NCBI RefSeq assembly: GCF_000702165.1
Contig: NZ_JNKU01000015.1
Span: 1-48,570 of the forward strand
Direction: 5' to 3'
DNA from: Sharpea azabuensis DSM 18934
Lineage (GTDB): Bacteria; Bacillota_I; Bacilli_A; Erysipelotrichales; Coprobacillaceae
Length of the DNA stretch: 48,570 nt
A program made the position numbers and the translations under genes. Below, piece after piece: positions 1 through 48,570 of this stretch. The notes beneath the pieces are model-generated. The model searched no databases. It was given only the letters and a program-made list of their open reading frames with translations, and had not been told where the DNA came from. Numbering within the stretch: the first letter of the stretch is position 1; each line of letters starts with the position of its first letter.

Positions 1-138
1 AAATATATCCGAGAGCAGGAGATGCATGACCAGATGGTGGACAAGCTGAGTGTCAAGGAATACGGCGATCCATTTTCAAACGCAACGAAGAGAAAAAGAA
101 GCGAAAAAGGAAAAATAAAAGACAATAAAACAAAGTAG
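1..138 (+). CDS. C-terminal tail of an unidentified, lysine-rich protein (partial)
   Basis: Frame 1 is open from the first base to a TAG at 136-138 and gives about 45 residues, ending in a very basic tail rich in Lys and Arg. Codon use (ctg, gac, ggc) is more GC-rich than in the genes that follow. I do not recognise the family. A basic tail followed by a cluster of hairpins would fit a relaxase or recombinase at the end of a mobilisable element, but that is inference from context. The true start lies outside the window. Confidence 0.5.
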   Translation, partial: KYIREQEMHDQMVDKLSVKEYGDPFSNATKRKRSEKGKIKDNKTK

Positions 139-155
139 TAAAAAAGAAAAAAAGA

Positions 156-257
156 ATCCCTTTGAGGGATAGCGAGCGTCAAGAGCGGTAGCTTGAACGA
201 AGTGAAAGCAAGCGCCTTTAGACGCGAGCAGGTATCATAGGCTTATAGCCGCAGTTC
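156..257. other. Cluster of short inverted repeats downstream of the partial gene
   Basis: Three short hairpins follow one another: ATCCCT/AGGGAT (156-161 and 165-170), GCTTG/CAAGC (191-195 and 209-213) and GGCT/AGCC (240-243 and 247-250). The stretch is much richer in G and C than its surroundings and has no open frame of note. Such arrays occur at ends or transfer origins of mobile elements; whether this is an oriT or only a structured 3' region cannot be decided here. Confidence 0.35.
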
Positions 258-291
258 AAACCACGCCTTTTAGACGTGGTTTTGATTTTTG
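258..291 (+). terminator. Rho-independent terminator
   Basis: Arms AAACCACG (258-265) and CGTGGTTT (275-282) pair perfectly around a 9-base loop and are followed by TTGATTTTT. It separates the partial gene and hairpin cluster from the LacI regulator unit. Confidence 0.7.
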
Positions 292-352
292 CCTTTATTT
301 GTCATGAAATTAAAGAATAAGGAATGCTTCTTATTTTCATTTGGTGATGAAT

Positions 353-361
353 GTGTATACT
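353..361 (+). promoter_or_regulatory. Probable -10 region of the LacI-type regulator gene
   Basis: GTGTATACT resembles the GTGTATAAT boxes found before other units in this window. No good -35 hexamer is visible 16-18 bases upstream. Transcription starting near 368 would exclude the in-frame TTG at 365 as start codon and leave the ATG at 395 with its strong ribosome binding site. Confidence 0.45.
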
Positions 362-394
362 TAATTGTGTATATATGATAAAAGGAGGCTACTT

Positions 395-1372
395 ATGTCT
401 ACAATAAAGGATATTGCTGATGAAGTTGGTATTTCGAAGGCTGCTGTATCAAGAATATTGAATCATAAGGGATCTTTTTCGCAAGAAACGATATTGAAAG
501 TAGAAAGAGCTGCAAAACGTTTGAATTATGTCTCACGCAATGAAATGGTGGAAGGTGAAGAGGAAAGTAAAACAATAGCAGCCATATTCCCGGATAAAGG
601 GATATACTTTAGTATTCTTACAACACTTCTTGAAAAAGCGTGTTTTAATTATGGTTACAATCTATTATTATGTTCAAGCCAATATGATAATCTGGAAACT
701 ATAGAATTCATGTCATTTTTAAGGAAGAAGCATGTTGCAGGTATATTATTTGGCAGTATTAGCTATAATCAGGAATTTTTTAAAGAAAATAGCATTCCTA
801 TCGTGTCAATAGGACATCCATTGTCAGAGAAAATACCATTTGTGCATTCTGATAATTTCGCGAGTGGTCGAATTGCTGCTAAACATTTATTAGGAAGAGG
901 AACGAAAGAATTTCTCTATATTTCCAATTCGTATGATGGATTGAAGGAAGATGAACGCTATTTGGGCTATTGTGAAGAGTTAGAGAAAGCTGGCTATACG
1001 CCTTGGCCTTATATCCTGAAGAATAATAGTATAAACTACGACGGGATTAATGCATCTGAAATTATCACGCAAATGATTTTGGAGCATCCACATGCCGATG
1101 GCTTATTTGCGGAGTCACAGACACTTGCTATGGAATGTGTTCAAGCCTACCTGAATCTTGGTTATAAAATTCCTCAAGATATTAAAATCATTGGATATGG
1201 AAACTCTTTATTAAGCCGATATTCCAATCCTACATTATCACTTGTTAAGGAGAATACACGAGAAATAGCATTTGAAGCTGTTTCAACACTTGCGGATCTT
1301 ATTGAAAATGGAAAAACGAAAAATATGGATATTAAGGTGCCTGTTTCAATAGAACATCATCAATCTTCTTGA
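395..1372 (+). CDS. LacI/GalR-family transcriptional regulator
   Basis: A 325-residue sugar-responsive repressor. The N-terminus (STIKDIADEVGISKAAVSRIL) is a classic LacI helix-turn-helix followed by the hinge region; the remainder is a periplasmic-binding-protein-like effector domain with the typical GYGNS and late SxxL elements. I start it at the ATG at 395 because AAAGGAGG at 381-388 sits six bases upstream; an in-frame TTG at 365 has no ribosome binding site and overlaps the likely transcription start. It stands directly before a PTS permease and two esterases, and a perfect 16-bp palindrome in the permease promoter is its probable operator. The inducer is unknown but should be the PTS sugar or its phosphate. 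Family assignment is secure, specificity is not. Confidence 0.93.
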   Translation: MSTIKDIADEVGISKAAVSRILNHKGSFSQETILKVERAAKRLNYVSRNEMVEGEEESKTIAAIFPDKGIYFSILTTLLEKACFNYGYNLLLCSSQYDNLETIEFMSFLRKKHVAGILFGSISYNQEFFKENSIPIVSIGHPLSEKIPFVHSDNFASGRIAAKHLLGRGTKEFLYISNSYDGLKEDERYLGYCEELEKAGYTPWPYILKNNSINYDGINASEIITQMILEHPHADGLFAESQTLAMECVQAYLNLGYKIPQDIKIIGYGNSLLSRYSNPTLSLVKENTREIAFEAVSTLADLIENGKTKNMDIKVPVSIEHHQSS

Positions 1373-1395
1373 TGCCTGAGTACAGGCATCTTTTT
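1371..1395 (+). terminator. Rho-independent terminator of the LacI-type gene
   Basis: GATGCCTG (1371-1378) and CAGGCATC (1383-1390) form a perfect 8-bp stem with a four-base loop, followed by TTTTT. The stem starts inside the stop codon of the regulator. Confidence 0.9.
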
Positions 1396-1429
1396 GTTTA
1401 CTAAAAAAGTAAATAAGTAGATTTATAAG

Positions 1430-1461
1430 TTGACTTTAATAGTAAACATGTTTACTATAAT
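1430..1461 (+). promoter_or_regulatory. Promoter with embedded LacI-type operator for the PTS/esterase unit
   Basis: TTGACT (1430-1435) can serve as -35 with TACTAT (1453-1458, 17-base spacer); an overlapping TATAAT lies at 1456-1461. Between them is AGTAAACATGTTTACT (1441-1456), a perfect 16-bp palindrome with a central CpG-free CATG. A repressor bound here would cover the spacer and -10, so the upstream LacI protein is the likely ligand. A weaker repeat, TTTACT/AGTAAA with a five-base gap, lies at about 1397-1413 and may be an auxiliary half-site. Confidence 0.75.
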
Positions 1462-1495
1462 AAATGTAGAAAAAATAAAAAGGAAGGGTTCATTT

Positions 1496-2911
1496 ATGGC
1501 GGAAAAGAATTATAAGTTCATTGCTGAAAAAGTAGTGAAAGAAGTAGGTGGAAAAGATAATATTTCACATTCATTACATTGTGCAACAAGACTTCGTTTT
1601 AATTTGATTGATTTTTCTAAAGCGGATATTAATCAAATAAAGAAGATTAATGATGTGTTAGGAGCGCAGAAGGTTGGAGATCAGCTGCAAGTTATTATTG
1701 GTCCTGATGTTGATAAGGTATATGATGAGGTTTTAAAAATTACTGGTGGCGATGCAGAATATATTGATGAAAATCTTGATGCTCCAAAGAAGAAGGTTAC
1801 GTTGAAATCTATTGGTGGTTCTATTCTTGATGCATTATCAGGATGCTTAGGCCCCGCAATTCCTGCAATCGTTGCAAGTGCTTTCTTCAAAATGTTAGTA
1901 GCATTACTTGGCCCGGATATCTTAAAGCTTATTTCACAAAAAGATAATCTCTATATTTTACTGACATTTGTGGGTGATGCAGCTTTCTATTTCTTCCCAG
2001 TTATTATTGGATATACTGCTGCCAAGAAGTTTAAAGTTACACCTGTTTTAGGAATATTACTGGGTGGTATTATGCTTCACCCAACACTTACTCAGATGGC
2101 AACAAAGAATGTTACAAACTTTACTGTTTTTGGAATTCCTTGTAATGTACAAAATTATGGTTCAACTGTTATTCCTATTATCTTATCTATTTGGGTGATG
2201 AGTTATATCGAAAAGTTCTTTAATACAAAGCTTCCAAATTCATTAAGAGGTGTTTTTGCCCCAGCGTTTACAATCACTCTAATGCTGCCAATTACATTGT
2301 GCGTTTTAGGCCCAGCTGGATCATATCTTGGCAACTATATCACAACAGGTTTGATGGCTTTTGGTAAAGCTACTGGATTTATTGGCTTAGCAATCATTAG
2401 TGCGTTATATCCAATTTTAGTTATGACAGGCATGCACATGGTGTTAATTGCGGCATTATTCCAAGTATTTGCGAAAGTAGGATTTGATGGTGCTATTGCT
2501 CCTGCATTAACGATTTCCGCTTTCTCTATTATGGGTGTTGGTATCGGTGCCTTCTTAAGATTAAAAAATAAAGAACAAAAAGCACAAGCTGGAGAATTTG
2601 CGATTACTGCAATACTTGCAGGTACATCTGAACCGACAATATATGGTATTTGTGCAAGATATAAAAAGCCTTTTATTGGTTTGATTGGTGGAGGGTTTAT
2701 TGGTGGTCTCTATTGTGGCATTACAAAAGTCATTTCAGCAACACTTGTTCCTGCAACTAATTTTACTTCTGTACTATGTTTTACTGGTGCTTCAGCCGCT
2801 AATATTATTAATGGGTCTATTTCATGTACAATTGCACTTATTGCCTCAGCTGCTCTTGTATATTTCTTTGGCTTTGATGCCAATGACCCAGCTGTTTTGA
2901 AAAAAGATTAA
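1496..2911 (+). CDS. PTS EIIBC permease, glucose superfamily (beta-glucoside/sucrose/trehalose type)
   Basis: A 471-residue membrane permease that imports a sugar and phosphorylates it. Residues 1-90 are an EIIB domain with the phosphocysteine motif CATRLRF (Cys29). From about residue 105 follows an EIIC domain with roughly ten membrane segments, including the GTSEP motif near residue 376. There is no EIIA domain, so a separate EIIA of the glucose type must donate phosphate. The start at 1496 is chosen because AGGAAGGG lies at 1481-1488; the upstream in-frame TTG overlaps the -35 box. It is the first gene of a unit with two esterases. Family is clear; the substrate could be a beta-glucoside, sucrose, trehalose or an amino sugar, and the esterases hint at an acylated sugar. 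Confidence 0.92.
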   Translation: MAEKNYKFIAEKVVKEVGGKDNISHSLHCATRLRFNLIDFSKADINQIKKINDVLGAQKVGDQLQVIIGPDVDKVYDEVLKITGGDAEYIDENLDAPKKKVTLKSIGGSILDALSGCLGPAIPAIVASAFFKMLVALLGPDILKLISQKDNLYILLTFVGDAAFYFFPVIIGYTAAKKFKVTPVLGILLGGIMLHPTLTQMATKNVTNFTVFGIPCNVQNYGSTVIPIILSIWVMSYIEKFFNTKLPNSLRGVFAPAFTITLMLPITLCVLGPAGSYLGNYITTGLMAFGKATGFIGLAIISALYPILVMTGMHMVLIAALFQVFAKVGFDGAIAPALTISAFSIMGVGIGAFLRLKNKEQKAQAGEFAITAILAGTSEPTIYGICARYKKPFIGLIGGGFIGGLYCGITKVISATLVPATNFTSVLCFTGASAANIINGSISCTIALIASAALVYFFGFDANDPAVLKKD

Positions 2912-2923
2912 GGAGTAGGAAAA

Positions 2924-3814
2924 ATGCTTCATGAGATTGTGAAGATAGATGAAGATGCTTTTGTAGAGACGTACATACAAGACCGGTTTATAGCACATGG
3001 GGTTGTAAAGAAGCGTCCTGCTTTAATTGTTTGCCCTGGTGGCGCCTATATGATTCATGCTCACAAGGAAGCTGAACCAATTGCTGTGGATTTTCTACCA
3101 AGAGGATTCAATTGTTTTGTACTGAAGTACACTGTAGCTACGGATCGAGATCACCCTGAGAAAGGTATTAATCCAAGAGCACATTATCCATTGCCGGCCT
3201 TAGAACTAATGACTACAATTCATCTTGTTCATGAAAATGCAGAAAAATGGGCAGTAGATGATCAAAACATCTTTCTTATAGGATTTAGCGCAGGAGCACA
3301 TGTGTGTGCAACTGTGGGTACGAGATGGAATGATCCAAGATTATTGGAGAAGCTTGACTTTATACCAAAAGAAAGTGAATTAAAATGTAAGGGAATGATT
3401 CTTGGATATCCAATGCTTGCAGATAATCCGGACGATTTCCAAGGAAATGAATATTTATCCATTAGTCAAGAACAAAAGACAATTATGAATAGTGTATTCT
3501 ATAATTCAAAAAATCCTACAAAAGAGATGAAAGACAACTTTGATTTAAGAAATCATATTACAATGGATACAATACCAACATTTCTCTGGCACACAGCTAA
3601 TGATCCTGTCGTAGACACGCGTATTTCATCATCTTTTATTGAAAAACTTAGAGCCCATCATGTAAACTGTGAATACCATATGTTTGCAAAAGGTGCCCAT
3701 GGATTAGGTCTAGCGAATGCTTTATGTTCACGTGGCGCATTTGAAGAGGATCGATCAGTTACACTGTGGAGAATACTTGCACAGTATTGGATGGAAGATA
3801 GAATGAAAGAGTGA
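2924..3814 (+). CDS. Alpha/beta hydrolase, carbohydrate-esterase-like (BD-FAE/acetylxylan esterase type)
   Basis: A 296-residue cytoplasmic esterase without signal peptide. CPGGAY near residue 37 resembles the oxyanion-hole loop of this family, and GFSAGAH supplies the nucleophile Ser122. Asp227 (in ANDPVVD) and His259 (in GAHG) complete the triad. An AAGGAGTAGG ribosome binding site lies between the permease stop and the ATG, 12 bases apart, so the two are translated from one message. Proteins of this group remove acetyl or feruloyl groups from oligosaccharides; the location suggests it acts on the sugar imported by the EIIBC. The exact acyl group is not known. Confidence 0.85.
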   Translation: MLHEIVKIDEDAFVETYIQDRFIAHGVVKKRPALIVCPGGAYMIHAHKEAEPIAVDFLPRGFNCFVLKYTVATDRDHPEKGINPRAHYPLPALELMTTIHLVHENAEKWAVDDQNIFLIGFSAGAHVCATVGTRWNDPRLLEKLDFIPKESELKCKGMILGYPMLADNPDDFQGNEYLSISQEQKTIMNSVFYNSKNPTKEMKDNFDLRNHITMDTIPTFLWHTANDPVVDTRISSSFIEKLRAHHVNCEYHMFAKGAHGLGLANALCSRGAFEEDRSVTLWRILAQYWMEDRMKE

Positions 3815-3821
3815 GAATGTA

Positions 3822-4721
3822 ATGAGGGAAGAAGATAAGACTATTTTTGAGTATAGAAAGGGTAAAGAAATAGCCTTTACAGATATGATTATCGCTGAAC
3901 GTATGTGTCATGATTATCAAAAAGGAAATGTGTATACTTCGTCAGCTGGATGGATTGAATATAGCGTTTATACACCATCCAATAAAAAAAGCGAAACAAA
4001 GTTACCGGTTGTATTTATGTTTCATGGTGGTGGATTTGTTTTAGGCTATTATGAGCAAGAAGGGCGCTATTGTAGACAACTCGCTGATTGGACAAATTGT
4101 ATATTTATTAATGTTGATTATGCATTGGCTCCTGAATTTAAATTTCCCATACCAATTCTTTCAAGTTATGAAGCAATTGAGCTTATTTTAGAAAAAGCTG
4201 AACTTTATGGCATTGATAAAGAAAAAGTTATGGTCATGGGAAATAGTTCAGGTGGAGCAATAGCAGCAGCACTTTGCTTACTCAATAGAGAGAAAAGGGC
4301 TATTCATATAATTGGTCAGATTTTAGACTATGCACCCCTTGATCAATCACTAAATCAAACAGATCGCATATCAGTTGACGAAACGAAGGGCGTTTCTCAA
4401 TCAAGAGCATTGCAGTATATGCATTGGTACTTCAAAGATGCGAAGGATTTGGATGATCCTCTCGCTTCACCAGCAAGAAACGCCCAATTGCATAATCTTC
4501 CAAGAATGCTTATCATTTCTGCAGCATTAGATACGCTGAGAAATGAAGAAGAGCTCTATGCCACAAAATGTAAGCAAGCTGGAAATGATGTAGATTATGT
4601 TGTAATGGAAGGCGTAGGACATGGCTTTACGCACTCACTCTTCAATACTTATGATAAAGCAAAGGCTGAAGAAGCTTGGAAATTAATGGCAAAGTTTATT
4701 ATTAATACAGTAAACCAATAG
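3822..4721 (+). CDS. Alpha/beta hydrolase-3 (HSL-family) acetyl esterase
   Basis: A 299-residue esterase of the hormone-sensitive-lipase type (Aes-like). The HGGGF oxyanion motif is at residues 68-72; GNSSGG at 140-145 holds the nucleophile Ser142; Asp237 (DTLRNEEE) and His267 (GVGHGF) finish the triad. No signal peptide is seen, so it is cytoplasmic. It begins seven bases after the previous gene and ends the PTS unit, which is closed by a terminator. Two unrelated esterases following a permease is unusual and suggests two distinct acyl groups or positions are removed from one substrate. Confidence 0.88.
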   Translation: MREEDKTIFEYRKGKEIAFTDMIIAERMCHDYQKGNVYTSSAGWIEYSVYTPSNKKSETKLPVVFMFHGGGFVLGYYEQEGRYCRQLADWTNCIFINVDYALAPEFKFPIPILSSYEAIELILEKAELYGIDKEKVMVMGNSSGGAIAAALCLLNREKRAIHIIGQILDYAPLDQSLNQTDRISVDETKGVSQSRALQYMHWYFKDAKDLDDPLASPARNAQLHNLPRMLIISAALDTLRNEEELYATKCKQAGNDVDYVVMEGVGHGFTHSLFNTYDKAKAEEAWKLMAKFIINTVNQ

Positions 4722-4753
4722 ATATATAAACGCGTAATATGATCAAAAATAAG

Positions 4754-4786
4754 AGTACAGTCAATATTGATTTGCCTGTACTTTTT
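4754..4786 (+). terminator. Rho-independent terminator of the PTS/esterase unit
   Basis: AGTACAG (4754-4760) pairs with CTGTACT (4776-4782) and a run of five T ends at 4786. The loop is 15 bases long. Confidence 0.75.
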
Positions 4787-4794
4787 CATTACAT

Positions 4795-4845
4795 AAAAAG
4801 CGCTTACATATTTTTAGTGACAGTTTTCTTTTTCATTAGTATAAT
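4795..4845 (+). promoter_or_regulatory. Promoter with cre-like site before the DUF218 gene
   Basis: GTGACA (4817-4822) and TATAAT (4840-4845) are separated by exactly 17 bases. Upstream, AAAAAGCGCTTACAT (4795-4809) matches one half of the CcpA catabolite-response element (GCGCTTACA) with a degenerate left half. Catabolite control is possible but not shown. Confidence 0.6.
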
Positions 4846-4883
4846 ATTGATATACAACAGCAGAATAGAAGGGAGAGAATAAA

Positions 4884-6452
4884 ATGAAAAAGGTTCTGTT
4901 TGTTTTAACTTTGATGTTGAGTATGGTATTTGGCAGTGTCATACCAACATTCGCCTATGATTTCAATGAAGGAGATCAAGAAATATATAGTGCGTATATT
5001 GATGAGCTTGCCAAAAATACGACTGAAAATGATGCTGAAGAAGAAAATCTGTTGAATCGTGGAGAGCAATATTCCAATCTTGATTATGCCATCATGAAAA
5101 ATGTTGGGAAAAAATGGAATGAGCTTTTCATGAATAATTGGAAGCCTTATATCTATTCACCTGAAGAAAATGGTAAGGATGGAAAGGCAACTGTTCTAGC
5201 AAACTCTGGTATTTCTGATAGTGAAAAGCATGCTTTTGTATGCTTAGGATATCAGTTAAAAGACGGAGAAATGTTGCCAGAACTTAAAGGCCGTTGTGAA
5301 ACAGTAGCTGCGGCAGCAAGACAGTTTCCAAAGACAAAAATCTATGTATCTGGTGGACCTACAGGTCCGAATAATCCTGATCAACATACTGAAGCAAGAT
5401 TGATGCGTGATTATCTTGTCAATGAATGTGGTATTGATTCATCCCGTGTATACATGGATGAACGTGCAATGACAACAGTACAAAATGCTGAAAATACCTT
5501 TGCAATGTTACAAGAGAATGGTATTGAGTCAATTACGATTGTTACAAGTAATTATCATACGAGAAGAGGAACATTGTTGTACTATGCTGAATCACAGTTA
5601 TTTGAATATGGAAAAGGGTACAAATGTAATATTATTGGTAATTTAGGTTATTATATTGAAGGCAAGGACTTAGAACCTGCATCTCATGCAGCAAGAAGCT
5701 TAAAACAAATTCTTGGCTTACCTAATACAGTAAAAACAACATCTCAAGTCATTAATAATCAATATATTTATGATGAAAATGATCTATTAGATATAACTGT
5801 ATATGAAGAAAAGCTTGGTGCTCAAACAGAAATTAAAGACTATAAGGTTAAAAATTATGATCCACATAGAGCAGGATTACAGACAATAGATGTTATTTAT
5901 TTACTCGAAGGCAAAGAAACAACATCAAAAGTCAATGTCTTTGTAAAATACAAATTCATATCAGGTGATAATAGTGTCTTTGATAAGAGTAAAGCATCAA
6001 ATATTGTTTTAAAAACAAATGGTGTATTAGATAAGCTCACTGGTATTTATCTCGATGATAAGGAATTAGATGAGAATGCTTATACGCTTGCTAGTGGAAG
6101 TACAATTCTCACATTAAAGAAAGAGGCACTCTCAAATCTATCCAATGGAAATCATAAAATAAAACTTGTTTATGGAAAAGAAGATAAAATAGAAACAAAT
6201 CTTGTAATTGCACCTGACAGTGTAACAGCAGCAGAAGTTGCAAAACAAATAAAGAATAACACATATAATCCTAATAATGCATTACCTGCATCAACAACAA
6301 AGAATACAAAGCATAACACAAGTACAAAAACAAATAATACGACAAGTAAAAGTGCTGAAACATCAGATCCAACATCTATTAAAGAATTACTCTTTATGTT
6401 GTTAGGATCACTAGGTATTTCATTCTTCTTACTGAAAAAGAAAATGAGTTAA
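4884..6452 (+). CDS. Secreted DUF218 (YdcF/SanA-like) protein with C-terminal membrane anchor
   Basis: 522 residues. Residues 1-24 form a signal peptide ending near FAYDF. About residues 105-280 are a DUF218 domain: an opening FVCLGYQL strand, the VSGGP loop, a basic/acidic active-site region (HTEARLM) and VTSNYHTRR. Family members act on envelope precursors or influence vancomycin sensitivity, but the reaction is not settled. A beta-rich module at roughly 365-445 resembles an Ig-like X2 domain, followed by a Thr/Asn/Lys-rich linker and a hydrophobic segment ending in KKKMS, a membrane anchor with no LPXTG motif. The gene has its own promoter and terminator and opens the envelope island. Confidence 0.85.
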   Translation: MKKVLFVLTLMLSMVFGSVIPTFAYDFNEGDQEIYSAYIDELAKNTTENDAEEENLLNRGEQYSNLDYAIMKNVGKKWNELFMNNWKPYIYSPEENGKDGKATVLANSGISDSEKHAFVCLGYQLKDGEMLPELKGRCETVAAAARQFPKTKIYVSGGPTGPNNPDQHTEARLMRDYLVNECGIDSSRVYMDERAMTTVQNAENTFAMLQENGIESITIVTSNYHTRRGTLLYYAESQLFEYGKGYKCNIIGNLGYYIEGKDLEPASHAARSLKQILGLPNTVKTTSQVINNQYIYDENDLLDITVYEEKLGAQTEIKDYKVKNYDPHRAGLQTIDVIYLLEGKETTSKVNVFVKYKFISGDNSVFDKSKASNIVLKTNGVLDKLTGIYLDDKELDENAYTLASGSTILTLKKEALSNLSNGNHKIKLVYGKEDKIETNLVIAPDSVTAAEVAKQIKNNTYNPNNALPASTTKNTKHNTSTKTNNTTSKSAETSDPTSIKELLFMLLGSLGISFFLLKKKMS

Positions 6453-6459
6453 TTAGTAA

Positions 6460-6494
6460 GCTAGCATCCTCGTTATAGGGATGCTAGCATTTTA
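6460..6494 (+). terminator. Rho-independent terminator of the DUF218 gene
   Basis: GCTAGCATCC (6460-6469) and GGATGCTAGC (6479-6488) form a perfect 10-bp stem, followed by ATTTTAT. Confidence 0.9.
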
Positions 6495-6798
6495 TAATGC
6501 CTCAAAACTTCCTGCCAATGTTACTCTCATCTACAAGACAATTTGATATAACGAACACTCAAATACATAAAAATTACAAAATACAATAAGTATGTTAGGC
6601 CTTTTAAAAAGTTTAGAAAAACTTTAGATTTATAACCATATATTTTTAATAGTTAAATTGTATGATGCTAGATGTTGAGAGAAAGTCATGCTTTAGAATG
6701 AATGGAATTTAGTGCCTTATAAAGCGATAAATATGAAGCAAAAGACTTTTCATGTATGAACTACATTGTTAGAATGTAGATAGACGAGGAGAAGGGAT
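6495..6798. other. Intergenic region upstream of the first deacetylase
   Basis: About 300 bases of AT-rich DNA without a credible reading frame. It should carry the promoter of the deacetylase, but I see no clear -35/-10 pair; ATGTTGAGAG near 6671 is only a weak candidate. A ribosome binding site (GAGGAGAAGGG) is at about 6786-6796. The long leader could hold regulation I cannot read. Confidence 0.4.
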
Positions 6799-7827
6799 AT
6801 GAAAGGGAAGAAAAGAAGGGTTAAGAGTATTGTATGGGTTATTGTTGCTGTTCTTGTACTTGGTGTATTAGGCGGGTTTGGTATTAAAGCCTACAAAGAC
6901 TACCAGAAAGAAGAAGCACGCAAGAAGGAAGCAGCTAGAATCAAGAAACTGCAGGAACAAGCAAAGCTCAGCAAAGATCAGATATCAATTGAAGTACGTG
7001 GAACATATAACTTAAAGCTTTATAGTGCAGAAGGTAAAGTGACATGGAGCAGTGAGGATGCTGCCGTGGCAAGAGTGGATGAAAAGGGTGTCGTAACAGG
7101 TGTATCGGCAGGGAATACGGTTATTAATGCAACATATCTTAAGAAGAAGTATCCTGTAAAAGTCTCAGTTACTATGCCAAGAGTGATGCAGGATGATGGC
7201 AAGAAAGTTGTCTATCTGACATTTGATGATGGACCATCACCAAAGACTGCACAGGTACTGGATATTCTCAAGAATAACGGTGTCCATGCGACATTCTTTG
7301 TAACAGGAATTGATCAGAAATCGGCAAGCTTAATGAAACGTGCAGTTGATGAAGGAAATGCGATTGGAGCACATACATATACACATGACTATAAGTATGT
7401 CTATAGTTCAGAAAAGAACTACTTTGATGATTTAAATAAGATCTTGAATCATATTAAAGAAGTCACAGGTAAGGAAACAAAAATCATTCGTTTCCCAGGA
7501 GGAAGCAGTAATACGATCAGTAGAAAGTATAGTCAGGGGATTATGACTAAGCTTTCTAAAGAAGTACTAGCTAAAGGCTATCAGTACTATGACTGGAATT
7601 TATCGAGCGGGGATGCTGAGTGGCCAGCGCCATCAGTTGCCTCAATTGCTCATCAGGCTACAAATACTAAACAATCTAAGGTTGTCTTATTAATGCATGA
7701 TGCCAATGCGAAACAGACAACAGTTGATGCTTTGCCTCAAATTATTAAGTTTTATAAAGATAATGGCTATGAATTCAGAACACTTGAGAACTCTGATATC
7801 ATCAGTCATCACCATATCAATAACTAA
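6799..7827 (+). CDS. Membrane-anchored polysaccharide deacetylase (NodB, CE4) with Big2 domain
   Basis: 342 residues. One N-terminal membrane segment (about 10-30), a short Lys/Ala/Glu-rich coiled region, a Big2-type Ig-like domain (about 55-125) and a NodB catalytic domain (about 135-335). Family motifs are intact: TFDDGP (141-146; Asp143/Asp144), the zinc-binding HTYTH (His192, His196), RFPGG from Arg231, DWN (265-267) and LMHD (298-301). Such enzymes remove N-acetyl groups from peptidoglycan GlcNAc or MurNAc or from other wall glycans, conferring lysozyme resistance. A closely similar gene follows immediately, and the pair looks like a tandem duplication. Which glycan is deacetylated is not known. 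Confidence 0.92.
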   Translation: MKGKKRRVKSIVWVIVAVLVLGVLGGFGIKAYKDYQKEEARKKEAARIKKLQEQAKLSKDQISIEVRGTYNLKLYSAEGKVTWSSEDAAVARVDEKGVVTGVSAGNTVINATYLKKKYPVKVSVTMPRVMQDDGKKVVYLTFDDGPSPKTAQVLDILKNNGVHATFFVTGIDQKSASLMKRAVDEGNAIGAHTYTHDYKYVYSSEKNYFDDLNKILNHIKEVTGKETKIIRFPGGSSNTISRKYSQGIMTKLSKEVLAKGYQYYDWNLSSGDAEWPAPSVASIAHQATNTKQSKVVLLMHDANAKQTTVDALPQIIKFYKDNGYEFRTLENSDIISHHHINN

Positions 7828-7832
7828 TAGCT

Positions 7833-7858
7833 AAGACAGGTATCATACCTGTCTTTAA
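7833..7858 (+). terminator. Rho-independent terminator between the two deacetylase genes
   Basis: AAGACAGGTA (7833-7842) and TACCTGTCTT (7846-7855) pair perfectly around a three-base loop, followed by TAATTT. The two paralogues are therefore probably separate transcription units. Confidence 0.85.
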
Positions 7859-7925
7859 TTTGTAATATATTTATAAGGTTTAACGACTATAGCTAAAAAG
7901 TACTTTAAAAATGGGCTAAATTGAG

Positions 7926-7931
7926 TATAAT
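7926..7931 (+). promoter_or_regulatory. Probable -10 box of the second deacetylase gene
   Basis: TATAAT in GAGTATAATCG, 29 bases before the chosen ATG. The -35 (TTTAA-like near 7903) is weak. The position argues against the in-frame TTG at 7921, which overlaps the -10 itself. Confidence 0.45.
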
Positions 7932-7959
7932 CGAGGTTGCCTTTAGGAGGGAGAAGGAA

Positions 7960-8997
7960 ATGAATTTAAAATCTAGTAAGGTCAAGATGACAATCGTAAT
8001 TGTTGTCATCGCATTGATTGCTGGCATGTTTGGAGTATTCGCATACCAGTCTAATCAAAAGAGAAAAGCAGAGATTGCTGCTAAGAAAGAAGCAGAAAGA
8101 GAAAAGAAGCTAGAAGCTCAAGCATCTATGCCAGTTACAAATCTGACAATTGCACCTGGTAGAGAATACACAATGAAGCTTGATGGCACTAAAGCAAAGG
8201 TCAAATGGTCAACAGATGACAAAAATATCGCTTCAATTAATGATAAAGGTGTTTTAACTTCAAAAGCTGAAGGTTCTACAAAAGTCACTGCACAGTACTT
8301 CAAAAAGAAGTTTGTAGCTAATGTTACCGTCAAGCAGCCTAAATCAGTAATGGCTACAGGTGTTGATGATGGTATTAAAGAAGTATTCTTGACATTTGAT
8401 GATGGACCATCTGTTAATACTGCAAAGATTCTTGATATTTTGAAACAGAATGGTGCTGTAGGTACTTTCTTTGTCACTGCTCAGAATCCAAAGTCAAAAG
8501 ATTTAATGAAGAGAATTCTCAAAGAAGGTAGTGCAATAGGTGCTCATAGTTATACGCATGAGTATTCTATTTATAAGTCAGAACAAACTTACTTTGATGA
8601 TTTAAATAAGATTGAAGATTATATTAAATCAGTTACTGGAAAGAAAACAAAACTTGTAAGATTCCCTGGTGGTAGCAGTAATACAATTAGTCGTCATTAT
8701 GCAACAGGAATTATGAAGACATTAGCAGCTGATCTTGAAAAGAAGGGTTATAAGTATTATGACTGGAATGTTTCAAGTGGGGATGCTGCTGGTAAATTAC
8801 AGCCTGTAGAAACATTAGTACGCAATGCCACAGGTACAAAACAGGAAAAAGCAGTTATTTTGATGCATGATACACAAGTAAAGACAACTACTGTTGAAGC
8901 TTTACCACAGATTATTAAGTGGTATAAAGATAATGGTTATAAGTTCTCAACATTAGAAAATACAGCTGTTCAGTCTCATCAACCTATTAATAACTAG
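7960..8997 (+). CDS. Second membrane-anchored polysaccharide deacetylase (NodB) with Big2 domain
   Basis: 345 residues, same architecture as the preceding gene: membrane segment (about 9-28), Lys/Glu-rich stalk, Big2 domain (about 55-125) and NodB domain (about 140-340). TFDDGP lies at 145-150, the metal-binding HSYTH at 196-200, and RFPGG, DWN and LMHD follow. The start is the ATG at 7960, preceded by TTTAGGAGGGAG; a TTG 39 bases upstream lies in the promoter. The two deacetylases match along their whole length, including the terminal HQPINN/HHHINN tail, so gene duplication followed by modest divergence is likely. Both active sites look functional. Confidence 0.92.
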   Translation: MNLKSSKVKMTIVIVVIALIAGMFGVFAYQSNQKRKAEIAAKKEAEREKKLEAQASMPVTNLTIAPGREYTMKLDGTKAKVKWSTDDKNIASINDKGVLTSKAEGSTKVTAQYFKKKFVANVTVKQPKSVMATGVDDGIKEVFLTFDDGPSVNTAKILDILKQNGAVGTFFVTAQNPKSKDLMKRILKEGSAIGAHSYTHEYSIYKSEQTYFDDLNKIEDYIKSVTGKKTKLVRFPGGSSNTISRHYATGIMKTLAADLEKKGYKYYDWNVSSGDAAGKLQPVETLVRNATGTKQEKAVILMHDTQVKTTTVEALPQIIKWYKDNGYKFSTLENTAVQSHQPINN

Positions 8998-9035
8998 TAA
9001 TTTAGTAAAAAGTCATTTCCCAAAATACTACATCC

Positions 9036-9044
9036 ATGTATAAT
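9036..9044 (+). promoter_or_regulatory. Probable -10 region of the first LCP gene
   Basis: ATGTATAAT, the same TGTATAAT core seen before other units here. No convincing -35 is present. The ATG of the LCP gene follows at 9080 after an AAGGAAGG ribosome binding site. Confidence 0.5.
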
Positions 9045-9079
9045 GAATAATGTAGAAAGAATTAAGGAAGGTAAAGTTA

Positions 9080-10579
9080 ATGAAATTGATTAAAAAAATT
9101 ACAAGCTGGCAAGTTATCATGTTCATACAGCTACTCGTATCAATACTATTGGCGTTTACAACATTCAAGTTAAATGTTCTACCATTTAGGTATGCATTAA
9201 TATTGTTTATTGTATTGTTGCTTTTATTAGTTGGTATGTTCTTCTTCACTAAGTCAAAAAAACAAGTCGATGAGGGAAAAGTAGCTATTAGACCTATCGT
9301 TGGGAAGATTATCTCAATCCTCTTATCAATTGTAATGCTTATTGCATCAAGTATGTTGATGAAAACTGAAGGTGCGATTGCTAAGATTACAGGCAATGAT
9401 ACACAGACGACAGTTATCAGTCTGATGACTCTTAAAGATAGTAAGTTTGATTCTGCTGATGACTTAAAAGCATCAACTCCTGTTGGGGTGAATACTCTTG
9501 CTGATAAGACAAATATCGATAAAGGCTTAAAAGCATTAAAAGATGAAGCAAAGTTCACAAAAAAAGATTACTCAACTTTTAAATCATTAAGTGATGATTT
9601 ATATAATGGTAAAGTAAAAGCAATCCTTGTAGATAATGCTTATCAATCTGTTTTAGAAACATATCATGAAGATTGGTCACAGAAAACAAAAACAATCTGG
9701 AAATATGAAATTAAGGAAAAAGTTGAAGATACTTCAACAAATGCAAAGGTTACGAAGGAACCATTTACATTACTTATTTCTGGTGTGGATAGTCGTGGTG
9801 ATGTAACTGAAAAATCACGTTCTGACGTAGATATGATTATTACTATTGATCCAGTACATCGTCGTATTCTTATGACATCTATTCCTAGAGACTACTTTGT
9901 ACCAATTTATGGACAGGGTGGTAAGGACAAACTTACACATTCAGGCCTATATGGTACAGCATGCGTAGAAAAAACAATCGAAAACTTCATGAATATCAAT
10001 ATTGACTATAATGCACGTATTGGTTTCCAGGCTGTTACAAAAATCATTGATGCTATTGGTGGTGTTGATGTTTATTCAGATAAAGAATTTAAGCCATGGA
10101 CTGATGAAGGTGTACGTATCAAGAAAGGTATGCAGCACATGGATGGTCGTACTGCTCTCGCTTTCGCAAGAGAAAGAAAGACTTATACAACTGGTGATAG
10201 ACATAGATCAGCTAATGAACAGGCTGTTATTGAAGCTATCTTAGAAAAAGTAATGAAACCTTCTGTATTAAGCCAGTATTCAAGTTTACTTAGTGCAATA
10301 GAAGGAACATTCCAGACAAACTTAAAATCTTCTGACATCACTTCACTTGCAAAGATGCAGCTTGATAAGGGTGGCAAATGGACAGTCAAGAAATCAATTC
10401 TTTATGGTACTTCTAAGAAGGCAAAGGGTGGCTTAATGATGCCTAATACTGAACTTTATTATAACTTCCCTGATCAGAAATCAATTGATGCTAATACTAA
10501 GTATATTAAAGATATGCTTAAAGGCGAAGACGTTCAAATTGCTGATACTGATTCTAATGTAACAGCACATATGGATTAA
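9080..10579 (+). CDS. LytR-CpsA-Psr (LCP) family glycopolymer transferase
   Basis: 499 residues. Three membrane segments (about 11-29, 36-56, 76-94), an accessory extracellular region (about 100-220) and the LCP catalytic domain (about 228-400). Hallmarks are LLISGVDSRG, the charged SIPRDYF (267-273), FQAVTKIIDAIGGVDVY and FARERK (362-367). LCP proteins transfer undecaprenyl-linked polymers such as teichoic acid, capsule or rhamnan onto peptidoglycan, at the outer face of the membrane. A paralogue follows at 11502, and a large polysaccharide locus is downstream, which makes this a good candidate ligase for that polymer. Some relatives are annotated as regulators; transferase is the better call. 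Confidence 0.93.
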   Translation: MKLIKKITSWQVIMFIQLLVSILLAFTTFKLNVLPFRYALILFIVLLLLLVGMFFFTKSKKQVDEGKVAIRPIVGKIISILLSIVMLIASSMLMKTEGAIAKITGNDTQTTVISLMTLKDSKFDSADDLKASTPVGVNTLADKTNIDKGLKALKDEAKFTKKDYSTFKSLSDDLYNGKVKAILVDNAYQSVLETYHEDWSQKTKTIWKYEIKEKVEDTSTNAKVTKEPFTLLISGVDSRGDVTEKSRSDVDMIITIDPVHRRILMTSIPRDYFVPIYGQGGKDKLTHSGLYGTACVEKTIENFMNINIDYNARIGFQAVTKIIDAIGGVDVYSDKEFKPWTDEGVRIKKGMQHMDGRTALAFARERKTYTTGDRHRSANEQAVIEAILEKVMKPSVLSQYSSLLSAIEGTFQTNLKSSDITSLAKMQLDKGGKWTVKKSILYGTSKKAKGGLMMPNTELYYNFPDQKSIDANTKYIKDMLKGEDVQIADTDSNVTAHMD

Positions 10580-10600
10580 GCTTTAGACATGAATAGCTAA

Positions 10601-10637
10601 AAAAGTGATGTTCAGCTTCTTAGCGAACATCACTTTT
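10601..10637. terminator. Bidirectional terminator between convergent genes
   Basis: AAAAGTGATGTTC and GAACATCACTTTT pair perfectly around an 11-base loop. The stem has an A run on one side and a T run on the other, so it can end both the LCP gene and the minus-strand lipoprotein gene facing it. Confidence 0.85.
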
Positions 10638-10693
10638 CTTTACATGCGATAAGTAAAAAATGCCTTAGAATTATCTTCTAAAGCATTGCATAA

Positions 10694-11323
10694 TTAATAA
10701 TGAATATTGTCACCTGAACGTGTCGTGAAGCTATAATCTCCTTCACCATAGTAAGAAACAAGGAAGTCTTTGTTTTCTTTGACCCACTTATCACCAGCTG
10801 CTTGTGCTGATAAACCACTTAGAAGGTTAGAAGAAATCTCTTCAGTATGAACAATATGACCTGTCTTACTGCCATCTTTGTTATGAACATAATAGCTGAT
10901 GATCAAGTAAGTTTTATCAGGATCATATGGTAATTTGGCATCACTTGGCATTTTTGCATGTTTACCAATGACATTGACTTTACATTCAATTGTTTTTCCA
11001 TCAACTGTAGCAGTGATACGTGTTGTACCAATACTTTTAGGAATAATCAAGCCTTCATCCCCAACAACAGAAATATTATTGTTGTAGGAACCCCAAACAA
11101 TGGATTTACTGATGTTACCAGTAACTTCCAGTAAGAATGTTTGACCTAAACGTAAGGTCACTTCTTCTCGATTGAGAACCGGCTGACTCACTTTTTCTTT
11201 TTTATTATCTTTCTGTGTCGTTTGCTTTGTTGGTTTCTTCTTAGTTGTTGATGAGCTAGGAGAGCATCCAACAACCATTGTGGCAACAAGGAGAACAGCT
11301 AAATATTTATGTAGATGAACCAT
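10694..11323 (-). CDS. Lipoprotein with a Big2-type Ig-like domain
   Basis: 209 residues, the only clear complete minus-strand gene. A lipoprotein signal peptide ends in MVVGC with the lipidated Cys20, followed by a Ser/Thr/Lys-rich linker, a Big2-like domain (about 50-120; VTLRLGQTF ... GTTRITATVDG) and an unassigned C-terminal domain of about 80 residues. A first ATG exists at 11332, but AAAGG abuts it directly; the second ATG at 11323 has the better nine-base spacing, so I start there. It is sandwiched between two LCP paralogues on the opposite strand and shares its Ig-like module with the deacetylases. It is probably an envelope accessory protein; the function is unknown. Confidence 0.85.
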   Translation of the reverse strand: MVHLHKYLAVLLVATMVVGCSPSSSTTKKKPTKQTTQKDNKKEKVSQPVLNREEVTLRLGQTFLLEVTGNISKSIVWGSYNNNISVVGDEGLIIPKSIGTTRITATVDGKTIECKVNVIGKHAKMPSDAKLPYDPDKTYLIISYYVHNKDGSKTGHIVHTEEISSNLLSGLSAQAAGDKWVKENKDFLVSYYGEGDYSFTTRSGDNIHY

Positions 11324-11345
11324 AGATCTCATCCTTTCTTACCTA

Positions 11346-11368
11346 AGTATAACATAGGTTATAACCTA
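11346..11368 (-). promoter_or_regulatory. Extended -10 promoter and adjoining palindrome for the lipoprotein gene
   Basis: On the minus strand TGTTATACT (complement of 11346-11354) is an extended -10. Directly upstream of it lies TAGGTTATAACCTA (11355-11368), a perfect 14-bp palindrome in the -35/-10 spacer, a natural place for a regulator to bind. Confidence 0.55.
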
Positions 11369-11399
11369 CGCGTACAATTGTAGACTAAAATGAAGAAAA

Positions 11400-11454
11400 T
11401 TGAAAGCATAAGAATTTGATTTTGGTTTGCTTTCAAAGAAGCATAGTGTATAAT
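11400..11454 (+). promoter_or_regulatory. Promoter of the second LCP gene with inverted repeat over the -35
   Basis: TTGCTT (11427-11432) and TATAAT (11449-11454, in GTGTATAAT) are 16 bases apart. TTGAAAGCA (11400-11408) and TGCTTTCAA (11428-11436) form a perfect 9-bp inverted repeat that overlaps the -35, so the site may bind a regulator. Confidence 0.6.
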
Positions 11455-11501
11455 TCAACGTGTTTAGAGTATTTGGATGGGATAAAGGGAGCGAATAGAT
11501 T

Positions 11502-12971
11502 ATGAAATTAAAATGGCAAATAATTATATTATTTCAAGCTGCTGTTGAAATATTTTTAGGCTTTGTAATTACAAAGTTTAATATTCTACCTTTAAAATAC
11601 TTAATTGTTGTATATCTTGTATTGTTTCTTATCTTTAGATTAATGTATAAATTCATTAAACCACCTAAACGAATAGGAAAGCATGCAAAGAAATCAAGAA
11701 GGGCTAGACTAGGCAAATATGTCTCTTTACTCGTCTCTATTGCCATGATATTTTCGTCCTATATGCTTATTAAAACCAATGGTGCCATTGCGAAAATGAC
11801 AGGCATGTCAGAACAAAAGACAGTCATTGCTTTAGTGGCACTTAAAAAGAATGGCTATAAATCTGCAAAAGATGTTGAAGATGAGAAAGTTGGCATCAAT
11901 ACTAAGCAAACTTCAACATATCTTAAAGAAGGAAAAAGTCTTCTAAAGGACTCGGTTTCTTTCACAGAAAAAGATTACAATGATTATAAGAAATTAGGTG
12001 AAGATCTCTATAGTGGCAAGGTTAAAGCTATTCTTATGGATTATGCCTATGAGACAGCATTGGAAGGCTATTTTGAAAGTTTTAATAATGATACTGAAAT
12101 CATTTGGTCCCATACATTTGTTGAGAAGAATGCAAATACTGCTAATAATAAGAATGTTACAAAAGAACCATTTACAATCATTGTATCAGGTGTTGATTCA
12201 AGAGGCAGTGTTGATGAGAAATCTAGAAGTGATGTGAACATGATTGTTACAATCAATCCTAATACAAGACAAATCCTTCTCACATCTATTCCAAGAGATT
12301 ACTTTGTGACACTTGCAAATGTTGGTGTCAAAGATAAATTGACGCATGCTGGGATGTTTGGAACAACGAATGTTGAAAAGACTGTTGAGAAGTTTATGGA
12401 TTTAGATATTGATTATCAAGCCCGTATTGGTTTCCAGTCTGTTGTCAAGATTGTTGATGCGCTTGGTGGCGTTGATGTTTATTCTGATAAAGCCTTCAAA
12501 CCATGGACAGATAATGGTGTGCGTATAAAAAAAGGAGTACAGCACATGGATGGTCGTACGGCCTTGGCATTTGCACGAGAAAGAAAGATTTACTTAACAG
12601 GGGATCGTCATCGAGCAGCAAACCAGCAAGCTGTTTTAAAAGCAATCTTAAATAAAGCGATGTCACCAGCCGTGATCACGAATTATACAAGCTTATTAGA
12701 TGCAGTTGCTGGAACATTCCAGACCAATATGAAGACGAGCGATATCACAAGCTTAGCTAAGATGCAGCTAGATAAGGGTGGCTCTTGGGATATTCAGCAG
12801 TCTATTCTTGAAGGAACAAACGAAAAGAGAACAGGCGGATATCTCATGCCAAGAACAGCTATTTATTACACGATTCCTTCAAAAGATTCCATCAATAAAA
12901 ATAGACTCTATATTACTAACATGTTAGCGGGTAAGAAAATCAAAACAGAAGCTAGCGATTCAAAAGCTTAG
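11502..12971 (+). CDS. Second LytR-CpsA-Psr (LCP) family glycopolymer transferase
   Basis: 489 residues with the same layout as the first LCP protein: three N-terminal membrane segments (about 9-27, 33-51, 72-90), an accessory region, and an LCP domain from about residue 223. FTIIVSGVDSRG, SIPRDYF, GGVDVYSD and FARERK are all present. The two paralogues align end to end, including the late SSLAKMQLDKGG-like stretch. This copy lacks the acidic C-terminal tail of the first. GGGAG precedes the ATG. Two LCP proteins in one island suggests separate acceptor or polymer preferences, for example wall teichoic acid and capsule; that split is inference. Confidence 0.93.
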   Translation: MKLKWQIIILFQAAVEIFLGFVITKFNILPLKYLIVVYLVLFLIFRLMYKFIKPPKRIGKHAKKSRRARLGKYVSLLVSIAMIFSSYMLIKTNGAIAKMTGMSEQKTVIALVALKKNGYKSAKDVEDEKVGINTKQTSTYLKEGKSLLKDSVSFTEKDYNDYKKLGEDLYSGKVKAILMDYAYETALEGYFESFNNDTEIIWSHTFVEKNANTANNKNVTKEPFTIIVSGVDSRGSVDEKSRSDVNMIVTINPNTRQILLTSIPRDYFVTLANVGVKDKLTHAGMFGTTNVEKTVEKFMDLDIDYQARIGFQSVVKIVDALGGVDVYSDKAFKPWTDNGVRIKKGVQHMDGRTALAFARERKIYLTGDRHRAANQQAVLKAILNKAMSPAVITNYTSLLDAVAGTFQTNMKTSDITSLAKMQLDKGGSWDIQQSILEGTNEKRTGGYLMPRTAIYYTIPSKDSINKNRLYITNMLAGKKIKTEASDSKA

Positions 12972-12980
12972 GGAGGATAT

Positions 12981-13061
12981 ATGAAAAGGAAAGTTTTCTA
13001 GATTATTTAAATGTTTTATCAGCATTTGCGGTTGTAATGCTATGATGCGAATATGTGGGAG
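12981..13061 (+). pseudogene. Remnant of a membrane acyltransferase (acyltransferase family 3) N-terminus
   Basis: A good ribosome binding site (GGGAGGATAT) leads to an ATG at 12981, but the frame stops after six codons (MKRKVF). Shifting by one base at about 12998 restores LDYLNVLSAFAVVML, which looks like the first membrane helix of OatA/WecH-type acyltransferases, where an LH pair normally follows; here a TGA interrupts at that point. No further part of the protein is recognisable, so only the first 5% or so survives. An O-acetyltransferase of wall polymers would suit the neighbourhood. The identification rests on about 15 residues. Confidence 0.5.
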
Positions 13062-14350
13062 ATGAAACATATCTTGGAAATGTCATTGGGAAGAAAAATA
13101 GTTTTTATTATTGCTGTATTATTATGTAGTCTGGGGGATATTATTTTGCCAAATGAATCGTTCGTATGTTCATGGTGAAGATATAACAAAAGTGGCAGTT
13201 ACACAATATAATGATATTGATTATGCATCAGTCTATGACTTTAACTATTACCGTAATAAGTATGAAGATCTACAAAAAGCTTTTGAACCTGAAGATTATA
13301 ACGGGCTTCTAAAGCATTTTATAAATTATGGTATGAATGAAGGAAGACAGGCAAGTTCAACGTTCGATGTAAATTCATACAGATTGCAGTATACTGACTT
13401 ACGAAAAGCCTATGGCAATAACATGAAAAGCTACTACATGCACTATATTCAAAATGGTGCAAGAGAAGGAAGACAAACTACAAGTACAACAACGATGCAA
13501 GATATCACTACAACATATATTGGCGTTGACTATGCAAAGGTCTATGACTTCAATTATTACATTAGCCATAATGCAGATTTAAGAAAAGCTTATGGTCTCT
13601 ATGATGATTATGCCCTCTTAAAGCATTTTGTAAACTATGGTATGAGCGAGGGTAGACAGGCAAGTGAGGATTTTAATGCTTCTATTTATGCAGGTAACTA
13701 TGTAGATTTGTTAGATGCATATGGTGGAAATATGAAGAAATATTATGAACACTATATGGAACATGGCTATAGTGAGGGTAGAAATGCCAAGTCGTTAATG
13801 AGTGAAAATACGTCCGTAAAATTATCAAATATTCCCATTAGGCAATTATAGAATCATGGGTACAACAAATACAAACGTTAATCAATTGATTCAGTTCTTT
13901 AATAAGAGCGGTCACACATATCCTGAATTCTATAAAATAACGGATGCACCTACATTAGAAGCCTTTGCAAGAATATATATGGAAGAAGCAAATGCTTAAG
14001 GTGTGCGTGCTGAAGTAGCATTCGCACAAATGTGTTTAGAGACTGGATATTTACAATATGGGCATGATGTTAAAATTGAACAATTTAACTTTGCTGTTGT
14101 AGGTGCAACAGGTAATGGCAAAGAAGGAAATACTTTTGGTAAAGTAAGACTTGGTGTTGAAGCACAAATTCAACATTTGAAAGCTTATGCTTCAACAGCT
14201 AAATTAAGAAATAGCTGCGTTGATCCTAGATTTACTTATGTTAAACGTTGAAATGTTCCATATGTTGAACAATTAGGTGGTCATTGGGCTGTAAATCCTG
14301 ATTATGGATATAATGTAAGAAAACTTGTCAATAGGATATTGAGTATTTAA
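13062..14350 (+). pseudogene. Broken secreted glucosaminidase-type (GH73-like) wall hydrolase with four repeats
   Basis: Pieces in three frames form one gene. First a signal peptide (GRKIVFIIAVLLCSLG), with frame lost at GGGGG (13133-13137). Next, to 13851, four copies of a repeat with YDFNYY, DLRKAYG, LKHF, NYGMxEGRxAS. A second shift near 13840 leads to RIMGTTNTNV and a glucosaminidase-like domain. That domain is stopped by TAA at 13997-13999 (EEANA*GVRAEVAFAQ, normally Glu) and TGA at 14249-14251 (VKR*NVPYVEQLGG, normally Trp). The frame ends at TAA 14348-14350. The EVAFAQMCLETG helix with its probable catalytic Glu is still readable. The intact protein would cut peptidoglycan at the cell surface. 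Four independent lesions make a sequencing artefact unlikely. Confidence 0.85.
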
Positions 14351-14358
14351 TTTCTTTT

Positions 14359-14387
14359 GGAATTGGTGGAAACATCGATTCCTTTTT
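14359..14387 (+). terminator. Rho-independent terminator of the glucosaminidase pseudogene
   Basis: GGAATTGGTG (14359-14368) pairs with CATCGATTCC (14373-14382) over ten positions, including G-T wobbles, around a four-base loop, and TTTTT follows. The terminator is intact although its gene is dead. Confidence 0.75.
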
Positions 14388-14423
14388 CTTTTTGTTGTAG
14401 AATGATATAAGAGGGTTTTGAAT

Positions 14424-16476
14424 ATGTCTAGAAATAAGAAAACAGGAATTCTGATAAGTATTATTATTGGAATCATTATAGTTATTATCATATTATTTAA
14501 AACTCAAACACATATCTACTTAAATAAAACCAATGTCAATCTCTATATTGGAGAAAAAACAAAGTTAGAGCTGAAAAATACGAATAAGAAACCTCAATGG
14601 TCTAGTGAGAATAATAAGGTTGCTACAATTAAAGAAGGACAGATTGTTGCTAAATCCTTTGGTACAACTAATGTCTATGCAAAACTAGATCATGAAATAT
14701 ATACATGTCATGTAAAAGTTACAAATAAAGAAAAGCTGAATAAGTTGAGACTTATCATGGTATTAGGTGATGAAGAGAAAATATACATTGAAAATAGCAC
14801 ACGTCACTATAAATGGTCATCATCTGATTCCAATATTGCAAGTGTAAAAGATGGTTATGTAAAAGCTTTAAATATAGGCAAGGCAAAGATTATAGCACAG
14901 TATAATGACGAAGAATACATATGTCATATTACTGTTATAGCTGCTGTTACTGAATATTACGATCCCAAAATGGGAGAGTCAGTATTATTTATGTGAAGAT
15001 AACTTACATATTGATCAAATAGTACTTGATGTGACTTATCATGATGGCTCCAAAAAACGAATCAAGCTTACAAAAGATATGTGCAGTGAATATAATCTTC
15101 AGCAAGAAGGTAAACAAAGTGTAAAGATCTCATATGAAGGTTATGAATTAAGAAAAGAAATTAATGTAAAAGCATTTCAGTTTTCTCCTACACCTACTGG
15201 TGACTTTACTTTAGAAGCAGGGGAAAGTAAGACGATTGCACTCAATATTCCAGAAGTATTAAAAAATAAAGAAGTTGCGAAAATCAATATAAATAATACT
15301 GATAACACTGTTGCAAGCTTTAGAAAAACGGATCAAAAACTTATAATTGAAGCAAAACATGCTGGTAAAACACAAATTAAAGCAACACATCTTTATAGTC
15401 ATAAATCTTATATATGGAATGTTGTTTTAAATTCTTCGATTTTAAAAGTGAATAATCTAGAAGAAAATATCAATATACCATTAGATCAGTCACTTGGTTT
15501 TGAAGTGAGATGTAATCATGACGTGAGCTATTATGCCAATAGTTCTCAACTTTTCGTTCATACAAACGTACATCATGCACAAGTAAGCTCTAATAAGGCA
15601 GGAATGTATGAACTAGTTGCGCAGGATAATCAAACAAAAGATAGAGTCTTCTATCAGATACATGTTGATAATGATATAGTATTAAAAAATGATACAGAAG
15701 TATTGAATCGTATGCACTTAGAAGCAACACAATTAGAAAAGATGAAACAAACACAAGGCATATTTAAAATCTATGTAGCACATGATTACTCACCTATAGA
15801 TCTTGACAATTTTCTATTTGATAATACTGGTACTCATTTAGGTGATTTCTATAAGGAAGACATGTTGTTAAGGGTTAAGGCGCTTAGGAGAATCTATCAC
15901 CCCGAATATCGTGAATATATTATTACGCTAGATCCAGGTTATTGGAATTGGAATACGCGAATTGCATATGAAAAAAAGCTTACCGATGTCTATAACAGCC
16001 TAGATCTTAATGGACTTACGGATGAACAAAAAGTAAGAAAAATTCATGATTATGTTTGTCTTCATGCCGATTATGATAATGCTTCATATTATCGAAATCA
16101 AGCAGGAAAGATCATTGATTATAGTATTGATAATTATTCAAGTTATGATATTCTCTTTGACCCAGTAGATCCCTATACAGGCTCAACGAAAGTAGTATGT
16201 ACAGGTTTTACAGGACTATTCTATAGACTAGCGCAGAAAGCAGGTTTGGAGGTTCTTTAAGTGACAGGGTCAACATTAGATTCTTTTTCTTCTAACCATA
16301 TTTGGAATGTGGTGAGAGTGGATGGGAAGGATTACTTTGTAGACTGCACATGGGATGGTGCTGAAGTAGAAACAACCTATGATTATTACTTGAAAGGAAG
16401 AAATCATTTCCCAGGACATACATTAGATAAGAAGTATGAATTCCTTCCTATACAAAATGAAAATATGATTAGGTAA
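14424..16476 (+). pseudogene. Broken membrane-anchored transglutaminase-like protein with Big2 domains
   Basis: The ATG at 14424 follows GAGGG. The product begins with a membrane segment (about 9-30), then two Big2-like modules (PQWSSENNKVATI; YKWSSSDSNIASV). The frame is lost near 14970-14990 and ends at TGA 14994-14996, but the neighbouring frame continues (CEDNLHIDQIVLDVTYHDG) through a long beta-rich part into a transglutaminase-like core. That core holds VCTGFTGLFYRLAQKAG with the presumed catalytic Cys. A TAA at 16258-16260 interrupts it, after which the same frame resumes with NHIWNV (His) and VDCTWDGA (Asp). All three catalytic positions survive, so decay is recent. A surface protease or cross-linking role is likely for the intact form. 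Confidence 0.82.
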
Positions 16477-17130
16477 AAAGTGTTTTTGTTAGTTGATAGA
16501 TAATCGCATAAATAGTGTAAAGTAGTCTTTGTTAAGGTTTTATTCAATGGTCTTAGATAGGAAAAGTTTACTAGAATAAAAGGAAAACCTAGAAGAGAAT
16601 GCTGGAAAAACGTGCCTTCAAAGAGTTATGCTATTCCTTGTTCAGAGAGGACATATATGAGTTCAGAAAATTTTGAATTATCACAAGATACGGTGCATTA
16701 TATACAATTATAAAAGAGGTTATTACAATACGGTGAGAATTCGGTTCAATTGAGACTATCTCTCGTTCAATGAATATGAGGAAACTGTTATAAGTCAGTT
16801 TGAATAGTATACTGGCTAGCTAAGAACTTGTAGATTGAGTTAAGTTATGAATAATATAGAAATAATGGATATTCAAGCTTTTCTACAACTTGTCATAGTA
16901 CTGAATATTGCTAAGAGAGGTTTTTTGACTTTTTTATCGAGGAATGATAAAAATAAAATTATTTTATCATCTAGATGGTGTAGGTTGTGATTATGATGAG
17001 GTTGGAGTGTTTATATGCTTATTTTGTTAGGAAGAAAATGAATCTTGAATTATATGTAATTATCTGTAATAGAGTTATTACATGTGAGTGAGAATTAAAT
17101 TGAAAGACAATGTGAGAAAGGGTAAGAATA
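16477..17130. other. Long non-coding stretch with a possible decayed small reading frame
   Basis: About 650 bases with no intact gene. From an ATG at 16657, preceded by AGAGAGG, a short frame reads MSSENFELSQDTVHYIQL, stops, continues as KRLLQYGENSVQLRLSLV and, after a one-base shift, NEYEETVISQFE. This could be the wreck of a small gene of about 55 residues; I do not recognise it. The rest is AT-rich. It bridges the decay zone and the nuclease gene. Confidence 0.35.
17065..17082. promoter_or_regulatory. Inverted repeat upstream of the OLD-type nuclease gene
   Basis: TGTAATA-GAGT-TATTACA is a perfect 7-bp inverted repeat with a four-base spacer, ending 48 bases before the nuclease ATG. It may be an operator. 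TTGAAT at 17045 could be a -35, but no canonical -10 is clear. Confidence 0.4.
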
Positions 17131-18834
17131 ATGGATCAACAAAATAATAATATTCCGTCTGTTAGCATAGAAAGGATAAAATTTAATGATGAAACTTTAA
17201 TTGATTTTGAAAGTGACGATATCGTTTTGCTAGTCGGTGCTAACAATGTTGGAAAAAGCCGTACATTAAAAGACTTGAAAGATGATTTGAACGATTTATG
17301 TAAGCCTAAAGTAATAGTTGATGAGGTCACTTATAAATCTTCTAATTTTTCCAGCAGTCAGCTCAAGGATTACTTTGAAAAGAATATCAGTAAAGATAGT
17401 TTTGGAAATTATAATGTTCTTATAGATGATAATCAATTTCAAAGTTTTAATACTTCCACTTTTACCGATAATATGGATGAAAAACAGTTTTATAAAGTGC
17501 TTTTTTCTTTTCTTTCAACAGAAAATCGTTTAAATATAACCAGGCCTATGATGTTTAATACAAATTTAGATAATCGTAGTTTAAATATCATGAAAGGGCT
17601 TGAAAGTGATCTAGAATCGATTAATACACTAAATGAAGTATTACAAATGGGGTTTGAAAAGTCTATTGAAGTTTATGAAGATTTTTTGGATGGAACAATT
17701 GTAAAGAAATATAAGATTGGTAAAAGTGAAGATATCAAGAATGTAATTAATTCTACTCGAAGGGATAATCATAATCTATCAAAAGAAATGGAGGATTTGT
17801 ATATTCAGGGAGATGGTATAAGAAGCGCTTTTGCAATTTTGGCTTCTCTTATTGTAAATAATCATTCGTTGTTTTTGATTGATGAACCTGAAACATTTTT
17901 ACATCCTCCACAAGCAAGACTATTGGCTAAGAATATAGTGAATTTATCTAACGATAAACAATGCTTTATCTCAACACATAATATAGATTTTATAAAAGGT
18001 GTTTTAGAAGCGGATTCTTCTAGAGTGAAAATAATTAAGATAGATAGATTTGAAAATAAAAATAAATTTAATCTAGTTGATAATAATAGTGTTGCTGAAA
18101 TTGCAAATGATAAGAACCTAAGATATACAAATATTTTAGATGGCCTATTTTATGATCGGCTAGTATTATGTGAAAATGAAAGTGATTGTAAGTTTTATTC
18201 TGCAATATTAGAAAATCTAGACCTTGTAAAATATCAAAATACGTTGTTTTGTGCAGTTGGTGGAAAGCATCAGTTTAAGAAGGTTGTACCACTATTGAAA
18301 AAACTGAATATTCAGTATGCTATTATTGCTGATATTGATTTAATAAATAACAAAGATAATCTAAGGCAATTAGTTAATTCAATTGAGGACGATTGTTATA
18401 ACCAAATAAATGATTACCATACAAGGTTTATAGAAGAATTTGAAGAAGGTACGTATTCTCAGATAAAAACACAAGAAGTTATAAAAACTGAGATTAATCA
18501 AATGTTTAATTCGGATAAATATATGTCAGATAAAACAGCAAAGGAAATCATAGGAGTCTTAAAAAATATTAGTAGTTTTAAACTTTTGAAAAGTGGTGGT
18601 AAAGGTGTGTTACCGCAGGGAGAATGTGTAACTTTGTTTAATAAATTAGAAGAATTCTTAAATCAACATAATGTATTCATATTAGAGTGTGGAGAAATAG
18701 AAAGATTTGTTCCTGACGTAGGGGGACATGGAAATAGTTGGGTAGAAAAAACATTTGCAAGATATAATGATATAAATAATCCTGTTTATGATGAGGCAAA
18801 GCAATTTATAAAAAATGTTTTTGATATAAAATAG
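17131..18834 (+). CDS. OLD-family ATP-dependent nuclease (ABC-type ATPase plus TOPRIM)
   Basis: 567 residues. Walker A GANNVGKS is at 36-43; the ABC-type Walker B LFLIDEPETFLHP near 247-259 is followed by ISTHNIDF (switch His). The C-terminal half is a TOPRIM domain: LCENESD near 345-352 supplies the first acidic residues and IADIDLIN near 399-406 the DxD pair. This is the layout of P2 OLD and of GajA-like nucleases, many of which defend against phage. No UvrD-like helicase (GajB) or reverse transcriptase is adjacent, so it looks like a solitary class 1 type protein. It is flanked by 650 and 450 non-coding bases and is unrelated in function to its neighbours, which suggests acquisition as a single defence gene. 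Confidence 0.82.
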   Translation: MDQQNNNIPSVSIERIKFNDETLIDFESDDIVLLVGANNVGKSRTLKDLKDDLNDLCKPKVIVDEVTYKSSNFSSSQLKDYFEKNISKDSFGNYNVLIDDNQFQSFNTSTFTDNMDEKQFYKVLFSFLSTENRLNITRPMMFNTNLDNRSLNIMKGLESDLESINTLNEVLQMGFEKSIEVYEDFLDGTIVKKYKIGKSEDIKNVINSTRRDNHNLSKEMEDLYIQGDGIRSAFAILASLIVNNHSLFLIDEPETFLHPPQARLLAKNIVNLSNDKQCFISTHNIDFIKGVLEADSSRVKIIKIDRFENKNKFNLVDNNSVAEIANDKNLRYTNILDGLFYDRLVLCENESDCKFYSAILENLDLVKYQNTLFCAVGGKHQFKKVVPLLKKLNIQYAIIADIDLINNKDNLRQLVNSIEDDCYNQINDYHTRFIEEFEEGTYSQIKTQEVIKTEINQMFNSDKYMSDKTAKEIIGVLKNISSFKLLKSGGKGVLPQGECVTLFNKLEEFLNQHNVFILECGEIERFVPDVGGHGNSWVEKTFARYNDINNPVYDEAKQFIKNVFDIK

Positions 18835-19263
18835 AAACCACATAATATGTATTAGTAATCCATTAATGTATTTAAAATGTATTAATGAATGTAATTAATT
18901 CAAAAGATTTAGGAAAAGAAGATGTTGCTTTTCAAAAACAAATATAGTTTGTGATACTCGTATTTATATAGAAAAGTAAAGTGACAATTTAAATAAGCAT
19001 GGGTGTTCTTTGTTCATACTCACAAATGCTTCATAGTTTTTCAGTTTAATACATAGACCTAGATGAGGTGGAACTACTTCGTATGCATATTAATACATGC
19101 TAGTCTTTTGCCTAAAGATTTCTTAAAAAGAATATTTACACAAAGTAAGACGTTTATAATTTCACGAGTTATAATGCACCTAGATTTTAGAGTAAGTAAA
19201 TTGGCTTCCTCTAAAAAAATATTTGGTTAAGGATTACTTGCATTATTTCTATAAAAGAGTAAT
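18835..19263. other. Non-coding stretch between nuclease gene and polysaccharide locus
   Basis: About 430 AT-rich bases without a plausible gene. An inverted repeat CATTAAT/ATTAATG lies at about 18862-18888 but lacks a T run, so it is not a clear terminator. The 3' end leads into the promoter of the polysaccharide locus. I see no RNA gene or riboswitch that I can name. Confidence 0.4.
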
Positions 19264-19278
19264 AATTTCGTGTATAAT
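19264..19278 (+). promoter_or_regulatory. Promoter (-10 block) of the polysaccharide locus
   Basis: AATTTCGTGTATAAT ends with TATAAT at 19273-19278. The identical 15 bases recur at 36192-36206 before the cytidylyltransferase gene. The -35 is poor, so the TG before the -10 may matter. Transcription should begin near 19285. Confidence 0.65.
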
Positions 19279-19301
19279 GTGTAATGCGAGGGATTTTAAA
19301 T

Positions 19302-20687
19302 ATGAGAAGAAAACTATATGCAGTGTTGTTGGCACTACTTGAAGCAATTATATATTATTACATTTTCGTTGCCCTGGACATTAACTTGGGTATTTTAAGG
19401 CAGTCTTTAGGATTGTATTTGATTTATATGTTGATGTGTGGACATTATAGTATCAAAGATACATTGATATGGAATGAGATTAAGCATGTCACAAAAGCTA
19501 CAGCTTTCTATCTTATAACATATATCATTATTCTTCCAACATCCATGTTCCAGGATAAGCGAAGATATCTAGTTTTTCTAGCAATCATCATGTATTTTAT
19601 TACAATATTCCTATCAAGAACATTACGCATAGTCTTTAGAAAGTTCCTAGTAAGGAATACATTGGTTATTGGTACAGGCAAAGATGCTTTAGATTATGGT
19701 CGTACGCTTAATAATAATAGATTTGCGATAACAAGAGTAGTTGGCTTTGTTGATATGAATTCTTGTAGTAAGTTTGACCAACAATTTAATAATGTAGTTG
19801 ATTTAGAAAAGAGCCATAAATTCTTTAAATATGATGTCTTTAAATATCAGGATTTAAGAAAGATTGTTAAAGATAAACATATTGAACAGATTTCTATTAT
19901 TGAACCTGATATGGATCAAAAGACATTTGATATTGCCATGGAAGATGCTTCACAATTGGTAGACCATGTTAAGTATATGCCTGAAGATAATCATATGATG
20001 AACTTCTCTTCATCTATTAGAGATTTCGACGGTATTCTTATTATTTCGGCCTCAAGAAGAAAGCCAAGAGCTATTGATGCTGTGTTAAAGAGAATGATGG
20101 ATATTTTCTTCTCACTTATTGGATGTCTATTTATTCTTCCGATTGCGGTCGTTGTAAAGATCATGAACTTAGCACATGGAGATCATGCGTCAATTTTCTA
20201 TAAACAAAAACGTGTAGGACGTTATGGTAGGGACCTTAATGTATATAAGTTTAGAAGTATGGTCCCTAATGCAGAGGAAGTTTTAAAAGATATTCTGGCG
20301 AAAGATCCAGAGAAGAGAGCAGAGTGGGAAAGAAGTGCAAAGCTTGAGGATGATCCTCGTGTTACTGCTGCAGGTAAGTTTCTTCGTAAGACATCACTTG
20401 ATGAATTCCCACAGTTCATTAATGTCTTAAAAGGTGATATGTCACTTATTGGACCTCGTCCAGTTATTCCAGAAGAACTAGAATGGTATGGTGATCGTGT
20501 CACAGAATTCCTTTCAGCTAAACCAGGTCTAACTGGATATTGGGCAAGCCATGGACGTAGTGATGTTGACTATCCAGAACGTTGTGATTTAGAGTTTTAT
20601 TATGTACATCATCAAAGCATTTTCTTAGACTTACAGATTGTCTTAAGAACAGCATTAGGTGTTATATTTGGAGAAGGTGCAAGATAA
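19302..20687 (+). CDS. Polyprenyl glycosylphosphotransferase (priming sugar transferase, WbaP/CpsE type)
   Basis: 461 residues. Several N-terminal membrane segments (to about residue 105), a central Rossmann-like region beginning near LVIGTG, one further membrane segment (about 268-288) and the C-terminal bacterial sugar transferase domain. The latter shows KRMMDIFFS, FYKQKRVG, VYKFRSM, LRKTSLDEFPQ and LIGPRPV. It moves a sugar-1-phosphate (often glucose or galactose) from UDP-sugar to undecaprenyl phosphate and so starts each repeat unit. An ATG at 19284 is in frame but falls at the expected transcription start; the ATG at 19302, with GAGGG upstream, is chosen. It is the first gene of the locus. 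Confidence 0.93.
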   Translation: MRRKLYAVLLALLEAIIYYYIFVALDINLGILRQSLGLYLIYMLMCGHYSIKDTLIWNEIKHVTKATAFYLITYIIILPTSMFQDKRRYLVFLAIIMYFITIFLSRTLRIVFRKFLVRNTLVIGTGKDALDYGRTLNNNRFAITRVVGFVDMNSCSKFDQQFNNVVDLEKSHKFFKYDVFKYQDLRKIVKDKHIEQISIIEPDMDQKTFDIAMEDASQLVDHVKYMPEDNHMMNFSSSIRDFDGILIISASRRKPRAIDAVLKRMMDIFFSLIGCLFILPIAVVVKIMNLAHGDHASIFYKQKRVGRYGRDLNVYKFRSMVPNAEEVLKDILAKDPEKRAEWERSAKLEDDPRVTAAGKFLRKTSLDEFPQFINVLKGDMSLIGPRPVIPEELEWYGDRVTEFLSAKPGLTGYWASHGRSDVDYPERCDLEFYYVHHQSIFLDLQIVLRTALGVIFGEGAR

Positions 20688-20689
20688 TT

Positions 20690-21466
20690 ATGAAAAATAT
20701 CAAAGTTATTGTAGCAACACATAAGAAATATCAAATGCCGACTGATCCTATGTACTTACCAGTACAAGTGGGGTCAGAAGGTAAAGAAGATTTAGGATAT
20801 CAGAGAGATAATGAAGGTGAAAATATTTCTCAGCTTAATCCTGCTTTTTGTGAGCTTACAGGCTTATATTGGGCTTGGAAGAACCTAGACGCTGATTATA
20901 TCGGCTTAGCACACTATCGTAGACATTTCAAAGGAAAACAACATGACAAAGATCCTTTTAAAGAAGTGCTTACACAAGCAGAAGCTAGCGTATTGTTTGA
21001 TAAAACAGATATCATCCTCACCAAGAAGAGAAAGTATTATATCGAAACAATCCATGATCATTATGCGCATACAATGTATCCAGAACCATTGGATGAGGCA
21101 GGAAAGATCCTTGAAGAAAAGTATCCTGAATATAAACCATATTTTGATAAACATATGCAGGAAAGAAGCCAACATGCATTTAATATGTTTATTATGAAAA
21201 AGGATAAATTTGATGAATATTGTACTTGGTTATTCGATATATTATTTGAGCTTACAAAGAGATTCGAAGATGCCAATTATTCAGCATTCCATGCAAGATA
21301 TCCAGGCAGAGTATCAGAAAGATTACTTGATGTATGGCTAATGAAGAATGGATATGACTATGAGGAAGTACCATTCATATACATGGAAAAAGTCAATATG
21401 TGGAAGAAAGGCACAGGCTTCCTTAAAGCTAAGTTCTTCCATAAAAAATATGGAGAAAGTTTTTAG
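20690..21466 (+). CDS. DUF4422 glycosyltransferase-like protein
   Basis: 258 residues, three bases after the priming enzyme. The IKVIVATHKKY start, ISQLNPAFCELTGLYWAWKN and YIGLAHYRRHF are the signature of DUF4422, a family found in capsule and lipopolysaccharide loci and thought to be glycosyltransferases. No membrane segment or signal is present, so it acts on the inner face of the membrane, perhaps adding the second sugar. A hairpin after the gene suggests part of the transcripts end here. Donor and linkage are unknown. Confidence 0.85.
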   Translation: MKNIKVIVATHKKYQMPTDPMYLPVQVGSEGKEDLGYQRDNEGENISQLNPAFCELTGLYWAWKNLDADYIGLAHYRRHFKGKQHDKDPFKEVLTQAEASVLFDKTDIILTKKRKYYIETIHDHYAHTMYPEPLDEAGKILEEKYPEYKPYFDKHMQERSQHAFNMFIMKKDKFDEYCTWLFDILFELTKRFEDANYSAFHARYPGRVSERLLDVWLMKNGYDYEEVPFIYMEKVNMWKKGTGFLKAKFFHKKYGESF

Positions 21467-21478
21467 GTAGAATAGCTT

Positions 21479-21502
21479 TAGAATAATTAATTCTAGTTTT
21501 TT
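21479..21502 (+). terminator. Weak Rho-independent terminator
   Basis: TAGAAT (21479-21484) and ATTCTA (21490-21495) pair around AATTA, followed by G and six T. The stem is short and AT-only at its base, so termination may be partial. Confidence 0.45.
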
Positions 21503-21602
21503 ATCATCATCTTATTTCAGAGTTAGTATGATATTTAATATCTAAGAAATGAGAACAATAGACTCCAAAATAATGTGATTAAGAATAAAGGAGAAAGAAA
21601 AA

Positions 21603-22709
21603 ATGGCACAGTATGATTATTTAGTAGTTGGTGCAGGTCTGTTTGGAGCAATCTTTGCCCATGAAGCCAATAAGAGAGGAAAAAAAGTTTTAGTTATCGA
21701 TAAGCGAGATCATGTCGCAGGTAATATTTATACAAAGGAAGTAGAAGGTATTAATGTGCATGTATATGGTGCACATATCTTCCATACTTCTAATGAAGAA
21801 GTATGGAACTACGTGAACCAGTTCGCTAAGTTTAACAGATATACAAATAGCCCTATTGCTTACTACAAGGGGCAGGTTTACAACATGCCTTTCAACATGA
21901 ATACATTCTCTAAGCTTTGGCCTGAAGTACGTACACCAGCTGAAGCTAAAGCTAAGATCGAAGCTGAAAGAGCTAAGGTCGCTGTAGAGAATCCAAAGAA
22001 CCTAGAAGAACAGGCTTTATCACTTGGTGGTAAGGAAATCTATGAAATCTTTGTCAAAGGCTATACACAGAAACAATGGGGTAGACCATGTACTGAATTA
22101 CCAGCCTTTATCATCAAGAGATTACCATTTAGATTTACATATGATAATAACTATTTCAATGATGATTATCAGGGAATTCCTATTGGTGGTTATACACAAA
22201 TTGTTGAAAAGATGCTTGATGGTATTGAAGTAAGACTTAATACAGACTTCCTAGAAAATAGAGAAGAATATGAAAATATTGCTGATAAGATTGTCTATAC
22301 TGGTATGATTGATCAGTATTATGATTATAAATTAGGTACTCTTGAGTACAGATCACTTAGATTTGAAACAGAAGTACTAGATGAAGAAAACTTCCAGGGT
22401 AATGCCGTAGTGAACTATGAAGAATATGAAATACCATATACACGTATTATCGAACACAAGCACTTTGAATTTGGCACACAACCAAAAACAGTCATCACAA
22501 GAGAATATCCAGCTACATGGCATAAGGGTGATGAACCATACTATGCTATGAATGATGATAAGAACAATGCCTTATATGCAAAGTATAAGAAGCTAGCTGA
22601 TGATGAAGGTAAGGTTATCTTTGGTGGTAGACTTGGCCTTTATAAGTATTTTGATATGGATGATACTGTAGCTGCAGCATTACATTGTGTAAAGAAGGAA
22701 TTGGATTAA
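21603..22709 (+). CDS. glf: UDP-galactopyranose mutase
   Basis: 368 residues, the usual length. An N-terminal FAD-binding GAGLFGA motif (residues 9-15 or so), then VIDKRDHVAGN, YGAHIFHTS, the conserved YTQKQWG and a C-terminal GRLGLYKYFDMD flavin segment. It isomerises UDP-galactopyranose to UDP-galactofuranose in the cytoplasm, using reduced FAD. AAAGGAGAAAG precedes the ATG. A Galf-transferase-like gene lies at 26359, so the polymer probably contains galactofuranose. A strong terminator follows. Confidence 0.97.
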   Translation: MAQYDYLVVGAGLFGAIFAHEANKRGKKVLVIDKRDHVAGNIYTKEVEGINVHVYGAHIFHTSNEEVWNYVNQFAKFNRYTNSPIAYYKGQVYNMPFNMNTFSKLWPEVRTPAEAKAKIEAERAKVAVENPKNLEEQALSLGGKEIYEIFVKGYTQKQWGRPCTELPAFIIKRLPFRFTYDNNYFNDDYQGIPIGGYTQIVEKMLDGIEVRLNTDFLENREEYENIADKIVYTGMIDQYYDYKLGTLEYRSLRFETEVLDEENFQGNAVVNYEEYEIPYTRIIEHKHFEFGTQPKTVITREYPATWHKGDEPYYAMNDDKNNALYAKYKKLADDEGKVIFGGRLGLYKYFDMDDTVAAALHCVKKELD

Positions 22710-22714
22710 TAACT

Positions 22715-22742
22715 AGGCAGTTCGATGAACTGCCTTAATTTT
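22715..22742 (+). terminator. Rho-independent terminator after glf
   Basis: AGGCAGTTC (22715-22723) and GAACTGCCT (22727-22735) form a perfect 9-bp stem with a three-base loop, followed by TAATTTTT. With the flippase ATG at 22759 there is little room for a new promoter, so it may act as a partial terminator setting downstream dosage. Confidence 0.8.
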
Positions 22743-22758
22743 TGGAAGGAAAGAATTT

Positions 22759-24207
22759 ATGGCTAAACAAAAATCACTAAAAGTTAATTTTATCATGAAT
22801 GCCATCCTAACGATGTCATCGTTTATTTTCCCGCTAATTACCTTTCCATATGTATCACGAATATTAATGCCAGAAGGAATGGGAAAGGTTAATTTTGCAA
22901 TTTCAGTAATAAACTACTTTAGCATGTTTGCCCAGCTAGGTATACCAACGTATGGCATACGTATTTGCGCACAAGTTAGAGATGATCATGAAAAATTGAC
23001 TAGAACAGCACATGAATTATTATTTATAAACTTTGTAATGACTATAATAAGTTATTTTGGATTATTCATGGCAGTATTATTTGTACCAAAACTTGCCTCG
23101 GAAAAAACACTCTATATTATTACAAGTTTTATAATTTTTTTAACTGCAATAGGTATGGAGTGGTTATATAAAGCACTTGAACAATATACATATATTACAA
23201 TTCGATCAATTGTTTTTAAATTTATTGGTTTAATAGCAATGTTTATACTGGTTCATTCGAAAAGTGATTATGTTATCTATGGTGCTATTAGTGTATTTTC
23301 AAGCAGTGGATCATTTGTGCTTAATTTATTTAATGCACATAAATACATTGGACTTAAGCCTGTAGGAAATTATAATGTAAAAAAACATTTAAAACCTATA
23401 CTTGTATTTTTTTCCATGTCTATAGCGACTACTATATATACAAATTTGGACACTGTTATGCTTGGTTTTATGAAATCCGATGCAGATGTAGGTTATTACA
23501 CGGCTGCAACTAAGATAAAAAACATATTAGTATCTATTGTGACTTCATTGGGAACAGTTCTTCTTCCAAGAGCTTCATATTACATAGAACAAGGAAACCT
23601 TGAACAATTTAGGAATTTATCTAAAAAAGCAATGAATTTTGTTTTTATTATTGCTGTTCCAATGATGATATACTTTATTCTCTTTGCTAAGCAAGGTATA
23701 GTATTATTATCTGGAAAAGCATTTATTAAAGCTACTCTACCAATGCAATTAATTATGCCAACATTATTATTTATTGGCATCACAAATATTACAGGTATTC
23801 AAATTCTTGTCCCACTCGGTTATGAAAAAATTGTACTTCTTTCAACAGTTGTAGGTGCAATTGTAGACTTACTTATTAACTGGTTATTGATTCCTTCACT
23901 TGCATCTTCTGGAGCCTCTATTGGAACGTTGGCAGCAGAATTTGTAGTTTTAGTAGTGCAATATTTTGTGGCTATACGCGAGGTACCTGGCTTATTTAGG
24001 GAAATTAAGTACTATAAGATATTTATTGCAGTAGTTGCCAGTTCGCTTATTTCTATCTGGACATTAGAATTAGGCTTTGGGGTATTTATTACTCTTGTTG
24101 TATCTGCCATACTATTCTTTGCTGTATATGGCTTAATATTGTTGATATTGAAAGAACAATTAATAACTGAAATTTTTTATCAATTTATCAATAAAATAAA
24201 AAAGTAA
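22759..24207 (+). CDS. wzx: Wzx-type oligosaccharide flippase
   Basis: 482 residues with about 14 hydrophobic segments throughout. The start KVNFIMNAILTMSSFIFPLITFPYVSRILMP... is typical of the RfbX/Wzx branch of the MOP exporter superfamily. It flips the undecaprenyl-linked repeat unit across the membrane so that Wzy can polymerise it. GGAAGGA precedes the ATG. A second, only distantly similar exporter of the same superfamily is at 42788, so two lipid-linked substrates may be exported from this locus. Confidence 0.92.
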   Translation: MAKQKSLKVNFIMNAILTMSSFIFPLITFPYVSRILMPEGMGKVNFAISVINYFSMFAQLGIPTYGIRICAQVRDDHEKLTRTAHELLFINFVMTIISYFGLFMAVLFVPKLASEKTLYIITSFIIFLTAIGMEWLYKALEQYTYITIRSIVFKFIGLIAMFILVHSKSDYVIYGAISVFSSSGSFVLNLFNAHKYIGLKPVGNYNVKKHLKPILVFFSMSIATTIYTNLDTVMLGFMKSDADVGYYTAATKIKNILVSIVTSLGTVLLPRASYYIEQGNLEQFRNLSKKAMNFVFIIAVPMMIYFILFAKQGIVLLSGKAFIKATLPMQLIMPTLLFIGITNITGIQILVPLGYEKIVLLSTVVGAIVDLLINWLLIPSLASSGASIGTLAAEFVVLVVQYFVAIREVPGLFREIKYYKIFIAVVASSLISIWTLELGFGVFITLVVSAILFFAVYGLILLILKEQLITEIFYQFINKIKK

Positions 24208-24223
24208 TATTGTGAGGTAGTTT

Positions 24224-25243
24224 ATGCTTTCTATTATTGTTCCAGCGTATAATGCAGAAAATACAATTAAACAATCAATAAATAATTTATTAGATAACGA
24301 TTGCTTCGAGATTATTATTATTGAGAATGGATCGACTGATAAAACAACCGATGTAGTTGAAGAAGTTGTTGATAAACACAGCAATGTAAAACTATTACAT
24401 TCTACGCCTGGTGTATCCAATGCACGTAATTGTGGAATTGAGCTTGCGAGTGGTGATTATATTGCCTTTCTTGATGCGGATGATTATTATGAAGTCAATA
24501 CTTTGATTGAATTCTACAGTAGAGCAAAAAAAGATGGATATGATATTCTTATGGGTGCTTACTCAAGAGATTATGCTAATCTTAAAGAAAAGCATTATTA
24601 TTACAACGAAGAAAAAGTATTTAATTCTTCAAACATTGATGAATTTGTTAGGGATACACTGATACCTGAGAAAGGTGTAGGCTTAGTTTGGGGAAAGGTA
24701 ATTAAGACATCTTTGTTGAAAAATGAAGAACTCGTTTTTAATCCAAAATTAAGTTTTGCTGAAGATGCCGAAATGATGTTCAGAACGGCTATAAAATCAA
24801 GAAAGATTGGTTATATACCAGAAATATTATATCATTATACTTTTAATCCGAATTCTGCTGTTAGAAAGTATAAAGAAGACTTAGATCAACGATATATTTT
24901 AGCGATGAGAGCTGTCCTTAGTGATATAAGGAATACTGAGAATGGAGATAAATATTTGGAGTCTTATTATACTTTCGTAAATAATCATTTATTGATTATT
25001 GCAGTTAACTTTTCATTTTCTCCATTCAATGGAAAAAAATACCAAGTAAACAAAAATGAATTTAGAAAACTTTGTCAAGAAGATGTTTTTAAACTAGGAT
25101 TGGAACATCCGAATTATAAGAAATTGTCAAAAAGTCGTGCTATTCCATTGTTTTTCGTCAAGCATCATTTGTATTATTTAATGTACTTAGTTGTAAGGTT
25201 TAGACATAAACAATTTAAAAAGAGAAATGAGGAGAGTGTTTAA
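24224..25243 (+). CDS. Glycosyltransferase family 2
   Basis: 339 residues with a GT-A fold N-terminus: LSIIVPAYNAENTI, IENGSTDKT, the NARNCGIELASG segment and the metal-binding FLDADD. LSFAEDAEMMFRT is the usual ED acid/base region. Inverting GT2 enzymes of this form add one sugar to the lipid-linked unit on the cytoplasmic side. It ends with the base that begins the ATG of the next gene, so translation is coupled. Donor unknown. Confidence 0.9.
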   Translation: MLSIIVPAYNAENTIKQSINNLLDNDCFEIIIIENGSTDKTTDVVEEVVDKHSNVKLLHSTPGVSNARNCGIELASGDYIAFLDADDYYEVNTLIEFYSRAKKDGYDILMGAYSRDYANLKEKHYYYNEEKVFNSSNIDEFVRDTLIPEKGVGLVWGKVIKTSLLKNEELVFNPKLSFAEDAEMMFRTAIKSRKIGYIPEILYHYTFNPNSAVRKYKEDLDQRYILAMRAVLSDIRNTENGDKYLESYYTFVNNHLLIIAVNFSFSPFNGKKYQVNKNEFRKLCQEDVFKLGLEHPNYKKLSKSRAIPLFFVKHHLYYLMYLVVRFRHKQFKKRNEESV

Positions 25244-26346
25244 TGAAAAAAGTATTAGTTTTTGGTATGACTAATAACCCAGGTGGTATGGAAAGTGTAA
25301 TCATGAATTACTATAGACATATAGATCGTAATAAGGTTCAGTTTGAATTTTTGTGTAATACGGAAACAGTTGCATACTCCGATGAAATAGAACAAATGGG
25401 TGGAATCATTCATAAGATTACTGCTCGATCAGTAAATCCTACAAAATACAAAAAGGATCTGAAAGTTTTTTTTGAAGAGAATTCAAGCAAATATTGCGCA
25501 TTGTGGTTCAATACATGCTCTCTTTCCAATATTGATTATTTAAAATATGCAAAAAAATATAACATACCAAAACGCATTATTCATTGTCATAATGCAGCTA
25601 ATGGTGGGGACGGATTATTAAGAAGTATATTACACAAGTTTCATCGAAGATACTTAAATAAGTATGTTACAGATTATTGGACATGCAGTGAGGACGCAAA
25701 TAAATGGTTCTTTGGTAAAGAAGGAGATAAATTAATTAACTATCGACTCATATATAATGCTATTGATTTGAATCATTTTGCACCGAATGAAAAAATAAGA
25801 GATCAATATAGAAAAAAGCTAGGAATAAAAACAAATGAAATCTTAGTTGGACATGATGGACGACTTCATTACCAAAAAAATCAAGAATATTTAATAAGAG
25901 TATTTGAAAAGCTTAATAGGAAATTTCCAGGGAAATATAAACTTTTATTAATTGGTAAGGGTGATGATGAAGAAAAGCTTAGAGGACTTGTTAATGAAAA
26001 GAACTTAAATAATGAAGTTATATTCCAAGGTTTAGTAAATAATATGAACGATTATCTACAAGCAATGGATATATTTGCATTCCCATCAAGATTCGAAGGT
26101 TTAAGTATTGCTTTATTAGAAGCCCAGGCAAATGGATTACCTTGTGTTATTTCAAATAAAATTTCAAATGCATCTAAAGTAAATGAGAATGTAGTTATGT
26201 TACCAATTGATGATGATGCAATTGACTTGTGGGTAAATCAAATAGATATTTATAGTAATGTTGGAAAAAAAGTGGATATTGAACAATTTGAAGCAAAGCA
26301 TTTTGATATTAATAATGAAGCTAAAGTTTTGCAAGAATTGTTTTAA
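25243..26346 (+). CDS. Glycosyltransferase family 4 (EpsF/CapM-like)
   Basis: 367 residues, GT-B fold. The N-terminus (MTNNPGGMESVIMNYYRHID) is characteristic of EpsF-type enzymes of Gram-positive exopolysaccharide loci. The C-terminal half has HYQKNQEYLI, LIGKGDDEEKL and the donor-binding FPSRFEGLSIALLEAQ with the EX7E pair. It is a retaining transferase of the cytoplasmic face. It overlaps the previous gene by one base. Confidence 0.92.
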   Translation: MKKVLVFGMTNNPGGMESVIMNYYRHIDRNKVQFEFLCNTETVAYSDEIEQMGGIIHKITARSVNPTKYKKDLKVFFEENSSKYCALWFNTCSLSNIDYLKYAKKYNIPKRIIHCHNAANGGDGLLRSILHKFHRRYLNKYVTDYWTCSEDANKWFFGKEGDKLINYRLIYNAIDLNHFAPNEKIRDQYRKKLGIKTNEILVGHDGRLHYQKNQEYLIRVFEKLNRKFPGKYKLLLIGKGDDEEKLRGLVNEKNLNNEVIFQGLVNNMNDYLQAMDIFAFPSRFEGLSIALLEAQANGLPCVISNKISNASKVNENVVMLPIDDDAIDLWVNQIDIYSNVGKKVDIEQFEAKHFDINNEAKVLQELF

Positions 26347-26358
26347 GGAGATTACAAA

Positions 26359-27414
26359 ATGGAAAAATATCAAATTTTTGAAACATTGGATGGTGGATTC
26401 CATGCAGGCACAAAAGCAAATGGAGACATAGCAGATATTGCTGAAAGATTAGGATATGAAAAAGTCATTATAAGACAAGTAAACCAAAAAGATAGTAAAA
26501 TTGCTAAACTACAAAGACAATTAGTTTGGAAGAAAGATTTCAATGGGGCTTTCGATAAGATAGAAAATAATTCAATTGTTCTTCTTCAGAATCCTTTTCA
26601 TCATAATCAGTTAACAAGAAATAGAATTTTGAAAAAACTTAAAACTCAGAAAAATGTAAAATATATATGTATAATACATGATGTCGAGAAATTGAGAGCT
26701 TTTCGATATAACGATTACTATAAGAATGAGTTTGACTTTATGCTTGAAATTGGTGACGTATTTATTGTTCATAATGAAAAAATGCTCAAATACTTTGAGT
26801 CTTTAGGAGTAGAAAGCAGTAAACTTATAAATCTCGAAATCTTCGATTACTTAGATGAGAATATCGATGAGGATAAGAAAATATCATTTGAAAAGAGCAT
26901 AACAGTAGCGGGAAATTTAGATACAACTAAATGTGGCTATATTGGTGAATTGGGAAATTTAGGAATTAAAGTTAATCTATTTGGCCCAAATTTCGATGAA
27001 CAAATGAAAAATAATAATAATAATAATATTACTTATTTTGGATCCTTTCCACCTAACGATATTCCGTCACATTTAAATAAGGGCTTTGGTTTAGTATGGG
27101 ATGGTACAAGTATTAATGGATGCCAAGGACAATCAGGACAATATTTAAAATATAATAATCCACATAAGTTATCTTTATATCTTTCATCTGGCTTACCAGT
27201 CGTAATTTGGAAAGATGCAGCAGAAGCGAAATATGTGATGGATAAAAAAGTTGGAATTGCTGTAGGCTCTTTAATGGAATTGAAATCTATATTTGACGAT
27301 ATGGATGAAAACAGTTACTATGAACTGTGTGAAAATGTCAAGTTTATTTCTAAGAAATTGAGAAAAGGACATTTTGCGACTAAAGCAATTAAAGAGGCAG
27401 AAGCACTATTATAA
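26359..27414 (+). CDS. Galactofuranosyltransferase-like glycosyltransferase
   Basis: 351 residues. The layout resembles WbbI-type beta-1,6-galactofuranosyltransferases. The N-terminus has NGDIADIAERLGY; IIHDVEKLR is followed by an IVHNEKM segment; the C-terminal half has GYIGELGNLGIKVNLFGP, FGLVWDG and HKLSLYLSSGLPVV. With glf in the same locus, UDP-Galf is the plausible donor. Six consecutive AAT codons (about 27010-27027) encode an Asn run. It follows the GT4 gene by 12 bases and is part of the same unit. Family identification is from pattern memory and is fairly, not fully, sure. Confidence 0.75.
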   Translation: MEKYQIFETLDGGFHAGTKANGDIADIAERLGYEKVIIRQVNQKDSKIAKLQRQLVWKKDFNGAFDKIENNSIVLLQNPFHHNQLTRNRILKKLKTQKNVKYICIIHDVEKLRAFRYNDYYKNEFDFMLEIGDVFIVHNEKMLKYFESLGVESSKLINLEIFDYLDENIDEDKKISFEKSITVAGNLDTTKCGYIGELGNLGIKVNLFGPNFDEQMKNNNNNNITYFGSFPPNDIPSHLNKGFGLVWDGTSINGCQGQSGQYLKYNNPHKLSLYLSSGLPVVIWKDAAEAKYVMDKKVGIAVGSLMELKSIFDDMDENSYYELCENVKFISKKLRKGHFATKAIKEAEALL

Positions 27415-27425
27415 AAGGAGGTAGT

Positions 27426-28817
27426 ATGCTTTATCTTTTATTTTTAATAACGCTTATATTTTTAATACTCAATTATAAGATTACAAAAAAGGATTTATTG
27501 CATCCCTCTGTTATTTTTTGTTTCATGTTTTTTCTATATTCATTATTATGTGTGCTAAACAGAAAACATTTTGCAATAAGCCTTCACTCACCGACAATAA
27601 TTGTAATTACAGTTGGCTTGATTATATTTTCAAGTATGACATATATTTTCTTTAGTAAGACCAATAATGAAATAAATATAGAAAATAATGCAAAAAAAAT
27701 TGAAATCCCAAATAATTATGTTGTTGCGTTAATCGTCTTTCAAATACTAACAATTTTCTTCTTTATTGTATATTTAACAGATCTTTCAACAGCATATGAT
27801 ATGAAAGCTAGGTCTTTGTCAGAGATGATTTCTTTGTTTGATACAATGACCAAGTTTTGGATTCCAATATTCAATAAGTTAGCTGTCCCAGTTCCTATGT
27901 TGTATAGAATTGGGAATCCATTGACTACGGTAGGCGCATACATAATGCTTTATGTAATGATTCATAATTTTGTGATTGATAGAAAAATAAATCTTTTACA
28001 TTTAATAAGTGTATTATTATTATGTGTTCTTATTGTTCTAAATGGATCTAGAAGTCCTTTGTTTAGAGTTATCACAATGGCTATAGTCTTATATTATATT
28101 TTTGCCTATAAATCTGGTCAACTTAAAATTGGGAATAGAAAAAACTTATATAAATTTGCTGTTTTAGGTGTTGTAATAGTATTGTTGTTTATTGGAATGT
28201 TATTTGTTATGGGACGTTCTGACAAGATGGGGGATTTACCTTCATACCTATTTATTTATATTGGTGCTCCTATTGTCAATTTGGATACATGGATAGTAAA
28301 TGCTACACCACACTTTATTGGTGGTTTCACACATATATTTGGAGAACAAACGTTCCGAACATTTTATACTTATATCGAAAGAATCTTGCCTGTATCAGGA
28401 TTAGCAAAAGGGACAATTGATTATTTCACATTTAGCTCAAATGGTATTGAAATTGGGAATGTGTATACGATGTATTATAAATACATTTATGATTTTGGAT
28501 ATATTGGAATTATCCCTTTAACTGCAATTATGGCATTTTATTATATTAAAACATATAGTACTATTCAAAATGATAAGACAATTTTAGGCCGTTTTAGTTT
28601 AAAACTATTCATTTTTGCTTATCTATTCAATGATCTTATGATGAGTACATTTTCAACTCGATTCTATGAGACAGCAATGGATGGACCGTTTATTAAACTA
28701 TTGATAGTTACTGCACTTGTTAAAGTATTCTATTTCGATTTTAACAAGGTAAAAGCCTGGGCAGAAAAACCAATTTATATTAAAAGAAAAGTAAAAGAGG
28801 TAGATTATGAAAAATAA
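27426..28817 (+). CDS. wzy: Wzy-type repeat-unit polymerase
   Basis: 463 residues, about 11 membrane segments with one longer outside loop (about 275-335, containing GAPIVNLDTWI and a Phe/Tyr-rich stretch). The pattern of an oligosaccharide repeat unit polymerase is clear, though Wzy proteins share little sequence. It joins flipped repeat units en bloc on the outer face. The AAAGGAGG ribosome binding site overlaps the previous stop. The last 11 bases overlap the start of the Wzz-like gene, so polymerase and length regulator are made together. Confidence 0.82.
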   Translation: MLYLLFLITLIFLILNYKITKKDLLHPSVIFCFMFFLYSLLCVLNRKHFAISLHSPTIIVITVGLIIFSSMTYIFFSKTNNEINIENNAKKIEIPNNYVVALIVFQILTIFFFIVYLTDLSTAYDMKARSLSEMISLFDTMTKFWIPIFNKLAVPVPMLYRIGNPLTTVGAYIMLYVMIHNFVIDRKINLLHLISVLLLCVLIVLNGSRSPLFRVITMAIVLYYIFAYKSGQLKIGNRKNLYKFAVLGVVIVLLFIGMLFVMGRSDKMGDLPSYLFIYIGAPIVNLDTWIVNATPHFIGGFTHIFGEQTFRTFYTYIERILPVSGLAKGTIDYFTFSSNGIEIGNVYTMYYKYIYDFGYIGIIPLTAIMAFYYIKTYSTIQNDKTILGRFSLKLFIFAYLFNDLMMSTFSTRFYETAMDGPFIKLLIVTALVKVFYFDFNKVKAWAEKPIYIKRKVKEVDYEK

Positions 28818-29400
28818 GAATGTATTTGAAGTTAGTCCAATTGAATTATTTAAATATATAGTGCATAAAATCTGGTTAGTTGCGATAGTTACATTAATTT
28901 TTGCAAGTATTGGATTTTTAAAGTTTGAAAAAACATCTGATGAAAGTTATACTGCCAATGTAATTCTTTATATTGTTCCAAAGGAAACAAATGAAGATAC
29001 ATCTTATGATGGTCAGATTGTAGATGAATCAATTCAGATTATTACTGGTAATGTTTTTGCAAAACAAATTCATGCAAATGACAAGTCAATAAATGCTAAA
29101 AAATTAACAAAATCCTTAACAGTAACTAAAATAGATAATACGAAGATGTTTAATCTTGTAGTAAGTACTGATTCAAAAAAAGAAAGTAAAAAATATATGA
29201 ATGCAGTAATCGCACACTATACAAATGAAATGATGTCAAAGTATCATGCAGAAAGAATTGATGTTGTTAATTCTGAAAATGAAAAAGTTATTGAACCAGC
29301 AAACAATAAAAAGACATTAATTAAATATACAGGCTTAGGCTTTGTACTAGGTTTAATATTAGTAATCATCTTATATATCATTAATAAGATAAAAGCTTAA
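28807..29400 (+). CDS. Wzz/CpsC-like polysaccharide co-polymerase
   Basis: 197 residues. Two membrane segments (about 20-38 and 172-192) flank an extracellular domain, the plan of Gram-positive CapA/CpsC/YveK proteins that set chain length. It lacks the cytoplasmic kinase, and no BY-kinase (CpsD) or phosphatase (CpsB) gene is present in this locus, which is unusual for Gram-positive Wzy systems. It overlaps the polymerase by 11 bases, in keeping with direct cooperation. Either the kinase is elsewhere in the genome or length control works without one. Confidence 0.82.
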   Translation: MKNKNVFEVSPIELFKYIVHKIWLVAIVTLIFASIGFLKFEKTSDESYTANVILYIVPKETNEDTSYDGQIVDESIQIITGNVFAKQIHANDKSINAKKLTKSLTVTKIDNTKMFNLVVSTDSKKESKKYMNAVIAHYTNEMMSKYHAERIDVVNSENEKVIEPANNKKTLIKYTGLGFVLGLILVIILYIINKIKA

Positions 29401-29460
29401 CATCTCAATAACCAAATTAGCAGTTAGATTCATAAAACTGTTTGGAAGAAGGTCAAATAT

Positions 29461-31389
29461 ATGAATTATTGCAAAGCTATATTGTTTATAATTGGATATT
29501 TAACAATAATCTATATCATAGGAACAGCAATAGGTGCAAAATACAGTGCACCTAGAAGATTTATTTATGGTTATTTACTAAATACATTTATTGTTTCAGC
29601 TGCTGGCATCTTTACACAAATGTTTGCAATTAATTGGTATATTTACTACTATTTTGTTTTAATTGTTGATTTGTTGATGCTTATTGCATCGATTTATAAA
29701 ATACGTAGAGATGGCATTATATTATTCGATGGTGGTTTTCGTAGTTTTGTTTCAAATTATTGGTTTCTCATTCTAGTTGCCCTTATTGCCACTAGTTTAG
29801 TTGCAATCTATAATTTTGAACTTTGGGATAATAATACTACTGATGATGCTTATTATTTAGCAAGGATGGCGTATTACCCATATATAAAGAATCCGTATTC
29901 TATCGATCCAACTACAGGGTTCCCATCTGTACATAAAATAATTGATTTACGAAATTTTACGAGCTTTGAAATTGAAGCATCTGTATATATCTACTTCTTA
30001 AAAATATATTCAACGTTATTTGCCCGTGGAGTAATGTCTTTTATTAACTACTTTATTTTCTCAGTAAGTATATATGCCTTTGTTGAAAAAGTAATAGAAG
30101 TATCTGGATTAGAAGTTCGTCGCCAAAATATTCAATACTATTCCATTATCATGCTGTTACTTTGTTTTGAAACAGCTCAATTAGCAATCCATGGAATAAT
30201 TGATATTCGAGATGGTTGGATGATAAACCATGCCATGTATTTTGGCGCTTCACTTATTCGTTCAGTTGGCTTTATTTGGTTATTAATCCCTGTTTTAGAG
30301 TTTGAAGAAGATAAGAAAAAATCAATTCTATTATTTGTGATTATGGCATTTGTTCTGCTGGCCAAATCTACTGTTGTTATTCCTATTATAGCTGTTGTCG
30401 GTATTGTTGGTCTTGCATATCATCTAATATTAATGAAAGATAAACGTATACTGATTTATGTAGTTCTATTAATTTTATTTAGTTTTTTATTAGGAAACAA
30501 CTGGCAAAATAGTTTAACTAATTATACTGATGGGGTTTATTATAATCATCTATACGATAATCTCAAATCACCAATTATTATTATATTTGAAGTTTGCATA
30601 TTATTTATTGCTTTCATAAGAAGAAAGAAATATTTGAAAACAAATATTCTTTTTGCTTTAATTTGCATAATGTTTATAATACCTCCATTGAATAATATAA
30701 TTGAAAAAACATCGGTGTATGCATTTGTTGATAAGCGTGCTGTTTCTGCTTTTACAATGCTTATTGTTTTATATGCTTGTATTTTAGTATTAAATGAAGT
30801 GTTTATATATATTACAAGTATTTTCAAAAATGTTTTAGTTAGAAATATTGGTTTTACCCTATTATCTATAATAATTGCTTTATCATCAGCCTTGACAGTT
30901 GATAAATCACTCAACAATATTAAACAAGATTTAATTGTATTTAAGAATAATCGCTATTTGGCACCATCATTTATAATTGACTTAGCTGATGACTTGAATG
31001 ATATAAGTAAGCAAACACAAAAACAATTAACCATTCTTACACCACAATTTGTTTCAGCCCAGCAAGATTATCATCAAAGATGGTATAATCGAAAAAAAGA
31101 GATCCCTAATATTGCGTTGGCTGGTTCAATAAGACAATTTGCACCAACAGTTCGTGTTCCATTTGCAAGAAATGGTGATGACACTTTGTTTGAAAAATAT
31201 AGTGCATTTCTTTTCTATCCAAATAAAAAGAATTTTAATACCTTTATACATGTACAAAGAAAATCAGAAGTGAATTGTATTGTTATGTGGAATAAAAAGG
31301 GAGATAGATTATTAAAAGATAGTGGTTTTAAACGTTATAAAAATAAAGTATCTTCGCAGTATTGTATCTTGTATATCTATTATAAATAG
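29461..31389 (+). CDS. Large multi-spanning membrane protein (DUF6077-like)
   Basis: 642 residues, about 12 membrane segments in the first 480, then a soluble C-terminal part of about 150. The first large loop has NTTDDAYYLARM followed by a proline-rich stretch, in the position where GT-C transferases hold their acidic catalytic residues. Similar proteins, grouped as DUF6077 in my memory, occur in Firmicutes polysaccharide loci. A role as lipid-linked sugar transferase on the outer face is therefore possible, and would suit the DPM1-like enzyme at 38024. It stands 60 bases after the Wzz-like gene. The function is not established. Confidence 0.6.
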   Translation: MNYCKAILFIIGYLTIIYIIGTAIGAKYSAPRRFIYGYLLNTFIVSAAGIFTQMFAINWYIYYYFVLIVDLLMLIASIYKIRRDGIILFDGGFRSFVSNYWFLILVALIATSLVAIYNFELWDNNTTDDAYYLARMAYYPYIKNPYSIDPTTGFPSVHKIIDLRNFTSFEIEASVYIYFLKIYSTLFARGVMSFINYFIFSVSIYAFVEKVIEVSGLEVRRQNIQYYSIIMLLLCFETAQLAIHGIIDIRDGWMINHAMYFGASLIRSVGFIWLLIPVLEFEEDKKKSILLFVIMAFVLLAKSTVVIPIIAVVGIVGLAYHLILMKDKRILIYVVLLILFSFLLGNNWQNSLTNYTDGVYYNHLYDNLKSPIIIIFEVCILFIAFIRRKKYLKTNILFALICIMFIIPPLNNIIEKTSVYAFVDKRAVSAFTMLIVLYACILVLNEVFIYITSIFKNVLVRNIGFTLLSIIIALSSALTVDKSLNNIKQDLIVFKNNRYLAPSFIIDLADDLNDISKQTQKQLTILTPQFVSAQQDYHQRWYNRKKEIPNIALAGSIRQFAPTVRVPFARNGDDTLFEKYSAFLFYPNKKNFNTFIHVQRKSEVNCIVMWNKKGDRLLKDSGFKRYKNKVSSQYCILYIYYK

Positions 31390-31585
31390 CGCATATTATT
31401 ACGTATATATTGTATATAGCTTTACAAATATAATAAAGTTTCTTGTGAGTTTCTATCTATCAGTTTTATATTATTCTATTAGCATAGCAAAATTAGATAA
31501 ATATAATTCCTTTTGCGCAAGTCAACTCCTGTTTTGATGAACGTGAATAGGTAAAACAATGCATTTAAGAAAGGAATAGCAGAAG
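31390..31585. promoter_or_regulatory. AT-rich gap with weak promoter candidate before the epimerase-like gene
   Basis: TTGTGA (31443-31448) and TTATAT (31466-31471) stand 17 bases apart and could start transcription of the SDR gene at 31586. No terminator is visible after the membrane protein gene. AGAAAGGAATAG gives the ribosome binding site. Confidence 0.35.
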
Positions 31586-32485
31586 ATGAAGAAAGTATTA
31601 ATCATAGGAGGTAATGGATTCATAGGATCCAATCTCTCGAACTGTCTAATTAAGCATAAATATGAAGTTTATTCATTTGATATCCAATTACCAAGATTAA
31701 AAGTTGATGATGTGAACTATATAGTTGGTGATTTCTTTGATGATGAATGTCTTGAAAAAGCTATAACTGGTATGGATGTAATAATTCACTCACTAAGTAC
31801 AGTTAATCCAGGAAATTCTAATGAGAGATTCATGCAAGGTTATTCAAGAGATTTTGTACAGAGTGTAAAGCTATTCGATATGTGTATAAAGAAAAATATT
31901 AAAGTAATATTCTTATCATCAGGCGGTACAGTCTACGGCATACAGGACGAACAGCCAATTAAAGAAACTGCATTGCCAGCACCAATTAATCATTATGGAG
32001 CAGTGAAACTTTGTATTGAAAATGTTATGAGGACTTTTAATATACAACTTCATACAAAAATGTTAATAGCACGTATCTCTAACCCATACGGGCCAGGTCA
32101 AGATTTTCATAAAGGTGTAGGCTTTGTAGATGCATCTTTAAAGAAAACACTTAGAAATGAAACGATTGAAATATGGGGGGATGGAAACGTTGTTAGAGAC
32201 TATATATATATTGAAGATGTATGCGAGATGTTATGTTCACTTATCGAATATGATGGTGATGAAGAAGTCTTTAATTTAAGTAGTAACGAAGGAATGAGTC
32301 TAAATGATATTATTGAGGAAATTAAGTTATTAGGCTTAAACCCCAATGTTGTTTATAAACCCGCAAGAAGTGTTGATGTTCCAAAAGTTATTCTGGATAA
32401 CTCGAAAATTATGAAAGTTCACAGTATGAAAATACGCACCTTTAGAGAAGGATTAAAGTTGTTTTATCATCACTTGGTAAAATAA
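31586..32485 (+). CDS. NAD-dependent epimerase/dehydratase (extended SDR, GalE-like)
   Basis: 299 residues. GGNGFIGS near the N-terminus binds NAD; YGIQDE and the catalytic HYGAVK (YxxxK) lie near 120-145; RISNPYGPGQ and RDYIYIEDV are standard for sugar-nucleotide SDRs. The nearest familiar activity is UDP-glucose 4-epimerase, which would supply UDP-Gal for glf, but at 299 residues it is shorter than GalE (about 330), so another NDP-sugar is possible. It leads the nucleotide-sugar part of the locus, just before the rml genes. Confidence 0.85.
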   Translation: MKKVLIIGGNGFIGSNLSNCLIKHKYEVYSFDIQLPRLKVDDVNYIVGDFFDDECLEKAITGMDVIIHSLSTVNPGNSNERFMQGYSRDFVQSVKLFDMCIKKNIKVIFLSSGGTVYGIQDEQPIKETALPAPINHYGAVKLCIENVMRTFNIQLHTKMLIARISNPYGPGQDFHKGVGFVDASLKKTLRNETIEIWGDGNVVRDYIYIEDVCEMLCSLIEYDGDEEVFNLSSNEGMSLNDIIEEIKLLGLNPNVVYKPARSVDVPKVILDNSKIMKVHSMKIRTFREGLKLFYHHLVK

Positions 32486-32566
32486 TTTTTAGATTATTAG
32501 AGGAAACAATAATTTTAAGTAAAGAATATTGAGTTCCGATAATTATTTATTGTTTTGATTGTATTG

Positions 32567-32592
32567 ACCATGACGTTTCGTCATGGTTTTTA
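32567..32592 (+). terminator. Strong hairpin with T run just upstream of rmlA
   Basis: ACCATGACG (32567-32575) and CGTCATGGT (32579-32587) form a perfect 9-bp stem with a three-base loop and a T-rich tail. It lies only 47 bases before the rmlA start, leaving little room for a new promoter. It may work as a partial terminator or attenuator of the rml genes. Confidence 0.75.
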
Positions 32593-32638
32593 TTATAGTT
32601 GTAATACTTCATGTGAAGAAAGAAGGAGAATAGACGCT

Positions 32639-33517
32639 ATGAAGGGAATTATTCTTGCAGGTGGGTCTGGTACGAGACTTTACCCATTGACAATGGTAAC
32701 GAGTAAACAGCTCTTGCCTATTTATGACAAACCAATGATTTATTATCCATTATCAATCATGATGCAGGCAGGTATTAAAGAGATTCTTATTATTTCTACA
32801 CCAGCTGATACACCAAGATTTGAAGAGCTTTTAGGTGACGGTCATCAGTTTGGTATTCACTTGCAATATAAGGTACAGCCTAGTCCTGATGGCTTAGCTC
32901 AAGCATTCATTCTTGGTGAAGAATTCATCAATGGTGATAGCTGTGCTATGATCCTTGGTGATAATATCTTCCATGGTCATGGCCTTACAAAACGTTTAAG
33001 GGCTGCAGCTAATAGAGAAACAGGAGCTACAGTATTTGGTTATTATGTTGATGATCCTGAGAGATTTGGTATTGTTGAGTTTGATGATGAAGGTAAGGCT
33101 ATTTCTATTGAAGAAAAGCCAGCACATCCTAAATCAAACTACGCTGTTACAGGACTTTACTTTTATGACAAGAACGTTGTAGAATACGCAAAGCAGATCA
33201 AGCCTAGTGCACGTGGTGAACTAGAAATTACTGATTTAAATAATATCTACTTACAAAAAGGTCAATTGAATGTAGAATTATTAGGACAGGGATTTACATG
33301 GCTTGATACAGGCACACATGAAAGCTTAGTTGATGCGACAAACTTCGTTAAGACAGTTGAGCAGCATCAACATCGTAAGATTGCTTGCTTAGAAGAAATT
33401 GGTTATAGAAATGGCTGGATCACTAAGGAAGACTTACTGAAAGCTTATGAACCTTTAAAGAAGAACCAGTATGGTGCTTATTTGAAGGATATTATTGATG
33501 GTAAATATATTGATTAA
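32639..33517 (+). CDS. rmlA: Glucose-1-phosphate thymidylyltransferase
   Basis: 292 residues, the standard size. [13 protein letters not shown] at the N-terminus is the nucleotide-binding signature, followed by [17 protein letters not shown] and the LGDNIFHG and EKPAHPKSN loops. It joins glucose 1-phosphate and dTTP to dTDP-glucose, the first step to dTDP-L-rhamnose. The ATG at 32639 is preceded by AGAAGGAGAA; an earlier in-frame start would run through the terminator hairpin and is rejected. The gene opens an A-B-D-C set. Confidence 0.97.
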
Positions 33518-33530
33518 GAGGAGAAATAAA

Positions 33531-34562
33531 ATGAAAATTATTGTTACTGGTGGAGCTGGATTTATTGGATCTAACTTTGTATTCCATATGCTTAAAGAAC
33601 ATCCTGATTATGATATTATCTGTCTTGATAAGTTAACTTATGCAGGTAACTTATCAACACTTGCATCAGTTATGGATAACCCACACTTCAAGTTTGTAAA
33701 GCTAGATATCTGTGATAGAGAAGGCGTATATAAGCTATTTGAAGAAGAACATCCAGATATCGTTGTAAACTTTGCAGCTGAATCACATGTTGATAGAAGT
33801 ATTGAAAACCCAGAAATCTTCTTACAGACAAACATTATTGGTACGGCTACATTAATGGATGCATGTAGAAAATATGGCATTAAGAGATATCATCAGGTAT
33901 CTACTGATGAAGTCTATGGTGATCTTCCATTAGATCGTCCTGACTTGTTCTTTACAGAAAACACACCAATTCATACATCAAGCCCATATTCATCATCTAA
34001 GGCTGGTGCTGACTTATTAGTACTTGCATATCATAGAACATATGGCCTTCCTGTTACTATTTCTAGATGTTCTAATAACTATGGACCATATCACTTCCCA
34101 GAAAAGCTTATTCCATTAATGATCATCAACGCATTACATGACAAACCATTACCAGTCTATGGTGAAGGTAAGAATGTACGTGACTGGTTATATGTTGAAG
34201 ATCATTGTAAGGCTATTGACTTAATCATTCATAAGGGTAAAGTTGGTGAAGTTTATAATGTTGGTGGTCATAACGAAAAGACAAATATTGAAATCGTTAA
34301 GATTATCTGTAAGGAATTAGGTAAACCTGAATCACTTATTACACATGTAGAAGATAGAAAGGGTCATGATATGAGATATGCGATTGATCCTACAAAGATT
34401 CATAATGAATTAGGATGGTTACCAGAAACTAAGTTTGAAGATGGTATTAAGAAGACTATTCAGTGGTACTTAGATAATAAGGAATGGTGGGAAAATATTA
34501 TTTCAGGTGATTATCAGAATTACTATCAAGAAATGTACGGACATAGAAAGGAAGTCAAGTAA
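33531..34562 (+). CDS. rmlB: dTDP-glucose 4,6-dehydratase
   Basis: 343 residues. TGGAGFIGS binds NAD; STDEVYG carries the Thr-Asp-Glu catalytic trio; YSSSKAGAD provides Yxxx[18 protein letters not shown] is the substrate-binding stretch. It converts dTDP-glucose to the 4-keto-6-deoxy intermediate of rhamnose synthesis. AAGAGGAGAAATAAA precedes the ATG, which lies 13 bases after the rmlA stop. Its last base starts the ATG of rmlD, so translation is coupled. Confidence 0.97.
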
Positions 34563-35476
34563 TGAAAGTATTTGTTACTGGTGTTGCTGGCCAGCTAGGT
34601 CATGATGTCATGAATGAGCTGTCTAAAAGAGGCTATGAGGGTGTAGGAACTGACTTAGCACCTGAATATTCTGGTGTTCAGGACAACAGTCCTGTTACCA
34701 AGATGCCTTATGTTTCACTGGACATTACTGATGCATCTGCTGTAGAAGCAACAATTAAAGAAGTCAATCCCGATGTCATCATTCATTGTGCTGCCTGGAC
34801 TGCAGTAGATATGGCTGAAGATGATGACAAGGTAGAAAAGGTAAGAGCTATTAATGCTGGTGGTACACAAAATATTGCCAACATTGCAAAAGAACTAGAT
34901 GCAAAGATGGTTTATATCTCAACTGACTATGTCTTTGATGGACAAGGTGAACAACCATGGGAACCAGATTGTAAAGATTACAAACCACTCAATGTTTATG
35001 GACAAACAAAATTAGAAGGTGAATTGGCAGTAGCCAATACACTTGATAAGTACTTTATTGTTCGTATTGCATGGGTATTTGGTTTGAATGGCAAGAACTT
35101 CATTAAGACAATGTTGAATGTGGCAAAAACACATGACACAGTCAAGGTTGTCAATGATCAAATTGGTACACCAACATATACATATGATTTAGCTAGATTA
35201 TTAGTAGATATGGTTGAAACTGATAAGTATGGCTATTATCATGCAACTAATGAAGGTGGCTATATTTCTTGGTATGACTTTACTAAGGAAATCTATAGAC
35301 AGGCAGGTCTTGATACTAAGGTGCTTCCTGTGACAACTGCTGAATATGGTCTCTCTAAAGCAGCACGTCCATTCAACAGCAGACTTGATAAGTCTAAGCT
35401 CGTAGAAAATGGCTTTACACCATTACCTACATGGCAGGATGCCCTGTCAAGATACTTAAAAGAAATCAAAGAATAA
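34562..35476 (+). CDS. rmlD: dTDP-4-dehydrorhamnose reductase
   Basis: 304 residues. VTGVAGQLGHDV is the nucleotide-binding start of RmlD, STDYVFDG and VYGQTKLEGE (YxxxK) follow, and RPFNSRLD near the C-terminus is the typical substrate loop. It catalyses the NADPH-dependent last step to dTDP-L-rhamnose. It overlaps rmlB by one base and precedes rmlC, giving the order A-B-D-C rather than the more frequent A-C-B-D. Confidence 0.96.
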   Translation: MKVFVTGVAGQLGHDVMNELSKRGYEGVGTDLAPEYSGVQDNSPVTKMPYVSLDITDASAVEATIKEVNPDVIIHCAAWTAVDMAEDDDKVEKVRAINAGGTQNIANIAKELDAKMVYISTDYVFDGQGEQPWEPDCKDYKPLNVYGQTKLEGELAVANTLDKYFIVRIAWVFGLNGKNFIKTMLNVAKTHDTVKVVNDQIGTPTYTYDLARLLVDMVETDKYGYYHATNEGGYISWYDFTKEIYRQAGLDTKVLPVTTAEYGLSKAARPFNSRLDKSKLVENGFTPLPTWQDALSRYLKEIKE

Positions 35477-35498
35477 GAGTTACCTGCAGGTAACTCTT
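35475..35498. terminator. 24-bp perfect palindrome between rmlD and rmlC
   Basis: Twelve bases from AAGAGTTACCTG are mirrored exactly, so the DNA reads the same on both strands. RNA would fold into a hairpin with little or no loop. The tail is TTTCAC without a real T run, so termination should be weak. It begins at the rmlD stop and could be a processing or mRNA-stability signal, or a protein site. Confidence 0.55.
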
Positions 35499-35525
35499 TC
35501 ACAATGTAGAAAGAAGGATTAAATT

Positions 35526-36134
35526 ATGGGACAGATTAAAGTAGAAAAGAATGTAGGCGGTATTGAAGGCTTACATGTCATCACACCAGCTGTACATGGT
35601 GATGATCGTGGTTATTTCACAGAAACATATAATCAAAGAGATATGCATGAAGCAGGCTTAGATATGGTCTTTGTACAGGATAATGAATCCTATTCAACAA
35701 AGGGCGTATTAAGAGGCTTACATTTCCAGAAACAATATCCACAAGGAAAATTAGTAAGAGTTGTAAAAGGTTCTGTATTTGATGTAGCTGTAGACTTAAG
35801 AGCCAACTCTAAGACTTATGGTAAGTGGTATGGTGTAGAACTAACTGAAGATAACCATAAACAGTTCTATATATCAGAAGGCTTTGCCCATGGTTTCTTA
35901 GTATTAAGTGATGAAGCTAAGTTCTGTTATAAAGTGACTGATTTCTGGCATCAGGGTGATGAAAGTGGTCTTGCCTGGAATGATCCTGAAATTGGTATTG
36001 TATGGCCTCATCTTGTTGGTGAATACAAGGGTACTGCAGATCCTTCATCATACAAGCTTGATGATGGTACTGAACTTAACTTCTCAGATAAAGATAAGCT
36101 TTGGTTACCATTAAAGGATACATTTAAATTTTAG
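35526..36134 (+). CDS. rmlC: dTDP-4-dehydrorhamnose 3,5-epimerase
   Basis: 202 residues, slightly longer than the usual 180-190. A cupin fold is indicated by RGLHFQ (catalytic His), VFDVAVDLR (Asp), ISEGFAHGFLVLSDEA and the CYKVTDFW tyrosine. It epimerises C3 and C5 of the 4-keto-6-deoxy sugar before RmlD acts. AGAAAGAAGGA precedes the ATG. It closes the rhamnose set and is followed by a terminator. Confidence 0.96.
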   Translation: MGQIKVEKNVGGIEGLHVITPAVHGDDRGYFTETYNQRDMHEAGLDMVFVQDNESYSTKGVLRGLHFQKQYPQGKLVRVVKGSVFDVAVDLRANSKTYGKWYGVELTEDNHKQFYISEGFAHGFLVLSDEAKFCYKVTDFWHQGDESGLAWNDPEIGIVWPHLVGEYKGTADPSSYKLDDGTELNFSDKDKLWLPLKDTFKF

Positions 36135-36141
36135 AAGTGCT

Positions 36142-36172
36142 AAAAGAAGTCTTTCATATAAGGCTTCTTTTT
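36142..36172 (+). terminator. Rho-independent terminator after rmlC
   Basis: AAAAGAAG and CTTCTTTT pair across a loop whose inner part (TCTT/AAGG) also pairs imperfectly, and the downstream arm ends in a T run. It ends the first large unit; a new promoter follows. Confidence 0.7.
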
Positions 36173-36191
36173 AATAACTTCTAAAATAATG

Positions 36192-36206
36192 AATTTCGTG
36201 TATAAT
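36192..36206 (+). promoter_or_regulatory. Second polysaccharide-locus promoter (-10 block)
   Basis: AATTTCGTGTATAAT, identical over 15 bases to 19264-19278, with TATAAT at 36201-36206. The -35 is again weak. The expected transcription start near 36213 lies upstream of the GGAGGT ribosome binding site at 36241. Confidence 0.65.
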
Positions 36207-36250
36207 AGGAAACGAGAAAGCAGCATAACCAGCATACAATGGAGGTAATT

Positions 36251-36979
36251 ATGAATATCGCATTAATATTTGCAGGTGGCAAGGGTACACGCATGGGAGC
36301 TAGCTTACCTAAACAATTTTTAAAAATCAACGGTAAAGAAATATTATTTCATACAATAGATTTATTTCAAAAGAACAGCTCTATTGATAAAATTTATGTT
36401 TCAACAATAGATAGTTTTATAGATCATGTCAAAGAAGAAGTAGAAGTGGGGCATTACACTAAAGTAGTTGACGTTATTTGTGGAGGAGATTCAGCACAAG
36501 ATACCATTTATAAACTTCTAATGAGGGCAAAACAAGACAATGCTGGTGATTCTATTGTTTTGTTGCATGATGGTGTCAGACCTTTTGTGGCAAGTAATGT
36601 TATCGAAAAAAATATAGAGAGTGTAAAACAGTATGGTAATGCAATAACGTCTTTTCCAGCATATGAAACAGTTATGATTGCACAAGACGATAATGTAGTA
36701 AATGATGTAACAATAAGAGAACATACCTATCTTGGACAGGCACCACAGAGTTTCTACCTTGATGATATTATTGCTGCTCATGACCAAATAAGAAAAAGAC
36801 CAGAAGGCTATAAAGATATGGTAGATGCTGCTACAATAGTAAGAACAATTGGTGGTAAAACACATCTTGTAAGAGGAAATCGTGGAAATATTAAGATAAC
36901 AACGCCAGAAGATGTTTATACATTTAGAGCATTCTTACAATATCGTGAGGATAAAGAAACATTTGGTTTGGAATTATAG
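36251..36979 (+). CDS. IspD/TarI-type cytidylyltransferase
   Basis: 242 residues. IFAGGKGTRMG and LPKQFLKINGKEIL are the CTP-binding loop and catalytic lysine region; LHDGVRPFV, GQAPQSF and VRGNRGNIKITTPED complete the family pattern. IspD makes CDP-methylerythritol; TarI makes CDP-ribitol. Being at the head of a polysaccharide unit with an SDR and a LicD protein favours a CDP-polyol for the polymer. An in-frame ATG at 36239 overlaps the GGAGGT site that serves the ATG at 36251, so the latter is the start. Distinguishing IspD from TarI needs comparison or assay. Confidence 0.88.
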   Translation: MNIALIFAGGKGTRMGASLPKQFLKINGKEILFHTIDLFQKNSSIDKIYVSTIDSFIDHVKEEVEVGHYTKVVDVICGGDSAQDTIYKLLMRAKQDNAGDSIVLLHDGVRPFVASNVIEKNIESVKQYGNAITSFPAYETVMIAQDDNVVNDVTIREHTYLGQAPQSFYLDDIIAAHDQIRKRPEGYKDMVDAATIVRTIGGKTHLVRGNRGNIKITTPEDVYTFRAFLQYREDKETFGLEL

Positions 36980-36988
36980 GAGCTTAAA

Positions 36989-37969
36989 ATGGATTATTTA
37001 TTTTTAAAGAATAAAAGAATTATTATTACTGGAGCAACAGGATTGATTGGCAAATCATTAGTTAAGAAGTTAAATGATGTCAATCATGCATATCAGCTTA
37101 ATTTACAAATTCTAGCAGTTGTTCGTAATGAAACAAAGGCTAAGAAGCTTTTTGCAGAATATTCTTGTGTGGAATATATAGTGTCAGATATTCTTGAGTT
37201 AAATGCGGAGGATTATCGTGCTGACTATTTTATTCATGCAGCAAGTATGACATCTAGTAAAGCTTTTGTTGAAAAACCAATAGAAACATTAGAAACAGCT
37301 ATTGAAGGAACAAAGAATGCATTAAAGCTTGCAAAGAAGAATAATGTTAAAGCATTTGTATATCTTTCTAGTATGGAAGTTTATGGAGCTCCACAAACTG
37401 ATGAAAAGATTAATGAAACACATTCAACCAATATTGATACTATGCAAGTTAGAAGCTGTTATCCTGAAAGTAAACGTATGTGTGAAAATATTTGTGTTTC
37501 ATATGGGAAAGAATATGGATTACCAGTTCGTATACTTCGCTTAACACAAACATTTGGGCCAGGTGTCGAATATAACGATGGACGTGTTTTTGCAGAATTT
37601 GCAAGATGTGCGATTGAGGGGAAAGATATTATCTTACATACAAAAGGTCTTACAAAACGTTCATACCTTTATACTGAGGACTGTGTTGAAGCCATCCTTA
37701 TAACGTTAAGCAATGGGCATGACTTTGAAGCATATAATGTTGCCAATGAAGAAACATACTGTACTATTTATGGCATGGCTAAGTTATGCGCAAAACTAAG
37801 TAGATATCCTATTAAAGTTAAGATTGAAGAGGAAGATATTAGCCAGCATGGTTATGCTCCTGTATTACATATGAATTTGGATACTAAGAAAATCCAAACG
37901 ATTGGATGGAAGCCATCATTTAATCTACAAGAAATGTTTATAAATCTTATAGATTATATGAAAAAATAA
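36989..37969 (+). CDS. NAD-dependent epimerase/dehydratase (extended SDR) paired with the cytidylyltransferase
   Basis: 326 residues. TGATGLIGKSL binds NAD(P); VYLSSMEVYGAP and YPESKRMCEN (YxxxK) give the catalytic centre; RLTQTFGPGVEY and KRSYLYTEDCVEAI follow. It sits nine bases after the cytidylyltransferase. In the known TarI-TarJ pair the partner is a medium-chain dehydrogenase making ribitol 5-phosphate; here an extended SDR takes that place, so it may reduce or epimerise the sugar before or after CDP activation. Substrate unknown. Confidence 0.85.
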   Translation: MDYLFLKNKRIIITGATGLIGKSLVKKLNDVNHAYQLNLQILAVVRNETKAKKLFAEYSCVEYIVSDILELNAEDYRADYFIHAASMTSSKAFVEKPIETLETAIEGTKNALKLAKKNNVKAFVYLSSMEVYGAPQTDEKINETHSTNIDTMQVRSCYPESKRMCENICVSYGKEYGLPVRILRLTQTFGPGVEYNDGRVFAEFARCAIEGKDIILHTKGLTKRSYLYTEDCVEAILITLSNGHDFEAYNVANEETYCTIYGMAKLCAKLSRYPIKVKIEEEDISQHGYAPVLHMNLDTKKIQTIGWKPSFNLQEMFINLIDYMKK

Positions 37970-37997
37970 TTGGAAAATAATACCTTTGTGATATAGT
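37970..37997 (+). promoter_or_regulatory. Possible internal promoter
   Basis: TTGGAA (37970-37975) and TATAGT (37992-37997) are 16 bases apart, just after the SDR stop and 26 bases before the next start. It could raise expression of the later genes. Confidence 0.35.
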
Positions 37998-38023
37998 GAA
38001 ATAAATTTGAAAAGGAGTTATGT

Positions 38024-38716
38024 ATGTTAAAAACGCTTATTATTATTCCTGCCTATAATGAGGCGCTCAATATTAAGAATACAATTGAAGATATAAAAGA
38101 AAATGCTCCTGATGTTGATTATATTGTTGTAAACGATGGATCAAAGGATGATACACTCGAAAAATTAAATTTATATAATTATAACTATATTAATGGCTTC
38201 CAAAATCAAGGATTATTTGGTGCGGTACAAACTGGCTTTAAATGGGCACTTTATAACGATTATGATGTAGCAATTCAGTTTGATGGGGATGGCCAGCATT
38301 CTGCACTTTATATTAAAGACCTAGTTAAAGCAATAGAAGAAGGCAATAATATCTCAATAGGCTCACGATTTGTCAATGAGAAGAAGCCATTAACGCCAAG
38401 AATGCTTGGTAGTCGTTTGATTACCTTTGCAATAAAACTAATGACTGGAAAAAGAATCAATGACCCAACAAGTGGATTTAGAGCATATGATCGTAGTTGT
38501 ATTGAACATTATGCGAATGATATGAATAATCCTCCTGAACCAGATACACTTGTATGTATGCTAAAAAATGGGAAGAAGATAAAAGAAGTTCAAGTCACAA
38601 TGAGTGAAAGAGAATATGGTGAATCATATTTAAATCCAATTAATTCAATTAAATATATGGTTACTCAGCTTATTTCAATATTTCTTATCCAGTCCTTTAG
38701 AAAGGTAGGTAAATAA
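38024..38716 (+). CDS. Glycosyltransferase family 2, polyprenyl-phosphate sugar synthase (DPM1-like)
   Basis: 230 residues. IIPAYNEALNI, VVNDGSKDDT and IQFDGDGQH (DXD region) mark a GT2 of the dolichyl-phosphate-mannose synthase branch; SRFVNEKKPLTPRMLGSRL and DPTSGFRAYDR are typical of it. No membrane segments are in the protein. Such enzymes load one sugar on polyprenyl phosphate for later transfer outside the cell. The following gene encodes the membrane DUF2304 partner usually found beside them. AAAAGGAG precedes the ATG. Confidence 0.88.
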   Translation: MLKTLIIIPAYNEALNIKNTIEDIKENAPDVDYIVVNDGSKDDTLEKLNLYNYNYINGFQNQGLFGAVQTGFKWALYNDYDVAIQFDGDGQHSALYIKDLVKAIEEGNNISIGSRFVNEKKPLTPRMLGSRLITFAIKLMTGKRINDPTSGFRAYDRSCIEHYANDMNNPPEPDTLVCMLKNGKKIKEVQVTMSEREYGESYLNPINSIKYMVTQLISIFLIQSFRKVGK

Positions 38717-38717
38717 T

Positions 38718-39080
38718 GTGAGTTTATTACAACAAATTGTTTTTATTTTTGCGAGTTTATTTACTTTTGCTTTTATTATTAAAAAAATTACTAGAAATAA
38801 TCTCGCTATATCTGATTCTATTGTATGGATTTTATGGTCATTATTTTTACTTATTATCAGTATTTTTCCACAAATACCAACAGTAATCTCAAGAGTTTTA
38901 GGGTTTAGATCAGTTAGTAATTTTATTTTTACAATGTTTATTTTTTTTATGTATATCATGCTTTTTTATCAAACTATTCTTATTTCGCAGCTAAAAGGTA
39001 AAAATAGGGATCTCGTTCAAAAACTAAGTATTAAAGATTACCAGGAATATCTTGATAAAAAGGAAAATAAAAAGAAGTAA
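38718..39080 (+). CDS. DUF2304 membrane protein
   Basis: 120 residues, three or four membrane segments and a Lys-rich C-terminus. The SDSIVWILWSLFLLIISIFPQIP stretch is the hallmark of DUF2304. These small proteins are commonly encoded next to DPM1-like GT2 genes and may anchor the transferase or help flip the lipid-linked sugar. The start is GTG at 38718, two bases after the GT2 stop codon; AAAGGTAGG lies inside the end of that gene. Confidence 0.85.
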   Translation: MSLLQQIVFIFASLFTFAFIIKKITRNNLAISDSIVWILWSLFLLIISIFPQIPTVISRVLGFRSVSNFIFTMFIFFMYIMLFYQTILISQLKGKNRDLVQKLSIKDYQEYLDKKENKKK

Positions 39081-39191
39081 GTACTTGAAACCACGTTATT
39101 GCTATCATCATTATTTTATTAATAACTGATTCTGGTCTATTGAAATTAATCATAGAAATTGAACATTTTTTGAAGGTAGGGAGTGGAAACT

Positions 39192-40007
39192 ATGAAACAA
39201 ATAGAATCAAATGAGATTCAGCCAATACTATTAAACTTACTTAAGCAATTTAAGAAATATGCAACGCAGCATGAATTTGAATTTTTGCTTTGTGGTGGGA
39301 GTTTATTAGGTGCTGTAAGACATGAAGGTTTTATCCCTTGGGATGACGATATTGATCTTCATATTACAAAGGATACATTTGAGAAATTAATGGCACTAAC
39401 TAAAGAAAATCCTTATATAGATGAAGAAAAGCGTTATAAGATTATAGCACCTGGAAATAAAGATTACATATATCCATATTTCAAATTAATAGATACAAAA
39501 ACAATTCTTTACGAAGAAAATATAAAAAAGAGATATGCTGTGGGAGTATGGATTGATATATTTTGTTTATCATACCTTCCAGAAAACGATGAAGAATATT
39601 TGCCTTTATTTAATAAACAGCAACATTATAAAAAAATTAATAAATTTTTAATTGCAGGTGATTTCGCAAGTCCTGCTTTAAGATTTTTTTCACCAATTTT
39701 AAGACTTATTCAAAAGCTCCTTAATGTCTTTGGAATAACAAGCTCATGGTGCTCAAAAAAAATACTTTCATTAGATACTTTAAAATCAAGTAATATTATT
39801 GGTAATATTCATTGGCCATCTTCTACTAGAGATCGTTTTGAGAAAAATTGGTTTGATAGAACTGTGGAACTTCAATTTGAAGATGATGTATATTTAGCAC
39901 CAATCGAATATGATAAAGTTCTGAAAACATTATATGGTGATTATATGAAACTTCCTCCTGAAAAAGATCGAGTAATGCATTCTTTTGAGGCATATTATGT
40001 TGAATAG
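39192..40007 (+). CDS. LicD-family phosphotransferase
   Basis: 271 residues. FLLCGGSLLGAVRH, GFIPWDDDIDLHI with its Asp cluster and the later YFKLIDTKT and GVWIDIFCL are the LicD/fukutin signature. These enzymes transfer phosphocholine or a phosphopolyol from a CDP donor to a glycan. The cytidylyltransferase at 36251 could supply that donor. GGGAG lies eight bases before the ATG at 39192; a GTG nine bases earlier has poorer spacing. No choline kinase or licC-like choline cytidylyltransferase is seen. The last 11 bases overlap the next gene. Confidence 0.88.
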   Translation: MKQIESNEIQPILLNLLKQFKKYATQHEFEFLLCGGSLLGAVRHEGFIPWDDDIDLHITKDTFEKLMALTKENPYIDEEKRYKIIAPGNKDYIYPYFKLIDTKTILYEENIKKRYAVGVWIDIFCLSYLPENDEEYLPLFNKQQHYKKINKFLIAGDFASPALRFFSPILRLIQKLLNVFGITSSWCSKKILSLDTLKSSNIIGNIHWPSSTRDRFEKNWFDRTVELQFEDDVYLAPIEYDKVLKTLYGDYMKLPPEKDRVMHSFEAYYVE

Positions 40008-40923
40008 AAATCAAGTCGCTGTTGTCATGAGTACATATAATGGTGAAAAATATATTCGTGAACAAATAAATTCTATTTTGACTCAAGAAGATGTGGATAT
40101 TCATCTCTTTATTAGAGATGATGGTTCAAAAGATAGTACATTATCAATAATAAAAGAATTTGATATGAAATACGCAAATATTCACTTAATGCTAGATGGA
40201 CAAAATTTAGGACCAGCAGTGAGTTTTATGCATTTACTCTATCAAATTAACGGTTATGATTATTATGCTTTTGCTGATCAGGATGATATTTGGAAAAAGA
40301 GAAAAATGATAACAGGTATTCAAAGAATACAAAGTAAGGATGAACCAGCATTGTATTGCTCCAATCAAATACTCTATATCGATGGAAAAGAAACAGGGTA
40401 TCGATTTGAATCTGCACCACCAACAGACTATTTAAGTACTCTTTTTGCTAATAAAATCTCAGGATGCACAATGCTCTTCAATGATAAATTATTTCGTATT
40501 CTAGTCAATGAACAAAAACGTGTTTCAGATGAAATCTTGCGTTTAAGAATGCATGACACTTGGGTGATGCTTGTTGCGGATTTGATGGGGACGATAGTCT
40601 ATGATAATGAATCTTATATAGATTATCGGATTCATTCAAACAATACAGTGGGAGTCAAAACAAAAAGTACTTTTGAAATAATAAAAACAACACTGAAACA
40701 CCTTAACAATAAAAAAGCACTAGCTTGGCGTAGATGCACAGCAAATGAGATTATCAATAAACTTTCGATTAAAGATGAAAGAAAAAGAAAAACTATTGAA
40801 AAGCTTTCTAATGTATATACTTTGCATAATAAAATAGAGTTATTCAAAGATAAAGGAATTCTAGAAAAAAGTGGTTTATCAAAATATGTGTATTTCACGT
40901 ATATTTTATTAGGATGGCTTTAG
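39997..40923 (+). CDS. Glycosyltransferase family 2, rhamnosyltransferase-like
   Basis: 308 residues. VAVVMSTYNGEKYIREQI, IRDDGSKDST and YAFADQDDIW identify the GT2 branch that includes many L-rhamnosyltransferases. RMHDTWVMLVA and SYIDYRIHSNNTVG follow as usual. It begins inside the LicD gene, with TTGAGG as ribosome binding site; the ATG at 39997 is preferred to an in-frame TTG at 39985. dTDP-rhamnose from the rml genes is the plausible donor. Confidence 0.88.
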   Translation: MLNRNQVAVVMSTYNGEKYIREQINSILTQEDVDIHLFIRDDGSKDSTLSIIKEFDMKYANIHLMLDGQNLGPAVSFMHLLYQINGYDYYAFADQDDIWKKRKMITGIQRIQSKDEPALYCSNQILYIDGKETGYRFESAPPTDYLSTLFANKISGCTMLFNDKLFRILVNEQKRVSDEILRLRMHDTWVMLVADLMGTIVYDNESYIDYRIHSNNTVGVKTKSTFEIIKTTLKHLNNKKALAWRRCTANEIINKLSIKDERKRKTIEKLSNVYTLHNKIELFKDKGILEKSGLSKYVYFTYILLGWL

Positions 40924-40933
40924 GAGAAGAATA

Positions 40934-41563
40934 ATGAATATAGTAATTGAAGATATAGGTGGCTATGTAAGTATGCTTGTTCATCGCCATCGCTGGAAAA
41001 AGAAGTATGGAACTAATACCTACCCAACAAATATTTTCAAAATTCCATGTGTTAGCGTAGGAAAAGGAACTTATGGACCAATTAAAGCTATAACTTCAAC
41101 ATTAGAGGCAAAACTAATTATTGGAAATTACTGTTCAATAGCTGAAGGAGTAACATTTGTCGTGAGCTCTGATCATCCAACAAACTATTTATCAACATTT
41201 CCATTTAAAAAACGCATTATTCATAATGGTGATGATGCAGTTACTAAAGGAGATATTATTATAGGTGATGATGTTTGGATTGGAACAAATGCAATTATAT
41301 TAAGTGGTGTAAAAATTGGTCAAGGAGCAGTTATAGCAGCAGGATCAGTAGTAACAAAAAATGTACCATCTTATTCAATTGTAGGAGGAGTACCAGCAAA
41401 GGTCATTAAGTATCGATTTGATCAACAGACAGTCAATAAATTGTTGACACTAGATTTAAGTAAACTTTCAAAAGAATCAATTATTAAATATGAAGAATTA
41501 TTATATAAAAATGTTAATGATGTAGATATTGAGGAATATCAGAAAATACTTAATAGCAAATAG
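40934..41563 (+). CDS. CatB-related O-acetyltransferase (hexapeptide repeat)
   Basis: 209 residues. A left-handed beta-helix is indicated by the I/V-G-x-x repeats (IGNYCSIAEG, IIGDDVWIGTNAIIL, GVKIGQGAVIAAGSVVTKNV). The catalytic His is in SSDHPTNYLSTFPF, a pattern of xenobiotic/CatB-like acetyltransferases, and GGVPAKVIKYRF closes the domain. In a polysaccharide locus it should O-acetylate a sugar using acetyl-CoA. It follows the GT2 gene by ten bases. Confidence 0.92.
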   Translation: MNIVIEDIGGYVSMLVHRHRWKKKYGTNTYPTNIFKIPCVSVGKGTYGPIKAITSTLEAKLIIGNYCSIAEGVTFVVSSDHPTNYLSTFPFKKRIIHNGDDAVTKGDIIIGDDVWIGTNAIILSGVKIGQGAVIAAGSVVTKNVPSYSIVGGVPAKVIKYRFDQQTVNKLLTLDLSKLSKESIIKYEELLYKNVNDVDIEEYQKILNSK

Positions 41564-41880
41564 AGATTGTTGATTAGTGTAAAATAAAAATTAAGTAATA
41601 GATTATGGGGTTGTCTAGCATCAGCAAGTTATATCATTAAGAGTTTCAATAAGAACTTTATAGTTCAAAAAGAAAAATAATATACTCTTTAATGCGTAAT
41701 AAAAGTAATCTCGTTAGTTGATATTTTGCTTAACATATATAGTGACTATTCATAACGAGCTGGTAAAGCGGATCATTACAGTATTGATACATATAGGATA
41801 GGATAAAGGATTGATAATACTTATGTTGAATAAGCATAAAGTTAATTATATAATGTGTGAAAAAATAGATGGGGAAAACT
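41564..41880. other. Non-coding gap inside the polysaccharide locus
   Basis: About 310 AT-rich bases without an intact gene, terminator or clear promoter. Short peptides such as MLNKHKVNYIMCEK can be read but have no ribosome binding site or recognisable relatives. The gap may be scar tissue from gene replacement, since the genes on either side belong to different functional groups. Confidence 0.4.
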
Positions 41881-42798
41881 ATGAGTAATGAAATTCAATT
41901 ATCACTATGCATACCTACTAATGGTATACTCGAATGGGTTAAACCAGTATTAGACAGTATTTATAGTGAAGAAAAGCCAATTGCTAAATTTGAAGTTATT
42001 GTTACAGATAATGGGAATAATGAAAAATTTTATGAATTTATGAAAAATTATTCCAAAGCACATGACAATTTAATTTATAGAAAAACAAATGCTGTACAAT
42101 TTAATAATCAAATTGAAGCATTCAAATTGGCTTCAGGAAAGCTGATTAAATTTATTAATCATAGAAAAGTGCTATTACCAGGTTCATTGAACTACTTATT
42201 GGAGTTTGTGGAGAAATATCAATCTTCAAAACCGTTTGTATATTTTTTAGAAGATGATAATGCAGGAGTATATGAAAACTTTGATTCGTTCGTTTCTGGT
42301 TTGTCATATTTTTCTAGTTATTCAGGCGGTATTGCTATGTGGCGAGATGATTTCATGAAAATAGATTTGAATAAACCATTCAATGTACTGTTTCCTCATA
42401 CTGATATGCTTTTTAGTGCAAGAAAGAAAAAACAATATATTATTGATGGACATAGTATAACGAAAGATTTACCAACGGATGAAACAAAGAAAGGAAAATA
42501 TAACTTATTTTTTGCCTTTGCGGTAGAATATCCATCTATAATTCTAGAATTATATAGAAATGGTGATATTACATACAAAACTTTAAAGAAAGTCAAAGAA
42601 GATAATTATGGTTTTTTATGCATGCTTTATTTAAACTATATCATTTTAAAGAAACCATGTTCCTACGACCTTCAAAACTATAAAGACAATTTACGAATTT
42701 ATTATGGGAACAGGTTGATGCCAATAGAGGTATTCAAGACAGTTGTAAAAAAAAGTATGAATTTAATTAAAAGGAAAGTAAGAAAACATGGGAAATAA
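41881..42798 (+). CDS. Glycosyltransferase family 2 (atypical)
   Basis: 305 residues. LSLCIPTNGILEWV, IVTDNGNNEKF and an acidic FLEDDNAG in place of the normal DXD place it in GT2, though NG replaces the usual YN in the first strand. The central GGIAMWRDD region and late KKPCSYDLQNY are not assigned. GATGGGG precedes the chosen ATG; an ATG 12 bases earlier has no ribosome binding site. It overlaps the flippase gene by 11 bases. Confidence 0.8.
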   Translation: MSNEIQLSLCIPTNGILEWVKPVLDSIYSEEKPIAKFEVIVTDNGNNEKFYEFMKNYSKAHDNLIYRKTNAVQFNNQIEAFKLASGKLIKFINHRKVLLPGSLNYLLEFVEKYQSSKPFVYFLEDDNAGVYENFDSFVSGLSYFSSYSGGIAMWRDDFMKIDLNKPFNVLFPHTDMLFSARKKKQYIIDGHSITKDLPTDETKKGKYNLFFAFAVEYPSIILELYRNGDITYKTLKKVKEDNYGFLCMLYLNYIILKKPCSYDLQNYKDNLRIYYGNRLMPIEVFKTVVKKSMNLIKRKVRKHGK

Positions 42799-44104
42799 CG
42801 AAATTAAATATAAAGGTAATGTTATAGCGCGAAATTCTATACTTTCTTTGGTCTATAAAGCTTTTAGTATGGGACTTTCCCTTATATCAGCACCACTTTT
42901 ATTAGGTATCCTTGGGAATTATAAGTATGGTGTATATTCATCTGCGCTTTCAATTGTATCATGGATATATTATTTTGATCTCGGAATTGGTAACGGATTA
43001 AGATTTAAATTAACGGGATATTTAGCTAAAAATGATGAAGAAGGATCAAAGAAGACTGTAACAGTTGCATACGTTTTAGTAAGTGCAATTATGCTTATCG
43101 CTGTTATTTTTGTGATTGGCTTTCTATCTTTCTTTAGTGCAGATAAGTTTTTCAAAATCAACTCTATAGACGAAAATATCAATATAATACTGATTATTAG
43201 TTTTGCATTTGCAGGTTTGAATTTTATTCTTTCATTGGTTAATAATGTATTATTAGCAGTACAAGAGTCTAGTAAAGTAAACTTTTTTAGTTTGCTTGCT
43301 CAAGCTTTTTTTATCATCGGATTGCTTTTTTATAAAAAATGGGGAATTTCTTTAATATTACTTGTATCGATTGCAGAAGCTTGTTCACAAGCTATAAAAA
43401 ATATTATAGAAACAATCTATGTGTATAAGAAATATCCTAATTTAAAGCCTAGCAGAAAAGCTATTGATTTTTCTTATTCAAATGGAATAATGTCATTTGG
43501 AATCAAAATGTTTGCATTGCAGATGTCAGCGCTCGTACTTAATTCAACTGATAATTTACTTATTTTAAAGCTTTTTGGTGCAGCAGCAGTTACACCATAT
43601 AGTTTTTTATATAAGTATTTTGGAATGATAAACAACGTTTATGTCATATTAATCGGACCATTGATGTCAGCATATACGATGGCATTTGCTAAAAAGGACT
43701 ATAAGTGGATTAAACTCACTTTTAAAAAATCAATGTTTTTATATGCCATTGTCTTTGTAGGAACAATAACTGCATTATTTGTTTTTAAGCCATTTGCAAA
43801 AATTTGGCTCCAAAAAGACTTGAATTTTGATAATAATCTTATTGTATTAACAGCAATATATTTCTTGATGTTGATGTTTAGTCATAATTTCTCAAGCTTC
43901 GTTAATGGGATTGGCGTTGTAAATGAGACAACTTTTGCAGTTATTATACAAGCTATTATTAATATTCCAGCATCAATATTCTTTGCAAAATACTGCTCAA
44001 TGGGTGTAAATGGCATTATTATGGGATCAATAGTGAGTATGATTATATCAAATATTGTTTATCCGTATATCACAGTTCGAGAATTTAAAAAAATGAGCAA
44101 ATAA
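42788..44104 (+). CDS. Second MOP-superfamily polysaccharide exporter (Wzx-like)
   Basis: 438 residues with about 12 membrane segments. NSILSLVYKAFSMGLSLISAPLLLGILG and FDLGIGNGLRFKL are typical of polysaccharide flippases. It shares fold but little sequence with the Wzx at 22759. It may export a second lipid-linked glycan or an alternative repeat unit. Translation is coupled to the preceding glycosyltransferase by an 11-base overlap, which suggests they serve the same product. Confidence 0.88.
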   Translation: MGNNEIKYKGNVIARNSILSLVYKAFSMGLSLISAPLLLGILGNYKYGVYSSALSIVSWIYYFDLGIGNGLRFKLTGYLAKNDEEGSKKTVTVAYVLVSAIMLIAVIFVIGFLSFFSADKFFKINSIDENINIILIISFAFAGLNFILSLVNNVLLAVQESSKVNFFSLLAQAFFIIGLLFYKKWGISLILLVSIAEACSQAIKNIIETIYVYKKYPNLKPSRKAIDFSYSNGIMSFGIKMFALQMSALVLNSTDNLLILKLFGAAAVTPYSFLYKYFGMINNVYVILIGPLMSAYTMAFAKKDYKWIKLTFKKSMFLYAIVFVGTITALFVFKPFAKIWLQKDLNFDNNLIVLTAIYFLMLMFSHNFSSFVNGIGVVNETTFAVIIQAIINIPASIFFAKYCSMGVNGIIMGSIVSMIISNIVYPYITVREFKKMSK

Positions 44105-44189
44105 TACCAAACTGATGATGAGTGGTTGTACGGAATACTTGTAGTTGTTGTATAAAGATTATTTAATTGTCTATGTGTAGGTGTACAAA

Positions 44190-45152
44190 GTGAAAAAGAA
44201 ACAAAATAAGTTTTTTATATTAGATCGAACAAATGAATTAACTGCAAAATCAAGATTTATCAATGTTATATGCTTTTTCGTATTAATTTTTTATAAGATA
44301 GTATATGTTTTTTGTAGGGCTAAAGATTATCCTAAAAAATATAATGTCTCTGTATGCGCAATTTTCAAAAATGAAGCTGCCTATTTAAAGGAATGGATAG
44401 AGTTTAATCATTTAATTGGAATAGAACACTTCTATTTATATAATAATAATTCAGATGACGATTATATGGAAGTTTTAGACCCATATATTAAAGATGGTCT
44501 TGTTACACTTGTACAATGGCCAAAGAATCAAGCACAAATTGAATCGTATAATCATTGCATTAGTCAATATAAAGATGAAAGTAAATGGATTGGTTTTATC
44601 GATATTGATGAATTTATTATACCTATTGCTAAAAATAGTATATATGAGCTCCTGAAGCCTTTTAATAACAAGAGAGGAGCCGTAAAACTCTATTGGAGAA
44701 TGTTTGGTACATCTGGAAGAATGAAAAGAGATATGAATGGTTTAGTAACTGAGGATTTTACTGTATGCTGGCCAAAATACTATATTGTTGGAAAATGTTT
44801 TTATAATACAAATTTTAATTATGATAAAAATTATTCAAAGAATCGTTTTCTCCATCATAGTTTTTGGACACAATACAAAGGTATTAATTTACCACCTGTC
44901 AATTTGGAAGGGAATATTTCTTTTAAAGAATTTGATAGGATCAATACAAAAGAACAACCAGCTCAGATCAATCATTATTTTACAAAAACGTTTGAAGAAT
45001 ATAAGTTTAAGCGTTCTAGAGGGGATGTATTCTTTAAAATTAATCCTCATGATGAAGAGTATTTCTTCCTTCATGAAAATGAAAATGTAAGTGTGGATTT
45101 CACAGCATATAAATACATGATAAAATTGAAGGAAAAAATGAAAAGAATCTAA
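44190..45152 (+). CDS. Glycosyltransferase family 92-like protein
   Basis: 320 residues. One N-terminal membrane segment (about 20-40) precedes a catalytic domain with SVCAIFKNEAAYLKEWIEF, FYLYNNNSDD, WIGFIDIDEFI (DXD) and NHYFTKTFEEYKFKRSRGD, the pattern of GT92/DUF23 enzymes, which often transfer galactose. The start is uncertain: GTG codons at 44181 and 44190 are in frame, and I prefer 44190 because TAGGTG lies just upstream. A weak promoter (TTGTAC at 44126, TATAAA at 44151) may precede it. Confidence 0.82.
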   Translation: MKKKQNKFFILDRTNELTAKSRFINVICFFVLIFYKIVYVFCRAKDYPKKYNVSVCAIFKNEAAYLKEWIEFNHLIGIEHFYLYNNNSDDDYMEVLDPYIKDGLVTLVQWPKNQAQIESYNHCISQYKDESKWIGFIDIDEFIIPIAKNSIYELLKPFNNKRGAVKLYWRMFGTSGRMKRDMNGLVTEDFTVCWPKYYIVGKCFYNTNFNYDKNYSKNRFLHHSFWTQYKGINLPPVNLEGNISFKEFDRINTKEQPAQINHYFTKTFEEYKFKRSRGDVFFKINPHDEEYFFLHENENVSVDFTAYKYMIKLKEKMKRI

Positions 45153-45200
45153 AATTTTTTATTTAATCTGTAATAAGAATTGACACAAGAGGGTGACGAA

Positions 45201-46124
45201 ATGGCTAAAATCAGTGTCTTAATGGCGACATATAAAGAAAGAAAAGAGCATCTCTCAATAGCTATCGAATCAATCTTAAACCAGACATTTAAGGATTTTG
45301 AATTTATCATTATTTTAGATAATCCAGAGAATTCAGTACATATTGATTTGATAAAAGAGTATCAAAGAAAAGATGATAGAATAAAATTCTATATTAACGA
45401 AAAAAATATGGGTTTACCGAAGACATTAAATAAAGGTATTCAACTCGCATCGGGGCAATATTTGTGCAGAATGGATGCTGATGACATGTCAGAGAGCAAT
45501 CGTCTTGAAAACCAATTAGATTACCTTTGTTCTAACGGATATGATTTGATTGGTGGTCTTTCAACAATGATAGATGAAGATGGAAATATAATTTACAAGA
45601 TTAAATCAGTTCCAACAGATTTTAATAAAATAAAAAAAGCTTTAAAATATAATCAAGTAATCTCACATCCAACATGGTTTGGAAAAATTGAAGTCTTTAA
45701 ATCATTAAATGGTTATAGATTGATTCCGCTTTGTGAAGACTATGATTTTACTTTAAGAGCTGTACTCAAAGGATATAAAGTTTCTAATCTTAATATTAAT
45801 GTTCTCAATTATCGAATGACAAAAAACAGTGTTTCTCGATCAAATTTATATGAACAATATCTATATATGCGCTATATAACTAATCAATACAGTGATGGAA
45901 AAGTTGCTGATTTATCATTAGCAGGACAATATGTTAATCAACACAAAAATAAAAGAAAGTCTAATGCATATTTAAGATCGAATATGTATTTTAATGAAAT
46001 GTTAAATAAATTAGAGCTAAAGCAGTATGGAAAATTTTGTATATTAGGTATTAAATTGATATTTTCGTCTAAAGATTATTTAAAGAAAATATATAGACTT
46101 TTACGCGTTTCGATGTATTCATAG
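45201..46124 (+). CDS. Glycosyltransferase family 2
   Basis: 307 residues. ISVLMATYKERKEHL, the SILNQTFKDFEFIIILDNP strand, MGLPKTLNKGI and the metal-binding RMDADDM are standard GT2 features; LCEDYDFTLRAVLKG holds the catalytic ED. Members with this form add galactose or related sugars in capsule synthesis. GAGGGTGACGAA precedes the ATG at 45201; an earlier TTG at 45180 is in frame but unnecessary. Confidence 0.9.
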   Translation: MAKISVLMATYKERKEHLSIAIESILNQTFKDFEFIIILDNPENSVHIDLIKEYQRKDDRIKFYINEKNMGLPKTLNKGIQLASGQYLCRMDADDMSESNRLENQLDYLCSNGYDLIGGLSTMIDEDGNIIYKIKSVPTDFNKIKKALKYNQVISHPTWFGKIEVFKSLNGYRLIPLCEDYDFTLRAVLKGYKVSNLNINVLNYRMTKNSVSRSNLYEQYLYMRYITNQYSDGKVADLSLAGQYVNQHKNKRKSNAYLRSNMYFNEMLNKLELKQYGKFCILGIKLIFSSKDYLKKIYRLLRVSMYS

Positions 46125-46135
46125 GGGGCAAATAA

Positions 46136-47080
46136 ATGGATAAAGTTGACATATTATTATCGATTTATAATCCAAATTTGGATTATCTTCGAGAACAGCT
46201 TATTTCGATAAACAATCAGACATATGCAAATATTGATTTATATGTTTATGATGATTGTATAGACAAAAGAACAAGCCAAAATTTTATAAATAAATATATA
46301 ACAAACTATCCTATACACTTTTTGCCATATGAAGAGAATAATTTGGGTTATACTAAGGCATTCGAAAAATTAACAATTGCTTCAAAAGGGAAATATGTAG
46401 CATTTTGTGATCAAGATGATGTATGGCATAATGACAAAATTGAGAAATGTGTAAATGAATTGAAAAAAAGCCATGCATTAGTTGTTGCATCTGATAAATC
46501 AATTATCGATAAAGATGATAACATTATCATTCCATCTGTTAGAGCGGTAAGTAATAAAAATTATGACTCATGGAAAACAGGTGATGACATCATGAAGTAT
46601 AATCTTGTAATTACTTTTGCTGTTGGAATGAGCATGGTTCTTGATGGTGACTTTGCTAGATCAATAGTTCCATTTAGCTCATATACCGGACATGACAAGT
46701 GGGCTCTTGCATGTGCTGCCATAGAGGGGATTGTTGCATTCATTGATGAGCCATTAGTTGATTATCGTAGACACGGTAATAATGTTAGTGGAATTCTTGT
46801 TGGGATTAACACGAAAGATGATTATTATAAAGCACGTATTAAACCAAATGAAAATGTTCTAAATGATTTAATTAAGAAATATGGAAATTTTCCTGATAAA
46901 AAAGAACTCCTTGATTTTATTGATGCTAGAAAAAAAGGCGATACAAAAAGACTTAAGAAGTATGAATATATTGCTCCAGACGTAGTGAAATTTGAGATTG
47001 TTATGTCAAGAATACCAAAGAAATTATTTCCAGTTTTTTTATTAACTGTGAGAAAAATAGCGAGTAGGAAGAAAAAATGA
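46136..47080 (+). CDS. Glycosyltransferase family 2, rhamnosyltransferase-like
   Basis: 314 residues. VDILLSIYNPNLDYLREQL, LYVYDDCIDKRT and VAFCDQDDVWHND give the DQDDxW group shared with the enzymes at 39997 and 47077. GHDKWALACAAIEG and PLVDYRRHGNNVSG complete it. AGGGGGCAAATAA precedes the ATG. Its final four bases (ATGA) contain the start of the next gene. L-rhamnose is the likely sugar, by analogy. Confidence 0.88.
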   Translation: MDKVDILLSIYNPNLDYLREQLISINNQTYANIDLYVYDDCIDKRTSQNFINKYITNYPIHFLPYEENNLGYTKAFEKLTIASKGKYVAFCDQDDVWHNDKIEKCVNELKKSHALVVASDKSIIDKDDNIIIPSVRAVSNKNYDSWKTGDDIMKYNLVITFAVGMSMVLDGDFARSIVPFSSYTGHDKWALACAAIEGIVAFIDEPLVDYRRHGNNVSGILVGINTKDDYYKARIKPNENVLNDLIKKYGNFPDKKELLDFIDARKKGDTKRLKKYEYIAPDVVKFEIVMSRIPKKLFPVFLLTVRKIASRKKK

Positions 47081-47964
47081 AGACCGCAGTTTTAATGTCA
47101 ACTTATAATGGCGATGAATACGTAGAACAACAAATAGATAGTATTTATAAGCAATCATATCAAGATTTTGACTTGTATATTAGGGATGATGGATCAAATG
47201 AAGATTTTGTTAAATACTTAGAAAGTCTTCAAAAAAAGTATGATTTCCACTTTATAAAAGGGGAAAATATTGGCTTTTTAAAAAGTTTTATGGAACTGTT
47301 AAAAGAAGTTAATGGGTATGATTTTTATTCATTTGCTGATCAAGATGATGTATGGTATCCTGAAAAATTACAGAAATCAATTGAATGGTTGTCTCAAAAT
47401 AAACAAGATATTCCACTACTCTACCATTGTGCATATCATACAGGGGAAGATGTTAATAATAAATCAAATATTTATTATCATCCTGATTCTAAATACTGTT
47501 TTAAGAAATGTATGACAACTAACTATTATTCTGGTTTTGCTATGGTAGTTAATAATGAGCTTAGAATGTTAATGTTAAAAGGTGATGTTGAGAAAATAAC
47601 ATATCATGATTGGTGGGCTGGTATGATTGCAGTAGGAATTGGTAAATATCATTTTGATAACATCCCTCTTGCCTTCCATATTGACCACAAGACTAATGTT
47701 ACTGCTTTTACTAATAAAAAGAGGGTAAAATGGTTTTTTCAAACATTACGTGCAGAATCTGAGATCCATAAACGTGCACTTGAATACAAAAAATGTTTTT
47801 ACAATGATTTAACGAATGAAAACCAAAAGATTTTAAATCTTTTTGCAACTGAGCATTATTCATTAGTAAAATCATTAAAAAAGGCATTTTCATCAAATAA
47901 ATGGCGTGATACAACATCATCAGATGTTGTAATGAGGATCTTAATGATATTAGGTAAAATATAG
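47077..47964 (+). CDS. Glycosyltransferase family 2, rhamnosyltransferase-like
   Basis: 295 residues. VLMSTYNGDEYVEQQIDSI, IRDDGSNEDF and FYSFADQDDVWYPEKL are close to the enzyme at 39997. YHDWWAGMIAVGIG and FHIDHKTNVTAF follow as in that group. It overlaps the previous gene by four bases, so the two are translated together and probably add adjacent residues. It is the last gene of the polysaccharide locus. Confidence 0.88.
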   Translation: MKTAVLMSTYNGDEYVEQQIDSIYKQSYQDFDLYIRDDGSNEDFVKYLESLQKKYDFHFIKGENIGFLKSFMELLKEVNGYDFYSFADQDDVWYPEKLQKSIEWLSQNKQDIPLLYHCAYHTGEDVNNKSNIYYHPDSKYCFKKCMTTNYYSGFAMVVNNELRMLMLKGDVEKITYHDWWAGMIAVGIGKYHFDNIPLAFHIDHKTNVTAFTNKKRVKWFFQTLRAESEIHKRALEYKKCFYNDLTNENQKILNLFATEHYSLVKSLKKAFSSNKWRDTTSSDVVMRILMILGKI

Positions 47965-47975
47965 ATTTTTCATGA

Positions 47976-48007
47976 AATAATGAGAAGCAACATATCATTA
48001 TTTTGTT
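47976..48007 (+). terminator. Terminator-like hairpin at the end of the polysaccharide locus
   Basis: AATAATGA (47976-47983) and TCATTATT (47995-48002) pair perfectly around an 11-base loop and run into TTGTTG. The stem is AT-rich, so it is a moderate terminator at best. Confidence 0.5.
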
Positions 48008-48162
48008 GAATATTTGTTTTTATTTGGAATTAGCTTATAAATACAAGCACTTATACCTTTTACTTATTTGTCATTTAAGAGTGCATGATTGTGTAGGTAA
48101 AGATCTTATTTGTACCCTTTCATTTTATTCCATCATACTTATGAGTGAGTCGGTGATAATAT

Positions 48163-48303
48163 ATGAATTTTGAAGAACGTGTTATAATTAATGAGTTTCA
48201 TTTAAATGATACGGATGATCAGGTAATACAATACATTAGACATAATAAAAATCAGACTGTTGACAATCAAATGATTGTGGACAGTCTTTTTTTGGCGCTT
48301 TAA
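48163..48303 (+). pseudogene. N-terminal fragment of an RpiR/MurR-family regulator
   Basis: A 46-codon frame begins at ATG 48163. FHLNDTDDQVIQYIRHNKN matches the first helices of RpiR-type regulators, in which LNDTDxxIxxYI is highly typical, and MIVDSLFLA could be the start of the helix-turn-helix. The frame then ends at TAA 48301-48303, where the first copy of a 21-base direct repeat begins. The remaining 230 or so residues are absent, so the gene was probably cut by the insertion element that fills the rest of the window. Confidence 0.6.
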
Positions 48304-48391
48304 ATAATCGTGGGGTTTGACGAATTTCGCTTTAAGAAATCGTGGGGTCTTAGCTGACAAATTTTAAATTCGCTTTAAAAAACTGTGGGGT
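48296..48391. repeat. Three direct repeats at the edge of the probable insertion element
   Basis: Copies at 48296-48316, 48328-48348 and 48371-48391 share CGCTTTAA, a short A-rich segment, then CGTGGGGT or CTGTGGGGT. Starts are 32 and 43 bases apart. Such repeats beside a transposase gene are likely transposase-binding sites or element ends. Confidence 0.6.
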
Positions 48392-48426
48392 CAGTATGCA
48401 CCTGATGCATATGATTCCACAGTTTT
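48379..48426. terminator. Long hairpin at the 3' end of the minus-strand element gene
   Basis: AAACTGTGG and CCACAGTTT form the outer stem and ATGCA/TGCAT the inner stem, with A and T runs on both sides. It would end transcription of the minus-strand gene and also block read-in from the left. Confidence 0.6.
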
Positions 48427-48456
48427 TGTCCGTCCCCGTATTTTTAGATCATTGCT

Positions 48457-48570
48457 TTATTTCGCTTTTTGTTTTCTGCTGTTCAGTATCCTGTCAACAA
48501 TATACAGGTCGCTAAAACCTGAATCATATTCGTTATGCAGATTCTGTGAAAACATGATTTTGTTTCTTGC
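48457..48570 (-). CDS. C-terminal end of a probable transposase or mobile-element protein (partial)
   Basis: Read on the minus strand, the frame is open from the window edge to a TAA at 48457-48459 and gives 37 residues with NEYDSGFSDLYIVDRILNS and a basic end. I do not recognise the family from this tail. The higher GC content, the terminator and direct repeats beside it, and the cut regulator gene suggest an insertion sequence. Confidence 0.45.
   Translation of the reverse strand, partial: ARNKIMFSQNLHNEYDSGFSDLYIVDRILNSRKQKAK

Follow-up and report, generated by a model that had tools for sequence, protein, structure and literature searches.

A candidate module for CDP-alditol synthesis and transfer, probably acting through a CDP-ketose, beside the dTDP-rhamnose genes of Sharpea azabuensis

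Main finding

We found that the window, i.e., the whole 48,570-nt stretch of Sharpea azabuensis DSM 18934 DNA that was analyzed, carries a same-strand run of intact genes (positions 36251–40007) in which a cytidylyltransferase, an extended SDR and a LicD-family protein are encoded together. This module probably serves the synthesis of a CDP-alditol and its transfer to a rhamnose-containing surface polymer, in the order ketose phosphate, CDP-ketose, CDP-alditol and LicD, a reading to which we assign a probability of about 0.7 based on sequence comparisons, structural models and analogy with characterized systems. In the first step, the cytidylyltransferase would combine CTP with fructose 6-phosphate or a pentulose 5-phosphate to give a CDP-ketose. 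The C2 ketone of this intermediate would then be reduced by the SDR with NAD(P)H, as a close match of its pocket suggests, and LicD, judging by its family, fold and catalytic aspartates, would pass the alditol phosphate to a polymer sugar or a lipid-linked repeat, forming a phosphodiester. Such an order would be the reverse of that of TarJ and TarI, where TarJ, a zinc-type dehydrogenase, acts before TarI. It is the order of the HS5.18/HS5.17 and Mnp1/Mnp2 pairs, which make the CDP-ketose first and reduce it afterwards (PMC10918830).

Organization of the module

The features of the region are collected in Table 1. The first-pass annotation, made from the letters alone, had placed the three enzymes in one unit, and they do form a real and intact run on one strand; it had, however, omitted the genes of the DPM-type GT2 and the DUF2304 protein between the SDR gene and licD, as well as the continuation of the run beyond position 40007 to at least 41563. 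For the DPM-type GT2, the best NCBIfam profile is PpgS, at 67 bits far under its cut-off. The licD gene may alternatively start at a GTG codon at position 39183. Directly upstream of the module lie the four rml genes, of which rmlA, rmlB and rmlD were identified by reading their translations; homologues of all four, 83–92% identical, are present in locus L024.

The terminator that follows rmlC belongs to a segment (36134–36182) with a computed RNA fold of -18.2 kcal/mol, outer pairs included. It is plausible that the module has its own promoter, given the perfect TATAAT found downstream of this terminator; no consensus -35 element accompanies the hexamer, and the promoter scan listed none at that place. 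The family scores, the ribosome-binding sites present in the module and the conservation of the cytidylyltransferase/SDR pair in dozens of genomes together indicate that these genes are not chance open frames.

Table 1. Features of the putative CDP-alditol module and its surroundings (positions in the window)
Feature	Coordinates	Strand	Evidence or remark
rmlA, rmlB, rmlD, rmlC (dTDP-L-rhamnose genes)	32639..36134	+	rmlC TIGR01221, 226 bits
Intrinsic terminator after rmlC	36142..36171	+	12-pair stem, then T-run
Candidate -10 element TATAAT, putative module promoter	36201..36206	+	sequence only
IspD/TarI-superfamily CTP-dependent cytidylyltransferase, SDR-paired type	36251..36979	+	PF01128, 143 bits
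Extended SDR, putative CDP-ketose reductase using NAD(P)H (CDP-alditol synthase)	36989..37969	+	PF01370, 149 bits
GT2, DPM-type, polyprenyl-phosphate-sugar synthase type, GacI/WpsA-like by family	38024..38716	+	PF00535
Small DUF2304 membrane protein, putative partner (GacJ/WpsB-like) for the GT2	38718..39080	+	PF10066, 88 bits
LicD-family phosphotransferase	39192..40007	+	PF04991, 129 bits
GT2 glycosyltransferase	39994..40923	+	PF00535, 68 bits; frame overlaps licD end, same transcription run
Hexapeptide acetyltransferase	40934..41563	+	PF00132

The cytidylyltransferase

By sequence, the cytidylyltransferase of the window is neither the TarI of this genome nor its IspD, the latter being considered further below. 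It passes, marginally, the D-ribitol-5-phosphate cytidylyltransferase profile NF001183 (178 bits vs. a cut-off of 166). A TarI-like route would have ribitol 5-phosphate as the substrate, with ribulose 5-phosphate reduced beforehand by the SDR or by a TarJ encoded elsewhere, and ribitol phosphate transferred by LicD; it also has a parallel, likened by description, in the decoration route proposed for the Enterococcus faecalis V583 EPA, a polymer containing ribitol phosphate, where EF2172, EF2171 and LicD occur beside the rhamnan genes (PMC7188991). We regard this route as unlikely, yet as the strongest competitor of the CDP-ketose route. The genome already possesses a canonical TarI on contig C18, scoring 374 bits with the same profile and neighbored by a zinc-type (MDR) TarJ-like dehydrogenase, PF04464 TarL-like enzymes and an ABC exporter, and in locus L026 a TarI/TarJ-like pair and a cytidylyltransferase/SDR pair stand side by side. 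In our tree the TarI clade (SH-aLRT 97 for TarI and 89 for the rest) does not contain the window enzyme, which clusters, with moderate support and long deep branches, with enzymes that have an SDR partner, the HS5.18 orthologue among them. It carries E139 and A164 where the TarI type has D and T. The glutamate is found in 66 of the 68 rows of the SDR-paired set, the window included, while all TarI and IspD rows compared have aspartate at this position. The partner is likewise not a zinc-type TarJ, but a PF01370 protein. In turn, Bcs1/Acs1 is a bifunctional CDP-ribitol synthase with cytidylyltransferase and reductase in one chain, an arrangement different from the two separate frames of the window. 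We propose, from these sequence features, that the enzyme is a ketose-phosphate cytidylyltransferase. No relative of it was detected among viral contigs.

The SDR partner

We propose that the SDR belongs with the CDP-ketose reductases typified by HS5.17 of Campylobacter jejuni, which reduces CDP-6-D-fructose to CDP-6-D-glucitol (PMC10918830). The earlier reading of a CDP-polyol-type decoration module remains the best one, whereas its view of the SDR as an unexplained substitute for TarJ gives way to this grouping, according to which cytidylyl transfer would probably come first and reduction second. The best PDB matches of the SDR are 8v4g and 8v4h, both of C. jejuni HS5.17, at 182 bits, followed by the next match at 120 bits, and its predicted fold is closer to 8v4h (Z 40.6) than to UDP-glucuronic acid decarboxylase (Z 37.0). 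Fourteen of the 16 HS5.17 ligand-lining positions checked are identical in the window SDR, including E140, Q196, R208, Y167, K171, R164 and R233; the departures are D212 to E and F226 to H. All six HS5.17 residues touching CDP or the open-chain sugar (E140, R164, T195, Q196, R208 and R233) are kept, and so is the YxxxK motif. In the SDR tree, the window protein lies in a clade of 55 rows (SH-aLRT 100) with a PF01128 gene in nearly every locus, and within a set of 23 rows that includes HS5.17 (SH-aLRT 97), although HS5.17 itself sits on a long branch of uncertain placement.

A role of the SDR as an ordinary epimerase, dehydratase or decarboxylase of NDP-sugars, supplying a glycosyltransferase while the cytidylyltransferase and LicD use another polyol phosphate, is rather improbable. 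PF01370 does span all three activities, UDP-glucuronic acid decarboxylase comes next among the PDB matches, and the model of E. faecalis EPA places EF2171 in UDP-rhamnose synthesis (PMC7188991). Yet, a CDP-ketose reductase is the best match both in sequence and in fold, and epimerases unpaired with a cytidylyltransferase differ at the HS5.17 pocket positions. Moreover, the SDR gene directly follows the cytidylyltransferase gene in 50 of the 66 loci that have both, the relatives spanning phyla.

LicD and the least probable readings

The predicted structure of the LicD protein (pLDDT 92) has the FKRP-type fold (Z 16.7). Besides the PF04991 domain, the protein retains the metal-binding aspartates of the DxDxD motif, which are invariant among 32 LicD rows, and we infer from sequence and model that it would transfer an alditol phosphate from a CDP donor. 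The family name and the best NCBIfam match, a cholinephosphotransferase profile reached with 77 bits, far under its cut-off of 225, might recall a module attaching phosphocholine or a related amino alcohol, but this is most improbable, as a family search of the whole genome for choline kinase (PF01633) gives no match, in agreement with the early remark that choline genes are missing, the nucleotidyltransferase is of the IspD rather than the LicC type, and the SDR would be left without a role. Just as little can be said for a second IspD of isoprenoid synthesis set among chance neighbors: despite its PF01128 membership and the many database annotations of such enzymes as ispD, the window enzyme stays under the cut-off of the ispD equivalog TIGR00453 (157 vs. 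181 bits), its pairing with an SDR recurs in polysaccharide loci, and the search for a second ispD proposed at the outset located a housekeeping copy on contig C9 (224 bits), so that the window enzyme is not the sole IspD of the genome. IspF is also found elsewhere in the genome; hence, the MEP route is served by enzymes of its own.

Gene context of relatives and the likely product

A licD gene lies at most about 6 kb away in 34 of the 66 paired loci, and a gene for either LicD or a TagF-like protein in 49, as compared with none of the 18 loci of unpaired epimerases, a contrast confounded by taxonomy since these controls come from other organisms. A class-wide search further contributed distant relatives. 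In some loci several genes separate the cytidylyltransferase from the SDR. Phosphonate-type chemistry was considered for these and rejected, as those intervening genes that were inspected by eye seemed to encode TagF-like transferases, acyltransferases or ABC-transporter parts.

As for the product of the CDP-ketose route, we see about an even chance of a hexitol (glucitol or mannitol), while ribitol and another pentitol, e.g., arabinitol, are each about half as probable. The HS5.17-like pocket is common to most of the SDR family, including a Parabacteroides locus with a ribulose/allulose-phosphate epimerase gene, so the pocket alone does not fix a C6 substrate. Likewise, the substrate can differ from those of the nearest characterized enzymes, given identities of about 38% for the SDR and about 33% for the cytidylyltransferase (the latter vs. 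the HS5.18 orthologue in L090). An rpe-like gene, sought in all loci as a sign that the substrate is a pentulose, lies inside the operon only in L138 and about 6 kb off in L041; the L138 protein scores nearly equally as ribulose-phosphate and as allulose-phosphate epimerase and hence does not decide the carbon number. We think it improbable that the pair makes a CDP-alditol new to bacterial glycans, e.g., from a less usual ketose phosphate, which LicD would add as a side-branch to the rhamnose polymer beside a separate CDP-ribitol pathway.

Implications for annotation

Enzymes of this kind are labeled in databases as IspD or ribitol-phosphate cytidylyltransferase. A CDP-ketose route is indicated instead by residue 139, by the position in the tree and by the SDR encoded as partner; should this hold, many "IspD" and "epimerase" annotations in polysaccharide loci of Bacillota and Bacteroidota would stand for CDP-alditol synthesis, and LicD would be expected as a common transferase accompanying it. 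We also suggest re-reading E. faecalis EF2171, now placed in UDP-rhamnose synthesis, as a possible CDP-ketose reductase.

Comparison with known systems

One parallel is human ISPD with FKTN/FKRP (PMC4873967), where an IspD-superfamily enzyme also feeds a LicD-fold phosphotransferase; the window LicD and FKRP are about 20% identical over the LicD core, and the human system, as described, has no SDR partner and a different acceptor. With TarI/TarJ the window pair shares the cytidylyltransferase superfamily and the product class, CDP-alditols. In the E. faecalis V583 EPA locus, ribitol phosphate in the polymer and a rhamnan are accompanied by a TarI homologue (EF2172), the epimerase/dehydratase EF2171, assigned by the authors to UDP-rhamnose synthesis, and the LicD proteins EF2168 and EF2175 (PMC7188991). 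Described in this way, rather than compared by sequence, it resembles the window in its cytidylyltransferase, epimerase/dehydratase, LicD, rml genes and GacI-type enzyme, but differs from the Sharpea genome with its separate TarI/TarJ-like pair. The Gram-positive capsule loci of Streptococcus pneumoniae are likewise comparable by description and not by sequence: Mnp1/Mnp2 form CDP-D-mannitol through CDP-6-D-fructose and a subsequent reductase step (PMC10918830), and AbpA/AbpB (formerly Abp1/Abp2) form CDP-D-arabinitol, AbpA being a 240-aa transferase in this synthesis (PMC10118250).

The closest relative is HS5.18/HS5.17 of C. jejuni, where PF01128 and PF01370 proteins are also encoded side by side in a surface polysaccharide locus. 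Unlike HS5.17, the window SDR has no N-terminal helix; the proposed transferase of the window is LicD instead of a TagF-like protein, and the cluster is a rhamnose-containing one from a different phylum. All in all, the window pair most likely belongs to the kind already known from the Campylobacter capsule (PMC10918830).

Gene organization of the module

We found that the three genes proposed by the first-pass annotation to share one unit, encoding a cytidylyltransferase, an extended SDR and LicD, are all real and lie in a single plus-strand run; the GT2 and DUF2304 genes of the SDR-LicD interval were absent from that description. The window is an entire contig (C14) of the 2.41 Mb genome. 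The dTDP-rhamnose genes 5' of the module end in a 12-pair hairpin with a T-run, followed by a perfect TATAAT, which as a module promoter is only plausible, because it lacks a good -35. Downstream, a glycosyltransferase gene overlaps licD and an acetyltransferase gene comes next.

Module genes and flanking elements in the window
Feature	Position	Strand	Remark
Membrane protein, 642 residues	29461-31389		weak DUF6077 match
Hairpin and T-run	36142-36171		end of dTDP-rhamnose genes
Candidate promoter (TATAAT)	36201-36206		ahead of module
Cytidylyltransferase	36251-36979	+	one run with SDR and LicD
Extended SDR	36989-37969	+	one run with cytidylyltransferase and LicD
GT2, polyprenyl-phosphate-sugar-synthase type	38024-38716		between SDR and LicD
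DUF2304 membrane protein	38718-39080		between SDR and LicD
LicD	39192-40007	+	GTG start at 39183 possible

The DUF2304 family is linked to GacJ. The GT2-DUF2304 pair (38024-39080) resembles GacI/GacJ or WpsA/WpsB (PMC10821137), in which a small membrane protein activates a polyprenyl-phosphate-sugar synthase. A similar pair (73% and 55% identity) occurs in a relative's locus, L033 (10423-11519), which also holds a homologue (29%) of the 642-residue membrane protein; this protein may be a GT-C transferase that uses what GT2/DUF2304 makes.

The cytidylyltransferase is distinct from IspD and TarI

Profile searches located the true IspD on contig C9 (TIGR00453, 224 bits, above cut-off), IspF on C39 and a canonical TarI on C18 (NF001183, 374 bits), the latter neighbored by a zinc-type TarJ-like dehydrogenase, PF04464 TarL-like transferases and an ABC exporter. 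This teichoic-acid-type cluster (L034, 1069-10579) is separate from the window. Since IspD and TarI are present elsewhere, the window enzyme (CYTIDYLYLTRANSFERASE) is not the sole IspD of the genome; its score is 157 bits with the ispD profile, where the cut-off is 181, and no higher than 178 bits with NF001183 (cut-off 166). In line with the remark of the first-pass annotation that no choline genes are seen, no choline kinase was found in the genome.

In a tree of 75 sequences, canonical TarI enzymes form a separate clade (support 97), and the window enzyme groups with SDR-paired enzymes, including the HS5.18 orthologue of a C. jejuni locus (L090) whose SDR is 89% identical to HS5.17. Support for this placement is moderate, given the length of some deep branches. 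Of the 68 SDR-paired rows, 66 have E at residue 139 and 52 have A at residue 164, as does the window enzyme; all TarI and IspD sequences compared have D and T. One relative (L026, 3478-7049) has a canonical TarI-TarJ pair immediately 3' of an SDR-paired cytidylyltransferase and its partner SDR, a layout arguing that the two pairs would have different jobs.

Conservation of the pair

Among loci L037-L107 and relatives L024-L033, 66 have both genes, directly adjacent in 50. LicD lies within ~6 kb in 34 of the 66, and LicD or a TagF-like enzyme in 49 of the 66, versus neither in any of 18 unpaired epimerase loci, a contrast that is only suggestive because these controls come from other organisms. 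Plasmid records of Leuconostoc carnosum and Levilactobacillus brevis annotate LicD, IspD/TarI and SDR close together. A Hungatella-type MAG locus (L042) has three cytidylyltransferase-like and two SDR genes with LicD between. The nearest relatives of the window cytidylyltransferase and SDR differ between their trees, which suggests that the lineages may have exchanged partners.

Proposed function and comparison with known systems

The AlphaFold model of LicD (pLDDT 92) best matches FKRP catalytic domains (Foldseek E 3e-7), with Z 16.7 across 169 residues compared with <8 for the next family. Within its IPWDDDID motif, the three aspartates that match DxDxD do not vary across 32 rows.

Judging from family, pocket and fold, the cytidylyltransferase would most likely convert a ketose phosphate and CTP to CDP-ketose, which the SDR would then reduce to CDP-alditol using NAD(P)H; LicD would probably transfer alditol phosphate to a rhamnose-containing polymer or its precursor. 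The first-pass reading of a CDP-polyol decoration module is partly supported: IspD and TarI lie elsewhere, and the SDR, taken there as filling the TarJ place, instead resembles a CDP-ketose reductase, HS5.17. As to carbon number, the HS5.17-like pocket points towards a hexitol, and the TarI/TarJ-like pair already in the genome speaks against ribitol. This preference is tempered because E. faecalis EPA bears ribitol phosphate, with EF2172, EF2171 and LicD genes adjoining the rhamnan (PMC7188991), and because a Parabacteroides operon has a ribulose/allulose-phosphate epimerase. In the latter (P. distasonis plasmid, L138, 6232-8634), cytidylyltransferase, SDR and epimerase genes are consecutive, an arrangement that hints at which ketose may serve as substrate there. 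EF2171, assigned to UDP-rhamnose synthesis, is numbered beside the TarI homologue EF2172 (PMC7188991) and, by gene order, could be a CDP-ketose reductase.

The far closest solved relatives of the window SDR are C. jejuni HS5.17 structures 8v4g/8v4h (182 bits; next 120), and its model (pLDDT 95) gives Z 40.6 to 8v4h versus 37.0 for the next enzyme. It matches HS5.17 at 14 of 16 positions lining the cofactor or ligand site, the changes being D212E and F226H; F226 of HS5.17 makes its contact through the backbone. Epimerases of loci without the cytidylyltransferase differ from HS5.17 at pocket positions. The N-terminal helix of HS5.17 is missing from the window SDR. HS5.17 converts CDP-6-D-fructose by reduction into CDP-6-D-glucitol; the CDP-mannitol counterpart is Mnp1/Mnp2 of pneumococcus 35A, described with a count of ~400 PF01128 + PF01370 pairs (Ghosh et al., 2024, PMC10918830).
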